A DNA stretch of 64,000 bases from positions 1-64,000 of the forward strand of contig CANRJO010000005.1 in the NCBI GenBank assembly GCA_947630965.1, read 5' to 3'. The stretch is from an uncultured Alphaproteobacteria bacterium. Lineage in GTDB: Bacteria; Pseudomonadota; Alphaproteobacteria; RF32; CAG-239. This document shows, piece after piece, positions 1 to 64,000 of this stretch (positions are counted from its first letter, which is position 1; each line of letters starts with the position of its first letter). The notes beneath the pieces were generated by a model. The model saw only the letters and a program-made list of their open reading frames with translations, made no database searches and was not told where the DNA came from. A program made the translations under genes and the position numbers.

Positions 1-428
1 ATATGATCATAGCCCAAAATGTGCAAAAGACCGTGCAACCACAAATGCATAAAATGCGCCTTTAAGCTCACGCCTTGTTCTTCGGCCTCGCGTTCAAGCG
101 TTTCAAGCGCCACAATCACATCGCCCAACTCCACATCATCGGCTTCAAGCATATCTTCAAACGAATCGTCTTCATAGTTTGCAAATGAAAGCACATTCGT
201 GGGTTTGTCCACACCGCGAAATTCACGGTTGAGCTTGTGAACAGCCTCATCATTACTCAAGCACAAATTGACCGAAAAAGTTTTGTTTTCATCTAAAAAC
301 CAAACATCGCTCCACACGCGCTTCGCGGCAACATCTGCCGTTTTCTGCACAAGTGCTGACACATCGGGCAAGACCTTTTCCCAACGCTTGTCTTCCATTG
401 TTAAATAAACGCTGATTTTATTCTTCAT
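1..428 (-). CDS. ybeY: Endoribonuclease YbeY (C-terminus beyond the window)
   Basis: This is the metal-dependent endoribonuclease that takes part in 16S rRNA maturation and 70S ribosome quality control. I translated the minus strand from the ATG at 426-428 and read 142 residues; the end lies left of position 1. The family signature NREFRGVDKPTNVLSF lies mid-protein, and the zinc-binding HGLLHILGYDH (three-histidine motif) ends the visible part at residues 132-142. The start overlaps the end of phoH by 11 bases, so ybeY is translationally coupled in a miaB-phoH-ybeY operon, a common proteobacterial order. Only the last residues are missing, so the identification is secure. Confidence 0.95.
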   Translation of the reverse strand, partial: MKNKISVYLTMEDKRWEKVLPDVSALVQKTADVAAKRVWSDVWFLDENKTFSVNLCLSNDEAVHKLNREFRGVDKPTNVLSFANYEDDSFEDMLEADDVELGDVIVALETLEREAEEQGVSLKAHFMHLWLHGLLHILGYDH

Positions 429-1383
429 CACGTTGCTTTTTCACTTTTTCTTCATAGGCTTTCACAATTTTTGCCACAAGTCCGTGACGCACCACATCGG
501 CGGCGGTAAACGTGACTGAGCTGATATTGCTGATGTTTTTAAGCGTATCCAAGGCATCGCGCAAGCCCGAAATTGTGCCGCGTGGCAAATCCACTTGGCT
601 TAAGTCGCCATTGACAACCATGCGCGAATTTTCGCCCAAGCGCGTTAAAAACATTTTCATCTGCATCGGCGTTGTGTTTTGCGCCTCGTCCAAAATCACA
701 AACGCGTTTGAAAGTGTGCGACCGCGCATAAAGGCAAGCGGTGCAATTTCAATTTCGCCGAGGGCTAATTTTTTATCCACCTGTTCGGCAGGCAACATTT
801 CATACAAAGCATCGTAAAGCGGGCGCAGATAAGGATCAACCTTTTCTTTCAAATCGCCGGGTAAAAAGCCCAAATTTTCACCGGCCTCAACCGCCGGACG
901 CGATAAAATAATTTTATCTACCGCGCCTTCAAGCATCATGGTTACCGCTAAAGCCACCGCTAAATATGTTTTACCCGTACCGGCAGGACCGAGGCCAAAG
1001 ACAAGCTCGTTTTTCATCATTTCCTGAATATAAGCCGCTTGTGTGGCGGAACGCGGATAAATATAACGCTTTTTGGTTTTGAGCACAATCTCGTTCAAGC
1101 TCTGCGCTTCCTGCTCAGAATGCGCACCGCCGCAAATGCGCACCGCCGCCTTCACTTCCTGCTCGCCAATTTCAATATCACGGCTCACTTTATCGTACAA
1201 AATGTTGATAGCCGCCTTTGCCGCTTCAATATCTTTGGCCTCGCCTTTAATATTGACCTGATTGCCAAATGTTGAAATTTCAACGTTAAGCATTTGTTCA
1301 ATCTGGCGCAGATTGGAATCTGACGCGCCAACAAGTTTTTGCACCAATGTGTTGTTAAAAAGTTCAAAGCTGATTTCTGCCAT
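418..1383 (-). CDS. phoH: PhoH family ATPase
   Basis: PhoH-like (YbeZ-type) cytoplasmic ATPase, 321 residues, a usual length. An N-terminal KH-like segment occupies roughly residues 10-65. The P-loop GPAGTGKT is at 132-139 and the Walker B-like sequence VILDEAQNTT lies around 230. The YbeZ branch is linked to RNA metabolism and is usually encoded next to YbeY, as here. The start codon shares one base with the miaB stop (TAATG) and the end overlaps ybeY, so the three are probably co-transcribed and coupled. The RNA-related role is from family knowledge and context; the ATPase fold is plain from the motifs. Confidence 0.94.
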   Translation of the reverse strand: MAEISFELFNNTLVQKLVGASDSNLRQIEQMLNVEISTFGNQVNIKGEAKDIEAAKAAINILYDKVSRDIEIGEQEVKAAVRICGGAHSEQEAQSLNEIVLKTKKRYIYPRSATQAAYIQEMMKNELVFGLGPAGTGKTYLAVALAVTMMLEGAVDKIILSRPAVEAGENLGFLPGDLKEKVDPYLRPLYDALYEMLPAEQVDKKLALGEIEIAPLAFMRGRTLSNAFVILDEAQNTTPMQMKMFLTRLGENSRMVVNGDLSQVDLPRGTISGLRDALDTLKNISNISSVTFTAADVVRHGLVAKIVKAYEEKVKKQRDEE

Positions 1384-2717
1384 TATAAAATTACCTTTCC
1401 GCTCAAAGAATTTGTGGTGGCGCTTTCCACACGCACATCCACAATGTGGTTTAACAAACTTTCATCCGCCTTGGCATGCAGGTTTTGCATATAAGGCGTG
1501 CGCCCAATCAGTTGCCCTTTGTGGCGACCGTATTGTTCAAACAAAACGGGCATCACTTTGCCGACCGAGGCTTGGTTGAACTGTTCCTGATATGAAAATA
1601 ACAGATTTTGCAAAATATCCAACCTTTCTTTTTTCACTTTTTCCTCAACCTGATTTTCCATCACGGCGGCGGGCGTTCCGGCGCGGCGACTGTACTTAAA
1701 CGAGAATGCCTGAATATATTTGATTTTTCTGACCAAATCAAGCGTTTGTTCAAAATCTTTATCCGTTTCGCCGGGGAAGCCTACAATAAAGTCAGACGAC
1801 ATCTCAAGTTTGGGGTTAGCCTCTTTTAACCGCGCCACAACGTCTAAATACTGCCCGCTTGTATGACGGCGGTTCATCGCTTTCAAAATTTTATCCGAGC
1901 CGGATTGCACCGGCAAATGCAAATAGGGCATCAGTTGTTCTAAATCGCGGTGGCAGGCAATCAGGTCATCATCAACATCAGCCGGATAACTTGTGGTGTA
2001 GCGAAGCCTTTTAATGCCCTCAATTTCCGCCAAGCGCCGCAAAAGATATGCCAAGTTGCGCTCTTTGCCGTGCGCATCTTCGCCATGATACGAATTAACG
2101 TTTTGCCCTAAAATATTAATTTCAAGCGTGCCGGTTGCAACTAAGCGTCGCGCCTCTGCCAAAACTTCTTCCACCGGGCGCGAATATTCCGCCCCGCGCG
2201 TATACGGCACCACACAATATGTGCAGAAATTGTCGCACCCCTCTTGCACCGCAAGATATGAGCAACCGCCCTCCGCCCGATTTTCAGGCAAAAAGTCAAA
2301 CTTCGCCTCAGGTGGAAAGTCAGTATCAATCAGGGTTTCGGCATGCTTGCGCTTGATTTTCAGAAGCATTTCGGGCAGGCGATGATATGTTAAAGGACCG
2401 AGAGCAAAATCAACATACGGCGCGCGTTTGGCAATTTGCTCATCTTCTGCCTGAACCACGCAACCCGTTACGCCGATGATGGTCTTTTTGCCCTCTGCGG
2501 CGCGTTCTTCTTTAATGAGATTTGCCCGCCCCAAATCCGAAAAAAGTTTTTCCGCCGCTTTTTCACGAATATGGCAGGTATTGAATAAAACCAAATCAGC
2601 CTCGTGCTGATCGAGCGTTTCAACATAGCCCATGTTCTCAAGCATCAGCGCCATACGGTGTGAATCATAAACATTCATCTGGCAGCCAAAAGTTTTGATA
2701 AAATATTTTTGCTTCAT
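1383..2717 (-). CDS. miaB: tRNA-2-methylthio-N6-dimethylallyladenosine synthase MiaB
   Basis: Radical SAM methylthiotransferase that adds the 2-methylthio group to i6A37 of tRNAs reading UNN codons. The 444 residues begin with the UPF0004 domain, whose first cluster cysteine is in KTFGCQMNVYDS. The radical SAM CxxxCxxC is in EGCDNFCTYCVVPYTRG. A C-terminal TRAM region covers about the last 65 residues. The motif set distinguishes MiaB from RimO and MtaB well. It is the first gene of the miaB-phoH-ybeY operon, and the divergent gene starts about 100 bases away, so both promoters must lie in that gap. Confidence 0.96.
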   Translation of the reverse strand: MKQKYFIKTFGCQMNVYDSHRMALMLENMGYVETLDQHEADLVLFNTCHIREKAAEKLFSDLGRANLIKEERAAEGKKTIIGVTGCVVQAEDEQIAKRAPYVDFALGPLTYHRLPEMLLKIKRKHAETLIDTDFPPEAKFDFLPENRAEGGCSYLAVQEGCDNFCTYCVVPYTRGAEYSRPVEEVLAEARRLVATGTLEINILGQNVNSYHGEDAHGKERNLAYLLRRLAEIEGIKRLRYTTSYPADVDDDLIACHRDLEQLMPYLHLPVQSGSDKILKAMNRRHTSGQYLDVVARLKEANPKLEMSSDFIVGFPGETDKDFEQTLDLVRKIKYIQAFSFKYSRRAGTPAAVMENQVEEKVKKERLDILQNLLFSYQEQFNQASVGKVMPVLFEQYGRHKGQLIGRTPYMQNLHAKADESLLNHIVDVRVESATTNSLSGKVIL

Positions 2718-2813
2718 TTTTATATTCTTAAATCTTTTTCAATGATTAATATGCTATGCCAAAGTATAACAATTTTCAAATCTTTTTTTGACTTTTTTAT
2801 AAGGAGTTTGAAA

Positions 2814-3251
2814 ATGCTTGATACAAAAAATATAGAAACAAGTTATCTCAATAACTTGGAAACGCCTCAAAAATTGAGTTGTTTAAAAGCATTAGCATAC
2901 ATTTCTCAAATTGACGGTCATATGGATAGCTCTGAAGCTTATATTTTAGCGACATTAGCAAAAAAATTTAAGCTCACAGATTCTCGCACATTTTTGCAAA
3001 ATTTGGATGAAGGAGAAATTTTAGACGAATTATCGCATATTTCAAACAAAAAAGCGGCGATGGATCTCATCAAATATTTATGCTTCACAGCGCAAGCGGA
3101 CAGCGACCTTAATGATAAGGAAGTCTTGTTCATTGGGCATGCAGCAAAGGCAATGAATCTAGATGTTCAAAAAGCTGCTGAGATTAATGATTTTGTGATA
3201 GAATGCCTGATGTTGGAAGAAAAAGCGCGTGAAATTTTTGAAGAAGAATAG
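2814..3251 (+). CDS. TerB-like domain protein
   Basis: A 145-residue soluble helical protein. I chose the ATG at 2814 because AAGGAG sits at 2801-2806; the open frame extends upstream but without support. Two similar acidic helical repeats, around QIDGHMDSSEAYIL and QADSDLNDKEVLFI, match the paired D/E-rich metal-binding helices of the TerB fold (tellurite-resistance family, probably calcium-binding). The family is linked to membrane-associated stress responses, but the actual role here is unknown. It starts a plus-strand run with an unknown helical protein 9 bases downstream. A kinase/phosphatase/vWA set of the Ter-associated type lies about 19 kb away. The fold assignment is by eye. Confidence 0.6.
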   Translation: MLDTKNIETSYLNNLETPQKLSCLKALAYISQIDGHMDSSEAYILATLAKKFKLTDSRTFLQNLDEGEILDELSHISNKKAAMDLIKYLCFTAQADSDLNDKEVLFIGHAAKAMNLDVQKAAEINDFVIECLMLEEKAREIFEEE

Positions 3252-3260
3252 GAGTACCTC

Positions 3261-4136
3261 ATGGAGGAAAAAAAGCAAAAAATCAGCCAGATGTTATCTG
3301 CAAAATATCAAGACATCCAAGAAAAACGGCTCAATCAATTAACGCGTGAAGTCATTTATGGTCCGCAAAACAGAAACGTTAATATTAACGGAAAGCGGGT
3401 TAAACTCTCTGATTTGCGTTATCAGTTGGCGGATACTTTTGAAAATATGCAGAGCGCCAAAAAAACACCCTCAAATGCTGACTTTAATATGATGATAGCC
3501 TCAAGCATTGAAACGCTCAATTCCGAGACAAGCTCCGAGCAAGAATATTTTCGGTGGTTGGACGATTGCTCGGAAATCATCAAAGATATGAATGACGGCT
3601 TTATCACAAAGGACGATTTAGACTCTCGCAACGACTTTTTAGAGATGAGTCATCAGCGCGAGGCTGATCTGATGCTCTGCCTAGGGCTTTACGCGGGAAG
3701 CTCGCACCCAAAGGCGGCAGAAAAAGCGGCTCGTCTGCGCTATAAGCTCCAAAAGCTTCGTGAAATGCGGCAGACAATAGAAACATACACCCGCAATGAA
3801 GCTGATACCAAAATCAGCAAAGAAGAGTACGAAAAAGCCCTGCCTTATTACAAACTCTTCAAAGGTCTAAGGCGCCTGCCTTATGGACAAGATTTATCCG
3901 CTGAAAGAAAAGAGCTTGGCATTCAGCACGAAGTCGATTATGACCTTTTGCCTACCTATGACTACTTTGCTTGGCTCGTAAATGAAACCTTAGATGAAGA
4001 AGCAAAAGAAAATACTTTTAATATCAAACATCAAGAAATTTCTGATAAACTGAAAGATTTAGCTAGACGCCGAGAAACTTTTAAAGTAAATTACATGATA
4101 TTGGAACGTAAAAAAGCACAATTTCAGAATAATTAA
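3261..4136 (+). CDS. Hypothetical helical, charge-rich protein
   Basis: I do not recognise this 291-residue protein. It has no signal peptide or membrane segment and is rich in Lys, Glu, Arg and Gln, with long predicted helices. Candidate coiled-coil stretches lie near residues 1-30, 150-185 and 255-285. The start follows AGGAG directly, and only 9 bases separate it from the TerB-like gene, so the two are likely co-translated and may act together in the cytoplasm. The spacing to the next gene, yggT, is 12 bases, so it probably belongs to the same transcript. Confidence 0.6.
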   Translation: MEEKKQKISQMLSAKYQDIQEKRLNQLTREVIYGPQNRNVNINGKRVKLSDLRYQLADTFENMQSAKKTPSNADFNMMIASSIETLNSETSSEQEYFRWLDDCSEIIKDMNDGFITKDDLDSRNDFLEMSHQREADLMLCLGLYAGSSHPKAAEKAARLRYKLQKLREMRQTIETYTRNEADTKISKEEYEKALPYYKLFKGLRRLPYGQDLSAERKELGIQHEVDYDLLPTYDYFAWLVNETLDEEAKENTFNIKHQEISDKLKDLARRRETFKVNYMILERKKAQFQNN

Positions 4137-4148
4137 AGGAGAAAATTG

Positions 4149-4448
4149 ATGGGAATGCTTTTGGTACCTGTTTTTGACACATTAGCTTTAGTCATTGACA
4201 TTTATTTTAAAGTTGTGGTGGTAGAAATTGTTTTGCACTACCTCCTTCACTTCAAGATGATAACAGTCAGCAACAAATATGCTGAAAAATTTATGGAAAT
4301 TTTGAAAAAATTAACGGAGCCTGTTTATCAAAAAATCCGCAGCAAAGTTCCTGCTTATGCCGGTTTTGATACGGCGCCTTTTGTGTTACTTTTGGCATTG
4401 TTTTTTGTGGCACGCTTAATTTATGCCTGCAAAGAAATGATGATGTAA
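4149..4448 (+). CDS. YggT family membrane protein
   Basis: A small integral membrane protein of 99 residues. Hydrophobic segments lie at about residues 3-34 and 75-95, separated by the family-like amphipathic stretch with LTEPVYQKIRSKVP. YggT proteins are often encoded next to DUF167 (YggU) genes, exactly as here, and are linked loosely to osmotic stress and cell division in some bacteria. I start at the ATG at 4149 rather than the TTG just before it because AAAGGAG is well placed for the ATG. Function in this organism is not established. Confidence 0.8.
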   Translation: MGMLLVPVFDTLALVIDIYFKVVVVEIVLHYLLHFKMITVSNKYAEKFMEILKKLTEPVYQKIRSKVPAYAGFDTAPFVLLLALFFVARLIYACKEMMM

Positions 4449-4454
4449 ACTTAT

Positions 4455-4766
4455 ATGTTTTTTCAAAAAAAGACAAACGGATACATTTTAAGAGTTAGGC
4501 TCATGCCTAACTCTTCTTTAACTAAAGTTTCTGGGCGCGCTCAAACGCCTGAAGGCGAAGATTGCATTAAGATTAACGTCACAGCCATCCCTGAAAAAGG
4601 CAAAGCAAACAAAGCACTTTTGATGTTTTTGGCAAAGCTTCTTTCGGTGGCAAAAACAAACTTTGAAATCACATCAGGCGAAACAGACAGATATAAAAAA
4701 ATTGAGATCAGCACAAATGCGGATTTAGATGAAAAACTTGAAAAGCTATGGGAGAACGTAAAATGA
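4455..4766 (+). CDS. DUF167 (YggU) family protein
   Basis: A 103-residue cytoplasmic protein with the typical DUF167 core: a strand-rich N-terminus (YILRVRLMPNSSLTKV), IKINVTAIPEKGKANKALLMFLAK in the middle and an ITSGETDRYKKIEI end. The family has a known fold but no settled biochemical role. It lies 6 bases after yggT, the classic pairing, and its TGA overlaps the ATG of folD in an ATGA arrangement, so translation of folD is coupled to it. Confidence 0.88.
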   Translation: MFFQKKTNGYILRVRLMPNSSLTKVSGRAQTPEGEDCIKINVTAIPEKGKANKALLMFLAKLLSVAKTNFEITSGETDRYKKIEISTNADLDEKLEKLWENVK

Positions 4767-5605
4767 GCGTTGTTTTAAATGGCAAAGAAATTGCGGCAAG
4801 CATCATAGAAAACATCAAAAAACAGACAGAAAAGCTTCAAGAAAAGCCAACACTTGCCATCATTTTGGTCGGTCATAACGAAGCATCGCGCATTTATGTG
4901 CGCAATAAGTGCTCGGCGGCACAAAAAGCGGGGCTACAGGCAGAGCTTTTGGAATTTGAGGAAAATGTGTCTGCTAAAACACTGAAAGAAAAAATTCAAA
5001 GCTTAAATCTCGATTCGCACATTCACGGCATCATCATTCAGCTTCCCCTGCCCGCTCATTTACCGACGCAGGAATTGTTGGAAACGGTTGACCCATTAAA
5101 AGACGTGGACGGTTTTCATCCCTTAAATGCCGGTCTTTTGCAAAACAACAACCCTGCTGCTTTTGCACCGGCAACCGCGCGCGGGGTGATGACGCTCTTA
5201 AGAGAAACGGGCGTTGAGCTTGAAGGCAAAAACGCGCTTGTGATTGGGCGTTCGCAAATTGTCGGCAAGCCTGTGGCGCAAATGCTTTTAAATAAAAATT
5301 GCACGGTGACAATCGCGCATTCCAAAACACAAAACCTGCCCGCACTTGTTCAAAATGCCGATATTGTTGTAGCAGCCTGCGGACGCCCCAAAATGGTCAA
5401 AGCATCGTGGCTTAAAAAAGGTGCTATTGTCATGGATGTTGGCATCAACCGCGTTGAAAACAAGCTCACAGGTGATGTTGATTTTGAGCCTGCCAAAGAG
5501 GTTGCTTCCTTCATCACGCCTGTTCCCGGCGGCGTAGGACCGATGACGGTCGCCATGCTTTTGCAAAACACATTGGAAGCTTATCTTAAACAAAAGAACA
5601 GCTAG
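4763..5605 (+). CDS. folD: Bifunctional methylenetetrahydrofolate dehydrogenase/cyclohydrolase FolD
   Basis: Cytoplasmic enzyme that oxidises 5,10-methylene-THF to methenyl-THF (NADP-linked) and hydrolyses it to 10-formyl-THF, feeding purine and formyl-Met synthesis. The 280 residues carry both family signatures: the catalytic region with YVRNKCSAAQKAG and QLPLPAHL, the DVDGFHPLNAGLL segment, GRSQIVGKPVAQMLL for dinucleotide binding, and a C-terminal TPVPGGVGPMTVAMLL. I place the start at 4763, with GGAGAA just upstream, rather than at the in-frame ATG at 4748. It overlaps the preceding DUF167 gene by 4 bases. Confidence 0.96.
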   Translation: MSVVLNGKEIAASIIENIKKQTEKLQEKPTLAIILVGHNEASRIYVRNKCSAAQKAGLQAELLEFEENVSAKTLKEKIQSLNLDSHIHGIIIQLPLPAHLPTQELLETVDPLKDVDGFHPLNAGLLQNNNPAAFAPATARGVMTLLRETGVELEGKNALVIGRSQIVGKPVAQMLLNKNCTVTIAHSKTQNLPALVQNADIVVAACGRPKMVKASWLKKGAIVMDVGINRVENKLTGDVDFEPAKEVASFITPVPGGVGPMTVAMLLQNTLEAYLKQKNS

Positions 5606-5659
5606 ACTTCAAAAGCTTTTTTAAGTGCCTATATTAAAACCCAAACACAAGAGGATAAA

Positions 5660-6037
5660 ATGGCACAACTGGGCAAAATTTTCATTTACGAGCAAAACGC
5701 GCAAACACTGCAAAATTTTGCGTCAGATTTTCAAGCGCAAGGCTTTTTTGCTTTCGGCACAGATAACATTTATCGTTTTTTGAAATACGCTAACACGGTT
5801 CACCCCGACATTGTCATTATGAACATCCCACAAAATTTTGAAACAGATGATACTTTTTGGAAAGAAGTGTACCAAAATTTATGCCATGACAAATGCCCGC
5901 AAATTTTCATGAATGTAGAAGCGCCTAAAAACTTGCAAAACACTTTACATCTTAAAAATTTCAAAACTTCCGAGCTCACGGCTGAAGAGCTGCAAACACT
6001 TTTAAATGAGACGCACCAAGAACAAACGCTTCATTAA
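5660..6037 (+). CDS. Hypothetical protein, possibly a degenerate receiver-like domain
   Basis: A 125-residue cytoplasmic protein that I cannot place firmly. The alternation of strands and helices (KIFIYEQNAQTL, then PDIVIMNIP, then CPQIFMNVEAP) resembles a CheY-like receiver. The phosphoacceptor position is occupied by asparagine (MNIP), so it would not be a classical phosphorylated receiver. AGAGGA precedes the start. A strong intrinsic terminator follows the stop immediately, so it ends the plus-strand run that begins with the TerB-like gene. The receiver reading is a guess from the pattern of secondary structure. Confidence 0.5.
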   Translation: MAQLGKIFIYEQNAQTLQNFASDFQAQGFFAFGTDNIYRFLKYANTVHPDIVIMNIPQNFETDDTFWKEVYQNLCHDKCPQIFMNVEAPKNLQNTLHLKNFKTSELTAEELQTLLNETHQEQTLH

Positions 6038-6075
6038 AAAAGCCGGTATGCTTTGCGGCAACACCGGCTTTTTTA
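6036..6075. terminator. Intrinsic terminator between converging genes
   Basis: AGCCGGT at 6041-6047 pairs with ACCGGCT at 6063-6069, with an A-run before and a T-run after. The flanking A/T runs let it work in both directions, for the plus-strand gene ending at 6037 and for the efflux operon ending at 6080. Confidence 0.85.
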
Positions 6076-6079
6076 TGAT

Positions 6080-9000
6080 TTATTTCTTTTTCGGCTTATC
6101 TTCCGTTTGAGGTTTCAGATGACCTTTATTTTCCGTCATCGTTTGCACCAAGATGTACAGAAGCGGAATAACAACCAAGCCACCGGCGGTTCCAAGCAAC
6201 ATGCCATAGAACACCGGCACACCGATAGCCACGCGGCTACCCGCGCCGGCACCTGTTGCCACAATCAGCGGGAACACGCCCAAGATGAAGGTAAACGCAG
6301 TCATCAACACGGCACGGAACCGCTCACGCGTACCCACCACCGCCGATTTTTCAATAGACGTTCCTTTTGCGCGCTCATCACGGGCAAATTCCACAATCAG
6401 AATGGCGTTTTTGCTTGCCAAACCAATCAGCAAAATCAAGCCTAATTGAGCATAAATACTGAGCGGTTGTCCGCAGATAAAGATACCGATAAAGGCACCT
6501 AACATAGCAACTGTCACAGATGTCAAAACGGAAATCGGGAGCATCCAACTTTCGTATTGCGCCACCAAGAACAGATAGCCAAACAATACCGCCAAGGCAA
6601 TCAGGAACCCGACCTGCCCTTGGTTGCGCCGTTCTTGCAAGCTCATGCCTGACCACTCGTAGCTATACCCGGCGGGCAGCGTTTTTTGCGCCAACTCTTC
6701 AATCGCCTGCATCGCTTGTCCACTGGAAATGCCCGGAGCGGCCATTGCCGTAATAGTTGCGGACGGATACTGGTTATAACGCTCCATACTCCGCGGCGCC
6801 TGCACAGTACGAATATCCACCAAGCTCCCCAAAGGCACCATCTCGCCCTTAGCGCTTTGGACATAGAGTTTTTTAATGCTTTCAATATCCTTACGATACG
6901 GCCAGTCAGCCTGAATCATCACCTTGTTAACCTGCGTACCGATGTTAATATCATTAATATAGCCCGAGCCCAAGTAGTTTTGCAAAACAGTATAAATACT
7001 GCTGATACTCACCTGCATCACTTCGGCTTTTTCCTTGTTGATATCAATATATGCATGCGGTGTTTCCGCAGTATAAGTTGAGAACGCATACATCACTTCC
7101 GGCAGTTGGTTAAGTCTGCCCAAAAAGCTCTTAAGCGTAGCTTCAAGTTTTTTCGGATCTGTACTATCCAACGACTGCAACCTGAAATCCATACCGCCTG
7201 TTGTGCCAAGCCCCGGAATGGCGGGGAATTCAAACAGGTTAATAGAGGCGTCTGGAATGGTATCAAACTTCGCCTTAATTCGGTTTAAAATCGTGGTAGA
7301 ATATTCAGAAGCTTCCGTACGTTCAGCCCAAGGTTTTAAGCGCAAAATATTGATCGCCACATTTTCGCCTTGTCCGGAAAGCATACTAAAGCCCATAATC
7401 TGCTGAACGGCAGAAACGCTTTTTTCTTCCATAATCAAGGGCAAAATTTCATCCATCACTTTCTTGGTACGCGGTTGTGTGGCACCTTCGGGAAGTTGGA
7501 TGTTCGTTAAAATCACGCCCTGATCTTCTGCCGGAATAAAGGTAGTGTGACTTAACTGCAACATCACCCAGTTAAAGAACAAAAGAAGCCCAAGCAAAAG
7601 CGCAATGACCGTCACTTTCCGCCCAATGTAACCCACAATCGCCAAATAGCGGTTACGCGCCCGATCAACAACCTTGTTAAACCACATCAACGGACCATGT
7701 TCAGCAGGCTTTAACGGACGCAAAATGGTTGCACACAAAGCCGGTGAAAGTGTTAAGGCGTTAATCGCGGAGAACACCACGGCAAATGAAATGGAAATAG
7801 CAAATTGCTGATAAATCTTACCTGTAATACCACCCAAAAACGCAATCGGCACAAAAATGGCCAAAAGCACCAACGTTGTGGCAACAATCGGGCTTGAAAC
7901 TTCTTCCATGGTGCGAATTGCCGCAGCTTTTGGCGGTAACTTATCTTGTTCCATCAAGGTCAAAACACGTTCCACCACCACAATAGCGTCATCCACCACC
8001 AAGCCGATAGCCAAGACCAAACCGAACAAGGTTAAAATATTCAAGCTATAGCCTAATGCCAACATCACAGCAAAAGTTGCAAACAATGAAACCGGAATGG
8101 TAATGGACGGCACCAAGGTTGAGCGCCAATCTTGCAAAAAGATATAGCACACCGCCACCACCAACACAAAGGTTAACAAAAGCGTCCAAACCACTTCTTC
8201 AATGGAGGCTTGAATGTAATCCGTGGCATCGTAGAACACATTAATTTCAAAATCTTCAGGATAGAATTTTGAAAGTCTGTCAAGCTCAGCGCGCACCGCT
8301 TTCATAGCCTGAATAGCATTTGCGCCCGAAAGTGTGTTTAAGGATATAGCAATGGAGGGTTGACCGTCTCGCGTACCCTTGAAAATATAGTTTTCAGAGC
8401 CGATTTCCACACGCGCAATATCTTTTAAGCGCACCAAACCGCCATCTTGTTCCGTGCGGACAATAATGTTTTCAAAGTCCGAGGCTTCATTTAACCGACC
8501 TTGTGTTTGGAGCGTATAAACCATTTGCTGATCGCCATCACCGGGCATGGAGCCCACTTGCCCCAAAGACGGTTGAAAGTTTTGGCTCTCAATCACACTC
8601 CGAACAGTTGAAATCGGGATATTCAAAGCCGTAATTTTATCCGCATCAAGCCACACACGCATTGCCAAAGGCGCGGCGTGCACACTCACATCACCCACAC
8701 CATAAACACGGCTTAAGTTATTTTTGATGTTGTTTTCCACATAGTTACTCAAAAACTGCTCGTCATGCGTACCGTTTGGCGAACGGACATTCAAAAAGCC
8801 CAGAATATCCGAAGATCTGCGGCGCACATTCACACCATTACGCTGCACATCGGTCGGAAGTTTACTCATGGCCTGCTGCACGCGGTTTTGAACCTTCACT
8901 TGCGCCATATCCGGATCCGTGCCCACTTCAAAACTGATGGAAAGGCTGTATGCGCCGGAGTTTGCAGATGTGGAGCTCATGTAAAGCATATCTTCCACGC

Positions 9001-9214
9001 CGTTGACCTGTTGTTCAATCGGAATACCGACCGTATTCGCCACCACTTCCGCACTTGCGCCAATGTAGTTAGCGGAAACATTCACTTCCGGCGGCGTAAT
9101 TTGCGGATAAAGCGAAATGGGCAAAGAAAAGATAGAGATAATGCCCGCAAGCGTCATCACAATAGCAATCACGATTGCAAAGCGCGGACGCTCAATAAAA
9201 AACTTTGAAAACAT
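6080..9214 (-). CDS. RND multidrug efflux pump, inner-membrane transporter (AcrB/MexB type)
   Basis: Proton-driven HAE1-family RND exporter, 1044 residues, full length. It starts with a first membrane helix after [13 protein letters not shown]. The proton-relay aspartates are intact in TM4 ([14 protein letters not shown]) and the TM10 lysine is present in [14 protein letters not shown]. Two large periplasmic loops separate the two six-helix halves, as expected for an active AcrB-like trimer. It lies 18 bases downstream of the adaptor gene and is the last gene of an acrR-acrA-acrB-like operon. No outer-membrane channel gene (TolC/OprM type) is in the window, so one must come from elsewhere. 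Substrates cannot be read from sequence. Confidence 0.96.
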
Positions 9215-9232
9215 AGCTCAAATGCTCCTTTC

Positions 9233-10384
9233 TTATTTCGGCTGAATAAGAGCCGCACGGACCTTAATGCCGTTTTGAACGCGCTGTAAGCCCTGAATAA
9301 TGACCTTTTCGCCTTCTTTAAGCCCTTCCAAAACAACCTGTTGCGAGCCAACCGTATCACCCAAAACCAAGCGGCGCTCTTCAACCGTATCATCATCAAG
9401 CACCACAAAGGTATAAAAGCCGTGTTCATCCTGAGCCAAAGAGGCTTGCGGGATCATCACGCTCATTTCCGGATTTTCTTTAACAAGGGCAATCTGCACA
9501 TAGTTACCGGGCAAAAGCTTTTCATCCGTATTGGCAAAATCGCTGTAGATGGAAACGGTAGCCGTTTGGGTGCTCACTTCATTATCCACAAAACGTGAAG
9601 CAAAATCTTCAACCATAAACGTGCCGTCAGGTAAAGTAATTTTAGCTTTCATCACTTCGCCATCGCCACCTTCATATTGTTTTTTCAAGAGCAAAAACTC
9701 TTTATCCGTCAATGAAAATGTAATGCGAACGGGGCTCACCTGAACAATGCGTGCCAAAACCTGCGCCGTGGCGGTGGCATAGTTGCCTTTGGTCACAAGC
9801 GCTTTGCCGATATAACCTGAAATTGGCGCCTTCACTTTGGTATATTCCATATCAATTTTAGCCAAATCCAAGTTTGCTTCGGCTTGTTTCACAGCGGCTT
9901 TTGCGCGTAAAAACGTGCTTTCCGCGGCATCAAACGTGGCTTTTGAAGCAATATTTTGTTTGCTTAACTTAATTTGGCGGTTATAATTACGTTCGGCTTC
10001 CGTCAAATTAGCTTTGGCACTCGCAAGCTCAGCCTCGCGCAAATCAAGAGTGGCTTTATACCTGTCAGGATCAATCACAAACAAGACATCGCCTTCTTTC
10101 ACAAAGCTACCTTCCTTAAACAGAACCTCATCAACGGTACCGCTAACTTGCGAGAGCAAATCCACGCTGTTAATGGCTTCCACGTGCGCAATATGGTTTT
10201 TAGCCTGCGCCGCTTCTTTAGATTCCACAGCTTGCACCAAAACATAAGGCAAACCGCCCCCGGCACCCATACCGGCACCGTTTGGTGTCATTCTGCCTTT
10301 TAAATACCAACCCAAGCCAACGCAAAGCAAAAAGATTGCCAAGCGTTTCAAAATCAACTTTTTACTAGGAGTGCTCACGCGCAT
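9233..10384 (-). CDS. RND efflux periplasmic adaptor subunit (AcrA/MexA type)
   Basis: Membrane fusion protein linking the RND pump to an outer-membrane channel. I start at MRVSTPSKK (383 residues) because AAGGA precedes it. This start overlaps the end of the regulator gene by 20 bases. A single hydrophobic N-terminal segment (about residues 14-28) without a convincing lipobox suggests an uncleaved anchor or an ordinary signal rather than a lipoprotein. The lipoyl half-motif is in SGTVDEVLFKEGSFVKEGDVLFVIDP, followed by the alpha-helical hairpin, the second lipoyl half with KAPISGYIG, then beta-barrel and membrane-proximal domains. Confidence 0.93.
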   Translation of the reverse strand: MRVSTPSKKLILKRLAIFLLCVGLGWYLKGRMTPNGAGMGAGGGLPYVLVQAVESKEAAQAKNHIAHVEAINSVDLLSQVSGTVDEVLFKEGSFVKEGDVLFVIDPDRYKATLDLREAELASAKANLTEAERNYNRQIKLSKQNIASKATFDAAESTFLRAKAAVKQAEANLDLAKIDMEYTKVKAPISGYIGKALVTKGNYATATAQVLARIVQVSPVRITFSLTDKEFLLLKKQYEGGDGEVMKAKITLPDGTFMVEDFASRFVDNEVSTQTATVSIYSDFANTDEKLLPGNYVQIALVKENPEMSVMIPQASLAQDEHGFYTFVVLDDDTVEERRLVLGDTVGSQQVVLEGLKEGEKVIIQGLQRVQNGIKVRAALIQPK

Positions 10385-11012
10385 TTTCTTCTGTCCTTTC
10401 CACTTTAATTCCGTTAAAAATAATATCAAAATTTTGTTTCAAAATTTCCGGCAGATCCGCCCCGCAACGGTGGGCATAAAAGCCGCCTAAAGTCCCGACC
10501 CAGAGGTTAGTAATAATATGTGCCAACCTTTCGGCATCGATTCTTTCAGAGATTACACCTCTCTTTTGCAAATCGGCAAGGTTATCTTTCAAAATTTCAA
10601 TCCAATAGTTCACGTTTTCGCCAACTTGCGGAACAATCTTTTGAATAACCCCTTCCGACCATTCCATCTGGCAGGTTAAAAAGAAAGCGATCTTTCGGTT
10701 GCTTTCACTGCTCATGATGAATTCTAAACGATAAAGGAAATGGTTTAAAATATCATTAAAACATTCGGCTTTCAGCCCGTTTAATTTCGAACTTAAAAAC
10801 GCAAGCTGCCGTTTGGAATAATCTTCAATTAAGGCTGCCAAAAGGTCCGGCTTGTTGCGAAAATGCCAATAAACAGCACCTTTAGTCAGGTTAATACGCT
10901 TAGCAATTTCTTCAAAAGTGGTTTTGGAATACCCCTTTTCGCAAAACGTATTGAGCGCGGATTGCAAAATAGCAAGACGCGTTTCTTCAGCTTCTTCTTT
11001 TGTTCTTCTCAT
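10365..11012 (-). CDS. TetR-family repressor of the efflux operon (AcrR type)
   Basis: A 215-residue TetR-family regulator. The N-terminal helix-turn-helix is in FEEIAKRINLTKGAVYWHFRNK at about residues 34-55, which matches the AcrR/TtgR/MexZ recognition-helix pattern (GAVYWHF). The C-terminal domain from about residue 60 would bind ligands. It is the first gene of the operon it most likely controls. A perfect 8-base inverted repeat just upstream overlaps the -10 element of the apparent promoter, so autorepression relieved by pump substrates is a well-supported inference. Confidence 0.92.
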   Translation of the reverse strand: MRRTKEEAEETRLAILQSALNTFCEKGYSKTTFEEIAKRINLTKGAVYWHFRNKPDLLAALIEDYSKRQLAFLSSKLNGLKAECFNDILNHFLYRLEFIMSSESNRKIAFFLTCQMEWSEGVIQKIVPQVGENVNYWIEILKDNLADLQKRGVISERIDAERLAHIITNLWVGTLGGFYAHRCGADLPEILKQNFDIIFNGIKVERTEENAREHS

Positions 11013-11028
11013 GAAAAAGTCCTTCAGT

Positions 11029-11047
11029 TACATACCTGCGGTATGTA
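11029..11047. promoter_or_regulatory. Probable AcrR-type operator
   Basis: TACATACCTGCGGTATGTA is an 8-base perfect inverted repeat with a 3-base centre. Its arms resemble the TACATAC arms of the known E. coli AcrR box. It overlaps the -10 element of the minus-strand promoter in front of the regulator gene, which suits a repressor. Confidence 0.8.
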
Positions 11048-11072
11048 TAAAAAATTTTTCGACCGATTGCAA
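11044..11072 (-). promoter_or_regulatory. Sigma-70-like promoter of the efflux operon
   Basis: On the minus strand TTGCAA (11067-11072) is followed after exactly 17 bases by TATACA (11044-11049). The -10 overlaps the inverted-repeat operator. Confidence 0.7.
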
Positions 11073-11089
11073 GTGTTTTTTGAAAAAAA

Positions 11090-11647
11090 TCAGTAAAAAT
11101 TCACATCATTTAAGACGGCTTCAAAGTCTGCTCTTTGTGGCGAAGCAAGGTAAGCGCCCGCCTTAATTTCCAAAGCTTTCAAAATAAACTGCCGAAGCTT
11201 GATAAAGTGCTTCCCATCAATGCTATAAAACGCCACATAGTCAGACCCTTTACGCAAAAGCCGATACCACATTTGATGAACATCCCTTTCAAGCGGAACA
11301 TTTGCCCAATCAGAGTTTCCGCACACCGTTAAACAAGAGCCTATTTCCACCGCGCTCGATTCGTTATACATCAGCGAAACCTTAAACCAGTTAGCAGCAT
11401 CAAGGCGCAACATCAACCCGCATTGTGAAAATTTATCAGCATTTTGAAAATTCCAACAAACATCTAAAGTAAAATTTTGATCTGATTTTTTATAAAAGAA
11501 ATGCCCGTTATCTATATGCACATCATGCGCCGAGTTTTGCCAAAAATCCGTTTGCTCTGTGGCAATCAGGCGCATTTCCTCACCGCGGAAAAACACATTT
11601 TCCGGCTCATTATACCATTCAAAATCTTTTAAGTTTTCAAGTTTCAT
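11090..11647 (-). CDS. DUF1349 domain protein (concanavalin A-like fold)
   Basis: A 185-residue protein filling one DUF1349 domain, a concanavalin A-like beta-sandwich. Family-typical elements are the early WYNEP, the middle CGLMLRLDAANWFKVSLMY and the late FYSIDGKHFIKLRQF. No signal peptide is visible, so it is probably cytoplasmic. Relatives include the yeast protein described as a regulator of enolase; a carbohydrate-related role is possible but unproven. Its ATG overlaps the TGA of the upstream DnaJ-like gene (ATGA), which shows tight coupling with that co-chaperone. Confidence 0.8.
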   Translation of the reverse strand: MKLENLKDFEWYNEPENVFFRGEEMRLIATEQTDFWQNSAHDVHIDNGHFFYKKSDQNFTLDVCWNFQNADKFSQCGLMLRLDAANWFKVSLMYNESSAVEIGSCLTVCGNSDWANVPLERDVHQMWYRLLRKGSDYVAFYSIDGKHFIKLRQFILKALEIKAGAYLASPQRADFEAVLNDVNFY

Positions 11648-12591
11648 CAAAAGGTCCTGACGGCGGTATCCGTAACATGACTTAAAGCCTCTTCCAAAGC
11701 CTTATCTTGTTTTTGGGGCGCCATAATTTTAAGTGTAATAATTTCATCGCCGCTTGTTTTGCCCTGCACAATGCCCTTGCCTTTCAAACGGAGCTTTTCG
11801 CCGCTAGAAGAATATGGCGGCACACTCACCTTAACTTTGCCCGTGAGTGTCGGCACCGTGATTTTAGCCCCCATCACGGCTTCTTTAATGCTGATGGGCA
11901 AATCCAAAAGCACATTTTTACCTTCGGTTTTAAAATAAGGGTGTGTGCCAACTTTAACAGTAATAAGCGCATCGCCATTAGCACCGCCCTGCACGCCGGC
12001 ATACCCCAACCCCTTTAAGCGCAAAGTCTGCCCGTCTGTTGTTCCTGCCGGAATTTTAACCTGAATGTTTTTACCATTTAGATTAATACTTTTTTCGGCC
12101 CCTGTCGCAGCTTCCAAAAAGCCGACATCCATTGTGTAGGCGGCATCTTGACCTTTTTGCGGAGCATGAAACCCAAACCCGCCTCCAGAACGCCTGCCAC
12201 CTGTAAATTGTGACATAATATCATCCCCAAAGAGCGAGGAAAAATCAAACCCGCCGCCATCACCAAACGGATTGCCGCCCGTACTTGTATAAGTTCGGTA
12301 TGTCCCGCCCCCAAATGGATTTCCTTCAAAACCGCCCTGCCCAAAACCGGCGCCAAACCCTGTTGGTTTGCCCTCGGCATCTATTTCGTTGTTATCATAT
12401 TTTTGGCGTTTTTCTTTATCGCCCAAAATTTCATAAGCACATGAAACTTCTTTAAATTTTTCGGCAGCGTTTTTATCATCTTTGTTCAGATCAGGATGAT
12501 ATTTGCGCGCAAGCTTCCGATACGCAGATTTCACCTCCGCATCGGTTGCCGAACGGGATATACCTAAAACATCATATAGATTCTTATTCAT
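11647..12591 (-). CDS. DnaJ C-terminal domain protein (CbpA-like Hsp40)
   Basis: Class B Hsp40 co-chaperone of DnaK. From [12 protein letters not shown] the protein is 314 residues; upstream in-frame codons are ignored because the J-domain starts here and AGG precedes it. The J-domain with the HPD tripeptide (RKYHPDLNK) covers residues 5-70, followed by a Gly/Phe-rich linker up to about 130 and the two-lobed DnaJ_C substrate domain. The zinc-binding CxxCxGxG repeats of true DnaJ are absent, so CbpA-like is the better label. It is co-translated with the DUF1349 gene. Confidence 0.9.
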
Positions 12592-12638
12592 CTTAAGCCT
12601 TTTAAAAACCTTTCTTATTAAAGGTTGATATAGGGCGT

Positions 12639-13031
12639 TTAATTGGCGTTTGCAAGACCGCGGCAATCAAATGTGGCACGCCGCATATTGTTACGATACA
12701 ACACAATCTCGCGCAAGACGGCTTGCCATGTTTCATTTTTATCGGCGCAATATTTTTGAGCCATCGGCAAAAGCGCATCAACGCGGACATTAGCGTACTC
12801 ATATGTCACATAATCTTCACCGCGCGCTTTTGTACTCACCCCAACACGCATGGCCGCCCCACCGACTGTATTTTCAGAGACTTGAACACGCCGAGCAACC
12901 GTATTTTCAGAAGCTTCAACACGCACAGGCTGAGAGTTCGAGTCGTTATCCGGAAACAACGGCCCCGAATGATACGTCCGGCACCCCACTGTCAAAACAC
13001 ATAAAAGACATAAAACCAAAATTTTTTTCAT
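12639..13031 (-). CDS. Small predicted lipoprotein
   Basis: A 130-residue protein beginning [17 protein letters not shown], a clear lipoprotein signal with the modified Cys at 17. The mature part contains a short internal near-repeat ([11 protein letters not shown] / [11 protein letters not shown]) and two further cysteines (in KYCADK and FDCRGL) that could form a disulfide. GGAG lies upstream of the ATG. No family is recognised; the location is probably the periplasmic face of a membrane. The next gene on the strand is the DnaJ-like one. Confidence 0.7.
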
Positions 13032-13088
13032 GATTGTTCTCCGTTAAAAATCTGCACATATTCTAACTGATGAACCTTAAAAATTTAA

Positions 13089-13394
13089 TTAACGATAAAG
13101 CTCATCATAAATTTCTTTGCCCGCCCGTTGCAAAATTTGATAAATACGGCGATTTTTGCCTGTTTTTGTACGGCTGTTCGTAAGCTTAGCAAGCATTCTT
13201 TGGAGATCTTGATTAAATTTTTCATTTTGGCGCAACTTTTCCATATCTCGCACAACTTCTTCATCATTTATCTTATAATCTGTCACCACTTTAAGTGTGG
13301 CAAGATATGCCGCATCTTTTTGTGCGGCAAATTGTGCCATAGCACTAGTGGCATTTATACATACCAAAAAGACCGTAACAAGCATTAATCGCAT
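13089..13394 (-). CDS. Small exported hypothetical protein
   Basis: A 101-residue protein with a classical signal peptide (MRLMLVTVFLVCINATSAMA, cleavage probably after residue 20). The mature portion is a helical, basic domain of about 80 residues with no cysteines. No homologue is recognised. It lies about 60 bases upstream of the small lipoprotein gene on the same strand, so the two could be co-expressed envelope proteins, but nothing more can be said. Confidence 0.65.
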   Translation of the reverse strand: MRLMLVTVFLVCINATSAMAQFAAQKDAAYLATLKVVTDYKINDEEVVRDMEKLRQNEKFNQDLQRMLAKLTNSRTKTGKNRRIYQILQRAGKEIYDELYR

Positions 13395-13404
13395 AGCTTT
13401 CTCC

Positions 13405-13434
13405 TTGACGAATTTATTTTTTTACCGCTATAGT
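13405..13434 (+). promoter_or_regulatory. Sigma-70-like promoter upstream of the ELM1-family gene
   Basis: TTGACG at 13405-13410 and TATAGT at 13429-13434 are separated by 18 bases, about 35 bases before the start codon. Confidence 0.6.
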
Positions 13435-13469
13435 ATAATACGTTTTTTAATTTTAGAAAGAACATTTTG

Positions 13470-14438
13470 ATGAAAAAAACACTTTGGGTTTTGTTGGATA
13501 GCCGCACGGGAAGCGTTGGTCAGGCGCGAGGCGTCATAAAGCAACTCAATACCGAAAAGTTTGAGATTGTTGAAAAAAAGCTTGATTACACAAAGTTTTC
13601 CGGTTTGCCTAACTTTGTGCGTGGCAAAACACTCATCGGCTTAACGCCTGAGAGCAAAAAAAGCATTATTCAACCTTGGCCTGACTTAGTTTTATCAACA
13701 AGCCGCCGCACGGTTCCCGTGGCGCGTTACATTAAAAAACAAAGTTTCAAAACAAAGCTCATTCAGCTGATGTACCCTGGGCGCACAGGCTTGCGCGAGT
13801 TTACACTTGCCATTGTGCCTGAGCACGATAAAAACAAAAAATATTACCCCAACATTCGTTACATTGTCGGCAGCCCGCATCGAACCACGCCGGAAACGTT
13901 AGCAGAAGCGCAAGAAAAATGGGCGCCTGTCTTTCAAAATCTGCCAAAACCTTATACAGCGCTCATTATCGGTGGTGCCATCAAAGGCAAGGCTTTTTCC
14001 TTGGAAAATGCCAAAAATCTGGCACGCTCTGCCCGACAGTTGGTTGAGAAATCGGGCGGTTCGCTCTTAATTACCACCTCCAGGCGCACAGGCACCAAAG
14101 CTGAAGCCGTCATCATGAAAGTTTTGCAAGGCATTCCCGCACACACTTTTTTATGGGGCGCTAAAGATGAAAACCCTTATTTGGGCTATTTAGCATGCGC
14201 CGACAAAATCATTGTTACCGGTGATTCCGTTTCCATGTGCAGTGAAGCCTGCGGCAGTGGCAAGCCTGTGTTTATCTTCACGGGCAGACATTGGCTCACA
14301 CGAAAGCACATCCGTTTTGTGGCATCGCTGTTTAAAAATGGCTATGCTGCGGCATTAAAAGAGCGCTTGTTTAACTTCAAGCCCAAAGGCACGTTAAACG
14401 CCGCCGTTGATGCTGCAAAGATGATTGAAGAGCTCTAA
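13470..14438 (+). CDS. ELM1 family protein (DUF1022)
   Basis: A 322-residue protein of the family named after the plant mitochondrial fission factor ELM1, widespread in Alphaproteobacteria. The N-terminus (WVLLDSRTGSVGQARGV) and C-terminal half (ADKIIVTGDSVSMCSEACGSGKPV, then RKHIRFV) match the family and its glycosyltransferase-like GT-B fold. The catalytic role in bacteria is not settled; an envelope sugar-transfer role has been suspected. The start is the ATG at 13470; the TTG immediately before is in frame but unnecessary. The stop overlaps the convergent yejB stop by 4 bases. Confidence 0.85.
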   Translation: MKKTLWVLLDSRTGSVGQARGVIKQLNTEKFEIVEKKLDYTKFSGLPNFVRGKTLIGLTPESKKSIIQPWPDLVLSTSRRTVPVARYIKKQSFKTKLIQLMYPGRTGLREFTLAIVPEHDKNKKYYPNIRYIVGSPHRTTPETLAEAQEKWAPVFQNLPKPYTALIIGGAIKGKAFSLENAKNLARSARQLVEKSGGSLLITTSRRTGTKAEAVIMKVLQGIPAHTFLWGAKDENPYLGYLACADKIIVTGDSVSMCSEACGSGKPVFIFTGRHWLTRKHIRFVASLFKNGYAAALKERLFNFKPKGTLNAAVDAAKMIEEL

Positions 14439-15508
14439 ATTTTTTCAAAATTAACACGCGGATCCACAAGCGCATAGGTTAAATCGCTCACAAGTTTAAG
14501 CACAAGCCCAATGAGCGCAAAAATATAAAGCGTGCCGAAAATAACCGGATAATCACGCGTCATAATGGCGTCATACCCCAAAAGCCCTAAACCGTTGAGT
14601 GAAAACACAACCTCAATCAGGAGTGCGCCCGTAAAGAGCATTTTAATCAAAAGCGAAGGAAAACCCGCAATCACAATCATCATCGCATTCCTGAAAACAT
14701 GCCCGTATAAAATGCGGTTTTCGCTCAAACCTTTGGCGCGCGCTGTCAAAACATAGGGCTTATTGAGCTCATCGGAAAACGAGTTTTTGGTCAGCATCGT
14801 CAAGGTGGCAAAACCACCAACCGTCATAGAAAAAACAGGCAACGCAATATGATGAAAATAATCCCCGATTTTGTGCATCAGGCTCAAATCCGCAAAATTA
14901 TCCGATGTCAACCCGCGCAACGGAAACCATTGGAAATAAACCCCGCCGGCAAAAAAGACAATCAAAAACACCGCTAGCAAAAACACCGGCACCGCCGAAC
15001 CAAAAATAACGGCAAAAGAGGTCAAAACATCAAAACGGCTCCCGTCTTTTAACGCCTTTTTAATGCCAAGCGGAATGGCAATCAGATAAATCAGGAGCGT
15101 TGACCACAGCCCGAGCGAAACCGAAACCGGCATACGCTCTAGAATAAGCGCGCCAACAGTTTTATCCTGATAGTAGCTTTTACCAAAGTCGAACAACGCG
15201 TAATCTTTAACCATTTTCAAAAAGCGTTGCGGCAAAGGTTTGTCAAAGCCGAATTGCTTTTCCAAATCTTTCACCAAATCTTCCGGCACACCCCGCGCCC
15301 CCTGATAAGCATTGTTTTTGGATTTTTGCATAGCGCTCGGTGTGGCAGAAAACTGCGCCTTGCTATCCACATTCATCCCTTGATATTTAGCAAGCACATA
15401 TTCCACAGGTCCACCAGGGGCAAGTTGGATAATGCAAAAATTAACCGTCAAAATCCCTAAAAGCGTAAGCGGGATAAGAAGCAAGCGTTGTAAAATATAT
15501 TTCTGCAT
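14435..15508 (-). CDS. yejB: Oligopeptide-type ABC transporter permease (YejB-like)
   Basis: Inner-membrane permease of a peptide importer, 357 residues. The first helix is followed by IIQLAPGGPVEYVLAK, a YejB hallmark, and the binding-protein-dependent transport signature lies near ELNKPYVLTARAKGLSENRI (EAA loop that contacts the ATPase). About six membrane helices are visible. The start shares a base with the yejA stop. YejE and YejF, the second permease and ATPase normally following, are absent: the next gene is convergent. The importer therefore needs partners encoded elsewhere or is a remnant. Confidence 0.88.
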   Translation of the reverse strand: MQKYILQRLLLIPLTLLGILTVNFCIIQLAPGGPVEYVLAKYQGMNVDSKAQFSATPSAMQKSKNNAYQGARGVPEDLVKDLEKQFGFDKPLPQRFLKMVKDYALFDFGKSYYQDKTVGALILERMPVSVSLGLWSTLLIYLIAIPLGIKKALKDGSRFDVLTSFAVIFGSAVPVFLLAVFLIVFFAGGVYFQWFPLRGLTSDNFADLSLMHKIGDYFHHIALPVFSMTVGGFATLTMLTKNSFSDELNKPYVLTARAKGLSENRILYGHVFRNAMMIVIAGFPSLLIKMLFTGALLIEVVFSLNGLGLLGYDAIMTRDYPVIFGTLYIFALIGLVLKLVSDLTYALVDPRVNFEKI

Positions 15509-17310
15509 TATTCCTCCAAAGTTTTATCCCACCACGAAAGCGGCTGAAAGCCCACTTTCAAATTGGTTTCCGGCATCCCAAAACGGTTGCGATACCCCAC
15601 CCGATGATAAGGCGAATACCATTGAAAAATCAGATAATTTTCGCTCAAAAGCACCCGATCAAGCGCGCGTACATACGCCTCATATACATCTCTTGTTTGC
15701 GCGCGGACAATGCCTTCTATCAGGGCATCGACAACCTCGTTTTGAATGCCCATAATATTATAACTTCCCTTCACATCGGCGGCGGGGCTCCCAAACATTT
15801 CTTTCAGCTCATTGCCGGGCAGACTGCTCATGCGGTATGACATAATCGCCATATCATAGTCAAACTGATCCATACGGTTTTTAAACACATTGACTTCCAA
15901 ATTTCGAAAAGTCGCTTTTATCCCGATTTTTTTGAGGTTGGCAATAAAGGGCAACATCACGCGCGTAAAAGTGGAGCCATTGGCAGAATTGCTCAAAACC
16001 TCAATCTCCAAAGGTTCTTTCGTTTCAAGGAAAACCATTTTGCCATCAACAAAATCGTACCCCGCCTCTTGCAAAAGCTTCACAGCCGTGCGCAGATTTT
16101 CGCGCACTTTTTGCGGGGTAGAATGATCAGGGAGCGTAAAAGGCTTTTCAAAAACATCAGCATCAATTTGCGGGCGGAATTTTTCCAAAATCCGTTTTTC
16201 CAACCCTTGCGGCAACCCTGTCGCCTCCATACCCGTATTGGTAAAATAGCTATACAAACGCTGATATTGCTTATAAAAAAGTTTCTCATTGGCAAAGTCA
16301 AAGTTAAACGCCAAATTGATGGCTTGCCGCACGCGCTTGTCCTGAAACGGCGGACGCCTCAAGTTAAAGGCAAAAAATTGCAAAACCGCCGGTTCCTGAT
16401 GTTCAAAGCTTTTCTGAACAACATCACCTCTCGCAACAAGCTCATTATCATAGCCTGTTGCCCATATTTTGGCAATATATTCTTCCCGCGCATCAATATT
16501 GCCCGCAAACAGCGCTTGAAGCGTGACGGTTGTATCCTGATACCAGTCAATCCGAATTTCATCAAAATTAAAAAAGCCACGGCGCGAGGGTAAATCTTTT
16601 GCCCAATAATTAGGGTTGCGTTCCAAAACAACAAACTTGCCTGCCTGAAAATCCTTAATCCGATACGGACCGTTGCCAAGTGGCACCCGAAGACTGGGCT
16701 TTGAAAAATCAAGCCCTTCCCAATCCTTTTGTGAAAAAACTTTAATTTGTGTCACAATCAGGGGAAGTTCCTTGTTTTGCGCACCTTTCCTAAAATGAAA
16801 TTTCACCGCGTGCGGACTTATTTTTTCAACACGCTCGACATCGGCATAATAAACCTTATAAATCGGCGCGCCCTTTTCAAGCAAAACGTTAAAGCTAAAG
16901 ATAACATCATCAGCTGTCACGGGCGAGCCATCAGCAAAGCGAGCGCGTTCATCAAGCTTTAAAGTAAGTGTTTCATTTTGAGCATCAAAATCAAAATCTT
17001 TTGCAATCAGCGGATAAACCGTCCCCACATCATCGGTAGATGTCACGGCCAAGCTGTCCCAAATAAGCTCGGCAATTGTTCCTGACGCCGCCCCCTTAAA
17101 AATATAAGGGTTAAAGTTATCAAACCCGCCATATTCGGGAATAACCAACCGCCCACCTTTGGGCGCATCGGGGTTGACATAAGCAAAACTTGTAAAACCC
17201 GCCTTATACTTCGGGCTCCCATAAAGCGAAAGATAAGGCGTAGCAGAAGCGGCAAAGGAAAAAAAGAACGCAACAAAAAAAGATAAATAAAATTTATTTT
17301 TGCGAATCAT
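15508..17310 (-). CDS. yejA: Extracellular solute-binding protein family 5 (YejA-like)
   Basis: Periplasmic peptide-binding protein, 600 residues, close to E. coli YejA in length. A signal peptide ends near FAASA (residue 23). The mature start with LYGSPKYKAGFTSFAYVNPDAPKGG is typical of the Yej branch, which imports microcin C-like and other oligopeptides. SBP_bac_5 features such as VRQAINLAFNFDFANEKLFY and the C-terminal FQWYSPYHRVGYRNRFG are present. The start overlaps the end of the upstream membrane-protein gene by 17 bases and the stop touches yejB, so the three form one transcript. Confidence 0.92.
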   Translation of the reverse strand: MIRKNKFYLSFFVAFFFSFAASATPYLSLYGSPKYKAGFTSFAYVNPDAPKGGRLVIPEYGGFDNFNPYIFKGAASGTIAELIWDSLAVTSTDDVGTVYPLIAKDFDFDAQNETLTLKLDERARFADGSPVTADDVIFSFNVLLEKGAPIYKVYYADVERVEKISPHAVKFHFRKGAQNKELPLIVTQIKVFSQKDWEGLDFSKPSLRVPLGNGPYRIKDFQAGKFVVLERNPNYWAKDLPSRRGFFNFDEIRIDWYQDTTVTLQALFAGNIDAREEYIAKIWATGYDNELVARGDVVQKSFEHQEPAVLQFFAFNLRRPPFQDKRVRQAINLAFNFDFANEKLFYKQYQRLYSYFTNTGMEATGLPQGLEKRILEKFRPQIDADVFEKPFTLPDHSTPQKVRENLRTAVKLLQEAGYDFVDGKMVFLETKEPLEIEVLSNSANGSTFTRVMLPFIANLKKIGIKATFRNLEVNVFKNRMDQFDYDMAIMSYRMSSLPGNELKEMFGSPAADVKGSYNIMGIQNEVVDALIEGIVRAQTRDVYEAYVRALDRVLLSENYLIFQWYSPYHRVGYRNRFGMPETNLKVGFQPLSWWDKTLEE

Positions 17311-18280
17311 CTTCGTTCATCCAACCACCAAACGGATAAGCAATCTGTTTTTCCTCACGCGTATTTTTTTCTTCAGCGCGAGTATCTTCCCCCGTTAGAG
17401 AGACATCAAGCCGTGGCTGATAAGCCTCTGCTTGATCTGTCGTAACAGTTTCTTCTGGTATTTCCATTTTTTCACGCAACTTGGAAAAAAAGTTTTCGTC
17501 TTCATCCTCAACCGCCGGCGCCGGTTCATTAAGCGAAGCCTCAAACCTGATTTCTTGAACAGGCTGTTCCACGCGCGACACTATGCCTTCTGCTTCCGCA
17601 ACAGGTGCTAAAATGGCATAAACCTTGCCCATCACACCTGTTTCCAAAATGTGGAGAAACACGCGCTCTTTATCATGCTTTTCCAAAAGCGAGCACAAAT
17701 TTTGGTACCGATTGCAAAATTCTTGCAACGTGCCTTTGAAAATGGAATCTTTGGCAGCTTTTTGCGCGAGATAAACGGCAAAATCAGGCGCCGCTTGAGC
17801 TGCTTCCAAAAAAGATTTTCCAATAACCCAACGCTCGCCGTTTTTAACACGTTTCCAGAGTTGTTCTGTTTCAAGGCTTGACGCGGCATTCGAATTTTGA
17901 GCAATTTCAGCCAAAAGCTCATTCAAATCCGCCACAAAAACATCAAATTTCTGAATAACAAAACCGTCTTTAATTTCTTTTTGCGCCTCAAGCATCAGCC
18001 GGACAGTAAGATCTGTATAATCAATATTTTTCTTAACTTGCCCCAAAAGCCTGTTTTGTTGTGCTGTTTTTTCCCGTTCATAAGAAACGCGCATCACAAC
18101 GCTATAGATGTGCCAAATAATCCACACGGGAACAAAAACAAGCGCCGTATAAATAATAAAATCTGGCATTTCAAGTGACGAAAGCGCTTTTTCGCCCAAC
18201 TGTTGAGAAAGAAAATTAAAAACATAAACAAGCCAAACAGTCGTTGAAAACACTGAAAAAAACAATGCCGACATATACAT
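17294..18280 (-). CDS. Membrane protein of unknown function upstream of yejA
   Basis: A 328-residue protein I do not recognise. Two N-terminal hydrophobic segments (about residues 5-27 and 40-66) are followed by a long cytoplasmic-looking part with amphipathic helices (residues 70-220) and an acidic, proline-containing tail. AAGGAG precedes the ATG. It overlaps yejA by 17 bases, and a good promoter lies upstream, so it leads the yej operon. The shape, two helices then a large soluble helical domain, is shared with several sensor or scaffold families but no motif decides between them. Confidence 0.65.
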   Translation of the reverse strand: MYMSALFFSVFSTTVWLVYVFNFLSQQLGEKALSSLEMPDFIIYTALVFVPVWIIWHIYSVVMRVSYEREKTAQQNRLLGQVKKNIDYTDLTVRLMLEAQKEIKDGFVIQKFDVFVADLNELLAEIAQNSNAASSLETEQLWKRVKNGERWVIGKSFLEAAQAAPDFAVYLAQKAAKDSIFKGTLQEFCNRYQNLCSLLEKHDKERVFLHILETGVMGKVYAILAPVAEAEGIVSRVEQPVQEIRFEASLNEPAPAVEDEDENFFSKLREKMEIPEETVTTDQAEAYQPRLDVSLTGEDTRAEEKNTREEKQIAYPFGGWMNEDDSQK

Positions 18281-18312
18281 TGAATTTGCTCCTTTTTGAT
18301 AAATTTAACTTA

Positions 18313-18341
18313 TCCTATGCCGAATTTGCCCCGTTTTCAAC
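18313..18341 (-). promoter_or_regulatory. Sigma-70-like promoter for the yej-linked operon
   Basis: On the minus strand TTGAAA (18336-18341) and TAGGAT (18313-18318) are 17 bases apart, about 30 bases before the start of the membrane-protein gene. Confidence 0.5.
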
Positions 18342-18452
18342 GAAAATCAGCCTGATATAAAAAGAAAAATCAACAAGAGCGAAAATAGCAGATGAATTTT
18401 TCAAAAAAAAATGTTATGAAAAAGGCAAGAGTAACAAAAAACGAGGAAAAAG

Positions 18453-19448
18453 ATGACTCCCGAGTCTGATCAGGCAGTGCTTGATTTTGAAAAAAGCATT
18501 GTTGAAATTGAAGAAAAAATTGAGCATTTGAAAGTGCTCGCTAAAGATGAAGATATGGATATTTCCAAGGAAATACGCCGCCTTCAAGCCAAGCTTACGC
18601 GTTCTTTAAATCAGGCGTATCAAAATTTAACGCCGTGGCAAAAAGCACAGATTGCGCGCCACCCGAACCGCCCGCATTGCCTTGATTACATTAAGGCGCT
18701 GATTGATAATTTCGTAATGCTTTCAGGCGATAGGTTTTTTGCTGATGATGAAGCCATGATCACGGGCATTGGTAGCTTTGAAGGCGTGCCTGTCGCCGTG
18801 ATTGGTCAGGAAAAAGGGCATGATTTGGAAACACGTATGAAGCACAATTTCGGCATGGCAAAGCCTGAAGGTTACCGCAAGGCGCAACGCATTATGGATT
18901 TAGCCGACCGCATGAACATGCCTGTTTTAACATTTGTGGACACGGCAGGCGCTTACCCCGGCATTGATGCCGAAGAGCGTGGTCAGGCAGAAGCGATTGC
19001 CTCCTCTATTGAAAAATGCCTTCAAATCAAAAGTCCGCTCATTGCCACCGTCATTGGTGAGGGTGGCTCCGGTGGTGCCATTGCCATTGCAGCGGCCAAC
19101 GTTGTTTTGATGTTGGAGCATGCCATATATTCGGTTATATCTCCCGAAGGGTGCGCCTCCATTTTGTGGCGTTCTGGCGATAAAACCAAAGAAGCAACGG
19201 AAGTTTTAAAATTAACCGCGCAAGATTTGAAAAATTTTGACGTGATTGATGAAATTATCCCCGAGCCTTTAGGTGGCGCGCATCGCAAGCCGGAAGCCGT
19301 TTTCGAGAACCTGCGCAAAGTTTTGCGCCGCCGTTTAGCAGATTTTGCCACCTTATCAAGTGATGAAATCAAAAAACAACGCACTGAAAAATTTTTGGAA
19401 ATGACGCGCAACCTCAAAATTGTTCCGGCAACGCAAGTCAAAAAATAA
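18453..19448 (+). CDS. accA: Acetyl-CoA carboxylase carboxyltransferase subunit alpha
   Basis: Transfers the carboxyl group from carboxybiotin to acetyl-CoA to form malonyl-CoA, with AccD, in the first step of fatty acid synthesis. The 331 residues start with the usual coiled N-terminal segment (LDFEKSIVEIEEKIEHL) and include the GYRKAQRIMDLADRMNMPVLTF, DTAGAYPGI and GEGGSGGAIAIA oxyanion/CoA-binding stretches. Length is normal. The stop is immediately followed by the ATG of the DedA/YqaA gene, so the two are probably coupled. Confidence 0.97.
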   Translation: MTPESDQAVLDFEKSIVEIEEKIEHLKVLAKDEDMDISKEIRRLQAKLTRSLNQAYQNLTPWQKAQIARHPNRPHCLDYIKALIDNFVMLSGDRFFADDEAMITGIGSFEGVPVAVIGQEKGHDLETRMKHNFGMAKPEGYRKAQRIMDLADRMNMPVLTFVDTAGAYPGIDAEERGQAEAIASSIEKCLQIKSPLIATVIGEGGSGGAIAIAAANVVLMLEHAIYSVISPEGCASILWRSGDKTKEATEVLKLTAQDLKNFDVIDEIIPEPLGGAHRKPEAVFENLRKVLRRRLADFATLSSDEIKKQRTEKFLEMTRNLKIVPATQVKK

Positions 19449-20045
19449 ATGCTCTCGATTCGCGCCATATTGGAAAAAACTTATAACGCCATGCTCAAGG
19501 CTTCAAGGCATCGTTATGCCTTATGGTTTTTGTTTGCGGTCTCATTTGCCGAAAGCTCTTTTTTCCCGATTCCGCCTGATATTATGCTGATTCCTATGGT
19601 TTTGGCAGCGCCGTCAAAAGCGTGGCGATTAGCGCTTTTATGTACGGTAGCAAGCGTATTGGGCGGTTTCTTCGGTTATTTTATTGGCGTTTATTTGTTT
19701 GACCTCATTGCCGAACCACTCCTTAATTTTTACGGCTATTTAGAAAAATTCAAAACCTTTGAGGGTTATTATCATCAATACGGCGCATGGATTGTTTTTG
19801 GCGCGGGCATCACACCTTTCCCATACAAAATCATCACCATTGCAAGTGGCGCGGTACATTTAAACTTGGCGGTATTTACCATTGCCTCTGTTTTAGCGCG
19901 CGGCATCAGGTTTTATTTAATTGCGTGGCTTTTGAAAAAATACGGCGCGCCCATGAAAACATTTATCGAGAAAAACTTGGGTTGGCTCTCGATTCTCTTT
20001 TTGATTTTGCTTATTGGCGGATTCGCGCTTTTGAAATGGCTTTAA
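19449..20045 (+). CDS. DedA/YqaA-family (VTT domain) membrane protein
   Basis: A 198-residue integral membrane protein. The sequence FAESSFFPIPPDIMLIPMVLAAP is the conserved re-entrant region of the YqaA branch of the DedA/VTT superfamily, and GAGITPFPYKIITIASGAVHL is the second one. About five hydrophobic segments are visible. DedA proteins take part in lipid transport and membrane homeostasis (some members recycle undecaprenyl phosphate), but the substrate of this branch is unknown. The ATG directly abuts the accA stop, a lipid-synthesis neighbour. It ends one base before the convergent oxidoreductase. Confidence 0.88.
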   Translation: MLSIRAILEKTYNAMLKASRHRYALWFLFAVSFAESSFFPIPPDIMLIPMVLAAPSKAWRLALLCTVASVLGGFFGYFIGVYLFDLIAEPLLNFYGYLEKFKTFEGYYHQYGAWIVFGAGITPFPYKIITIASGAVHLNLAVFTIASVLARGIRFYLIAWLLKKYGAPMKTFIEKNLGWLSILFLILLIGGFALLKWL

Positions 20046-21434
20046 TCAGTCGCCCTGCCTGATTTTTTCAATCAGTTCTTTAACCGTCGGGATCCCGTTA
20101 CGATATAATGGATCCGTTGCAAACCGATACACTTGATGTCCAGCAAACAACAAATGATCTTTAATACTGCCGCCGTGCCCAACCTCATAAAGTGTTTTGT
20201 GAATGCAATAGGTGCGCGGATCAGGAAGCTTCCCCGTGGTGCCGTTGGCGCGCGACCACGTTGAAAATTGGCAAGCCGAAAGGCAGCCCACGCACTCCGC
20301 GCGATCTTTTTTCATTTTCTGCCATTCTTCAGGCGTTAAAAACACCACGGTCTGATCAGGCGTTTCCTGAACAACGCTAAAGCCCTCATTTATTTGACGC
20401 TCGGCTTTTTGAACATCTTCGGGCTTAATATAAATGGTTCGATTCGCATTCATTTCAAACGCGTGCGAAAACGTTTCCGAAGGCTCGTTTTCAAAAGCAA
20501 CTTCGCCTTTTTGGCGTTCAATCAAACGCTCCAAGAAAGAGTTTTTAATCGCGGACGAGAAAAAACCAGTCGGGCTGAATTTTTGCAAAATGACATCGCC
20601 TTTTTTAAGGTGGAGCATCAAATTTTTCCACGCGTCACTAATCGGGCTTTCTTGCGTAATCATCGGGCGCGTACCGAACTGAAACGCCACATCGCCCAAC
20701 TCGGGGTTATCAATATAATCTTCCCAATCGCTTAATTTCCAAACACCACCGGCAATAATAATCGGCGTTTTCTCAAGTCCCAAAGCGCGCATCACACGCC
20801 TTAATTCCACCAAGCGGTTATACGGCGGCTCAGGCTGAGCCGGATTTTCAGCATTGGAAAGCCCATTATGCCCGCCGGCAAGCCACGGATCTTCATACAC
20901 AACACCACCCAAAAACTCAGCGCATTTAGAATATGCCCTTTTCCACAAAATCTGAAAAGCGCGCGCGGAAGAGATAATCGGATAGTAATACACGCCGTAT
21001 TTTGAAGCCAATTCGCCCAAATGATACGGCAACCCTGCCCCACATGTCACACCATGAATAAGTCCTTTGGCGCCTTGTAAAATGCGTTCAATCATCTGTT
21101 CGGAATCAGCCATTTCCCAAAGCATATTCATATGAATGCGCCCTTTACCACCACTAATTTCATACGCAAGCTTAGCTTGGTCAATACCGCCCTGAACAGC
21201 ATATTCCACCATTTCTGCATGACGTTCGGTGCGGATTCGCTTGGTAAAATGCTCCAAAATGACATGCCCTTGATTATCAAGCGCATCAGGGCTTACGCCT
21301 GAAAACGTACCCACGCAGTTTTCATGAGCCCAAGCGCCGGCGCTGCGTCCGTTACTGGCGTTTATCCCTTTGCCGCCTTCAACAAGGGGCAAAACCTCTT
21401 TACCTGATAAGATGATAGAATTTAACTTTTTCAA
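20046..21434 (-). CDS. NAD(P)H-dependent flavin oxidoreductase / nitronate monooxygenase family
   Basis: FMN-dependent TIM-barrel enzyme of the 2-nitropropane dioxygenase/YrpB family. The barrel shows ASNGRSAGAWAHENCVGTFSGV at the start, VTCGAGLPYHL, a candidate catalytic-His region with AGGHNG, and PIIIAGGVW plus FGTRPMIT for phosphate binding. A C-terminal extension carries CVGCLSACQFSTW, which could hold metal or a disulfide. I prefer a TTG start at 21432-21434, preceded by GAGG, giving 462 residues; the frame also has an ATG 27 codons earlier but with no ribosome-binding site and an unconserved AT-rich stretch. Physiological substrate unknown. Confidence 0.85.
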   Translation of the reverse strand: MKKLNSIILSGKEVLPLVEGGKGINASNGRSAGAWAHENCVGTFSGVSPDALDNQGHVILEHFTKRIRTERHAEMVEYAVQGGIDQAKLAYEISGGKGRIHMNMLWEMADSEQMIERILQGAKGLIHGVTCGAGLPYHLGELASKYGVYYYPIISSARAFQILWKRAYSKCAEFLGGVVYEDPWLAGGHNGLSNAENPAQPEPPYNRLVELRRVMRALGLEKTPIIIAGGVWKLSDWEDYIDNPELGDVAFQFGTRPMITQESPISDAWKNLMLHLKKGDVILQKFSPTGFFSSAIKNSFLERLIERQKGEVAFENEPSETFSHAFEMNANRTIYIKPEDVQKAERQINEGFSVVQETPDQTVVFLTPEEWQKMKKDRAECVGCLSACQFSTWSRANGTTGKLPDPRTYCIHKTLYEVGHGGSIKDHLLFAGHQVYRFATDPLYRNGIPTVKELIEKIRQGD

Positions 21435-21572
21435 TGAAGGATCCTCTTTTTTTTCAAAATTTTTCTTAAATATAATCTTTTTGATTGAAAAGAAAAGTAC
21501 GCACTTCAAAATCACATAGTTTCTTCAAAGAAACTATAGCCTGTTTAAGCCGATTTCACGCCTTAAAAAAAT

Positions 21573-23033
21573 TTAGAGTGTCAGTTCAAAACTTTTAAAA
21601 GAAAGCCCGTTAAGCAAAATAAATGCGGCAAGCAAATTGGCAAGGGCATAAATCTCAAGCATATTCATAAGCCAAGGCTGTTGCAAAAGCGGCAATTTTT
21701 TCTGCAATTTGGCACCAAGAGCATAAATCCCGCAGGAAAGCACAAAAAGAACCAAAAGTTGCACGCTCACACCCCCTGCCGTTAACCATGATTTAAACGG
21801 AAGCAACAAAAAGCTGATACTGCTCCAAAACAGAAGATAAAACACCATACCGACAAGCGCAATTTTATGAAGCTTAATAAATTGGCGTTGCCTTTGGCGC
21901 CTTTTACGCTGATTTTCCTCATTGCTGATTTCTTTAAGCGGCATTCCACGCACTTTGGCGGGGCTTTCTTTTTCTTCTTTAACAGCAACCAGTTTACGCT
22001 CAAACTTTTCTTCAATGGCGCAAAGTCCGCAACCTTTAGCGGTAAAATACACATGATCCGGATTTTTCTTACAAACTTTCAAATTCCGAAACAGACCCTC
22101 TAAGTGCAACTGCCATTCTTTGGCGGTCGGACGCTCCTGATCTTTTAAGAATGCGCGGTCAAAAAGCGCAAGTGTCTTTTTATCAAAATAAGCGTGCATA
22201 CTGTAAGGATGCGGCGCCTGATAAGCATCAGGCCACATACCATACGCATAATGATAATTCTCGATTCGCTGTTGGATAGGCAACGGTTCCACTTCATCGT
22301 GCTTACGTAAAACGCCCGAAAATGGATGAATACCGTTATTCAGCAACTTAAAAATAATCACGGCAAGGGCAAATTTATCTTGTTCTTCGCCCATTTCTGC
22401 ACAATCTTGCGCCATACCCTCAGGGTAGATATATTCTTCGCTCACATACTCAGCAGGATACCGCCCTTTTTCACCCTTAATGGAAAAACCATCACAATCA
22501 TAAATAGCCACAAGCATATTTTCCTTATAAACGGAAACATTGGCAGGCTTTAAATCCACAATATAGTGCCCGCATTTATGCAACGCTGCCACCATAGACG
22601 CCACATTATAAGCGGCATACAACCGGTTGGAATAGCTTTCCGAAAGCCCTAATTTCTGCCGCACGGCTTTTTGAATGAGATGATCCAATGAAACAGCGTC
22701 TTGCGTTTTAATCAGGGGCATCAGATAACCGGCACAAAAACCTTCGTCATCTTCTAAAATAGCCGTTGGCCAGGCAATTTGCACAAAAGGGCGATCATCG
22801 TAAATAATGGGGTCAATATGCGGCTGATTTTGAAGCATCGCCTCCAATTTCGGACGATAGCTCCTGCTCTTGTTTTTATCATGGAAAACTTTAGCCACAC
22901 TTTCGGGTTTGCCTTCCACGGCAAAAATTTTGCCACCCGCACCGCCCTTATGGAGCATTTCGGCAAGCACAATTTTTTCAAAGTGCCCATCGGCATAAAG
23001 GGCGTTATAAACAGAAGGTTGCGACATGCTCAT
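21573..23033 (-). CDS. Protein kinase-like protein with C-terminal membrane segments (TerY-P triad)
   Basis: A 486-residue eukaryotic-type kinase. The Gly-rich loop is in LHKGGAGGKIFAV, with the ATP lysine probably in ESVAKVFHD. The catalytic loop reads YIVDLKPANVSV (Asp and Asn kept, His-Arg replaced), and the metal-binding DFG is replaced by DCDGF. After the kinase (to about residue 320), a small Cys pattern (VCKKNPDHVYF...GCGLCAIEE) looks like a zinc ribbon. Basic residues and three to four hydrophobic segments follow from about 390. It overlaps the phosphatase gene, and with the vWA gene forms the kinase-PP2C-vWA set described in Ter-linked stress systems. Confidence 0.85.
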   Translation of the reverse strand: MSMSQPSVYNALYADGHFEKIVLAEMLHKGGAGGKIFAVEGKPESVAKVFHDKNKSRSYRPKLEAMLQNQPHIDPIIYDDRPFVQIAWPTAILEDDEGFCAGYLMPLIKTQDAVSLDHLIQKAVRQKLGLSESYSNRLYAAYNVASMVAALHKCGHYIVDLKPANVSVYKENMLVAIYDCDGFSIKGEKGRYPAEYVSEEYIYPEGMAQDCAEMGEEQDKFALAVIIFKLLNNGIHPFSGVLRKHDEVEPLPIQQRIENYHYAYGMWPDAYQAPHPYSMHAYFDKKTLALFDRAFLKDQERPTAKEWQLHLEGLFRNLKVCKKNPDHVYFTAKGCGLCAIEEKFERKLVAVKEEKESPAKVRGMPLKEISNEENQRKRRQRQRQFIKLHKIALVGMVFYLLFWSSISFLLLPFKSWLTAGGVSVQLLVLFVLSCGIYALGAKLQKKLPLLQQPWLMNMLEIYALANLLAAFILLNGLSFKSFELTL

Positions 23034-23785
23034 TTTTTAAGCCTCGCCCAAAGCAAAGTTTTATCATCAGGGTTCAAACGCCGCGCTGTTTGGGTAGAAA
23101 GTGTATTGTTGAGAGCGCGTCTGGCGCGTTGATGGCTCTTTTCCGCACTTAAATAAGCATCAATAGGCTCCACAAACTTTTTTTCAAGATAAGCAAAGCC
23201 GTTTTTAAAGGCAAAGCCCGTCACACCGTCTGTCATCAACATCAGGCTTTGGGCTTTTTCAAACGGGGTAAAGCGCAAGCTATCTTTCCAATCGTCCATC
23301 GTATAAAAATATGTCTCGCAGGAAAAATGCCCATTTTCAGGCCGAGAGATAACCGCACCGCCCGCGGGTTTTTGCAAAAATGCCATGGCCGCCCCATCGC
23401 CGATATGGAAAAAAATGCCACTTTGTTTATGGCACACGGCACCCACAACGGTTGCGGCAAAATCAATAAGCCCTTCTTCGGATTTTTGTTTATTCAAACG
23501 ATGCAAAATAAGTTTTTCTCGAGTCGTTTCAAGCGCCGCCATAATTTGCTTCTTAATTTGTTTCATCGACCCGCTAATTAAAACATCGCAAAGTGTTTCG
23601 CACACAATTTTTGCGCCGATTTTGCCATATTTTGCTGAGCCCGCACCGTCTGCCACCACCGCCACAAGCTTTTGCCCGCGCGCCTGATGACAAAAATAAT
23701 CCTGACAGGGCAGATTTTGGTTTTCATGCCAAACGCCGCGCACACTGGTTGCCACCACCTGAATTTGAGCCGAGCTATTCTTCAT
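23030..23785 (-). CDS. PP2C-family protein phosphatase (TerY-P triad)
   Basis: A 251-residue PPM/PP2C-type Ser/Thr phosphatase. The metal-binding motifs VADGAGSAKYGKIGA (residues 43-57), IGDGAA and LMTDGVTGF are all visible, so activity is expected. The N-terminus (GVWHENQNLPCQDYF) is typical of stand-alone bacterial PP2Cs. It overlaps the upstream vWA gene by 11 bases and the downstream kinase gene by 4, so the three are translated as a unit. The natural inference is that it reverses phosphorylation by the neighbouring kinase. Confidence 0.88.
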   Translation of the reverse strand: MKNSSAQIQVVATSVRGVWHENQNLPCQDYFCHQARGQKLVAVVADGAGSAKYGKIGAKIVCETLCDVLISGSMKQIKKQIMAALETTREKLILHRLNKQKSEEGLIDFAATVVGAVCHKQSGIFFHIGDGAAMAFLQKPAGGAVISRPENGHFSCETYFYTMDDWKDSLRFTPFEKAQSLMLMTDGVTGFAFKNGFAYLEKKFVEPIDAYLSAEKSHQRARRALNNTLSTQTARRLNPDDKTLLWARLKK

Positions 23786-24455
23786 TCCAGTCGTTAATAT
23801 CCCTCAACAAATCATCGGCATGCGGCGCTGCCTTTGAAACACATGAAACACTACGTGAAAGCCACAGGAAAAATTCGGTAAATTTAAGCCCAGTCAAACG
23901 CTTAGGCGACATCAGCGAAAATTTTGCAAGCTTTTCCAAATTTGCCCCTTGCGTTCCAACGGCATGAATAATCACTTTTTTGCTTTGCTGTGCCAAGCGA
24001 CATTTTTCAGCGGCCTGCTCCCAACCATAATCGGTGGGTTCGCCATCTGAAATAAGGAAAATCCACGGACGTTTGGAGGTCACCCCGCAGCTATCATAAA
24101 GCGTTTTTTGCGCCTCAATCTTTTTAAGCGCCAATTCCATAGCTTTGCCAAGTGGCGTTAAACCGCCGGCCTCCATAACAGGCGCCGTAAAATTCATGGC
24201 ATCCACCCAATCAGCGCTCACAACAACTTCATCTTTGCCGCAAGCTTTAATAATGAGGATCTGCACGCGCGAGCTTGCATCAATATCATCTTTAAGCTCT
24301 CTTTCAAGGGCTTGCAGGCCGGCATTGAGCTGTTTGATTGGTTCGCCACGCATAGACCCCGAGCAATCAAGCACCAAAACGCAAGGTGTACGCTCATTGG
24401 CATTATCAGCAAACTCAACATAAGGGATGGTATCTTTAGAAGAAATTTCAACCAT
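23775..24455 (-). CDS. von Willebrand factor A domain protein (TerY-like)
   Basis: A 226-residue single vWA domain. The MIDAS residues are intact: VLDCSGSM (DxSxS), the Thr in GGLTPLG and the Asp in LISDGEPTD, so it should bind a divalent cation and a partner protein. No signal peptide is seen, hence cytoplasmic. The size and order match TerY-type proteins encoded with a PP2C phosphatase and a kinase. I use the ATG at 24455, with AAGGA upstream, rather than the TTG two codons earlier. It is the first of the three overlapping genes. Confidence 0.87.
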   Translation of the reverse strand: MVEISSKDTIPYVEFADNANERTPCVLVLDCSGSMRGEPIKQLNAGLQALERELKDDIDASSRVQILIIKACGKDEVVVSADWVDAMNFTAPVMEAGGLTPLGKAMELALKKIEAQKTLYDSCGVTSKRPWIFLISDGEPTDYGWEQAAEKCRLAQQSKKVIIHAVGTQGANLEKLAKFSLMSPKRLTGLKFTEFFLWLSRSVSCVSKAAPHADDLLRDINDWNEE

Positions 24456-24467
24456 TTTCAAATTCCT

Positions 24468-24590
24468 TTAATAACGGGGATAACTGTGCGGATATCCGCT
24501 GCCTTCAAGAGGTGACGGCTCTGAGATTTTTCCGCAGGCGGAAAGCCCCAAAACACCAACAAGGATAAAAACAAAACAAATATATTTCAT
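24468..24590 (-). CDS. Very small lipoprotein (40 residues)
   Basis: Read directly from the minus strand: ATG at 24588-24590, stop at 24468-24470. The N-terminus MKYICFVFILVGVLGLSAC is a clear lipoprotein signal with lipobox LSAC (Cys 19), and the mature peptide of about 22 residues is Pro/Tyr-rich (ends YPHSYPRY). It resembles in form the tiny lipoproteins such as entericidin or LptM, without a convincing family match. It lies 12 bases upstream of the vWA gene and could lead that operon. The signal peptide makes a real gene likely. Confidence 0.6.
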   Translation of the reverse strand: MKYICFVFILVGVLGLSACGKISEPSPLEGSGYPHSYPRY

Positions 24591-24606
24591 TGATGCACCT
24601 TTTTTC

Positions 24607-24635
24607 TTGTAACATGCTTTGAAATGGATTATATG
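24607..24635 (+). promoter_or_regulatory. Sigma-70-like promoter of the thioredoxin-like gene
   Basis: TTGTAA (24607-24612) and TATATG (24630-24635) are separated by 17 bases, about 48 bases before the ATG. Confidence 0.6.
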
Positions 24636-24682
24636 TGAACGAAACAGAAATTACAAAGGAAAATAAAGGATTTTAACAAGAG

Positions 24683-25216
24683 ATGTTCAAACTTTTCACA
24701 AAAATATTAAGTGCAGGGCTCATTTTATGGACAGGCATAAGCTTTGCGGAAGAAGGGGTTAATATTTTTAATGAACCACGCAAAGCACCCATTCGGGCTT
24801 TCACGCATCAAAGTGGGCAACACCTAAAATTTTCTGATTTTAAGGGCGATTTTGTCTTGGCTCATTTTTGGTCGCGTGATTGCGGACCCTGCGTGCGCGA
24901 ACTCAAAACACTCAATACGTTTTACAATGACATGGCAGGCAAAGGCATACGCTTGGTTTTGCTTTCCCCTTCAGGCGAGTGGCGCTCTGCCAACGAACAA
25001 AAACGGTTTTTAAAAAAATATGGCGCGCCTGATGTGCCTTTTTACACCGATGACGGCGGTCGTTTGGCGGGCGATTTTGGCATATTTTCACGTCCGCACA
25101 CCGTCCTGATTAACCAACAAGGTGAAGAAATCGGCAGAATCCGTGGTTCTGCAAAGTGGAATGACCCTCGCGTGGAAGAATACATTGCCAAATTAAAATT
25201 AAAAAATTTTAATTAA
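24683..25216 (+). CDS. TlpA/ResA-like thioredoxin-fold protein
   Basis: An exported or anchored 177-residue thiol-disulfide protein. A signal peptide ends near ISFA (residue 22). The thioredoxin fold follows, with the active site SRDCGPCVREL (CGPC, the reducing thioredoxin dipeptide) around residue 70 and the cis-Pro region RPHTVLINQQGEEIGRIRG near the end. TlpA-like proteins reduce periplasmic disulfides, for example in cytochrome c or copper centre assembly. Next to it, on the same strand, is a secreted protein with about 30 cysteines, so a role in handling its disulfides is a fair inference, although the genes have separate promoters. Confidence 0.87.
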   Translation: MFKLFTKILSAGLILWTGISFAEEGVNIFNEPRKAPIRAFTHQSGQHLKFSDFKGDFVLAHFWSRDCGPCVRELKTLNTFYNDMAGKGIRLVLLSPSGEWRSANEQKRFLKKYGAPDVPFYTDDGGRLAGDFGIFSRPHTVLINQQGEEIGRIRGSAKWNDPRVEEYIAKLKLKNFN

Positions 25217-25226
25217 TTATTTAGAC

Positions 25227-25255
25227 TTGACCATTAAAGTAAAAAGTGGTAAAAT
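25227..25255 (+). promoter_or_regulatory. Sigma-70-like promoter of the Cys-rich protein gene
   Basis: TTGACC (25227-25232) and TAAAAT (25250-25255) are 17 bases apart, about 30 bases before the ATG. Confidence 0.7.
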
Positions 25256-25287
25256 TAATAAAGAAATTTCGCTGAAAGGTTAAGTCT

Positions 25288-26169
25288 ATGCGAGCTATTT
25301 TATCTATTCTGTTTACTTTTGCGGTTTTAATGCTGTCGGCGACTCAAGCTCAAGCCAGTGTTTGTTTTTTACCGGGCAAGCTTGCCGGCGACTGTACCCA
25401 AAGCCCTGACCTTGTTGCCTGCGGTGGTTATGATCACAATGGTCCGTGCACACTTTCAGGCGAAATTCAAACAACCTGCGATCACCTCGGGCATCGCTTC
25501 TATAAATGCGAATGCGACCCAACCGCCGTTCAAAACAGTGAAATTGAAAGTGGAACTTACGTTTGCAGAAAAAGCTACAATAAACAATGCGGCTGTAGTA
25601 GAAATGATGCCGCATGTAATACAGCTCGTTATCCGGAGCACGGTTGCAACGGCGCCAATTCGCACGGCTATGATGAAGGTGTTACCGGCGGTGCTTTCTG
25701 CGTAGATCCTGGAGATGAATCGCTCTGGTTTAAAGAGTGCTTGTGTAATGATGGCTTTGAACTTACTTGCACCGAAGAAGGGCTTGCCAAACCAAAAACT
25801 ACAGAATATTGCGAGCTCCCCGGCGGCAATTTCAAATATACAAGTTGTGATTGTGCACCAAACTGGACATTAAACACCACATGCAGCAGCCGCTCTGATG
25901 GTTGCACAGCAGAAGAAAAGAAAGTTTCAAACGGTGCCGGTGGTTGGTGTTATCACTGCATCAATGAAAAATGCCCTGACCAAAACCAAACAAACTTGGA
26001 GGTTTTATGGTGCTCAGGTGCAACAAAAATTCAACTCAACTGTCAAACCTTGGGTTACACCACAAGTGGTAACTGCCCTGAAGGTCAGGCCGGGCCGGCT
26101 TGTCCGTTTGACAAGCGTTATCATTTCTGCCAAGAAATCACCAAAGAGTTGGAAAAAGTGGAAGAATAA
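25288..26169 (+). CDS. Secreted cysteine-rich protein
   Basis: A 293-residue exported protein with a signal peptide ending near QAQAS (residue 24) and roughly 30 cysteines in the mature part, presumably all in disulfides. The C-terminus contains the module C-x2-LGYT-x3-C-x8-CPFD-x5-C, which recurs in the three Cys-rich proteins at 56-59.6 kb. The earlier part has its own repeating pattern (FYKCECD, FKECLCNDGF, YTSCDCAPNW), which looks like a laminin/EGF-like series of small knots. I know no named family. GAAAGG precedes the ATG and an intrinsic terminator follows, so it is monocistronic. Confidence 0.75.
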   Translation: MRAILSILFTFAVLMLSATQAQASVCFLPGKLAGDCTQSPDLVACGGYDHNGPCTLSGEIQTTCDHLGHRFYKCECDPTAVQNSEIESGTYVCRKSYNKQCGCSRNDAACNTARYPEHGCNGANSHGYDEGVTGGAFCVDPGDESLWFKECLCNDGFELTCTEEGLAKPKTTEYCELPGGNFKYTSCDCAPNWTLNTTCSSRSDGCTAEEKKVSNGAGGWCYHCINEKCPDQNQTNLEVLWCSGATKIQLNCQTLGYTTSGNCPEGQAGPACPFDKRYHFCQEITKELEKVEE

Positions 26170-26240
26170 GGCGCTTGACCACATATTTCTGAATATTGCT
26201 TAAAAAGCAACAAACGCCTAAAAAATAAGGAAAATATCTC

Positions 26241-26271
26241 AAAAAAGCCCCTCAAACGAGGGGCTTTTTCT
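26241..26271. terminator. Intrinsic terminator after the Cys-rich gene, shared with rpmE
   Basis: GCCCCTC and GAGGGGC form a 7-base stem with an AAAC loop, with A-runs before and T-runs after. It sits between the converging ends of the Cys-rich gene and rpmE and can serve both. Confidence 0.88.
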
Positions 26272-26283
26272 AAATGACACAAA

Positions 26284-26514
26284 TTAGTTGCCGCTTTTAA
26301 TACCAAAAGCGCCGAACTTGTTGTTAAACTTGGAAACCTGACCGCCAGAATCCACCATACGGTGAATACCAGTCCATTCCGGGTGCGACTTCGGATCAAT
26401 TTCCAAAGTCATTTTTGCGCCCGCTTTGCCCCAAGTGGAACGTACTTTATGTTCTGACCCGTCTGTCATCACGTATGTAATTTCGTGATAGTCGGGATGA
26501 ATGCCTTTTTTCAT
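26284..26514 (-). CDS. rpmE: 50S ribosomal protein L31
   Basis: A 76-residue L31. The start [19 protein letters not shown] and the HPEWTG and [12 protein letters not shown] stretches are typical. The CxxC zinc-binding cysteines of the zinc-type L31 are absent, so it is the zinc-independent form, which is the usual state in many Alphaproteobacteria. A consensus-like promoter lies upstream, and a bidirectional terminator follows the stop. Confidence 0.95.
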
Positions 26515-26546
26515 TTTTCTTCTCCAAATTGCTCAAAATTTACGCT

Positions 26547-26575
26547 CTTATAACCCAAACAAAAACATTTATCAA
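26547..26575 (-). promoter_or_regulatory. Sigma-70-like promoter of rpmE
   Basis: On the minus strand TTGATA (26570-26575) and TATAAG (26547-26552) are spaced by 17 bases, 33 bases before the ATG. Confidence 0.7.
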
Positions 26576-26590
26576 GCTTTTTTTTACGAT

Positions 26591-27391
26591 TTATTTAAAA
26601 ATCTCAAAAATCTTTTGGGTTAAGTTAAAGTTTGTGGCCGATAAATCGCCCGTGGAGAGCACTTCCGCCACATTTTCAACCCGAACGTCTTTTGCCCCTT
26701 TAGCCCGCACAAGACCGCCAGCTTCTTTCACAAGCAAAATGCCCGCAGCCATACTGGAAATATGGTTATGAAGGCTTAACGAGGCGTCCAACTTACCGGC
26801 GGCAACATACGCAAGATCTTGCGCCACACAACCACTGGAGCGAACATTGCCTGATTTTTCCATCACGACGGCGACAATTTTGGAAACTTCCGCGCGTTCC
26901 TGATGATAACCGTTTGCCACACCAATCAAGGCGCCCTCAAGTTCTTTAGCAGCAGAAACACGCATACGCTCATGGCTGCGCGCTCCTTCGCGAAAAGTGC
27001 CGTTGCCCTTTGAGGCAAAGTAAAGCTCATCACGAACGGGATTAAACACAATGCCTGATAAAACCTCGCCTTGTTCAATGTAAGCCACCGAAACGGCAAA
27101 ATCCGGACACCCGTGCGCAAAATTAACAATGCCTTCAATAGGGCTGATGGCAAAATACGTTTTGCCGCTCACCTGTTCCGAGGGCGTAAAAATCTTGACT
27201 TCCGGACGGATTTCCGCAAACGATTCGCGCAAACGTTTTTCAAGCCGCGTATAAGTGTTAAAGACAAAGTCTTTACTACCGCGCACGGAATTTTGAAGTT
27301 GCTCAATTTCCATAAAATCGCGGTCAAGGGTATGCGCGGCTTTTTTAAGCGCATTAACTTGCGCGGTAACAAATGGCGTTCCGTAAAGCAT
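26591..27391 (-). CDS. Inositol monophosphatase family protein with degenerate active site
   Basis: A 266-residue member of the IMPase/SuhB fold by its order of elements (PIEGIVNFAHGCPDFAVSVAY, then SSGCVAQDLAYVAAGKLDAS, then MAAGILLVKEAGG). The metal-binding motif DPIDGTxNF is altered to SPIEGIVNF, and the WDxAAG motif reads ISSMAAG, so two of the key aspartates are lost and a third is Glu. Activity on inositol phosphate is therefore doubtful. The ATG overlaps the efp stop by one base, in line with the suhB-efp pairing found in Alphaproteobacteria. A non-enzymatic (RNA polymerase/ribosome-linked) SuhB-like role is possible. Confidence 0.82.
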   Translation of the reverse strand: MLYGTPFVTAQVNALKKAAHTLDRDFMEIEQLQNSVRGSKDFVFNTYTRLEKRLRESFAEIRPEVKIFTPSEQVSGKTYFAISPIEGIVNFAHGCPDFAVSVAYIEQGEVLSGIVFNPVRDELYFASKGNGTFREGARSHERMRVSAAKELEGALIGVANGYHQERAEVSKIVAVVMEKSGNVRSSGCVAQDLAYVAAGKLDASLSLHNHISSMAAGILLVKEAGGLVRAKGAKDVRVENVAEVLSTGDLSATNFNLTQKIFEIFK

Positions 27392-27954
27392 TACTTAGCT
27401 CTTTCAACATAGTTAGCTTCAGCCGTGCCCACCACAATTTTATCACCGGCACCGATAAAGGGCGGAACCATCACGCGCACACCATTGTCCAAAATAGCAG
27501 GCTTGTAGGAAGAAGCAGCTGTCTGCCCTTTAACGACAGGCTCTGTTTCCACCACCGTACATATAACCTGCAACGGGAGCTCTACAGAAATCGGCCGGCC
27601 GTTAATGTGTGCAATACGCACGCTCATGCCATCGGTCAAGAACGGGCGCGAATCGCCCAAGATATCTGCCGGCATGGTAAACTGATCAAACGTTTCCGAT
27701 TCCATAAAGGTCAAGCCGTTGCCGTCTTCAAACAAAAACTGACAATCTTTATCTTCAACCATCATTTTTTCAATGGTATCTTCCGTGCGGAAGCGCTCGT
27801 TAGTTTTGGTGCCTTCTTCAACAGCTTTCATTTCAACCTGCATAAAAGCGCCGCCTTTACCCGGTTTGATGTGAACAGCTTTGGTAATTGTCCAAGGTTT
27901 ACCCTTATATTCAATGACCCATCCAATTCTGATTGATCCTGCGAGTTGTTTCAT
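27391..27954 (-). CDS. efp: Elongation factor P
   Basis: EF-P enters the ribosomal E site and relieves stalling at polyproline stretches. The 187 residues show the normal three-domain plan; the modifiable lysine loop of domain I is HIKPGKGGAF, with the Lys at about residue 34. The end, DNGVRVMVPPFIGAGDKIVVGTAEANYVERAK, is typical of the KOW-OB-OB family. No lysine-modifying enzyme (EpmA/EarP) is in the window. It is co-transcribed with the degenerate suhB-like gene that follows. Confidence 0.95.
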   Translation of the reverse strand: MKQLAGSIRIGWVIEYKGKPWTITKAVHIKPGKGGAFMQVEMKAVEEGTKTNERFRTEDTIEKMMVEDKDCQFLFEDGNGLTFMESETFDQFTMPADILGDSRPFLTDGMSVRIAHINGRPISVELPLQVICTVVETEPVVKGQTAASSYKPAILDNGVRVMVPPFIGAGDKIVVGTAEANYVERAK

Positions 27955-28023
27955 TATTTTTCTCCGTATTTACAATTTTAAACAGATTTTTCATTTAAGG
28001 TTGAGGGCAACATAAACCAAACT

Positions 28024-28545
28024 TTAGGCTTTGGCAACAAAAATTTTATATTTTATGTCATCCATAATCACAAAATCAGTGGCAAAGTTTTCAAAATCAA
28101 CGCCATCTTCGCATAGCAAGAGTGCCGATTGGAGCAAAAACATTTCATTATACCACGCAGTGAGCGCCTTAATATTTTCAGCGCCGTCCCGAAAAGCCTT
28201 AAAAATCACAAAATCAGGCTCGCACTCGCTCACAAGCATCGCTTCGTGCCGGCGGTTACGGCAAATAAGCCCAATAAACTTGCCCGCAAGATTTTGCTTC
28301 AGCGTTTCAAAATCCGCCGCAATGTTTTCTGATTTTGAAAAATCCGCCACCACGCCGTCCAAGCGGTTCAGACGGCAAAACTCGGCATCATCGGTCAAAA
28401 CAAGCTTACCCGCGGCTTTAGCCTTATCGGCAAAAGCGCTCACAAAGAAAGTTGGCAGATTTTTGCTTAAAATAAAGCACTCTAACGCCGTATCTTCAAG
28501 GCAATCAAAATTTTGTTGTGTGATGTTGATAATAAACTTTTGCAT
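28024..28545 (-). CDS. Hypothetical protein, possibly ThiE-like barrel
   Basis: A 173-residue cytoplasmic protein. The alternating pattern (KLVLTDDAEFCRLNRLDGVVAD, then GKFIGLICRNRRHEAMLVSECEPDFVIFKAF) resembles the middle of thiamine phosphate synthase: a dinucleotide-like VxLxxxD strand, then GxxxHNRxEAxxAxxxxxDYVxFGP. The residues that bind pyrophosphate are not visible, and the protein is shorter than the usual 210, so it may be a degenerate paralogue with another job. It lies alone on the minus strand between efp and the zapA pair. This reading is tentative. Confidence 0.5.
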   Translation of the reverse strand: MQKFIINITQQNFDCLEDTALECFILSKNLPTFFVSAFADKAKAAGKLVLTDDAEFCRLNRLDGVVADFSKSENIAADFETLKQNLAGKFIGLICRNRRHEAMLVSECEPDFVIFKAFRDGAENIKALTAWYNEMFLLQSALLLCEDGVDFENFATDFVIMDDIKYKIFVAKA

Positions 28546-28619
28546 AAGGTTGTTTTGTGACTTGTATTTGAGGTTAAAGCGGTTATGATATTTTGTAATA
28601 TATACGTTTAAGGATTAAA

Positions 28620-28844
28620 ATGTCAATGGAAAAACAACAATTTGCCCGTACATTTGCCGCGTTGGAAAATTTACACGCAACGGTTTTGGCGTTAAATGAA
28701 AGTGTTGAGCGCTTAAAAAGCAAAATTCGTAAAAATGCCGAAACAGGCATAAATATAGAGCAAACGGCTCAAAAAGTTGAACAAGTCCTTGAAAAAATCA
28801 ATATGGTGTTAAACGAAGATGGCTCAGGTAACAATCACAATTAA
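28620..28844 (+). CDS. Small coiled-coil protein upstream of ZapA (DUF4164-like)
   Basis: A 74-residue helical protein with a regular heptad pattern (FAALENLHATVLALNESVERLKSKI, continued by VEQVLEKINMVL). Small coiled-coil proteins of this kind precede zapA in many Alphaproteobacteria. It overlaps zapA by 26 bases, so the two are translated together, suggesting a role around FtsZ-ring assembly. No membrane segment is visible. Confidence 0.65.
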   Translation: MSMEKQQFARTFAALENLHATVLALNESVERLKSKIRKNAETGINIEQTAQKVEQVLEKINMVLNEDGSGNNHN

Positions 28845-29187
28845 TGCACGCGAATATACCGTGGCTTGCGGTGATGGCGAAGAAGCCAACATCATCAAGC
28901 TTGCAAACATTTTGGATGAAAAAGCAAAGCTTTTGACAGCAAACGGCAATCAGATCAATGAAAATATGCTTTTAGCGATGGTTGGGCTATTGGTTGCAGA
29001 CGAGCTTATTGACGCACGCCACGGCGTTTTTCCAGAGCCGCGCGTGCAAACGGTTGAAAAAATTGTGGAGCGCGTGGTAGAAAAGGAAGTTGAGCCTGAC
29101 CTTTCCCCGTTGGATGAAAAAATGGCGCAAAGCGTTTCCGAAGTGGAAAAGCAGCTCAAAAACCTTATCTCATACATTGAAAGTTAA
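28819..29187 (+). CDS. zapA: Cell division protein ZapA
   Basis: ZapA cross-links and stabilises FtsZ filaments at the division site. The 122 residues show the globular N-terminal domain (VTITINAREYTVACGDGEEANIIKLANILDEKAKLL) and the long C-terminal coiled coil (KIVERVVEKEVEPDLSPLDEKMAQSVSEVEKQLK). It is slightly longer than the E. coli protein. Its start overlaps the preceding coiled-coil gene, and its stop overlaps the convergent lysozyme-like gene by 4 bases. Confidence 0.88.
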   Translation: MAQVTITINAREYTVACGDGEEANIIKLANILDEKAKLLTANGNQINENMLLAMVGLLVADELIDARHGVFPEPRVQTVEKIVERVVEKEVEPDLSPLDEKMAQSVSEVEKQLKNLISYIES

Positions 29188-30713
29188 CGTTCAGCAATGT
29201 TATAAGCTGTAAGTTCGGAAGTCCCTTTGTTCCGATTCACGTTTTTCACAACTCGAGAAGGTAAAATATCTTTAGTTTGGCTTAATTTGCCATGATAAGA
29301 AGACGCCAAAATTTTCATCACTCGATTCGCGCTTTCTTCATCGGTTTTAAAACGCCCTATATGGTTTCTATCTTTGATACGCTTGCCATTTTTCTTGCAC
29401 ATCACCACCCAATCATACGGGCAGTTATAAACTGATGCGGCATGCATTTGAAGCAAATCTCTCACGCTCAAACGCCCTTCCATGATATACACCGCGGGAA
29501 GACAACGCTTTGAAACGCCTTTATCTTTGCTGTACTCGGTCATCAAATTGGCCAACCTTGTTCCCCTCAAATTTTGATTCAAACCCTCCAAATAAGCGGA
29601 TTTTTCAAAAGATTTTGGGCTTAACAAATAAGCAAATTGCGCCGTGGTGATAAGACGTTCATGATCCAACTTAACCTTAACGTTTTTCTCAATAACAGGC
29701 CAAATAATATGTTTAAGATAGCGTTCTGTTTGCGTGGCAGCCTCTTTGATCGTGAGTCTATCGCCATATTTCACCTTTCTGATTTTTTGCCCGCTTTCAT
29801 TCAAATAATAAGTTGTACCATAACCAACGGTCGGGACATCCTTTTTATCGTTATAAGCTTTCTCTTTATAATCTTCCACAAAAGCAATATAACAAATCAT
29901 ATCATTAATGGATTGATCAAAAAGCTTTTTATTATGCTCCTCAACGCTAAGGTTTGAATCTTCTTTATGAAGAACCGGAGATTTTGGCGCTAAAATAGCC
30001 TTTGTAGGCAAAACCTCCTTTTGTTTTTGGGGCTCTTGTGTTACCTGTTGCTCCATTTGAGGCTTGGCCTTTGAATCATCTGTTTTTTCGCCATGAAAAA
30101 CACTATATCCCATGCCGCTCAAACTTGCCGCCAACGAAACGCGAACAAACCATTTTTGAGCATTTAAGCGCAAATTTTCAACAGACCAACGAGAGTTATT
30201 TTTTGTTTTTTTCATAGCGGTCTGTATAATATGTTTTAGCTTTTGCGGAACATCTTTTTCCAAGCCCCGCGCCACCATTTCCGCTTTCAGATCTCGCAGA
30301 TTTTCACTGGTCACATATGAGGGCAACAGCTTTTTGCCAACAGCATTTTGAAGGTCTAGCGTATAAGCCATAACATGTTCATACTTTTTATCGGCACGCT
30401 CAAAAATCCGCGCAGCGACCTCCTCTTTCGGGCGATTTTGCGTACGCCAATCATACGGCACAACCAAACGGAAGTTTTTATCTTCATCATGAAACGTCAC
30501 ATATTGCACAGGCTCATCATTTTGCTTATAGCGTTCATAATCTTGACGCATGGCATCAAAAAAGTCATGAATAAACGCTTTTCGAAAATCCTGATAATCG
30601 GCAACATAATCCATCGGAATCAAATATTCTTTACCGTTCAGGCGAATATACTTCGGTGAAACTTCTGCCTCTTTATATTCTTGTAATAAAAAATTTTTTT
30701 CTTCCTGTTTCAT
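29184..30713 (-). CDS. Membrane-anchored GH24-type lysozyme-like protein
   Basis: A 509-residue three-part protein. Residues 1-185 form a soluble helical domain that I cannot assign. A hydrophobic segment at about 188-206 follows the basic KKTKNNSR, which predicts an N-in orientation, then a Gln/Lys/Pro linker. From about 260 there is a T4-lysozyme-like (GH24) domain: catalytic Glu280, Asp289 and Thr295 in VEDYKEKAYNDKKDVPTVGYG keep the exact E-x8-D-x5-T spacing. The lysozyme part would face peptidoglycan. Such enzymes are common in phage, but no phage gene is near. The ATG at 30713 has GAGGG upstream. Confidence 0.8.
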   Translation of the reverse strand: MKQEEKNFLLQEYKEAEVSPKYIRLNGKEYLIPMDYVADYQDFRKAFIHDFFDAMRQDYERYKQNDEPVQYVTFHDEDKNFRLVVPYDWRTQNRPKEEVAARIFERADKKYEHVMAYTLDLQNAVGKKLLPSYVTSENLRDLKAEMVARGLEKDVPQKLKHIIQTAMKKTKNNSRWSVENLRLNAQKWFVRVSLAASLSGMGYSVFHGEKTDDSKAKPQMEQQVTQEPQKQKEVLPTKAILAPKSPVLHKEDSNLSVEEHNKKLFDQSINDMICYIAFVEDYKEKAYNDKKDVPTVGYGTTYYLNESGQKIRKVKYGDRLTIKEAATQTERYLKHIIWPVIEKNVKVKLDHERLITTAQFAYLLSPKSFEKSAYLEGLNQNLRGTRLANLMTEYSKDKGVSKRCLPAVYIMEGRLSVRDLLQMHAASVYNCPYDWVVMCKKNGKRIKDRNHIGRFKTDEESANRVMKILASSYHGKLSQTKDILPSRVVKNVNRNKGTSELTAYNIAER

Positions 30714-30774
30714 GCTCAAAAACCCTCTTCAAATATACTTCTATTTTAGCAAAGCAGACTTATTTTGTCAAACA

Positions 30775-30804
30775 AAAAAGGAGGGGTCATAAAGACCGCC
30801 TCCT
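30775..30804 (-). terminator. Intrinsic terminator of the smaller repeat-lipoprotein gene
   Basis: On the minus strand GGAGGCGGTC and GACCCCTCC fold with a short T-rich loop and are followed by a T-run. It sits just after the stop codon at 30812. Confidence 0.8.
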
Positions 30805-30811
30805 TAGTAGA

Positions 30812-33190
30812 TTAACGAAGCTTCAAGACTTCACCCTTAGGTGATGTCACTGTAAGTACGCCATTTTCAAGTTTGCTAGCATAGCCCTTCACCTGAACGG
30901 TATGCCCATTGTGCCAATTGGTCCAAAGCTTAAGATCAAGACTTGATACATTCGCTACATTATTATTTTTGTAATAATAAGCAACGCCACCGTCTTCATC
31001 TCTGCCTATTGCAGGAGCCCATTTGTTAAGTTCCAAACCATTGCGATTGACACTTGTGGTAAAGAACGCACTGTTATACGCTTCATCACTGAGTGCTTTG
31101 TCCCAAACAAAGTAAGCCGATGTTATTTCATCAATTCTCGGCAATTCTCTGTCACGGTCAATAACAACAGCAACGGCACCAAGGGTTGTTCTCAAGCAAA
31201 ATGCGTGTTTTTCAAAATAGCCATCGACATCATCTGCAGGCACAGCCGTAACCTGTATGCCGATAACATCACCCCAATTCTCCGGCAAATTTTTCTTAAT
31301 ATCTAAAATATAGATATCCGTTAAGGCATGAGCCTCGCCTTCTTTGGAGTTTTTAATTGCCTCATACGTCACAACATAATTATGTTTCACATTATGAGTA
31401 TGAGTCCAAACGGCATATTCACCCACTTTTTGAGATGTTGCGGAAACATTCGTTCCCTTTTCCTCAATTGTCCACAGAGGAAAATCAAACTCCAAGGTAT
31501 ACTTATTGTCTTTGTCCTTATATACGCCTTTTTGATAATCATAGTCGTACACATTTTCAAAAGACTGATCCTTGTTATCTGACCGAGCCACATAGCGCAT
31601 ATACCGTGTTGTAACATGCACATCACCATCATCCGACTCCACATTGTTAAGGACTTGGCTTTTTCCTGCTTCCGTGCTGTACTCTTTGTTACTCGTGTAC
31701 ACGCTTTGCTTGTCTTTTGCCTTAAAATGACGGTGACGAACCCACTGTTTGGTTGTGGTTTTCTGTCCGCCACGGCTCCACGTTTCAACTTCCTCCCAGG
31801 TGAACTTATCTGTATTATCATCTACGATTTCATGTTGAACGTTAACGGCTTCTTTTGACAAGAGCTTATCTTCCTCGACTTTTTTAATCAAAATCTGAAC
31901 TTTAGCTTGCGCTGTAGAGGAAGTTTCGGCATTTTGAGCGGCATGCGAATCAGCCTTCACATTATATGTCCAACGAACATTATCAACATAGTCATAACTA
32001 TCATATGTTACGCCATCTTTAACAACATTTGTTGAGCCCGTAATGCTTGTCTGACCGTCTTGAACCGTCCATTCTCCGTAGTCAAATTTAACAGTAACGT
32101 CTTCTTTAACATAAACTGCCGAAGCGCTCGATCCTGTGTAAACATTTTGGAAAGTTTCAACCCCGTTCGTTGCTTGTGTGGTGTAGGTAAACGGCCTTTT
32201 GGTGACCGTGAAATTATGCTCTTTATAAGGAGCATCTTCCGCTTCATACGTCAAACTTTGCCCTTTCGTCTCAAACTTTTCCGAAGTTGCAACAAATTGT
32301 TTGAAAGCCGGCGCATGAAACGCCAACGGCAAATCAACACTTTCTGTAACAACGTTTTGTTTGCCGGAAAGGCTCCATTCTTCATAAGTAGTCACACTCA
32401 AGCGCTCAGTTGTCGGTGAGATAACCTCACGTTTAACCTCGCCCAACTGGCGCCCGCCGAGTTTAACATCACCCGCTTTGTAAATACGTTGATAAGGAAC
32501 ATTAACAGTATAGGTGTCTACTGTCTGTTCTCTTGTTGACGTATTATCATTGCGAGTCAAAGCCACATCATAGACCAACACAATGTCATAAACCGTACTG
32601 TCTTTACAGCTCAATTTTTCATTTCGGATTGCCGTTGAAGATTTCACATTCCACTTAATATTTCGAATGGCGGTAAAACTCAGCTCCTGATGAGTTGCCA
32701 AGCACGCACATTTTTCATACTTTGTGGAAGCCTTAATTTCTTCACCGGCATTAAGCGTAAAGTTAAAGTCCTGTTTCAAAATGCTCCGGACAAAACTCGT
32801 TTCCTCATTTTGTTCAAGCAACACTTCACCTTGGTTTGCATTTGTTTCCCCAAGCTGTGCCAGTTGTTTTTCATCACTGACATAAACTTTTTCGGGATGG
32901 TCAAACAATGCATTTAGATCCAAAGATTTTTCAAAATGTTCGCGATTAACAATTTCATCGCCCTCTTTGAAAACCCTGTCTCCTTCTACCCTCTGATACA
33001 CAGTATACAGCTTAGCCGTAAGTGTATCAAATTTGGCGTCAAATGTCTTTTCTTCAATAACCATAGAGGAATCTTGAGGAAAAAGATAACTCACATTAAT
33101 ACCGCCAACTTCCGTGGTATCTGCACATGATGCAGCTCCACCCATGATAAACGCCGCAAGCAGCGCACGATAAAACAAACTTTTCTTCAT
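30812..33190 (-). CDS. Large lipoprotein, single-unit paralogue of the repeat lipoprotein
   Basis: A 792-residue surface-type lipoprotein. I start at MKKSLFYRALL, since an N-terminal 33-codon extension would bury the signal peptide; the lipobox Cys is 22 (GGAASC). The sequence is beta-rich and mature-end domains repeat weakly. It aligns over its whole length with the neighbouring 1407-residue protein, but has one copy (around YDYVDNVRWTYNV) where that has four. The C-terminal 220 residues (with IQVTAVPADDVDGY, FCLRTTLGAVAVVIDRDRELP and a tyrosine-rich VAYYYKNNNVANV) are the best-conserved part. No Shine-Dalgarno is visible; AT-rich sequence precedes the ATG. Function unknown, perhaps adhesion. 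Confidence 0.8.
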   Translation of the reverse strand: MKKSLFYRALLAAFIMGGAASCADTTEVGGINVSYLFPQDSSMVIEEKTFDAKFDTLTAKLYTVYQRVEGDRVFKEGDEIVNREHFEKSLDLNALFDHPEKVYVSDEKQLAQLGETNANQGEVLLEQNEETSFVRSILKQDFNFTLNAGEEIKASTKYEKCACLATHQELSFTAIRNIKWNVKSSTAIRNEKLSCKDSTVYDIVLVYDVALTRNDNTSTREQTVDTYTVNVPYQRIYKAGDVKLGGRQLGEVKREVISPTTERLSVTTYEEWSLSGKQNVVTESVDLPLAFHAPAFKQFVATSEKFETKGQSLTYEAEDAPYKEHNFTVTKRPFTYTTQATNGVETFQNVYTGSSASAVYVKEDVTVKFDYGEWTVQDGQTSITGSTNVVKDGVTYDSYDYVDNVRWTYNVKADSHAAQNAETSSTAQAKVQILIKKVEEDKLLSKEAVNVQHEIVDDNTDKFTWEEVETWSRGGQKTTTKQWVRHRHFKAKDKQSVYTSNKEYSTEAGKSQVLNNVESDDGDVHVTTRYMRYVARSDNKDQSFENVYDYDYQKGVYKDKDNKYTLEFDFPLWTIEEKGTNVSATSQKVGEYAVWTHTHNVKHNYVVTYEAIKNSKEGEAHALTDIYILDIKKNLPENWGDVIGIQVTAVPADDVDGYFEKHAFCLRTTLGAVAVVIDRDRELPRIDEITSAYFVWDKALSDEAYNSAFFTTSVNRNGLELNKWAPAIGRDEDGGVAYYYKNNNVANVSSLDLKLWTNWHNGHTVQVKGYASKLENGVLTVTSPKGEVLKLR

Positions 33191-33260
33191 AATTTTTAAA
33201 TTTTTAAGTGATAATAATTTTTTGATAATGATAATCCAAAATAATGATTTAAACAGCGTA

Positions 33261-33289
33261 TTTATACCATAAAATTTTATATTTGACAA
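33261..33289 (-). promoter_or_regulatory. Sigma-70-like promoter of the smaller lipoprotein gene
   Basis: On the minus strand TTGTCA (33284-33289) and TATAAA (33261-33266) are 17 bases apart, with TGG before the -10. The larger paralogue has an equivalent promoter with the same TGGTATAAAT. Confidence 0.75.
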
Positions 33290-33329
33290 GAAAAAATTTA
33301 GAGCTAGATTTTCTTAAATTTTAAATAAA

Positions 33330-33361
33330 AAAGGGAGGGGGTCATAAAGACCGCCTCCCCG
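33330..33361 (-). terminator. Intrinsic terminator of the giant repeat-lipoprotein gene
   Basis: On the minus strand GGGGAGGCGGTC pairs with GACCCCCTCCC over a TTTAT loop, then a T-run. The sequence is nearly the same as the terminator after the smaller paralogue, so the duplication included it. Confidence 0.82.
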
Positions 33362-33366
33362 AAGCT

Positions 33367-36300
33367 TTAATGAAGCCTCAAGCTCTCACCGTTAGGTGCA
33401 GTGAGCGTAAGTACTCCATTTTCAAGTTTACTACTATAACCGTTAACTTTAACGGTACGTCCATTGTGCCAATTGGTCCAGAAGTTCAGATCGACACCTT
33501 CTACATTAGCGACATTGTCGTTTTTGTAGTAGTAGGCAACGCCTCCGTATTCATCTTTTCCAACTGCAGGAGCCCATACCCCAACCGGCAACTCATGATG
33601 ATTGCGGTCTGTGGTAAAGAATGCGCTGTTATAAGAGGCATTAAAGAAGTTGCCTTTTACAAAGTGCCCTTTGGTAATCTCTCCAATGGTCGGTAAAGCC
33701 TGTTCACGATTGATAACAATTGCTACCGCACCGTTCGTTGTTCTCAGGCAAAATGCGTGTTTCTCATATTGCCCGTCAACATCGTCAGCCGGAACAGCCG
33801 TCACTTGAATTCCAAGAACATCACCCCAACTTGCAGGCAGATTTTTAGCAATATCCAGAATATAGATATCCGTCAACGCCTGTGCACTCTTGGGATAAGT
33901 GTTAGAATTAACCTTGTATGTATGATTAATGCGGTGGGTATGAGTCCAAACGGCATAATCACCATCTTTGGTTGATGACGACGAAACTTCCGTTCCGTTT
34001 TCATTAATCGTCCACTCAGGAAAATCAAACGTTAAGGTATACATGTTGTCTTTATCCGTGTAAACGCCTTTTTGGAAATCATAGGTATAAACATTATCAA
34101 AAGACTTGTTACCGTTGTTTGATTGAGCAGTGTAACTCATGTAACGTGTTGTCACTTTCACACCGTTAACAACTGACTCTTTATCCTGAATAGTTTTGCT
34201 TGTTCCTGCCTGAGTGCTGTAATTCTTGCTATTCGTGTACACTTTCTGCTTGCTAGGCTCATTGAAATGACGATAGCGAATCCACTCTTTTTGAGTAGTC
34301 TTCGTTCCGCCAACGCTCCACGTTTCAACTTCATCCCAGGTGAAACGATCACGCGTATCATCCAAGATTTCGTGTTTAACGTTAACGCCTTTCTTTGACA
34401 AGAGCTTGTCTTCCTCGACTTTTTCAATCAAGATCTGAACTTCAGCTTTTGCCTTCTGAGAGGTTTCAGAGCCCTGAACATACGCATCTCTCGGGATAGT
34501 GTAGGTCCAGTTGACATTATTGACGTAGTCATAACCATCATAGTTCCGACCGCTGTAGAAAACATCTTTGGGGTCACTAATCGTTGTAGTGCCTTCTTTA
34601 ATGTTCCACGAACCGTATGCTAATTCAACTCTAGCGCTGCCCTTTTCAAAGACAACGGATGAGCTAGAAGCTTCATACGTATTCGTAAACGGACGAATAC
34701 CGTGGTTATCTGCTTTTGAGCTATAATTGAACGATTTTGTTTTAATCGTCCAATGACCATCAGTCCTTGAGGTTTCTTTTTCACCACTTGTGCCTTGAGT
34801 CGTTGTTGTATAGTCAGCAGAAGTTGTGATCACTGTTGCCTTACCCGGTGCTTTAAACACAATCGGGAATTCACGTGTCTCAGTTTCTTCTTTTCCTCTC
34901 TGACCATTTTCATCTTCCTGATAAGTCGTTATCGTAATACGCTCCTTAACACCTGAATTATCAGGTACAATTTCACGTGTAACGCTTCCTACCTTATCTG
35001 TAAGCTTTTGCTCAACCTCTTCTTTAGCAATCAAAATGGTTACTTCGGCTTTTGCCGTTTTGTTAACTTCTGCGTTCACTGCATACGGATCGGCAGCAAT
35101 ACTGTACGTCCAGTTGATGTTATTAACATAGTCATAACGATCATAGTTCTGACCATTGTAATTAACCTCTCCTGAAGGATCAATTGTTGTTCTGCCTTCG
35201 CTAATCTGCCATGTACCGTAATCAAATTCCACCTTAATATCGCCTTTCGTATAAACGATAGCAGAGCTAGAACCTTGATAGGTGTTCATAAACATATCAG
35301 CGCCGTTATCAGCTTTTGAGGAATAAGTAAACGGTTTTGTTCTAACCGTCCAATTAGACTCTCTTGCCGAAGTTTCGGCTCCGTCAATCATGCCCTGACG
35401 TACTGTCTGGTAGGCTGCAGAAGTTGTGATCACTTGCTTCTTACCCGGTGCATTAAATACAATCGGGAATTCGCGCATATCCGTAACTTCTTTTTGCTTA
35501 CCGGCATCTCGCCATTCTTCATAGGTGGTTATGGTAATACGCTCTTTAATACCTGAATTATCAGATACAATTTCACGCTTAACACTTCCAAGCCTATCGG
35601 CAATCTTAACATCATCAGCCTTTTCAGCTTTAGCAATCAAAATGGTTACCTCAGCTTTCTCCGAATTTGAAACCTTGTTGTTTTCTGTGGCATACTTATC
35701 TGCAGCAATGCTATAAGTCCAGTTGATGTTATTAACATAATCATAGCCGTCATAAACGATACCCTCATATGTAACATCTCTTGGACCGTCAATGGTTGTC
35801 TTAACTTCCCTTACCGTCCATTCACCATAATCAAATTCCAGTTTAATTTCACCTTTCGTATAAACGATAGCTGAGCTAGAACCCTCATAGGTGTTTGTAA
35901 ACGGAGTCACGCCGTTATCAGCTTTAGAGACATAGCTAAACGATTTTGTCTTAACCGTCCAACTCCCCTTCGTTGCCGAAGTTTCATTTCCATCAGATTG
36001 GCTCTGAGGCTTGGTCGTATAAACAGAAGAGGTTGTGATCACGCGCTTCTTTCCCGGTGCGTTAAACAAAATCGGGAATTCACGCATTTCAGTAACTTCA
36101 TTCTGCTCACCGGCATCACGCCATTGTTCATAAGTTGTAATAGTAATGCGCTCTTTAATACCCGTTCCATCGGTTATAATTTCACGCTTAACATCACGAA
36201 CCTTATCAGCAAGCTTTTCATCAGCGACCTTAGCAATCAAAATGGTTGCATTGGCTTGAGCTGGTTTGGAAATTTCATTATTCTCCGCAGCATACTTGTC

Positions 36301-37590
36301 GGCCTTGATAGAATAAGTCCAATCAATGTTGTTCACATAATCATAGCCGTCATAAATAACGCCCTTATATGTAACATCTTTCGGACCATCGATGGTTGTT
36401 TCGCCTTCTTTTACTGTCCATTCCCCATAGCCAAAATCAACAACAATGCTACCTTTTTGATAAGTAACAGCATTGTTAACGCCGCTATAAGTATTGGTAA
36501 ACGCATTCGCGTTATTATCAGCATCAGAGGTATAAGTAACCGGTTTTGTTTTAACCGTAAAATTACCATCAATTTTAGAAGTCTCATTACCTTCTGTCAC
36601 ACCATTAGCTGTTGTAACATAAGATGCATTTGTTGTCACGATCCATTTAGCTTCCGGTGCATTAAATACAACGGGAACATTAATGGTTTCCACATTTTCA
36701 CGAACTCTTCCGCTTTCACTCCACTGCTCATACGTCACAACGGTAAAACGTTCTACGTAGGTATTTCCGGAAACCAAAACAAGCTCGCGCTTTGTTTTTT
36801 CCTCATCTACCATATCAGCAATTTTGTGATCGCCTGCTTTGTAAACACGTTGATAAGGAACATTAACGGTATAATTGCTAACCGTTTGTGTTTTTGTCAT
36901 CTCCGTGTTATCATTGCGTGTCAGAGCCACGTTATAAGCCAACACAACGTCATAGACGGTGCTGTCTTCACAACTCAACATCTCATTTAAGGTTGCCTTA
37001 GAAGATTTAGGATCCCACTCAATATTTCTGATTGCCGTAAAGCTCAACTCCTGGTTGGCTGCCGTGCAAATACATTTTTCATATTTCGTAGACGCCTTAA
37101 TTTCTTCACCGGTATTGAGTGTAAAATCAAAGTCTTGCTTCAGAATATTCCGAACAAAATTGGCTTCTTCTTTCGGTTCAACTGTTACTTTACCCTCAAC
37201 GACTCCTTTTTCTTCAAGCATCCCAAGTTGGTTTTCATTGCTCACATACACCACTTCGGGGTGTGCAAACAATGCGTTCAGATCCAAAGATTTTTCAAAA
37301 TGTTCTCTTGAAATCTCTTCCTTTCCGTCTTTAAGCACTCTTTCCCCTTCTACTGTCTGATAAACAGTATAGAGTTCAGCTGTACGCGTATCAAACTCCG
37401 TGTCAAAGTTATATTCTTCAACAACGATGGCAGAATCTCCCTGAGGTGGAACCGGAAAAAGATATTCTTCTTCAATTCCGCCGATTGTGGAGGTATCAGC
37501 ACACGATACAAAGACATTAACCATTACTGCAAAAGCAGCAAAAAAAGCAAACATGTTACCAACATGCAGGCTTACAATCTGTTTGTTCAT
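33367..37590 (-). CDS. Giant repeat-containing lipoprotein (1407 residues)
   Basis: A very long, beta-rich exported protein. The N-terminus has a hydrophobic signal ending VFVSC (Cys 30), followed by ADTSTIGG, like the ADTTEVGG of the paralogue. An N-terminal region (to about residue 300) shared with the paralogue is followed by four tandem units of about 200 residues, each with a YDGYDYVNN-x2-WTYxI core and a GIKERITITTYxxW segment, then the conserved C-terminal part. It resembles a long adhesin stalk with Ig-like units, but I recognise no named domain. A good sigma-70 promoter lies upstream. No Shine-Dalgarno precedes the ATG. Confidence 0.82.
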   Translation of the reverse strand: MNKQIVSLHVGNMFAFFAAFAVMVNVFVSCADTSTIGGIEEEYLFPVPPQGDSAIVVEEYNFDTEFDTRTAELYTVYQTVEGERVLKDGKEEISREHFEKSLDLNALFAHPEVVYVSNENQLGMLEEKGVVEGKVTVEPKEEANFVRNILKQDFDFTLNTGEEIKASTKYEKCICTAANQELSFTAIRNIEWDPKSSKATLNEMLSCEDSTVYDVVLAYNVALTRNDNTEMTKTQTVSNYTVNVPYQRVYKAGDHKIADMVDEEKTKRELVLVSGNTYVERFTVVTYEQWSESGRVRENVETINVPVVFNAPEAKWIVTTNASYVTTANGVTEGNETSKIDGNFTVKTKPVTYTSDADNNANAFTNTYSGVNNAVTYQKGSIVVDFGYGEWTVKEGETTIDGPKDVTYKGVIYDGYDYVNNIDWTYSIKADKYAAENNEISKPAQANATILIAKVADEKLADKVRDVKREIITDGTGIKERITITTYEQWRDAGEQNEVTEMREFPILFNAPGKKRVITTSSVYTTKPQSQSDGNETSATKGSWTVKTKSFSYVSKADNGVTPFTNTYEGSSSAIVYTKGEIKLEFDYGEWTVREVKTTIDGPRDVTYEGIVYDGYDYVNNINWTYSIAADKYATENNKVSNSEKAEVTILIAKAEKADDVKIADRLGSVKREIVSDNSGIKERITITTYEEWRDAGKQKEVTDMREFPIVFNAPGKKQVITTSAAYQTVRQGMIDGAETSARESNWTVRTKPFTYSSKADNGADMFMNTYQGSSSAIVYTKGDIKVEFDYGTWQISEGRTTIDPSGEVNYNGQNYDRYDYVNNINWTYSIAADPYAVNAEVNKTAKAEVTILIAKEEVEQKLTDKVGSVTREIVPDNSGVKERITITTYQEDENGQRGKEETETREFPIVFKAPGKATVITTSADYTTTTQGTSGEKETSRTDGHWTIKTKSFNYSSKADNHGIRPFTNTYEASSSSVVFEKGSARVELAYGSWNIKEGTTTISDPKDVFYSGRNYDGYDYVNNVNWTYTIPRDAYVQGSETSQKAKAEVQILIEKVEEDKLLSKKGVNVKHEILDDTRDRFTWDEVETWSVGGTKTTQKEWIRYRHFNEPSKQKVYTNSKNYSTQAGTSKTIQDKESVVNGVKVTTRYMSYTAQSNNGNKSFDNVYTYDFQKGVYTDKDNMYTLTFDFPEWTINENGTEVSSSSTKDGDYAVWTHTHRINHTYKVNSNTYPKSAQALTDIYILDIAKNLPASWGDVLGIQVTAVPADDVDGQYEKHAFCLRTTNGAVAIVINREQALPTIGEITKGHFVKGNFFNASYNSAFFTTDRNHHELPVGVWAPAVGKDEYGGVAYYYKNDNVANVEGVDLNFWTNWHNGRTVKVNGYSSKLENGVLTLTAPNGESLRLH
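34200..36700 (-). repeat. Four tandem units of about 600 bp inside the giant lipoprotein gene
   Basis: The segment encoding DYVNN-x2-WTY recurs at about 34510, 35110, 35715 and 36310, a period of nearly 600 bp (200 residues). Units share long near-identical stretches (for example the sequence for GKKxVITTS and SSSAIVYTKG) but differ in detail, so the expansion is not brand new. The single unit of the smaller paralogue lies at about 31965. Confidence 0.85.
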
Positions 37591-37637
37591 AATTTAATAA
37601 AAATATAGGTTATACAATAATTTCTTTTCACATCTTA

Positions 37638-37666
37638 TTTATACCACATTTTTAAGTGCCTTGCAA
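37638..37666 (-). promoter_or_regulatory. Sigma-70-like promoter of the giant lipoprotein gene
   Basis: On the minus strand TTGCAA (37661-37666) and TATAAA (37638-37643) are 17 bases apart, with TGG preceding the -10, as in the paralogue. Confidence 0.72.
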
Positions 37667-37776
37667 CAAAAAAAAGCAAATTGGACGTATTTTTTGTTAT
37701 TTTGTCCACGAGGCTAAAAAAAGCTTGAAAAAGCAAGAAAAATTTTATAGGAATAGAAAAAAGAAAAGGAAAATCC

Positions 37777-38559
37777 ATGAAAATTTTTTATTGCGGAGAT
37801 ATTGTCGGCAGAGCCGGACGCGAAGCAGCACTCAAAAATATTCCGGTTTTGAAAAAAGAAAAAAGCCTTGATGTGGTTTTAGCAAATGCTGAAAATGCAG
37901 CACATGGCTTTGGTTTAACCCCCGGAATTTGTCGCGATTTGTTTCAAGCGGGCGTTGATGCTATTTTAACGGGCAACCACATTTGGGATCAAAGAGAAAT
38001 TTTGCCTTATTTGGACGAGCTTAAAAATGTTGTCCGACCACTCAATTATCCCCCTTCAACATTGGGACATGGTTTTTATGTAATGGAGTTACCAAATGGC
38101 AAAAAGCTTGTCATCACCCAAGTTTTAGGCCGTGTTTTTATGGAATCGGCAGATTGCCCCGTACAAGCGCTTGAGAAATTGCTTTCAACGTATCATTTAA
38201 GTGCCGATACCGTCATTTTTGTGGATATTCACGCTGAAGCAACAGCAGAGAAGCTTTCTTTGGGTTTTTATCTAGATGGACGTGTTTCCGCCGTGGCAGG
38301 CACACACACACATGTTCAAACCGCCGATGAACGCGTTTTGCCAAAGGGCACGGCATACATCACCGATGTCGGCATGTGCGGGGTTGAAAACTCGGTTTTA
38401 GGCTTTGACCCAAAAGCCCCCATTGAACGCTTAAAGCGCCATTACCCTTATGAACGCCTCACGCCGGCAAGCGGCGAAGGCGTCCTTCGCGGCATCATCA
38501 TTGAAACAGATGATAAAACAGGGCTTGCGCTACATATTGAACGCGTCCGTTGTGGTTAA
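37777..38559 (+). CDS. ymdB: YmdB family metallophosphoesterase
   Basis: A 260-residue phosphodiesterase of the TIGR00282 (YmdB) family, known to cleave cyclic nucleotide 2',3'-/3',5'-bonds. The dinuclear metal ligands are in FYCGDIVGRAGR at the N-terminus, NAENAAHGFGLTP, TGNHIWDQREI, then DIHAEATAEK and AGTHTHVQTADERVLP. It has no signal peptide. AAAAGGAAAA precedes the ATG. In Bacillus YmdB influences biofilm and motility; the role in this lineage is unknown. A gene on the opposite strand of the upstream region is not needed. Confidence 0.93.
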   Translation: MKIFYCGDIVGRAGREAALKNIPVLKKEKSLDVVLANAENAAHGFGLTPGICRDLFQAGVDAILTGNHIWDQREILPYLDELKNVVRPLNYPPSTLGHGFYVMELPNGKKLVITQVLGRVFMESADCPVQALEKLLSTYHLSADTVIFVDIHAEATAEKLSLGFYLDGRVSAVAGTHTHVQTADERVLPKGTAYITDVGMCGVENSVLGFDPKAPIERLKRHYPYERLTPASGEGVLRGIIIETDDKTGLALHIERVRCG

Positions 38560-38563
38560 CCCC

Positions 38564-39169
38564 TCAAAGGTCGCTGATAACAGATAATGATATAATCTCA
38601 TCCGGATCTAAAACCAAACCGTTGGCTCCGCCACCTTTTTTAATGGCATCAACATGTTCCATGCCGCTCACAACCTGCCCCCAAACGGTATATTGACCGT
38701 CAAGCCACGGACAATCAGCATAGCAGATAAAAAACTGGCTGTCTGCCGAGTCGGGGTCCATTGCGCGTGCCATAGAAACGGTGCCACGCTTATGCGGATG
38801 CGTATTAAACTCAGCTCTTAACTTTTTGCCGCTACCGCCTGTGCCATTACCGTACGGACAACCAGTTTGTGCCATAAAGCCTTCAATAACCCGATGAAAT
38901 TTCAGCCCGTTATAAAAGCCGCTTTTAACCAAATTTTTAATCCGTGCCACATGGTTTGGCGCCGCATCGGCAAACATTTCAATCACGACATCGCCATCTT
39001 TAAGCTTCAAGAGCAAAGCATTTTCCGGATCTTTCACATCATAACTGTGCTTAATTTTTTTGGCGCGTGTTTCACTAACGCCGATTTTTTTGGTTTCTTC
39101 CGCCGATAACTTCTTAGTTTCAGCATGTCCTAAATTTTTTGTTTCAGTACTTTTTAACAGTTCAGCCAT
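38564..39169 (-). CDS. Peptidyl-prolyl cis-trans isomerase, cyclophilin type, with repeat-like N-terminal extension
   Basis: A 201-residue cyclophilin. The catalytic core from about residue 48 includes FHRVIEGFMAQTGCPYGNGTGG, the FNTHPHKRGTVSMARAMDPDSADSQFFI stretch and the C-terminal WLDGQYTVWGQVVSGM. There is no signal peptide, so it is cytoplasmic. The first 40 residues are unusual: ETKNLGHA-ETKKLSAE-ETKKIGVS-ETRAKK, a short tandem Glu-Thr-Lys repeat. GGGA precedes the ATG at 39169; an earlier in-frame start adds five residues without a signal. A protein-folding role is expected. Confidence 0.9.
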   Translation of the reverse strand: MAELLKSTETKNLGHAETKKLSAEETKKIGVSETRAKKIKHSYDVKDPENALLLKLKDGDVVIEMFADAAPNHVARIKNLVKSGFYNGLKFHRVIEGFMAQTGCPYGNGTGGSGKKLRAEFNTHPHKRGTVSMARAMDPDSADSQFFICYADCPWLDGQYTVWGQVVSGMEHVDAIKKGGGANGLVLDPDEIISLSVISDL

Positions 39170-39205
39170 AGATTTCCCTTTCAAATATGTATGTTATAAC
39201 TTTAT

Positions 39206-40159
39206 TTAGGTTTGTGAGAGCACAAAATCAACCCTTTCTTCAGGTGTCAGACCCGCGGGATATGTTTCATCAATTTTTTGAAGCCGCCCGATCAAACCCT
39301 TGCCGTTTGCAATCTGAATAGCAAGCCCCGGACGAGCATTTAACTCCAACATCATCGGACCATGTGTTTTATCAAGCACAATATCTGCGCCCAAATAGCC
39401 AAGCCCCGTCATTTCAAAGGCTTTAGCGCCAATGAGTAAATGTTCGCGCCAAAACGGAACCTGCAGTGTTTTAAGATCGGCTTTTGTATCAGGATGAAAG
39501 CTTATCGGCTTATTATACATAACTGCTTGCAAGGTTTTACCATCATGCACATCAAGCCCAACGCCCACAGCGCCTTGGTGCAAATTAGCGCGCCCTGCTG
39601 ATTGTCTGGTGGCAAGGCGCATCATTGCCATGGCAGGGTAGCCCTTATAAACAATAATACGTACATCAGGCACCCCCTGATAGCTGAAATTTTGAAAAGC
39701 ATCGCTGAAATGCACCATTTCTTCAATAACGGCGGTATCATATTGCCCGCCCAAGCTGTAAAGACCGCTTAAAATATTGGAAATATGCTGATACACATCA
39801 TGAAAATTCAAAATTTTGTGCGATGCTGTCTCAAAAACATCTTCATTCCAGTGCGTAATCACCAAAACGCCTTTACCACCACTGCCATGCGCCGGCTTAA
39901 TCACAAAACTTTTATGCCCCTTAACGAGCTGCTGAAAATTTCTGACCTCATGCTGAAATTCAATAATACCAATCAGCTGCGGTGTACTAATACCTATTTT
40001 TTCCGCCAACATCTTGGTTTGAACCTTATCATCCACAAGCGGATAAAGCCGCCTGACGTTATTTTTGGAAATAATGTCATAATTGCGCGCATTCATCCCT
40101 AAAATGCCTTCTGCCCGAAGGTCTTTTGGTCGCGCTATACCTTTGAGCAAATTCCACAT
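39206..40159 (-). CDS. Alpha-L-glutamate ligase-like ATP-grasp protein (RimK-related)
   Basis: A 317-residue ATP-grasp enzyme of the family described as alpha-L-glutamate ligase homologues (TIGR02291-like). N-terminal GILGMNARNYDIIS and the ATP-binding stretches SFVIKPAHGSGGKGVLVI and GYLGADIVLDKTHGPMMLELNARPGL are clear, so an amide ligase reaction with ATP is expected; the acceptor is unknown. It starts one base after the inactive-transglutaminase gene's stop, and the retropepsin-like lipoprotein is upstream. These three genes form a recurrent conserved module in Proteobacteria. Confidence 0.9.
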   Translation of the reverse strand: MWNLLKGIARPKDLRAEGILGMNARNYDIISKNNVRRLYPLVDDKVQTKMLAEKIGISTPQLIGIIEFQHEVRNFQQLVKGHKSFVIKPAHGSGGKGVLVITHWNEDVFETASHKILNFHDVYQHISNILSGLYSLGGQYDTAVIEEMVHFSDAFQNFSYQGVPDVRIIVYKGYPAMAMMRLATRQSAGRANLHQGAVGVGLDVHDGKTLQAVMYNKPISFHPDTKADLKTLQVPFWREHLLIGAKAFEMTGLGYLGADIVLDKTHGPMMLELNARPGLAIQIANGKGLIGRLQKIDETYPAGLTPEERVDFVLSQT

Positions 40160-40160
40160 T

Positions 40161-41693
40161 TTATTTTCCTTTTGAAAGCGGATAAAAGCGTTTGAGTTCC
40201 GTCAGGCGATACCCCGTATAAGTGCCCAAAAGCATCACCGTAAACAAAATAACCAGATTAATCTCGTTAAAAGCAAACATCACATGGCGGATTTCTTCAC
40301 TTGCCACCACAAAATAAGTCACAATGGCGGTAAACATACTATAAATAATTTCTTTAATGGTATTCATAGGCCCTTCTTCTTCCCAAATAATGGAAGCACG
40401 CTCAATAATCCACGCCGTAATAATAATCGGGAAGAACACCGCCGATGCCGCAACCGCAATATCCAACCTATAGCCGATAACCGTCAAACCTTGCATAATC
40501 AAAATCACAAAAATCACAACGGAAGCAATTCTAGGCACCAAAAGCAAATTAAGCTTTGAAAGCATCAAGCGCAACAAAAGCCCCAACGTCAAAATAAGCG
40601 TAAAACAAACAATGCCCTCAAAAAAGCCTGTCTGTACAAGCGAAAGAGCAATCAACATCGGCGTAAAAGTACCCATAGTAGAAAGCCCAACAACATTACG
40701 CATTAAAACCGTAATAAGAATGGCAAGCGGAAAGATCATCAACCATTTTAAGGTGTTTTGTGCCAAAAGCGGCAAGGAATAAATGGAATATTCGTAAGCA
40801 GATTCCAAATCATTGATTTTTGCGCGATGCCCCGCCATTTTAAACGTAGATGTGGCAGATTTTAAGGCCGAAAACCGAACACGAGACTCCGCTCCGCCCG
40901 AAACATCTAAAAGCGACTTTCCGCCCCGTTGAAACACCATAAAGTTTTTAGGTAGGCCATCTTTCCCTGAATAAATATCATACAAGCGCCACTTATCGCC
41001 ATCATAAGACTCAAGCATCAAATCCGGCAAAGATTCCTGCTTACCTTCCTCCAAGCGAACACCGCGCGCCATACGTGCCGGCACGCCTTTAAATGCCAAC
41101 AGCTCAATCATCTTCATAACACGCTGTTTTTCATTAAGTTCTTCAGGTAAAAAGGCATTTAAAGAGGCATCTAAGGGTTGCTGATTAAACAGCGCAATCA
41201 GCTTTTGAGGCAACCGACCTTCAAAAGCTTCCGCCGCCGCCCAAATATCTTCCGCCTGTTGTGTCATTTCTTCATCATATACCGGTTTTTCAAGCTGTGG
41301 CTTTGTCGGATCGGCAAGCTTACCGCGCGAATCCTCATTATCATAAACTTTAAGACGATAATAAATATTTTGAACTTTTTCCTTGGCGGGAGAAGAAAGC
41401 ACAAGCCTTTTGCCGTCTTGAGATTTTTTAACATCATACCCTTTAGCGGAAACATCTTCATTCAGAATTTTATATTCAGCGCTTTCTTGCGGAATTCCGA
41501 AGGAAACTTCAATCGGCCCACCCGTTGGCACAAACTGGATATGCGCATCAATACGCCACACGTTTGTAGAAGCGTGCGGATGCAAACCAAACCCCCAATA
41601 CCTGATTTTATAATATGCACAAACGCCTGTCCACACAAGGGAGAGCAAAAGACAAAGCGTTAAAACTTTACGTACAGAGAATAATTTTTTCAT
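40161..41693 (-). CDS. Inactive transglutaminase fused to 7TM domain
   Basis: A 510-residue membrane protein. The N-terminal anchor (about residues 8-27) is followed by a periplasmic domain with the transglutaminase-like fold around residues 160-280, in which I see no convincing Cys-His-Asp triad; the last 200 residues hold seven hydrophobic helices. This matches the protein pair of domains annotated as 'inactive transglutaminase with TM' plus '7TM' in databases. It stands between the retropepsin-like lipoprotein and the ATP-grasp ligase. The order suggests an envelope system in which the ligase product or a periplasmic peptide is handled. Confidence 0.88.
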   Translation of the reverse strand: MKKLFSVRKVLTLCLLLSLVWTGVCAYYKIRYWGFGLHPHASTNVWRIDAHIQFVPTGGPIEVSFGIPQESAEYKILNEDVSAKGYDVKKSQDGKRLVLSSPAKEKVQNIYYRLKVYDNEDSRGKLADPTKPQLEKPVYDEEMTQQAEDIWAAAEAFEGRLPQKLIALFNQQPLDASLNAFLPEELNEKQRVMKMIELLAFKGVPARMARGVRLEEGKQESLPDLMLESYDGDKWRLYDIYSGKDGLPKNFMVFQRGGKSLLDVSGGAESRVRFSALKSATSTFKMAGHRAKINDLESAYEYSIYSLPLLAQNTLKWLMIFPLAILITVLMRNVVGLSTMGTFTPMLIALSLVQTGFFEGIVCFTLILTLGLLLRLMLSKLNLLLVPRIASVVIFVILIMQGLTVIGYRLDIAVAASAVFFPIIITAWIIERASIIWEEEGPMNTIKEIIYSMFTAIVTYFVVASEEIRHVMFAFNEINLVILFTVMLLGTYTGYRLTELKRFYPLSKGK

Positions 41694-41707
41694 GTTAAAG
41701 TCCTATG

Positions 41708-42247
41708 TTATTTTAATGTCATGGATCTTGCGGGATCAACAATCGCCCGTCCGTTTAAAATATTGCGCCCGATTAAAACCTGATAATCAAAATCTTTGCG
41801 GTCAACAAGTGTAAAATCAGCCTTTAAGGTCTGACCTGCAAACTTCACATCAAGGTTAACAACTAGACGATGCTCTTTTTGATGAACGCGTTTAATGCGC
41901 GTTTGACGCACCAAAGGTTTTTCAAACACGTTTTCTTCGCCTGTTTTTCTGTTTTTAACCTTAAAACTCACCCATTTTTCGCCATCACGCTCAAATTTCT
42001 TAATATCTGTTGCATCCAATGCTGAAACGGCAGCCCCCGTATCCACTCTTGCCGCAAAAGAAGCTTTCATGGGCAACATATAAATTGGTTCTACCGCACC
42101 AATAATTTTTAAGTTTGTTTTATGTGTTGTATCTGTTTTTTGTGAAGGCGGCACCACCGCGGGCACCACATTTTCCTTTTTACTCAAAGCACAACCAGAA
42201 AGCACCAAAACGGCGCAAAACAGCGCAAATATAACAAATGTCTTCAT
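41708..42247 (-). CDS. Retropepsin-like (RimK/LysX-associated) protease, lipoprotein
   Basis: A 179-residue member of the family often annotated as ATP-dependent zinc protease. The signal peptide MKTFVIFALFCAVLVLSGC has a good lipobox (Cys 19). The active-site motif RVDTGAAVSAL is a classical aspartic retropepsin-like DTGA, and VLIGRNIL is the second family motif, so an aspartic protease anchored to a membrane facing the periplasm is the more likely reading. It is the first gene of the three-gene module with the 7TM protein and the ATP-grasp enzyme. Confidence 0.88.
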   Translation of the reverse strand: MKTFVIFALFCAVLVLSGCALSKKENVVPAVVPPSQKTDTTHKTNLKIIGAVEPIYMLPMKASFAARVDTGAAVSALDATDIKKFERDGEKWVSFKVKNRKTGEENVFEKPLVRQTRIKRVHQKEHRLVVNLDVKFAGQTLKADFTLVDRKDFDYQVLIGRNILNGRAIVDPARSMTLK

Positions 42248-42325
42248 TTTTTCTTCCTTTTCAACTTTTTCTTTTTACCCTAATCAAACGCAAGTTGCAA
42301 AGAAAAATACCAACTTAACCCAAAA

Positions 42326-42354
42326 AAAACAGCCGTTAAAAAACGGCTGTTTAA
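42326..42354 (-). terminator. Intrinsic terminator downstream of the porin gene
   Basis: AACAGCCGTT and AACGGCTGTT pair around a short A-loop, and on the minus strand a T-run follows. It lies between the porin stop and the next gene. Confidence 0.82.
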
Positions 42355-42367
42355 CTTGGTTTTAATT

Positions 42368-43507
42368 TTAGAGGAAAAGTGTTAAACGAAGCGAAAAGAC
42401 CTCCGCATAATCAGAGTTCTGGTTTAACGCCGGATGAATGTAAAATTGAACATCTGGCGTTAATGTTGCCCATTTTGAAAAGCCCCAAGCCCAATACGCT
42501 TCCACAACCTGCTCAGCGTCATGTTCTAAAGGTTCCCCAACCGCTGTTTCATTAACTTTATTATACGCATATGCAAGCCCGATTTGGTCTAAATCGTTGC
42601 GCTCAAGCGGGTTAAGCCACACCATACCACCTGACCACGATTGATCAATGGTATCCTGATGCCCTGAAACACCATTAACACGGGCAAAAACGTTAAATTT
42701 CTCGCCGATATTTTGAGAAAGGTTCAAAGACCAACCGTTGGTTGTCTGCGGTTGTTCTTTCACCGCCGGCTGATTGTAAACAAGAACGGAAAATTGCGCA
42801 TCGCCAAGCTTGTTTGTCGGGGCATATTGAACTTGTCCAAAAGTGGTGTAATGCTTATCATCTAAATGATTAACCCGTACGCTTGTGGCGTCAACATTTG
42901 TGGCATCTTGCGCACCGAGCGCAAAGCTCCAATCGCCTTTGGGCGTGGCCTGAACATACGCACCCACAGCTGCTGTGGGGTAGGTTGATGAGGGGTTTTG
43001 CGAAAGCGCATAGTTGATAAAGTTCACCTGTTGGTTAGAGTTATACGCTGAGCCGTCAAAGTTATAAATCGGGAATTGCCCCAAGCCTAAAGTCAGCCAT
43101 TTCCAATCGCCGCCAAATTGCCAAGTATAATAAAACTCATCAAATTCGTTGGTTTTATCGTTATAATCGTTGATATCCGAAACAACGCCCATGCGGTTGC
43201 CCACATCCGCGGCATCGTGATGACCGTAACGCACCAGCGTGTAAGCAAAATTCAAAGCACCCGTACCATATTCATTATTGAAATTTGTCCACGTAAAATA
43301 AGGGTAAACATAAGCCTGAAATGCGTTATATTTCCCGCTTGGCGCCCCACGTTGTGGCATAAAAGTTGTAGTCACACCATAATCAAACCCATAATTTTTA
43401 TTCAGCCAATATTTAAACATGGAATAGTCTGTTCCAAGGCTTTTCGCCTGCACGGCAGAGCTTACACTCATAGCTGCCAAAATAGTTAAAATGCCAATTT
43501 TTTTCAT
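42368..43507 (-). CDS. Carbohydrate-selective porin family (OprB-like) outer-membrane protein
   Basis: A 379-residue outer-membrane beta-barrel. A signal peptide ends at VQAK (residue 21). Alternating amphipathic strands and frequent aromatic residues follow (for example WLTLGLGQFPIYNFDG and FSVLVYNQPA). The C-terminus ends FSLRLTLFL, close to the aromatic/hydrophobic barrel-end signal recognised by BAM. The pattern of WLNPLERNDLDQIGLAYAYN resembles OprB-family porins. Substrate unknown. AAGGAG precedes the ATG, and a terminator follows, so it is a single-gene unit. Confidence 0.82.
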   Translation of the reverse strand: MKKIGILTILAAMSVSSAVQAKSLGTDYSMFKYWLNKNYGFDYGVTTTFMPQRGAPSGKYNAFQAYVYPYFTWTNFNNEYGTGALNFAYTLVRYGHHDAADVGNRMGVVSDINDYNDKTNEFDEFYYTWQFGGDWKWLTLGLGQFPIYNFDGSAYNSNQQVNFINYALSQNPSSTYPTAAVGAYVQATPKGDWSFALGAQDATNVDATSVRVNHLDDKHYTTFGQVQYAPTNKLGDAQFSVLVYNQPAVKEQPQTTNGWSLNLSQNIGEKFNVFARVNGVSGHQDTIDQSWSGGMVWLNPLERNDLDQIGLAYAYNKVNETAVGEPLEHDAEQVVEAYWAWGFSKWATLTPDVQFYIHPALNQNSDYAEVFSLRLTLFL

Positions 43508-43598
43508 AGTTATGCTCCTTATATGTTAAAAAAATTTTCCTTGATATAATGGCTGTTTTTTAAAAATAAAGAGTAAGTGCAAAGTCTGATAAAAAAAC

Positions 43599-43627
43599 TT
43601 GCGTCAATGAGGGCTTTTTTGTAAACT
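43599..43627 (+). promoter_or_regulatory. Sigma-70-like promoter of the ruvAB operon
   Basis: TTGCGT (43599-43604) and TAAACT (43622-43627) are 17 bases apart, 30 bases before the ruvA start. Confidence 0.6.
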
Positions 43628-43656
43628 AAAACACAATGAATTGAGAAAGGTTGAAA

Positions 43657-44289
43657 ATGATTGCAAAATTACGCGGCATTATGGATACAATTTATGAAGA
43701 TAGTTGCATTATAGACGTACAAGGCGTGGGCTATTTGGTTTTTGCCTCATCTAAAACGCTTGGCAAGCTCATCAAAGGGGCTGAAATTTCGCTTTTGATT
43801 GAAACGGTGGTGCGTGAAGATAGCATTTCGCTTTATGGCTTTTATGACGCTTGGGAAAAAGAATGGTTTAACACACTGACCAAAGTTCAGGGCGTTGGGG
43901 CAAAAGTGTGCTTGAGCATTTTATCAGCTTTAACGCCGGCGCAATTGGCGCAAGCTGTTTCCGCGCAAGATAAAAGCTCGTTTTTACGCGCCTCGGGTGT
44001 CGGACCAAAGTTGGCGGCGCGCCTTGTAACAGAGCTTAAAGACAAGATTGTGGTTATCCCCGGCGCTGATGTTTCACTTTCTGATGTCGCCAATTCCGAT
44101 GCCACACCGATAACGCCCATAAGCGAGGATTCGCCTGTTGAAGATATTATCTCTGCGCTTGTTAACTTGGGGTATCAACGCCTTGAGGCTTATAAAACCG
44201 CCTCAAAAGTTTATGCCGCAAATGCCGACAAGCCCGTAAGCGAGCTTATTCGCCTTTCGTTAAAAGAGTTTGCCAAGAAGGATTTTTAA
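43657..44289 (+). CDS. ruvA: Holliday junction branch migration protein RuvA
   Basis: Binds four-way junctions and loads the RuvB helicase. The 210-residue protein has the OB-fold start MIAKLRGIMDT, then the two HhH motifs (FNTLTKVQGVGAKVCLSILSAL and SFLRASGVGPKLAARLVTELKDKI) and a C-terminal domain III (DIISALVNLGYQRLEAYKTA) that contacts RuvB. I use the ATG at 43657, with AGAAAGG upstream, rather than the earlier TTG. It lies three bases before ruvB. RuvC is not in the window. Confidence 0.96.
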   Translation: MIAKLRGIMDTIYEDSCIIDVQGVGYLVFASSKTLGKLIKGAEISLLIETVVREDSISLYGFYDAWEKEWFNTLTKVQGVGAKVCLSILSALTPAQLAQAVSAQDKSSFLRASGVGPKLAARLVTELKDKIVVIPGADVSLSDVANSDATPITPISEDSPVEDIISALVNLGYQRLEAYKTASKVYAANADKPVSELIRLSLKEFAKKDF

Positions 44290-44292
44290 GCC

Positions 44293-45366
44293 ATGGAACA
44301 ACGTATTGTCAGTCCCTTGCCACAGGCAGAAGATGAAAAAAATAACATTAACGCGCCTGTTTCCACACGTCCTGAAAGTTTGGCGGATTTTGTAGGACAA
44401 ACCGCAGCTTGCGCCAACTTAAAGGTTTTTATTGAGGCAGCGCGCAGCCGGCACGAGGCGTTGGATCATGTGTTGCTTTTTGGCCCGCCGGGGCTTGGCA
44501 AAACAACGCTTGCCTCCATTATTGCCAAAGAATTGGGCGTTGGTTTTCGTGCCACATCTGCACCAATGATTTCCAAATCGGGTGATCTAGCGGCGATTTT
44601 AACCAATTTGGAGCCAAACGATGTTTTGTTTATTGATGAAATTCATCGCTTAAACCCCGCGATTGAAGAAGTTTTATACTCGGCAATGGAAGATTTTCAG
44701 CTTGATTTGATTATTGGCGAAGGTCCTTCCGCACGCTCTGTCCGCATAGATTTGCAACCTTTCACGTTGGTTGGCGCCACCACACGCTCAGGCTTGCTTT
44801 CAAATCCGTTGCGCGATAGGTTCGGTATTCCTTTGCGGCTTGATTTTTACACCCATGATGAGCTTAAACAAATTGTGATGCGGAGCGCTAAACTTTTGGG
44901 TATGCCGATTTCTGATAACGGCGCGCTTGAAATTGCCAAGCGTTCACGCGGCACACCACGTGTGGCGGGGCGGCTTTTGCGCCGTGTGCGCGATTTTGGC
45001 GCGGTTGACGGTGGCGCGGAAATTGATAATAAGCTTGCCGATACCGCTTTACGCCGCTTAGATGTAGATAATTATGGGCTTGACGCTTTTGACAGGCGTT
45101 ACTTAAATTGCATTGCCAAAAATTATGGCGGGGGTCCGGTTGGCGCCGATACTTTGGCGGCGGCGCTTTCGGAAGAACGCGACACTATTGAAGAAGTGGT
45201 TGAGCCGTTTTTGTTAAAACTTGGCTTTATCCAACGCACGCCGCGCGGTCGCGTTATTTCTGATTCCGGTTGCGAATATTTGGGAATCCCGCGTTCTAAA
45301 ATTAAGCGTGATGACCGCCAATTTGACCTTTTAGCTAACATTGAAAGTTCTTTAGATGATAACTAA
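44293..45366 (+). CDS. ruvB: Holliday junction ATP-dependent helicase RuvB
   Basis: AAA+ motor that drives branch migration with RuvA. The 357 residues contain the start [11 protein letters not shown], the Walker [12 protein letters not shown], Walker B DEIHRL, sensor/Arg-finger region [17 protein letters not shown], and a C-terminal winged helix ([12 protein letters not shown]). Length is a little above average because of an N-terminal extension. Its end overlaps the start of the ybgC gene by 11 bases, so the operon continues. Confidence 0.97.
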
Positions 45367-45808
45367 CCTTAAAGCGCCTGCCGGTTCGCTTGAAAACGGC
45401 ACTTTTTATTTCCCGATCCGCATTTATTATGAAGATACGGATGCCGGCGGGATTGTTTATAATGCCAATTACCTGAAGTTTGCCGAGCGGGCAAGAACAG
45501 AATTTTTACGCCATATCGGTGCGGATGCTCAACAAAGCACTCTGGAAAACGAGGGGCTGACTTTTGTGGTGCGGCATCTGGACATTGATTTTATTATGCC
45601 CGCCAAATTAGATGATTTTATTGTGGCAACCTGCACAATTAAAGAGCAAAAAAACGCCTCTTTACTGATTTATCAGGAAATTAAGCGCCATGACGATGTT
45701 TTGGCAAAGCTGAATGTTCAAATTGCTTGCTTGGATATGAAACGCGGACGTCCGGTACGCATTCCAGAAGATATTTCTCAAAAATTTGCGCAAACAATAA
45801 CGCTTTAG
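45356..45808 (+). CDS. ybgC: YbgC-type acyl-CoA thioesterase
   Basis: A 150-residue hotdog-fold thioesterase. The active-site sequence [24 protein letters not shown] is the 4-HBT/YbgC signature with the catalytic Asp. It hydrolyses acyl-CoA thioesters and in most Proteobacteria is encoded at the head of the tol-pal cluster. Here it overlaps ruvB but the tolQRAB-pal genes do not follow: the next gene, rsfS, is convergent, ending two bases away. Confidence 0.92.
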
Positions 45809-45809
45809 C

Positions 45810-46148
45810 TTATTTCCGAAGTGCTGCCGCGGATTGCCACATTTTTTCAAGATTGTAAAATGCGCGCACTTCAGGCTTAAACAAATGCACAATCACATCA
45901 AAAGCGTCAATAAGCACCCAATCAGCTTTTTCAGCGCCCTCAACGGAAGCACGGAAACCTTCTTTTTTCAGGTTTTCAACTACTTTTTCCGCCAACGAAG
46001 CCACATGCCGTTGCGATGTACCGCTCGCCACCACCATGTGCGACGCGATAGAGGAAATGCCGTTGAGATCAACAGTCACAATATCTTCCGCCTTATTTTC
46101 ATCTAAGGTTTGAACAACAATTTTTAAGATTTTTTCTTCATTATTCAC
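45810..46148 (-). CDS. rsfS: Ribosome silencing factor RsfS
   Basis: Binds L14 on the 50S subunit and blocks subunit joining in starvation. I use a GTG start at 46146-46148, preceded by AGGAG, giving 112 residues; the frame upstream extends 22 codons but is unlike the family. The core has TLDENKAEDIVTVDLNG, ASHMVVASGTSQRHVASLAEKV and the end DWVLIDAFDVIVHLFKPEVRAFYNLEKMW, typical of the RsfS/Iojap family. It lies 13 bases after obgE and so is probably the last gene of its operon. Confidence 0.94.
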   Translation of the reverse strand: MNNEEKILKIVVQTLDENKAEDIVTVDLNGISSIASHMVVASGTSQRHVASLAEKVVENLKKEGFRASVEGAEKADWVLIDAFDVIVHLFKPEVRAFYNLEKMWQSAAALRK

Positions 46149-46161
46149 GGTTTTCTCCTGT

Positions 46162-47524
<1,363 letters not shown>

Positions 47525-47541
47525 TTTTTTACTCCTTTGCC

Positions 47542-47844
47542 TTACTTGGACACAACATTGGTGATTTTAACCAATGTGATTTGTTGTCTGTGTCCGTTTT
47601 TACGGCGATAATTCTGCCGTCTTTTCTTTTTAAAGATAATCACTTTAGCGTCTTTAGCTTGTTTTAAGACAGTTGCTTTCACGCTAGCGCCCGCCACAAG
47701 CGGTGTGCCAACGGTATCACCTAAAGCCAAAACTTCATTAAAGACAACTTCCTTGCCTTCTTCACCGGCGATTTTCTCAATTTTAACAACATCACCTTCC
47801 GTGACCCTGTATTGCTTCCCGCCTGTTCTAATAACTGCGTACAT
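47542..47844 (-). CDS. rplU: 50S ribosomal protein L21
   Basis: 100-residue L21. The N-terminus [25 protein letters not shown] and the basic [21 protein letters not shown] are diagnostic. It is the first gene of the rplU-rpmA pair; a TTGACA promoter lies upstream. The ribosome-binding site is an AGGTG a few bases before the ATG. Confidence 0.97.
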
Positions 47845-47888
47845 TTTAATTCACCTAATTTTTGATTACACACACAATGTTGACTTGC

Positions 47889-47916
47889 AATATACATAAC
47901 TTTTTTTGCCTGTCAA
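47889..47916 (-). promoter_or_regulatory. Sigma-70-like promoter of rplU-rpmA
   Basis: On the minus strand a consensus TTGACA (47911-47916) and TATATT (47889-47894) are 16 bases apart, about 45 bases before the rplU start. Confidence 0.7.
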
Positions 47917-47934
47917 CAAAATTTTAAGAAAATT

Positions 47935-48408
47935 TTAGTTTTTCTTACTTTTATGGTCTTTTCGATGCAAAATCCGCCAAAATTCCGGACGCATAAAACG
48001 CCCGCGCCACAGCCCAATTTTTGCCTTTTGAGCTTCTTTTTCCTCATCTTTATACCAACTGTGCCGATAAGTTAGCGCCATACCGTTTTGAACCATCAGT
48101 TTATTAAGATTTTGCCCATCGGCATAGCAAATACTTAAATCGCGCTCATATATATCCGTATCTTTTTTATCGCACCTAACATTGCGGGCATTTTGAACCA
48201 AAGATATCAGATAGTTAAGCGATTCTTTTCCACAGGCATATTCTTTTTTATTTTCATCAAGACAAGTTTGAAACATTTCCGGCGCGTCAATACCCATCAG
48301 CCGAACTCTGCGCCCATTCAGCTCCAAAGAATCGCCGTCTGTAACCCAAACTTTTGCCACACTCGGAAGAGCAAAAAGCAATAAAAGCGCGGAAAACAAA
48401 TATTTCAT
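47935..48408 (-). CDS. Thermonuclease-like (SNase) nuclease
   Basis: A 157-residue exported staphylococcal nuclease-like enzyme. The signal MKYLFSALLLLFALPSVA ends near residue 18. The catalytic groups are in place: VTDGDSLELNG, RLMGIDAPE (Arg and Glu) and YERDL (second Arg), with calcium-binding Asp in GDS and DAPE. A cysteine pair (QTCLDEN...YACGKE) may form a disulfide. GGAGGTG precedes the ATG at 48408. It would degrade DNA or RNA in the periplasm or outside. Confidence 0.9.
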   Translation of the reverse strand: MKYLFSALLLLFALPSVAKVWVTDGDSLELNGRRVRLMGIDAPEMFQTCLDENKKEYACGKESLNYLISLVQNARNVRCDKKDTDIYERDLSICYADGQNLNKLMVQNGMALTYRHSWYKDEEKEAQKAKIGLWRGRFMRPEFWRILHRKDHKSKKN

Positions 48409-48534
48409 TGTTGACACCTCCGTATAAATTGTGCAAAAGTATAGAAAATTGTAAAAAATACGCAAGCAAAATTTTGCTTCTGTTTTTGTGCGATATTGAA
48501 AAGTTTGGAAACTCTTAGGTTTGAGAGGTTGGCA

Positions 48535-49770
48535 GTGTTCAAAAGGTCTGGTTTTTATGCGTTAGGTTTTATTTGCGCGGCATTTCTTGCCTCATGCGTT
48601 CAAGAACAGCATTCTTCCGTTATTCGTGTTGAAAGTTGGCAACCCAAATTAGCGCAGACGGATTCAATCATTGTGTGCCGTCAAAAACAATGCGCCCCGA
48701 CAAGCCTTTCCATGTCTTCGGAGTTCATTTATAATTCTTTAGCGCACCTTCTTGACAACAACAATCATAACACGCTTTTACCTTGCACGGCAGATCCCAA
48801 AACGCACGTCTGCACGGAAGAGTATATTGTTTTGCCCTTAACAGTTGGTGTAACACCGGCGTTTATGTACATCAACAGCGTCAAAATCTCAGATATGTCT
48901 ATGGCATTAAACAGAAAAAGTTTAGACCTTATCCTTAATTATAATGTCACGTACAACGGTCAAACACCTGTTTGTAAGCCCGCCAAAAGCCTTATTTACG
49001 TCAAAAACACCAAAAACATCATCATGGAAGACAGTGGCTATGCCTGCAAAATGACAACCATCGGCAGCTCTGTTGTTAAAACATTATTCGCCATTGATTA
49101 CATTGATTTAGACTATGGCTATATTGGCGGCTATTATTCCATTGGTGTTTCAGGCCCGGCTTTCGGTGGCGGTTCAGGTTATATGTTATTAAGGTTACCC
49201 AAAGATGCCTACCCGCTTTCTCCTGAGTTGATGGATCAGCAAGAAATTGTTAAAAAAGATCAGAATCAAGCTGAAGAAGATGTTGAAGCTTACGAATACG
49301 AAGAAGATGAAGAATTTTTTGAGCCTGAGGCACCGACAAAACCTTCCAAAATTAAGGTAACCGTTAGAACAACAACCAAAGGCAAACATTGCAATGGCGC
49401 GTGCAAATGTACAGGCAAAGCTAAAAGCAATGGCACGTGTAAATGCACAGGTAAAAATGCGCGCGGATGTCCTGATATTCCGCATCAAACCAAGGCTAAG
49501 GTACCGGAAGCGAAACCGGATACGGTGGTAAATGTAGAATATACAGACCAAAAGGGCGTTCAAATCTTTCCTTTCGTCAAACCGCATGCCCAAGTAAAAC
49601 ACACTAAAGTCATGAACCAAGCGCCACAACCGCCTGTTCAAATTATTGACACACCTTTGCCAATAGAAGAAAAATCGGTGGAACAAAAACCGACAGAAGA
49701 AAAACCGGTGGAACAAAAACCAACAGAAGAAAAACCGGTGGAACAAAAAGCGGATACGCCACAAAAATAA
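48535..49770 (+). CDS. Lipoprotein with acidic stretch, Cys repeats and Pro/Glu/Lys repeats
   Basis: A 411-residue predicted lipoprotein. I use the GTG at 48535, with GAGAGG upstream; the signal then reads MFKRSGFYALGFICAAFLASC. The first 220 residues form an unrecognised domain, ending in a Gly-rich GGYYSIGVSGPAFGGGSG. An acidic run follows at about 250-270 (EDVEAYEYEEDEEFFEPE), then a two-unit Cys repeat with the core CNGxCKCTGK, and at the end a 10-residue repeat (EEKPVEQKPT) encoded by a 30-bp DNA repeat at about 49678-49750. Probably a surface-exposed stalk; function unknown. Confidence 0.72.
   Translation: MFKRSGFYALGFICAAFLASCVQEQHSSVIRVESWQPKLAQTDSIIVCRQKQCAPTSLSMSSEFIYNSLAHLLDNNNHNTLLPCTADPKTHVCTEEYIVLPLTVGVTPAFMYINSVKISDMSMALNRKSLDLILNYNVTYNGQTPVCKPAKSLIYVKNTKNIIMEDSGYACKMTTIGSSVVKTLFAIDYIDLDYGYIGGYYSIGVSGPAFGGGSGYMLLRLPKDAYPLSPELMDQQEIVKKDQNQAEEDVEAYEYEEDEEFFEPEAPTKPSKIKVTVRTTTKGKHCNGACKCTGKAKSNGTCKCTGKNARGCPDIPHQTKAKVPEAKPDTVVNVEYTDQKGVQIFPFVKPHAQVKHTKVMNQAPQPPVQIIDTPLPIEEKSVEQKPTEEKPVEQKPTEEKPVEQKADTPQK
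49678..49750 (+). repeat. 30-bp tandem repeat in the lipoprotein gene
   Basis: The unit encoding VEQKPTEEKP occurs nearly 2.5 times with only single-base differences. Such a short repeat can change copy number by slippage. Confidence 0.85.
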
Positions 49771-49797
49771 CCGATTTTTATGCTTAAAAATACAATT

Positions 49798-49823
49798 CAA
49801 GCCTCTATACAGAGGCTTTTTTA
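49798..49823 (+). terminator. Intrinsic terminator after the lipoprotein gene
   Basis: AAGCCTC and GAGGCTT flank a TATACA loop and a T-run follows on the plus strand. The end of the convergent mutT gene overlaps the hairpin. Confidence 0.75.
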
Positions 49824-50215
49824 TGAATAAAGTCTATATATGCTTTAGCAACCGGAACATCGGCAGGCGCCAGATTATATTTGATAAGATCTTGAGGACT
49901 TGCCCAAACATAAGTTTCATGTGCTGTTAAGGTTGTAATTTGAGGGCTTAAAGCTGTTGCCAAAAAAACATGAAGACAAACATTTTTTGTTTCATAGGCA
50001 CAAACTGATTTCATAAAAAAGGAATCAATTTCAATCGGGAGGTTCATTTCTTCAGCTAATTCGCGTTTCAAGCACGCCTGCAAAGTTTCATGCTCTTCCA
50101 GTTTGCCACCCGGAAATTCCCACAAACCGCCCTGATCCTTTGAAAAAAGGCGTTGCCCGAGCAAAACCTTGCCTTGATAAGTGATAATTCCTGCCGCAAT
50201 TTGTAGTGTTTTCAT
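49805..50215 (-). CDS. mutT: 8-oxo-dGTP diphosphatase MutT-like
   Basis: A 136-residue Nudix hydrolase. The Nudix box reads GGKLEEHETLQACLKRELAEEM, with the REx2EE glutamates intact. The N-terminus (IAAGIITYQGKVLLGQRLFSKDQGGLWEFPGG) is that of MutT/NudG enzymes, which clean oxidised dGTP from the nucleotide pool. The ATG overlaps the TGA of gcrA (ATGA), so the two are coupled. Substrate choice cannot be settled from sequence. Confidence 0.9.
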   Translation of the reverse strand: MKTLQIAAGIITYQGKVLLGQRLFSKDQGGLWEFPGGKLEEHETLQACLKRELAEEMNLPIEIDSFFMKSVCAYETKNVCLHVFLATALSPQITTLTAHETYVWASPQDLIKYNLAPADVPVAKAYIDFIHKKASV

Positions 50216-50673
50216 TTGCGCATAGGCTTAACGTAAGCAATAGCCGCGTGCTCTTCGCAATAAGTTTGCCCGCTGCGAACTTTTTTACCGCAAAAGCAAA
50301 AGCCCTCATCGCGCGGATCGCCAATCGGCCAACGACAAGTATGATTATCAAGCTCCGTAAGCGGTATGCACCCTGTTTTTTCAACCGTTGTCGGCACAAC
50401 AACCGTTGGACTGATTTCCACGGGTTCAATCTTAACTTTCTTAACGGATTTTGCAGATTTTGGCGTTTTTTCAACACTTTTTTGTGCCGGTTGCTCCAAC
50501 ACCACATTTTCTTTTTTCTTAATTGGCGATGGGCGAGCCGTTAAATTAAGACGATGAACTTTACCGACAATAGAGTTTTTTGAAACGCCTATTTTTTTTG
50601 CAATTTCGCTCGTCGTCAGACCTTGTTTCCACATCTGACGCAACTTATCAATCATCTCACTTGTCCAAGCCAT
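50212..50673 (-). CDS. gcrA: GcrA cell cycle regulator
   Basis: Alphaproteobacterial transcription regulator that binds the housekeeping sigma factor and acts at GANTC-methylated promoters. The 153-residue protein starts MAWTSEMIDKLRQMWKQGLTTSEIAKKIGVSKNSIVGKVHRLNL, with the HTH domain, then a Lys/Pro/Val linker, and ends in the sigma-binding Cys region (CRWPIGDPRDEGFCFCGKKVRSGQTYCEEHAAIAY). I start at 50673, preceded by AAGGAG; ten upstream codons are ignored. Its presence ties the genome to Alphaproteobacteria. The methyltransferase CcrM is not in the window. Confidence 0.95.
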   Translation of the reverse strand: MAWTSEMIDKLRQMWKQGLTTSEIAKKIGVSKNSIVGKVHRLNLTARPSPIKKKENVVLEQPAQKSVEKTPKSAKSVKKVKIEPVEISPTVVVPTTVEKTGCIPLTELDNHTCRWPIGDPRDEGFCFCGKKVRSGQTYCEEHAAIAYVKPMRK

Positions 50674-50789
50674 AGGAAATCTCCTTATTTTTATTTTGGG
50701 CATAGTTTAATCAATTTTTGTTTTTAAGTCCAGTTATTTTTTTATAAAATATGCTTTTTATTTGAAAAAAAGTATGATATTTAAAGCCT

Positions 50790-52037
50790 ATGAAAAAATT
50801 TTGGATAAATATTTTGCTTCACTGCGTGTTGTGCCTTGGGTTGATAAATTCAGCATTTGCCGATCCAAGGAAAGCTTATGCAAAATACTTTCAGGTTGAT
50901 TTAGACGCTCCCGTGCCGGACTTACAAGCCTTAGCCAAAGAATATGAGAAAGCAGCGGAAGTATATAACCCACGTTATCTTTTAAGTTGGGACGTCGGCT
51001 CCCAGTTTGATCCTTTATGGGTCAACACCATATCTTATTACGGCTTGTCTGAAAAGCGCCTTAAAGCTCCAAATGAAGATGCCCTTCTGGACATGCTCAA
51101 ATCTTTACCGAAAGAATATTATCCTTACATAGGGCCCCAACTCCACGCCACAGCGGGGATGTCTGAAAAAATTTTGAATATGCCCGGCATCAAAGAAACC
51201 AAAAATCACTTTCCTGAACGCATTGCACCGCAAGTTACGGATATTGAAGATTTAGAATTTTTATCCCCACATCTTTACCTGCTTTTAATGCCTGAAATGT
51301 GGCCTTCCAACAACATCCCCCTTGACATGCCGCGCCTAAAACCCACTAAGTTTACAAACATAGCGCCACCTTTATCTTCTCTCAAAAAAATTATGCAAAG
51401 CGTTCCCCAAAACGGCTATGACGGTGCCGAAAAAGCAAAATCAGCACCGGATAAGGATGATTTAAGAACACTTAAAATCAACGCCTCATCGCCTTTAACG
51501 GGCGGGGATATTCGGGCTTTTTTAAACACCTTACCCAACGTGAAAGCCTTTGGCACAAATTCAAATTTGGTAAAAATTCATCAAGCTGAGATTTTGCTCA
51601 ACTTTTGGGAGCAAAAAAACGGCACGGCTTTGCCTATGGAAAGCCTTAAAGACAGTGTCAACCCCTGCGCTCGGTTAGCATTAAAAATCAAGTGGGCAGG
51701 CTTGGAAACAAAATTTTTACAAACCATTGCCCCACAAGGATTTAATTTAAAAGAATGGGCTTACACCTGCGACAAAACCATCAAAGCACACCGCATAGCA
51801 ACCATTTCAAGAGACACCATAACAACACTGAAAAACTATAAAAACGGTGTTTATGATAAATATTTTATGCCCTTAAAACCTCAATATCGCGATATGCCCT
51901 TTGCCATTATGGCGGCAACGCTTGAAATGTATACAGCCCCTAAAGCGGACGTTATGCAAGCGCTTCAAAACGGCATCAAAATAAATGAAGCTTTGCGTCC
52001 TTTAGGGGGCAAACTTTTGTTTTCACCGATAAATTAA
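50790..52037 (+). CDS. Exported hypothetical protein
   Basis: A 415-residue protein of no recognised family. The signal peptide MKKFWINILLHCVLCLGLINSAFA is clear, with cleavage near residue 24. The mature part is mixed helix/strand with only a few cysteines (in NPCARL and YTCDKT), no lipobox and no membrane helix, so it is probably periplasmic. The neighbours (gcrA upstream on the other strand, rpoZ downstream) give no clue. No good Shine-Dalgarno is visible before the ATG. Confidence 0.65.
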   Translation: MKKFWINILLHCVLCLGLINSAFADPRKAYAKYFQVDLDAPVPDLQALAKEYEKAAEVYNPRYLLSWDVGSQFDPLWVNTISYYGLSEKRLKAPNEDALLDMLKSLPKEYYPYIGPQLHATAGMSEKILNMPGIKETKNHFPERIAPQVTDIEDLEFLSPHLYLLLMPEMWPSNNIPLDMPRLKPTKFTNIAPPLSSLKKIMQSVPQNGYDGAEKAKSAPDKDDLRTLKINASSPLTGGDIRAFLNTLPNVKAFGTNSNLVKIHQAEILLNFWEQKNGTALPMESLKDSVNPCARLALKIKWAGLETKFLQTIAPQGFNLKEWAYTCDKTIKAHRIATISRDTITTLKNYKNGVYDKYFMPLKPQYRDMPFAIMAATLEMYTAPKADVMQALQNGIKINEALRPLGGKLLFSPIN

Positions 52038-52056
52038 TTAATTTTTAAAAAAATTC

Positions 52057-52085
52057 TTGCATTTAGCATTAAGAGTCTGTATAAC
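52057..52085 (+). promoter_or_regulatory. Sigma-70-like promoter of rpoZ with an internal GANTC site
   Basis: TTGCAT (52057-52062) and TATAAC (52080-52085) are spaced by 17 bases. A GAGTC (52073-52077), the CcrM methylation motif, lies between the two boxes, where GcrA-dependent promoters often carry it. Confidence 0.65.
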
Positions 52086-52125
52086 AAGGACAAATTTTGG
52101 AATAACCTTTGGAAAAGGAAGAAAA

Positions 52126-52599
52126 ATGGCTCGTGTCACTGTTGAAGATTGCATTGATAAACTCCCGAATCGCTATGAGCTTTTAATGGTTGCCGCCCAA
52201 CGCGCCAAAGACATCAAAGCTGGTGCCCCGCTTCGGGTGGAGCGTGATAATGATAAAAACTCGGTTGTTGCTTTGCGTGAAATTGCTGAAAACAAAGTCA
52301 GCATTGAAGATTTGCAGCATTCGTTGGTGATGAACCTTCAGAAATATGTTGAGGTAGAAGAACCCGAGGAAGAAGAGATGGAAATTGCCGCCGCTGAGAA
52401 AGAGTTGGCAGAGCTTGACAGCCAGTTTGATAGCTCCATGCTTCTTGATTCGGACTTAGATGATTCCATGCAAATTCATGACGAGGATGATTCGCTTGAT
52501 TTAGACGATGATACAAACTTGGATGATGAGTTGGCAGATGAAGATTTAGGCGATGACGCCGCTGCAGATGATTTTGCCGATGAAAATGAAGATTTTTAA
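52126..52599 (+). CDS. rpoZ: DNA-directed RNA polymerase omega subunit with long acidic tail
   Basis: Omega binds beta' and aids RNA polymerase assembly. The core [33 protein letters not shown] is canonical, and [18 protein letters not shown] ends the conserved part. After about residue 75, where E. coli omega stops near 90, there is an acidic extension of about 80 residues very rich in Asp and Glu with few basic residues. The start at 52126 follows GGAAGA; the longer open frame upstream is unlikely. It is monocistronic with its own promoter and terminator. Confidence 0.93.
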
Positions 52600-52621
52600 G
52601 CAAAATTAACTTTTTGACTTT

Positions 52622-52660
52622 AGGATAAACGGGATATGCAAATATCCTGTTTATTTTTTT
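52622..52660 (+). terminator. Intrinsic terminator of rpoZ
   Basis: ATAAACGGGATAT and ATATCCTGTTTAT pair over a GCAA loop (one G-T pair), followed by a run of T. It sits between rpoZ and the relA/spoT gene. Confidence 0.85.
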
Positions 52661-52695
52661 GTAAAAATAGGCTATGATAGATCATGTGAGGAAAA

Positions 52696-54828
52696 ATGTT
52701 AAGACAATATGAGCTAGTAGATTTAGTCAAATCATACGACCCTGAAGCGGATGAAGACGCTTTAAACAGGGCGTATGTTTTTGCCATGAAGAAACATGGC
52801 GGACAGCTCAGAACATCGGGCGATCCTTATTATTCGCACCCAATTGAAGTGGCAGGTATCTTAACAAAATTCAAACTTGATTCTGCTTCCATCATTGCAG
52901 GTCTTTTGCATGATACGGTTGAAGATACCGACACCACTGTTGAAGAAGTGCGCGAACTTTTTGGCGATCAGGTGGCAAGTTTGGTAGACGGCTTAACCAA
53001 ATTAGCCTTAATTGAGCAAAAATCAGGTAGCAGCAAGCAGGCGGAGAATTTCCGCAAACTTTTGCTTGCCATGTCCGATGACATTCGCGTTTTGCTCATC
53101 AAGCTCGCGGACAGACTTCATAACATGCGCACGCTTCATTATTGTCCTGAGGATAAGCGTATGCGCATTGCCAAGGAAACGCTTGATATTTACGCGCCTT
53201 TGGCAGAGCGTATCGGCATGCAGGAAGTCAAAGACGAGCTTGAAGAAATTGCTTTTGCGGAACTTCATAAAGAAGCGCATGATTCGATTGTGGCACGCCT
53301 TAACTTTTTGCGTGAGCAAGGCAGCAACATTGTGCCCAAGATTATTGCCGAGCTTGAAAAAGACATGGCGGAAAACAACATTCAGGCAACCGTCACCGGT
53401 CGTGAAAAAGCGCCTTATTCCATTTGGCGCAAAATGCAGCAAAAAAACGCCTCTTTTGAGCAACTTTCCGACATTATGGCGTTTCGCATTTGCGTGGATG
53501 ACGTGGCTTCATGTTATCAGGCTTTGGGCGTCATTCACAGCAAATATCACATGGTGCCGCGGCGCTTTAAGGATTATATTTCAACGCCCAAGCCCAACGG
53601 ATATCAATCCATTCACACAGGCGTGGTCGGACCTTTAAACACGCGCATTGAAATCCAAATTCGCACTTATGAAATGCACGAGATTGCCGAAAAAGGCGTG
53701 GCGGCGCATTGGGCTTATAAGCAAGGCCAACGCGCTGAAGGGCGCAACTTCAGGTGGATGCGTGAGCTTTTGGAAATTTTGGAGCAAGCGGAAAATCCAG
53801 AAGAGTTTTTGGAAAACACCAAACTTGAAATGTATAATGATCAGGTTTTTTGCTTCACCCCCAAAGGCGACTTGATCGGTCTACCGCGCGGTTCCACACC
53901 TGTTGATTTTGCTTATGCCGTGCACTCTTATGTCGGCGATACCTGCGTCGGCGCCAAAGTTAACGGCGAGATTGCGCCGTTAAGAACGGTTTTACATAAT
54001 GGTGATCAGGTAGAAATCTTAACATCAAAAGCCCAACATCCTTCTATTGAATGGGAGCGTTTTGTCATCACGGGCAAAGCCAAAGCCGCCATTCGCCGCT
54101 ATGTGCGCACCACAAAGCGCGAGCAATTCATAAGCCTTGGGCGCGAGATGTTGGAACGCTTATTCAAGGGCGAAAATCAGGAGCTTTCGGATAAAGTTTT
54201 AGTCGGCATCATGCAAAATTTTGAAGCCGAAACCATTGATGATATTTATGCCAAGGTTGGCGAAGGGCTTGTGACCGGTTGGGATGTTTTGAAAGCGGCT
54301 TATCCGGCTTATAAACAATCCAAACTGGACAAGATGGTCAAATCCATCAAAGTGCCAACTTTCCGTAAAAAGAAAAAGACAGAGCCCTTAAAAATCAAGG
54401 GTCTGATTGCTGACATGGCGGTGCATTTTGCAGGCTGTTGCCACCCGTTGCCCGGGGATCGGATTGTCGGCATTGTGACAACGGGCAAAGGTGTTGCCGT
54501 GCACACCATAGATTGCAAAGCACTTGAAAAATATGCCCAAGAACCCGAACGTTGGCTTGACATTGACTGGGGCGATGACTCAAGGGAAGAGTTTCACACC
54601 GCGCGCATTAAAGTGATGCTCTCAAACGAGCCCGGCGCTTTGGGCGACCTTTCAAACCTGATTGCACGCCAAGAAGCCAACATTTCCAACTTGAATATTG
54701 TTTATCGCACACTAAGTTATTTTGAGATCTTAGTTGACATTGAAGTTCGCGATGTGGAGCATTTAAATGACATTATTGCTTCGCTCAAGAACGCTAAAGT
54801 TGTCAGCTATGTTGCCCGAGCCAACTAG
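52696..54828 (+). CDS. spoT: Bifunctional (p)ppGpp synthetase/hydrolase RelA/SpoT
   Basis: A 710-residue Rel protein. The HD hydrolase domain is at the start (SHPIEVAGIL, LLHDTVEDT, LADRLHNMRT). The synthetase domain (DIMAFRICV, YISTPKPNGYQSIHTGVVGP) retains expected catalytic residues. TGS (LPRGSTPVDFAYAVHS) and C-terminal ACT domains follow. It is the only such gene here and looks bifunctional, as is usual in Alphaproteobacteria. It makes and degrades ppGpp in nutrient stress. A DUF2062 gene follows within 15 bases. Confidence 0.96.
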   Translation: MLRQYELVDLVKSYDPEADEDALNRAYVFAMKKHGGQLRTSGDPYYSHPIEVAGILTKFKLDSASIIAGLLHDTVEDTDTTVEEVRELFGDQVASLVDGLTKLALIEQKSGSSKQAENFRKLLLAMSDDIRVLLIKLADRLHNMRTLHYCPEDKRMRIAKETLDIYAPLAERIGMQEVKDELEEIAFAELHKEAHDSIVARLNFLREQGSNIVPKIIAELEKDMAENNIQATVTGREKAPYSIWRKMQQKNASFEQLSDIMAFRICVDDVASCYQALGVIHSKYHMVPRRFKDYISTPKPNGYQSIHTGVVGPLNTRIEIQIRTYEMHEIAEKGVAAHWAYKQGQRAEGRNFRWMRELLEILEQAENPEEFLENTKLEMYNDQVFCFTPKGDLIGLPRGSTPVDFAYAVHSYVGDTCVGAKVNGEIAPLRTVLHNGDQVEILTSKAQHPSIEWERFVITGKAKAAIRRYVRTTKREQFISLGREMLERLFKGENQELSDKVLVGIMQNFEAETIDDIYAKVGEGLVTGWDVLKAAYPAYKQSKLDKMVKSIKVPTFRKKKKTEPLKIKGLIADMAVHFAGCCHPLPGDRIVGIVTTGKGVAVHTIDCKALEKYAQEPERWLDIDWGDDSREEFHTARIKVMLSNEPGALGDLSNLIARQEANISNLNIVYRTLSYFEILVDIEVRDVEHLNDIIASLKNAKVVSYVARAN

Positions 54829-54841
54829 TTGTGTGATAAAA

Positions 54842-55318
54842 ATGAAATTTACAAAATTACGGGAGATTTATCAAAATCTCTCTCAAAAATTAAGCACCTT
54901 GCACGCCAAGCCGTACGCCATTGCGGCAGGTTTTGCTTGCGGTGCCGCCATATCCATGACGCCCTTTATCGGCTTTCACCTCATTTTAGCGGCGCTCACG
55001 GCGCTGATGTTACGCGCAAGCGTTGTGGCAAGTGCTTTAGGAACGGTTGTCGGCAACCCGTGGACTTTTGCCCTGATTTGGCCAACCACACTTTATGTCG
55101 GGCGCCTCATGTTGCACCAACCTTTAGAGGGCAAAACAAACTTTGAGCTTTTGTTTGAAAATATGAGCAAAGCCCTCTTTCACGCCGATTTTGAACTTCT
55201 TTTACAAGATGTGTGGCCTGTTTTATACCCGATGATTGTAGGTTGCATTCCGTTTTATATTGTGGTATGGTTTATCAGTTACATATTCATAAAGCACTTG
55301 ATAACCAAACGGAGATAA
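54842..55318 (+). CDS. DUF2062 family membrane protein
   Basis: A 158-residue protein with several hydrophobic segments (about residues 28-45, 50-70, and 120-140). The stretch FACGAAISMTPFIGFHLILAALTALMLRASVVASALGTVVGNPWTF is the DUF2062 core. The exact role is unknown; the family is often encoded near glycosyltransferases or, in Alphaproteobacteria, near relA/spoT and acpS as here. The ATG at 54842 is my choice; a GTG nine bases earlier is possible. The open frame extends into spoT, which I ignore. Confidence 0.85.
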   Translation: MKFTKLREIYQNLSQKLSTLHAKPYAIAAGFACGAAISMTPFIGFHLILAALTALMLRASVVASALGTVVGNPWTFALIWPTTLYVGRLMLHQPLEGKTNFELLFENMSKALFHADFELLLQDVWPVLYPMIVGCIPFYIVVWFISYIFIKHLITKRR

Positions 55319-55319
55319 T

Positions 55320-55709
55320 ATGATTTACGGCATCGGCACAGACGTGGTAAACGTCACAAGGCTTGAAAAATCGGCAGATTTTTTAAACCGCTTCATCAAG
55401 CGAACATTAACAGTTTCCGAGCAACAAATTATGGAGCGACGCGCTCTAGCAGATAATAAATTACGCGCCTTGTTTGTTGCCAAGCGTTTTGCCGGCAAAG
55501 AGGCGGTTGTTAAGGCGCTCGGCACAGGCTTTCGCGATGGCATTTACGTCAGCGATGTTGAAATTTTAAATGACGACCTCGGACGCCCAATTGTCAACTT
55601 GAGAGGCGGCGCATTAAAAATCGCGCAAAAATTCGGCGTTAAAACCATACAAATTTCCTTAAGTGATGATTACCCAACGGCAACAGCGTTTGCCATAGCG
55701 GAAAAGTAA
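55320..55709 (+). CDS. acpS: Holo-[acyl-carrier-protein] synthase
   Basis: Transfers 4'-phosphopantetheine from CoA to apo-ACP. The 129 residues start MIYGIGTDVVNVTRLE (the family GTDxxxxxR) and carry RFAGKEAVVKALGTGFRDG, the Mg/CoA-binding motif. The length is normal. It begins one base after the DUF2062 stop, so the spoT-DUF2062-acpS order is one operon, and a terminator follows. Confidence 0.95.
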   Translation: MIYGIGTDVVNVTRLEKSADFLNRFIKRTLTVSEQQIMERRALADNKLRALFVAKRFAGKEAVVKALGTGFRDGIYVSDVEILNDDLGRPIVNLRGGALKIAQKFGVKTIQISLSDDYPTATAFAIAEK

Positions 55710-55713
55710 AAAC

Positions 55714-55740
55714 AAGCCCTCTTCAAAGAGGGCTTTGTTC
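55714..55740 (+). terminator. Intrinsic terminator after acpS
   Basis: AAGCCCTCTT and AAGAGGGCTT form a perfect 10-base stem, followed by TTGTTCATTTCTT. The T-tract is imperfect, so termination may be partial. Confidence 0.75.
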
Positions 55741-55802
55741 ATTTCTTAATATCTAACAAGATGCCGTAAAAAAGTTTAATTCTTAAACAGACAATAAGGG
55801 AA

Positions 55803-55822
55803 CATCAAAAAAAAGGTACCTT
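55803..55822 (-). repeat. GGTACC element, copy 1 (inverted)
   Basis: Read on the minus strand, this is AAGGTACCTTTTTTTTGATG, matching copy 2 at 17 of 20 positions; the mismatches are the central AAA/TTT. Confidence 0.7.
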
Positions 55823-55885
55823 AAAAAATCGGGGTTGTCAAGCTCTAAAACCCGCAGTTTCGCGTTGGTTAATCTGTTGCATTTA

Positions 55886-55905
55886 AAGGTACCTTTAAAT
55901 TGATG
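55886..55905 (+). repeat. GGTACC element, copy 2, inside a perfect palindrome
   Basis: AAGGTACCTTTAAATTGATG. It overlaps the perfect 20-base palindrome ATTTAAAGGTACCTTTAAAT at 55881-55900, which could be a binding site for a dimeric regulator. Confidence 0.75.
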
Positions 55906-55956
55906 TGATTCGAGAGCCGTCGAATGTCGGGAAAGGAGCAAAACACACCCCAAACC

Positions 55957-56084
55957 GTCATGCTGAACAAAGTGAAGCATCCAGGACAACAAATTCATCC
56001 TTATTGTCATGCTGAACTTGTTTCAGCATCTCTTTATCAGATCCCGAAACAAGTTCGGGATGACATTGGGTTGGTTCGGGATGA
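55957..56084. repeat. REP-like palindromic repeat cluster
   Basis: Two clear hairpins: TGCTGAA/TTCAGCA around a CTTGT loop (about 56010-56028), and ATCCCGAA/TTCGGGAT around ACAAG (56041-56061). The loops are complementary to each other, so the hairpins are in opposite orientation, as in BIME elements. Partial copies of the same core lie at 55958-55980 and 56072-56084. Elements of this kind occur in many bacteria. Confidence 0.75.
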
Positions 56085-56130
56085 CTCTCTGTATAGAGGC
56101 GGACGCAAGGAATAGAAAGGGGAAAAAGAA

Positions 56131-57174
56131 ATGCGACATGTGTTGATTTTGTTGGCTTTATTAATTACCAATGTGGCAAATGCAATAGATTGTGAGAAAA
56201 CGCCAAATTGTGAAGAGTTAGGTTATTCCAAAGAAAATGACCCGAATTGTCTTGAGGACGGTTATATGCTCTGCCCATTTGATTTTACTTTTAAGAAATG
56301 TGTAGAGAAAGACTGTGCCAAACTCGGTTTTACCACATCTGACAAATCATCATGGTGCAAAGAAATTATAAAATGTCAGGGCAATGAAGATTATACTCTT
56401 TGCAATGAGAAGATTATTCCTCTCAATTGTGAAATCGGTGATGTTTATTATGCTGACGGGTCATGTGGCAAGGTCAATGATTATGTCAAAGATTCTTCGC
56501 CGAAACCTATCGGTGTTGTTTATTGGGTTACAGAAGACAAACAGCATGGCAAAGTGATTAACCTTAAAGACTTGGGTAGAAGTTCGTCAAGCGCCAAGTT
56601 TGATCCTGCTGATCCATATCAGACAAGAAATAAAACCTTCCAGTGGGGTAGTTACCGTATGGACATTCCCGATGTAAAGAATTGGGATTGTAATACTGGT
56701 GGTTATGCAAGTACGGCGAAGACAGGGGATCATGACAACGAGTTTTGGTCAGGTGGTAAGGAATACACAGAAATTATTGCAAAAGCTCAAAGCGATGATT
56801 TGCAGTATGCAGCGCCTGCAGCAAGGGCATTTTATCCGCCAGATGTTGATCAAAACGACTCAAAAGTTGGTCAAGGGAACTGGTATTTGCCGACGGTGGG
56901 TGAGCTTATGGACTTGTATGGGTATGATTATCCAAACGTGAGCGGTTGTCAAGAAACAACAGGAAGTAACGGTCAGACCAAGAATAAGGTAAACGCTACG
57001 CTTACCACCTTGAAGAGCAAAGGTGTAACGGCTGAAACGTTAACAAATAATTACTATTGGTCCTCGTCGGAGTACAATAGTGACCGCTCATGGAAGCTCG
57101 GCATGAACAGTGGTACCCGGTACTACTACAGTAAGCTCAGCAGCTACTCTGTTCGTGCGAGTCTGGAGTTTTAA
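56131..57174 (+). CDS. Cys-rich secreted protein with C-terminal DUF1566 domain, possible DGR variable protein
   Basis: A 347-residue exported protein; the signal ends at VANA (residue 18). Residues 19-120 hold Cys modules of the kind C-x2-LGY...CPFD-x5-C found in the neighbouring genes. After a linker, the C-terminal 200 residues form a DUF1566-type (C-type lectin-like) domain with WYLPTVGELMDLYGY and a YYWSSSEY...W-x-L-x-M-x2-G...VRASLEF end. That end matches the layout of variable proteins of diversity-generating retroelements, and most codons in the last segment end in C or T. No reverse transcriptase or template repeat is in the window. AAAGGGG precedes the ATG. Confidence 0.8.
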   Translation: MRHVLILLALLITNVANAIDCEKTPNCEELGYSKENDPNCLEDGYMLCPFDFTFKKCVEKDCAKLGFTTSDKSSWCKEIIKCQGNEDYTLCNEKIIPLNCEIGDVYYADGSCGKVNDYVKDSSPKPIGVVYWVTEDKQHGKVINLKDLGRSSSSAKFDPADPYQTRNKTFQWGSYRMDIPDVKNWDCNTGGYASTAKTGDHDNEFWSGGKEYTEIIAKAQSDDLQYAAPAARAFYPPDVDQNDSKVGQGNWYLPTVGELMDLYGYDYPNVSGCQETTGSNGQTKNKVNATLTTLKSKGVTAETLTNNYYWSSSEYNSDRSWKLGMNSGTRYYYSKLSSYSVRASLEF

Positions 57175-57190
57175 TTAAATATTATATCGT

Positions 57191-57226
57191 TTAAAAAACG
57201 CCGCATTTATTTGCGGCGTTTTTTGT
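57191..57226 (+). terminator. Intrinsic terminator after the DUF1566 gene
   Basis: AACGCCGCA and TGCGGCGTT pair around a 6-base loop, with an A-run before and a T-run after. Confidence 0.85.
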
Positions 57227-57246
57227 TGCTTAACTATAGCAAAAAA

Positions 57247-57272
57247 AAGGTACCTTTAAATTGATTAATCAA
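57247..57272 (+). promoter_or_regulatory. GGTACC element copy 3 with TTGATTAATCAA palindrome
   Basis: AAGGTACCTTTAAATTGATT (57247-57266) overlaps the 12-base palindrome TTGATTAATCAA (57261-57272), directly followed by GAAGGAG and the start of the next gene. It may be an operator or an mRNA structure near the ribosome-binding site. Confidence 0.6.
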
Positions 57273-57286
57273 GAAGGAGTACATTC

Positions 57287-58363
57287 ATGAGAGTTTTAAT
57301 ACTTATACTCGGTATTTCCTTCGCGGTGGACGCATGGGCGGCTTGCTCGCCCATGCCAAGCTGTGAGGAGCTTAACTATACAGATACATATTGTTCGGGC
57401 GAATATGTGACTTGCCCGTTTGATTCAAGTAAGAAAAAATGCCTTCCGTCGCCAAAAGAAGAATGCGAGGGTTATCCGTTAACAACATGTCCGCAACAGG
57501 GCGTGTGCGAAAATTGCCCTGAGAATCCTGCGCGGAAAAGGTTGGCAAATTGCTTAACACCAACACCGGCAGAATTATGCGCCGCGTATCCGCTCACGAC
57601 TTGTCCGACAGACGGTGTGTGCGAAAGATGCCCGGATGATCCAACACGTTTAAGGTTGGCAAGTTGTGACTTTTCAGCATCGGGACAGATTTGTTCGGAT
57701 TATCCGCTCACAACTTGTCCGTTAGGCGGTATATGTGAATATTGTCCAGATAATCCATCGCGTGCAAAGGTAACTGGGTGCATTGCTCAACGTTATCTTT
57801 ACTATGATAAATGTTATAACACCTCTTGCGGATCCACTTTCCCGAACAGATTCGATCTTCTTATAAAAGCGATTGAAGAAAGCTCTATTATTGACAATTA
57901 TGCTAAAGCTTGGCGAAGCGGTGGATGGCTTGCTTATAAGGATACATTTAGCGAATCTGAGATACAAATGTATACGCAAGATTTTCGGTACGCCATAACA
58001 GGTGCTCTGAATAGTACGTTTTGCTATAGTAAGAGCGAAAACGAGAAGGTCTATGTTGAAGATTATTATAATTCTAAATATGGCACTGACCCAATTCAGG
58101 GTGGCGTGGTAACGCAGTGTTGCTCCGCTAGAGATTCTGCCGGCAAGAGCACAATCTGTAGCTTTATCAGAGATTATGTCCAACAAGAATGCCAAGCTAG
58201 AGGACAAGCTATTGTGCCTTACGGTGTGTCTGGAGATGTTTGCCTTGGCTTTGGTCATGCTTCTTGGTCAGGTGTCGAAGTGCCTGATTATTCAGGCGAA
58301 ATTGGTAACTTCTATACGCTTTGTACACAAGCTATGAAAAAAGCCGGCTTAAGGTATGAGTAA
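57287..58363 (+). CDS. Cys-rich secreted protein, first of tandem pair
   Basis: A 358-residue exported protein with a signal peptide ending near AWA (residue 18). One C-x2-LNYT...CPFD-x5-C module comes first, then three units of C-x2-YPLTTCP-x2-G-x-CE-x-CP-x(1-2)-[DN]P-x-R...C (about residues 65-165), then a C-terminal domain of about 190 residues with few similarities to anything I know (IKAIEESSIIDNYAKAWRSGGWLAYKDTF, ... YGVSGDVCLGFGHASWSGVE). It is very close to the next gene, and the two terminators are the same. GAAGGAG precedes the ATG. Function unknown; likely a surface or periplasmic Cys-knotted protein. Confidence 0.78.
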   Translation: MRVLILILGISFAVDAWAACSPMPSCEELNYTDTYCSGEYVTCPFDSSKKKCLPSPKEECEGYPLTTCPQQGVCENCPENPARKRLANCLTPTPAELCAAYPLTTCPTDGVCERCPDDPTRLRLASCDFSASGQICSDYPLTTCPLGGICEYCPDNPSRAKVTGCIAQRYLYYDKCYNTSCGSTFPNRFDLLIKAIEESSIIDNYAKAWRSGGWLAYKDTFSESEIQMYTQDFRYAITGALNSTFCYSKSENEKVYVEDYYNSKYGTDPIQGGVVTQCCSARDSAGKSTICSFIRDYVQQECQARGQAIVPYGVSGDVCLGFGHASWSGVEVPDYSGEIGNFYTLCTQAMKKAGLRYE

Positions 58364-58376
58364 TCTCTTATGAACC

Positions 58377-58410
58377 AAAAACCCGATGTTGTAAGGCATC
58401 GGGTTTTTGT
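58377..58410 (+). terminator. Intrinsic terminator, first copy
   Basis: ACCCGATG and CATCGGGT around a TTGTAAGG loop with a T-run. The identical hairpin follows the second paralogue. Confidence 0.88.
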
Positions 58411-58469
58411 TGTGCGTATTGTTGCAGCTTTAAAACCACGAACCCTTGATTTTGCTTGATTTATTTTGC

Positions 58470-58514
58470 TTGACTTTATGTGAAATTTGAGCTACCTTTA
58501 AATTGATTAATCAA
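58470..58514 (+). promoter_or_regulatory. Promoter with GGTACC-like element copy 4 and palindrome
   Basis: TTGACT (58470-58475) and TACCTT (58493-58498) are 17 bases apart, so the TACCTT part of the repeated element could serve as a -10 box. The element (58489-58508) reads GAGC in place of AAGG at its start. TTGATTAATCAA is at 58503-58514, followed by TAAGGAG. Confidence 0.5.
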
Positions 58515-58528
58515 TAAGGAGTATAATC

Positions 58529-59599
58529 ATGAGAGTCTTATTATCAATGCTCTGTGTCTTTTTTGCGGCAGAAGCATGGGCGGATTGTACGTCAATGCCA
58601 AGCTGTGCAGAACTTAATTACACAGATACATCTTGTAAGGGCGAATTTGTTACTTGCCCGTTTGATCAAACTAAGAAAAAATGTCTTCCTGTTCTTCCAA
58701 GTTGTGAGGAACTTCAATATACAGAAACATCTTGCCAGGGCGATTTTCTGACTTGCCCGTTAGATCCAAGCAAGAAAAGATGCCTTCCGTTACCAACACC
58801 GGCAGAGTTATGCGCCGCCTATCCGCTGACAACTTGTCCGTCAGGCGGTGTGTGCGAAAGCTGCCCAGATGATTCAACGCGTGTTAGGTTGGCAAGTTGC
58901 GATTCTTCATCATCTGGAAAGCTTTGTTCGGATTATCCGCTTTCAAGATGTCCGACATATGGTGTATGCGAATATTGCTCGGATGATAGATCACGCGTTA
59001 AGCTGACAGGTTGCCAAGGGGACTATTATCGTTATGGCAACGGATGTTATGCCACAGCTTGTCAATATACAAACTTCCCGAACAGAAGAGACCTTGTCAT
59101 AAAAGCGATTGAAGAAAGCTCTATTCTTGACGATTATGCTAAAGCTTGGCGAAGCGGTGGATGGCTTGCTTATAAAGATACATTTACCGAGAGCCAAATA
59201 CAAATGTATGTAGAGGAATTTGTCCGTAGTATCGAAGATTCTATGAATAGTACTTTTTGCTATAACAATGCAGAAAATATGTATGTCTACGCGAGTGACT
59301 ACTATGATTCTAAATATAGTGATGAAAGAACGCAAGGTGGTACGACAGTGAAGTGTTGTGCTGCTAGAGATTCTGGTGGCAGAAGTACAATTTGTACTGA
59401 CATCAGAGATTATGTAGAAAAACAATGTCAAGGTAGAGGGCAGCATATTATGCCTTACGGCGTTTCCGGAGATGTTTGCCTTGGCTATGGTCAAGCTTCT
59501 TGGTCAGGTGTCGAAGTTCCGAATTATGTAGGCGACATTTATCACTACTATGATGTTTGTGAACAAGCTATGAAAAAAGCTGGTTTGAAGCTCCAGTAA
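58529..59599 (+). CDS. Cys-rich secreted protein, second of tandem pair
   Basis: A 356-residue paralogue of the preceding gene. Signal peptide ends near AWA. It has two C-x2-L-x-YT...CP[FL]D-x5-C modules (the first protein has one) and two C-x2-YPL...C units (the first has three), so modules have been swapped or lost, while the C-terminal domain (IKAIEESSILDDYAKAWRSGGWLAYKDTF, ... YGVSGDVCLGYGQASWSGVEVP) is nearly the same. Stretches of the DNA are identical over tens of bases, which suggests recent duplication or gene conversion. TAAGGAG precedes the ATG. Confidence 0.78.
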   Translation: MRVLLSMLCVFFAAEAWADCTSMPSCAELNYTDTSCKGEFVTCPFDQTKKKCLPVLPSCEELQYTETSCQGDFLTCPLDPSKKRCLPLPTPAELCAAYPLTTCPSGGVCESCPDDSTRVRLASCDSSSSGKLCSDYPLSRCPTYGVCEYCSDDRSRVKLTGCQGDYYRYGNGCYATACQYTNFPNRRDLVIKAIEESSILDDYAKAWRSGGWLAYKDTFTESQIQMYVEEFVRSIEDSMNSTFCYNNAENMYVYASDYYDSKYSDERTQGGTTVKCCAARDSGGRSTICTDIRDYVEKQCQGRGQHIMPYGVSGDVCLGYGQASWSGVEVPNYVGDIYHYYDVCEQAMKKAGLKLQ

Positions 59600-59611
59600 T
59601 CTCTTGTGAAC

Positions 59612-59646
59612 CAAAAACCCGATGTTGTAAGGCATCGGGTTTTTGT
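59612..59646 (+). terminator. Intrinsic terminator, second copy
   Basis: Same hairpin as at 58377: ACCCGATG/CATCGGGT with a TTGTAAGG loop and T-run. It lies between the Cys-rich gene and the convergent helicase gene. Confidence 0.88.
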
Positions 59647-59656
59647 TGTGCTTGAA

Positions 59657-61990
59657 TTATGCGCGGCGCAAATATGAGCCCATAATGCTCTTGCGCCCGA
59701 ATTTATCAAATGAAACAAGGCATTTTTGCCCCTCAACGCTTAAAATATAGCCATAACCGAATGAGGGATGATAAACGCGCGTGCCTTTCAGGCTTTTGCT
59801 CCTTGGCGCATAATCTTCCGCGGGTTCATAGCTGTATTCATGCTGAGGTTCATCGCTGTATTCATGCGTGGCGGATGTTTCCTCCCTGTGCGAATCGAAG
59901 CTTTGTGGCTTATAATGCCTTTCAAACGGTGGTTTTGGCTTAGAGGCGCTGAAGTTTTGATAACCACCTGTGTGTGAACGGCTTGCCGTGTTAACCATTT
60001 CAAGGCAATCTGTTGGAATTTCATTAAAAAAACGTGAGGGCGTATTGTTCTTATATTCGCCGTATATCCGCCGCCCAAAAGCCATCAGAATATAAAGCTT
60101 TTGCTTGGCGCGGGTGAGCGCGACATACGCCAACCGCCGCTCTTCCTCCAAAGCCGCCGTGCCACCCTCATCCAAACTGCGTTGATGCGGGAAAAGCCCC
60201 TCTTCCCACCCCGGCAAAAAGACAACCCGAAACTCCAAACCTTTCGCGGAATGAAGTGTCATAAGCATCACTTTGTTTGTGTCCAAAGCGCTGTCGTTGT
60301 CCATTACAAGGCTTACATGCTCCAGAAAAACCGCCAATGTGGGATAATTTTCTTTATCGCTCATTACATTGATCAATTCTTGCAGGTTTTCAATGCGCCC
60401 TTCGTTTTCAACTGATTTTTCGGCTTTAAGCATGGCTAAATAGCCCGAATCTTCCAAAACTTGCGCCGCAAGGTCATTGGGCGAAACCGCCTCTGCTGTT
60501 TTGCGCCACTCTTCAAAATTTTCCATCAGCTTTGCCATTTCAAGCTTGGCTTTGCCGCTAAATGCGCCTTCTGCCGCCATTTGCTTTGCTGCTTGATAAA
60601 GCGATGTTCCTTGCGCTTGTGCGCTTGCACGGATGTTTTCTAACGCTTTTTGCCCTACACCGCGTGCGGGTTTGTTAACAATACGCTCAAAAGCAAGATC
60701 ATCCGCGGGTTGCGCAATCACGCGCAAATAGGCGAGCAAATCGCGAATTTCGGCGCGTTCGTAAAACTTGGGCCCGCCAATCACCTGATACGGCACCGCC
60801 TCAGCAATAAAACGCTCTTCAAACTCGCGCGTTTGTGCCGCGGTGCGCACTAAAACTGCCATATCGGCATAATCGTACCCCGCTTTTTTTAGGCGCTCAA
60901 TCTCTTCGGTTACGTATTGCGCTTCTTCCAAGCCGTTATACGTGGTTACTGCTCTGATTTTTTCATTTAAGCATTGACGGGCAGGGCTGTTTTCCGCCAC
61001 TTTGAGTGTTTTGCCCAAACGGCTATCGTTATGACTGATGAGCATGGAAGCCGCCCGCAAAATGTTATCTGTGGAGCGATAATTACGCTCTAAGCGAATA
61101 ATTTTGGCGTCTGGAAAATCTTTTTCAAAGCGCAAAATGTTTTCCACTTCCGCGCCTCGCCATGAATAAATGGATTGGTCGTCATCACCTACGCAACAAA
61201 GGTTTTTATGCTTTTGGCACAACAACCGCAAAAACAGATATTGCGTGACGTTGGTGTCTTGATACTCATCTACCATAATGTAGCGAAATTTTTCCTGATA
61301 TCTTTCCAAAATATCGGTGTGCGTGCGCAAAATGTTGCATGTGTGGAGCAAAATATCACCAAAATCCACGCAGTTAAGCTCCAAAAGCCGCTTTTGATAT
61401 TTTTGATATACCGTTGTGACGATGTTTTGCTTGAAATCAGCGCCGATATTTTCAGGCGTTAAGTTTTTGTCTTTCCAACGTGAAATTTTATCTAAAAACG
61501 CCTGTGCCGGATATTTTTTTTCATCAATGCCATCCGCGTCTGCAATTTGTTTAATCAGGCGTTTTTGGTCATCCTCGCCCAAAATTGTGAAATTAGGCTT
61601 TAAGCCTACAAGCTCAGCATGGGCGCGCAAAATCTTAACGCAAACGCTGTGAAACGTGCCGAGCCAAACAGAATCCGCCATGGCGCCAATCATACCCTCA
61701 ACACGGGCTTTCATCTCACGCGAGGCGCGGTTTGTGAAGGTGACAACCAAGCAATTCCACGGTTGCGCCAACCCCTTTGCCAAAATGTATGCCAAGCGCG
61801 TGGTGAGCACTTTGGTTTTGCCCGTGCCGGCGCCTGAAAGCACTAAAAGCGGACCTTCCGTATGTTCCACCGCCTGCCTTTGCTCCGGATTAAGCGAATC
61901 GAGCCACGGCATCGGGCGCTGCATCATTGCGCTGATGTTATCAAAAACTGGAGCCTCGGGCAGCTCTTCTAAATCAAAAACGCTACTCAT
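59657..61990 (-). CDS. UvrD/PcrA-type ATP-dependent DNA helicase
   Basis: A 777-residue SF1A 3'-5' helicase. Motif I SGAGTGKTKVL, motif Ia FTNRASREMKARV, motif II VDEYQDTN, motif III GDDDQSIYSWRGAE, motif IV LERNYRST, motif V TLHSAKGLEF and motif VI VALTRAKQKLYI are all present. The C-terminal end GTRVYHPSFGYGYIL...GRKSIMGSYL is the Tudor-like tail of PcrA/UvrD that contacts RNA polymerase. A short repeat (EYSDEPQHEYSYEP) lies in the linker. It acts in excision repair and replication-fork processing. The C-terminal part makes UvrD/PcrA more likely than Rep. Confidence 0.94.
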   Translation of the reverse strand: MSSVFDLEELPEAPVFDNISAMMQRPMPWLDSLNPEQRQAVEHTEGPLLVLSGAGTGKTKVLTTRLAYILAKGLAQPWNCLVVTFTNRASREMKARVEGMIGAMADSVWLGTFHSVCVKILRAHAELVGLKPNFTILGEDDQKRLIKQIADADGIDEKKYPAQAFLDKISRWKDKNLTPENIGADFKQNIVTTVYQKYQKRLLELNCVDFGDILLHTCNILRTHTDILERYQEKFRYIMVDEYQDTNVTQYLFLRLLCQKHKNLCCVGDDDQSIYSWRGAEVENILRFEKDFPDAKIIRLERNYRSTDNILRAASMLISHNDSRLGKTLKVAENSPARQCLNEKIRAVTTYNGLEEAQYVTEEIERLKKAGYDYADMAVLVRTAAQTREFEERFIAEAVPYQVIGGPKFYERAEIRDLLAYLRVIAQPADDLAFERIVNKPARGVGQKALENIRASAQAQGTSLYQAAKQMAAEGAFSGKAKLEMAKLMENFEEWRKTAEAVSPNDLAAQVLEDSGYLAMLKAEKSVENEGRIENLQELINVMSDKENYPTLAVFLEHVSLVMDNDSALDTNKVMLMTLHSAKGLEFRVVFLPGWEEGLFPHQRSLDEGGTAALEEERRLAYVALTRAKQKLYILMAFGRRIYGEYKNNTPSRFFNEIPTDCLEMVNTASRSHTGGYQNFSASKPKPPFERHYKPQSFDSHREETSATHEYSDEPQHEYSYEPAEDYAPRSKSLKGTRVYHPSFGYGYILSVEGQKCLVSFDKFGRKSIMGSYLRRA

Positions 61991-62096
61991 GATAAATGTT
62001 ATTGTATTTTTAACCGATTGGAAATATATATAGCTTATTCTTACTGATAAAAACAGATTTTATCGTTCCTTGTGAACAACTTTGAAAGAGGTTAAG

Positions 62097-63089
62097 ATGT
62101 CTGAACTGAAAAATAAAATTTTGGGTTTGCAAACACATATTCAGAGCCGCATTGTCGGTCAGGAAGATTTGGTTAAAAAGATGCTCATTGCCCTTTTGGC
62201 TTCCGGGCATGTGCTTTTGGAAGGTGCGCCGGGGCTTGCCAAAACAAAAGCTATTAAAACTCTGGCGCAATCCGTGAGTGCTCAGTTTAGCCGTATTCAA
62301 TTTACGCCGGATTTGCTGCCGTCTGATATCACGGGTAGTGATGTTTATGTGAGCGCTACGGGCAAGTTTGAGTTCCGGCAAGGTCCGGTGTTTGCTAATT
62401 TGGTTTTGGCTGATGAAATTAACCGTGCGCCCGCAAAAGTGCAGTCCGCCCTTTTGGAGGCGATGGCGGAACATCAGGTGAGTGTGGGCGGCAATCAATA
62501 TGCTCTGCCGCCGCTTTTTATGGTGATGGCCACCCAAAACCCGATTGAGCATGAGGGTACCTATAATCTGCCTGAGGCACAGCTTGACCGCTTTTTACTA
62601 TATGTCAAAATTAATCAGCCCGACGCAGCTACTGAGCATAAAATTTTAGAGCTTATTCGCCGGGAAGATTTAGCTTGCGGCGCCGATGCAAAATGTTGGG
62701 CAGACGAGGGGAAGGAAAAGTTTAAGCCCTTGACAATTGATGAAATTTTGGCGGCGCAACAAGAGGTTTTACAGGTTCATACTTCTGAAGCCGTTGAAAA
62801 CTACTTAGTTGAGCTTGTGATTGCCACGCGCACGCCTGAAAAATATGCCAAAAACCTTAATGGTATTATTCGCTTTGGTGCCAGTCCGCGTGCCACCATT
62901 GCGCTTGATAAATGCTCCAAAATTAACGCGTGGCTTTCTGGGCGCGATTTTGTGGCGCCGGAAGATATTCAAGCCGTTGTTTACGATGTTTTGCGTCACC
63001 GCCTGATTTTGAGCTTTGAGGCTTTGGCAGAAGGCATTAACTCGGATGAAGTGATTAAACAGCTCTTAAAAGCCGTTCCGCTGCCGTAA
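62097..63089 (+). CDS. MoxR-family AAA+ ATPase
   Basis: A 330-residue AAA+ ATPase of the MoxR group. The N-terminus (QSRIVGQEDLVKKMLIALLASGHVLLEGAPGLAKTKAIKTLA) has the MoxR-typical Walker A GAPGLAKT; Walker B follows as ADEINRAP, with an LLEAMAEHQVSVGG segment and a C-terminal lid. These ATPases act as chaperones, often for vWA- or DUF58-containing partners. The ATG at 62097 has GAGG upstream; a TTG five codons earlier is in frame. A DUF58 gene begins 12 bases later, so the two form the usual MoxR-DUF58 pair. Confidence 0.94.
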   Translation: MSELKNKILGLQTHIQSRIVGQEDLVKKMLIALLASGHVLLEGAPGLAKTKAIKTLAQSVSAQFSRIQFTPDLLPSDITGSDVYVSATGKFEFRQGPVFANLVLADEINRAPAKVQSALLEAMAEHQVSVGGNQYALPPLFMVMATQNPIEHEGTYNLPEAQLDRFLLYVKINQPDAATEHKILELIRREDLACGADAKCWADEGKEKFKPLTIDEILAAQQEVLQVHTSEAVENYLVELVIATRTPEKYAKNLNGIIRFGASPRATIALDKCSKINAWLSGRDFVAPEDIQAVVYDVLRHRLILSFEALAEGINSDEVIKQLLKAVPLP

Positions 63090-63101
63090 GGGGTTTTGAA
63101 A

Positions 63102-64000
63102 ATGAGGCGTTTTTCTCAAATTTTGGATTTTTTCGGGGCGGCGCCTTCCGAGGAAGGGGTGCTTTTGCCGACATTTCAAGATTTAGTTAATATGCGCCGG
63201 CAAGTGCCTTATTTGAAAGATTTTCGGTTTAGGCAAACATCAAACATCTCAGGCGATGTTCGTTCCTCTTTCAAGGGGCGGGGTATGGAGTTTGCTGAAG
63301 TTCGGGCTTATAGCTTGAGTGATGATGCGCGTGATATTGATTGGCGTGTGACCGCGCGCAAAAATCAGCCCTTTACAAAGCTTTATACCGAAGAAAAAGA
63401 TCGGGAAGTTTATGTGTGGCTTGATATTTCAGCTTCCATGCGCTTTGGCACCAAAAAAGAGCTGAAATCTGTTTCAGCAGCAAAGGCGGCGGCGCTCATC
63501 GGTTGGTTTGCGCTCCAAAATAAAGATCGCTTCGGTTTGGCGCTTTATGACGGTCAGCGCACGCGGCTGTATGATGCTTCGCGGACGGAAGAAAATCTGC
63601 TCCAAATTTTGAAGCAAATTGAAAAAATTGCCGCGGAAAGCTTGAACTTTGGCAAAAATACAACATCTGCCGCGCAATCTTTGCAAAAATTGCAGACAAA
63701 ACTTTCTTCTCGCGCCATTATCTTTGTTTTGAGCGCTTTTGAAGACTTTGACTTGGCGTTTGAAAAAATTTTGATGCAAATGAGTCGCAAACATGAGCTT
63801 TATGCCGTTTATTTCTTTGATAAACTTGAGGAAACACCCCCGCCAAAAGGGCAATATCCGGTGCAAAATGAGGCTGAAAAAGTTATCATTAACAGTAACG
63901 GCGCCGCGTTTGATAAAACGTATCAGGCATTTTTTAATCAGAAACGCCAAAATTTGAGGGAAAAATGCGCCCGCTTTGGTTGTGCGTATCGCGAAATCAG
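63102..64000 (+). CDS. DUF58 domain protein (C-terminus beyond the window)
   Basis: Read directly: ATG at 63102-63104 and 299 residues before the right edge. The DUF58 signature is visible early (GDVRSSFKGRGMEFAEVRAYSLSDDARDIDWRVTAR) and is followed by a vWA-like domain with DISASMRFG (DxSxS MIDAS). No signal peptide or membrane segment is seen in this part. The family is the standard partner of MoxR ATPases; the pair probably assembles or activates a membrane complex. Genes to the right likely encode further vWA/BatA-like members, but that cannot be seen. Confidence 0.93.
   Translation, partial: MRRFSQILDFFGAAPSEEGVLLPTFQDLVNMRRQVPYLKDFRFRQTSNISGDVRSSFKGRGMEFAEVRAYSLSDDARDIDWRVTARKNQPFTKLYTEEKDREVYVWLDISASMRFGTKKELKSVSAAKAAALIGWFALQNKDRFGLALYDGQRTRLYDASRTEENLLQILKQIEKIAAESLNFGKNTTSAAQSLQKLQTKLSSRAIIFVLSAFEDFDLAFEKILMQMSRKHELYAVYFFDKLEETPPPKGQYPVQNEAEKVIINSNGAAFDKTYQAFFNQKRQNLREKCARFGCAYREI

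Follow-up and report, generated by a model that had tools for sequence, protein, structure and literature searches.

The 3′ end of a gene in the window (the whole 64,000-nucleotide stretch of DNA that was analysed, from an uncultured alphaproteobacterium) is very probably the variable repeat (VR) of a multi-target diversity-generating retroelement (DGR), in which template RNA from another contig of the same genome, C37, would give rise to cDNA that replaces the 3′ ends of paralogous surface-protein genes. The template is present in this genome, mismatches to it are adenine-specific at five loci, a conserved leader lies at its 5′ side, and complete cassettes of template repeat (TR) and reverse transcriptase (RT) occur in relatives. 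The observation from which the analysis started, an unusual codon pattern at the gene end that a sequence-only reading had attributed to a DGR, was confirmed, and its interpretation as a remote DGR target is supported. Coordinates are collected in Table 1.

Table 1. Features of the target gene in the window and of the template locus on contig C37
Feature	Position	Strand	Basis or remark
DGR target gene	window 56131..57174	+	ORF of 347 aa with a probable signal peptide, a Cys-rich N-terminal part and, at the C-terminus, a DUF1566/Lcl_C domain
Variable repeat (VR)	window 57058..57174	+	Alignment to template C37:7265-7381
Stretch with all 17 adenine-site changes	window 57082..57150	+	Codon-by-codon comparison; about 14 amino-acid positions
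Likely intrinsic terminator	window 57199..57226	+	CGCCGC..GCGGCG plus T run, 25 nt past the stop codon; read from the sequence
thrS	C37		First in gene order
ATPase-like gene	C37		After thrS
Second target gene	C37:5841-6875		Followed by 234 nt
Leader	C37:7110-7264		Directly 5′ of template
Template	C37:7265-7381		TGG TCC TCG TCG GAG TAC AAT AGT AAC AAC TCA TGG AAA CTC AAC ATG AAC AAT GGT AAC CGG AAC TAC AAC AAT AAG AAC AAC AAC AAC TAT GTT CGG GCG AGC CTG GAG TTT TAA
corC-like gene	C37	convergent	After template

A template in the same genome and its adenine bias

The genome to which the window belongs (G000; 1.52 Mb, 102 contigs, 93.6 % complete) was searched at the DNA level with the 3′ end of the gene, which returned the ends of several paralogues and a single detached copy. 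This copy, the template, has a 46-aa frame, lies outside any target gene and is 84 % identical to the window VR. Its adenine-rich AAC/AAT codons coincide with the unusual codons of the window gene, and the variable codons have the form NNC or NNT because the template holds AAC or AAT at those positions. Both this codon origin and an adenine-bearing near copy elsewhere in the genome had been predicted before the template was known. The sequence-only reading had also noted the bias in tyrosine codons, which are TAC within the VR (5 of 5) and mostly TAT in the remainder of the gene (16 of 19). The placement of the VR at the 3′ end of the gene also held against the template, but the proposed start at 57050 was 8 nt too early; the VR runs from the Trp codon at base 57058 to the stop codon inclusive.

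The window VR differs from the template at 19 of 117 positions, with 17 of these mismatches among the 44 template adenines and two among the 73 other sites (Fisher P=5.4e-7). Template adenines were replaced by G (nine), C (four) or T (four), and nowhere does the VR carry A where the template carries another base. Four further VRs in the genome showed the same bias (each P<3e-6), with mismatches falling at template adenines in 17 of 18 cases for C37:6759-6875, 21 of 26 for contig C20, 22 of 28 for C17 and 26 of 38 for C42. This identifies the window VR as a remote one, belonging to a DGR with several targets. The remaining paralogues were more divergent and had lost the adenine bias, non-adenine changes having accumulated in older VRs; the regular-expression scan of paralogue C-termini contains chance matches, and the rows kept were those with a WSSSE-like start and a VRxSLxF end. 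No exact match to the TR/VR pattern was found in viral contigs.

Gene conversion among paralogues, combined with selection for variation at the tip and involving no retroelement, is an extremely improbable source of this pattern. Dozens of paralogues in G000 would be able to exchange sequence, but such exchange would not confine the differences to the adenine sites of a detached, non-genic copy (P=5e-7, and four more loci), and it leaves the RNA leader and the RT beside the templates of relatives unexplained. Under the DGR reading, the age of the rewriting can be judged from the other sites. About 2.8 % of non-adenine sites (2 of 72) differ between the window VR and the template, and one of 72 for the C37 VR, whereas the 300 nt just upstream of the VR differ by 22 % between the window gene and the C37 paralogue, so the VR was overwritten recently and the rewriting is young. 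Paralogue ends in this genome have thus recently been overwritten from one template with randomisation essentially restricted to adenines, which is the signature of mutagenic retrohoming.

The VR-bearing end of the gene encodes a known type of DGR ligand-binding domain, Lcl_C (DUF1566), which Pfam matched weakly at residues 245–343 of the protein (E=4.3e-7), the match falling short of the curated cut-off; the DGR-adjacent target of a relative passed this cut-off. The N-terminus probably begins with a signal peptide, MRHVLILLALLITNVANA, as judged from its residues. The protein may present a lectin-like tip on a Cys-rich stalk, with the Pfam match supporting the assignment of the C-terminus to DUF1566. 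A single-sequence AlphaFold model had a mean pLDDT of 33 and did not recover the fold, a PDB search returned no sequence relative, and a contig scan with the target protein gave no match. Within its own genome the target protein had 78 matches, many of them covering the N-terminus only. Two neighbouring genes in the window (57287-58363 and 58529-59599) encode secreted Cys-rich proteins, the first of which has its N-terminus in common with the target, and dozens of such N-termini in G000 are joined to differing C-termini, some at contig ends.

A structured RNA leader 5′ of templates

Every template examined in the family was preceded by about 120 nt conserved in sequence and structure. A covariance model (R1) was built from an alignment of 21 leaders, with G000 left out, in which 94.8 % of cells pair and both partners vary in 19 of 27 pairs. 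The covariation score of this alignment was 0.617; shuffling lowered it to 0.271, and sliding gave no more than 0.168. R1 had a sole strong match in G000, located directly 5′ of the template (C37:7110-7268, E=6.6e-11). At 55.8 bits this is the weakest of the strong matches in the family, with strong leaders of relatives scoring 58–115 bits, and given the lower score the leader of G000 may be decaying.

R1 was also applied to 66 further DGR loci, picked solely by the likeness of their RT to the family RT. This gave 58 matches with E values no higher than 0.1. All lie on the same strand as the RT, almost always a short way upstream of it, and the records bear the names Bacteroidetes, Chlorobiaceae, Legionella, Methylococcaceae, Actinobacteria, Spirochaetia and others. 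Across phyla, 97.0 % of cells in helix 1 were paired and eight of its nine pairs had changed on both sides. An enclosing long-range helix had fully complementary strands in 17 of 31 sequences, against 2.5 expected when partners were permuted, and its sum score of 151 was significant by across-sequence permutation (116±4), whereas per-sequence shuffles were mostly non-significant individually. Callable TR/VR pairs in these loci usually lay less than about 150 nt past the leader and had few or no non-adenine mismatches, in a pair search that favoured A-biased pairs. A weak match to a model R2 in the sister species (G001, contig C4) proved on inspection not to be a leader.

Rfam 15 holds no family for the leader, and the portions of the open-access literature that were covered contain no description of it; on these two sources it looks undescribed. 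In the alphaproteobacterial cassettes the RT follows the TR with hardly any spacer, which would make the leader the best candidate for an RT-docking element in this class of DGR.

Complete cassettes in relatives and an RT not found in the window genome

Among 152 genomes in the family, 38 had an RVT_1 match. The family takes in Azospirillum sp. CAG:239 (FR885508.1), one of the relatives, and to judge from these the window probably derives from a gut-dwelling member. In at least 15 relatives, an RT with the DGR motif GLPIGNLTSQ (or GLPIGNLSSQ) starts 2–91 nt past such a template, and the RT of relatives also has a YVDDF motif. In relatives with complete cassettes the RT comes after the same leader and template, with Avd in those examined. 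A profile of the family RT matched the RT chain of PDB 8ub7, the BPP-1 DGR complex, and related entries at 7e-40. A 115-aa protein near the RT of a relative matched bAvd (PF22296) and DivGenRetAVD (NF033474), the NCBIfam score being below its cut-off. Four genomes (G127, G068, G042 and G066) contain tandem arrays in which three to five template repeats, each with one leader, precede a single RT.

Neither the RVT_1 profile nor a DGR RT of a relative used as query had a match in the G000 assembly, 93.6 % complete as it is, and Avd was likewise not found there by a search in which four relatives were positive. Avd is absent from some DGRs. The template, which the sequence-only reading had expected beside a DGR-type RT, instead adjoins the convergent corC-like gene; its wording of a remote target, or a former one, named the right alternatives. 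The RT would either act from the unassembled part of G000 (about 6 %) or have been lost recently.

The first of these alternatives, that an RT–Avd cassette in the unassembled part uses the C37 template or an identical one in trans, has in our estimate an even chance of being correct. The window VR and the C37 VR differ from the template at only one or two of 72 non-adenine sites, and an RT match accompanies the strong leader in 22 of the 24 family genomes that have one. Assembly and binning readily drop cassettes, as contig breaks at the leader or template of G070 and G090 illustrate. RT-less DGR loci diversified in trans have moreover been reported in Thiohalocapsa PB-PSB1, where VRs of loci without a cis RT match a distant template at all non-adenine sites and trans activity is proposed (PMC10907252); that genome has other complete RTs, whereas none was found in G000. 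Against an active system stand the RT and Avd not found in the assembly, the continuity of contig C37 through the template, and a 100 % complete relative (G045) that has a template and leader and no RT match.

The second alternative is that RT and Avd were lost after recent activity and the VR is now ordinary inherited sequence, which we regard as a serious possibility at slightly worse than even. It accommodates the same negative searches for RT and Avd, the low-scoring leader of G000 and the non-adenine changes in its older VRs. The sister species G001, although its genome is 100 % complete, has VR-like target ends and yielded no template, leader or RT with a DGR signature. A relic is harder to reconcile with a template and leader that are still intact in sequence, and with two VRs that agree with the template at 97–99 % of non-adenine sites.

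Two side observations concern these genomes. The second detached leader and template, in G045, lies at C10:4030-4260. One candidate for the missing enzyme, an RT in G001, was discarded, as it is prophage-borne and has the motifs GIPIGFYTSP and YMDD, not the DGR signature; it follows a tail-fibre-like gene with a C-lectin-like end in the prophage at C3:4167-8392. This RT is unusual, and the prophage may possibly carry a phage diversification cassette.

The separation of template and RT in G000 can be viewed against the corresponding interval of G001. There, a target gene lies between thrS and corC and its VR occupies the exact place of the G000 template, the two having a 3′ flank in common: GATTCTTTGACGG. 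The template of a cassette may have recombined with the VR of a resident target beside corC, an event that would bring target, leader and template to the corC site and leave the RT behind. An assembly chimera, in which the RT truly follows the template and the corC junction on C37 is false, appears improbable. More than 20 nt shared by the template and the VRs at their 3′ ends would offer a possible mis-join point, but in G001, too, this interval lies between thrS and corC, so both sides of C37 belong together. The thrS region (C37:1107-3403) is 96 % identical between G000 and G001 and the corC region 79 %, which would be compatible with a recent exchange of thrS between the two.

The reading preferred here remains a DGR that acts on several genes. 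RNA transcribed from C37 would consist of the structured leader followed by the template, and the RT would copy it into cDNA with errors at adenines. This cDNA would then replace the 3′ end of the window gene and of several surface-protein paralogues, so that about 14 codons of the DUF1566 tip become randomised. The RT would have acted in trans, whether it lies in the unassembled part of the genome or was recently lost, and the variable tip may bind ligands at the cell surface.

Relation to known systems

The BPP-1 DGR (mtd/avd/TR/brt) likewise has a TR/VR pair with adenine-specific mutation, and relatives of G000 have the same kind of RT together with an Avd homologue. In BPP-1 all parts are in cis. 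The TR of BPP-1 is separated from brt by 144 nt (AY029185), a spacer described as a structured RNA that recruits RT–Avd (PMC12875486). A structured spacer of this type was not found here: the corresponding gap is 2–91 nt in the 15 relatives of G000, where the conserved structure is on the 5′ side of the TR, and the G000 template has no RT downstream. The leader models had no match in BPP-1. It is tentatively proposed, with the odds leaning against it, that the 5′ leader is an undescribed, phylum-spanning RNA family that performs the role of the BPP-1 3′ spacer, binding RT–Avd and setting up cDNA synthesis, and that leader and template form a self-contained module, which could multiply into arrays or, as in G000, be relocated away from the RT without losing its use in trans.

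Treponema denticola likewise has surface-protein targets at a distance from the DGR core, and some of its isolates retain targets although a complete DGR has been lost (PMC4891356). The remote surface-protein targets of G000 are alike in this respect; the difference is that its template itself is separated from any RT and has a conserved leader. In a survey of human-microbiome DGRs (Ye 2014, PMC4159848), the most frequent target domain was DUF1566, and the VR lay at the end of the gene. Compared with those targets the present gene contributes no new domain, and the additions are the organism, the number of paralogues and the detached template.

Target and template belong to an already known type of DGR; what sets this case apart is that the template is detached and that its 5′ leader recurs across phyla. 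The codon pattern alone sufficed to call a remote DGR target, later confirmed through its template, in a system that an RT-centred search would miss. G000 provides a case of a template apart from its reverse transcriptase. Templates with no RT or target nearby can be sought through the leader RNA, which also makes the RT docking site testable in DGRs that lack the BPP-1 spacer.
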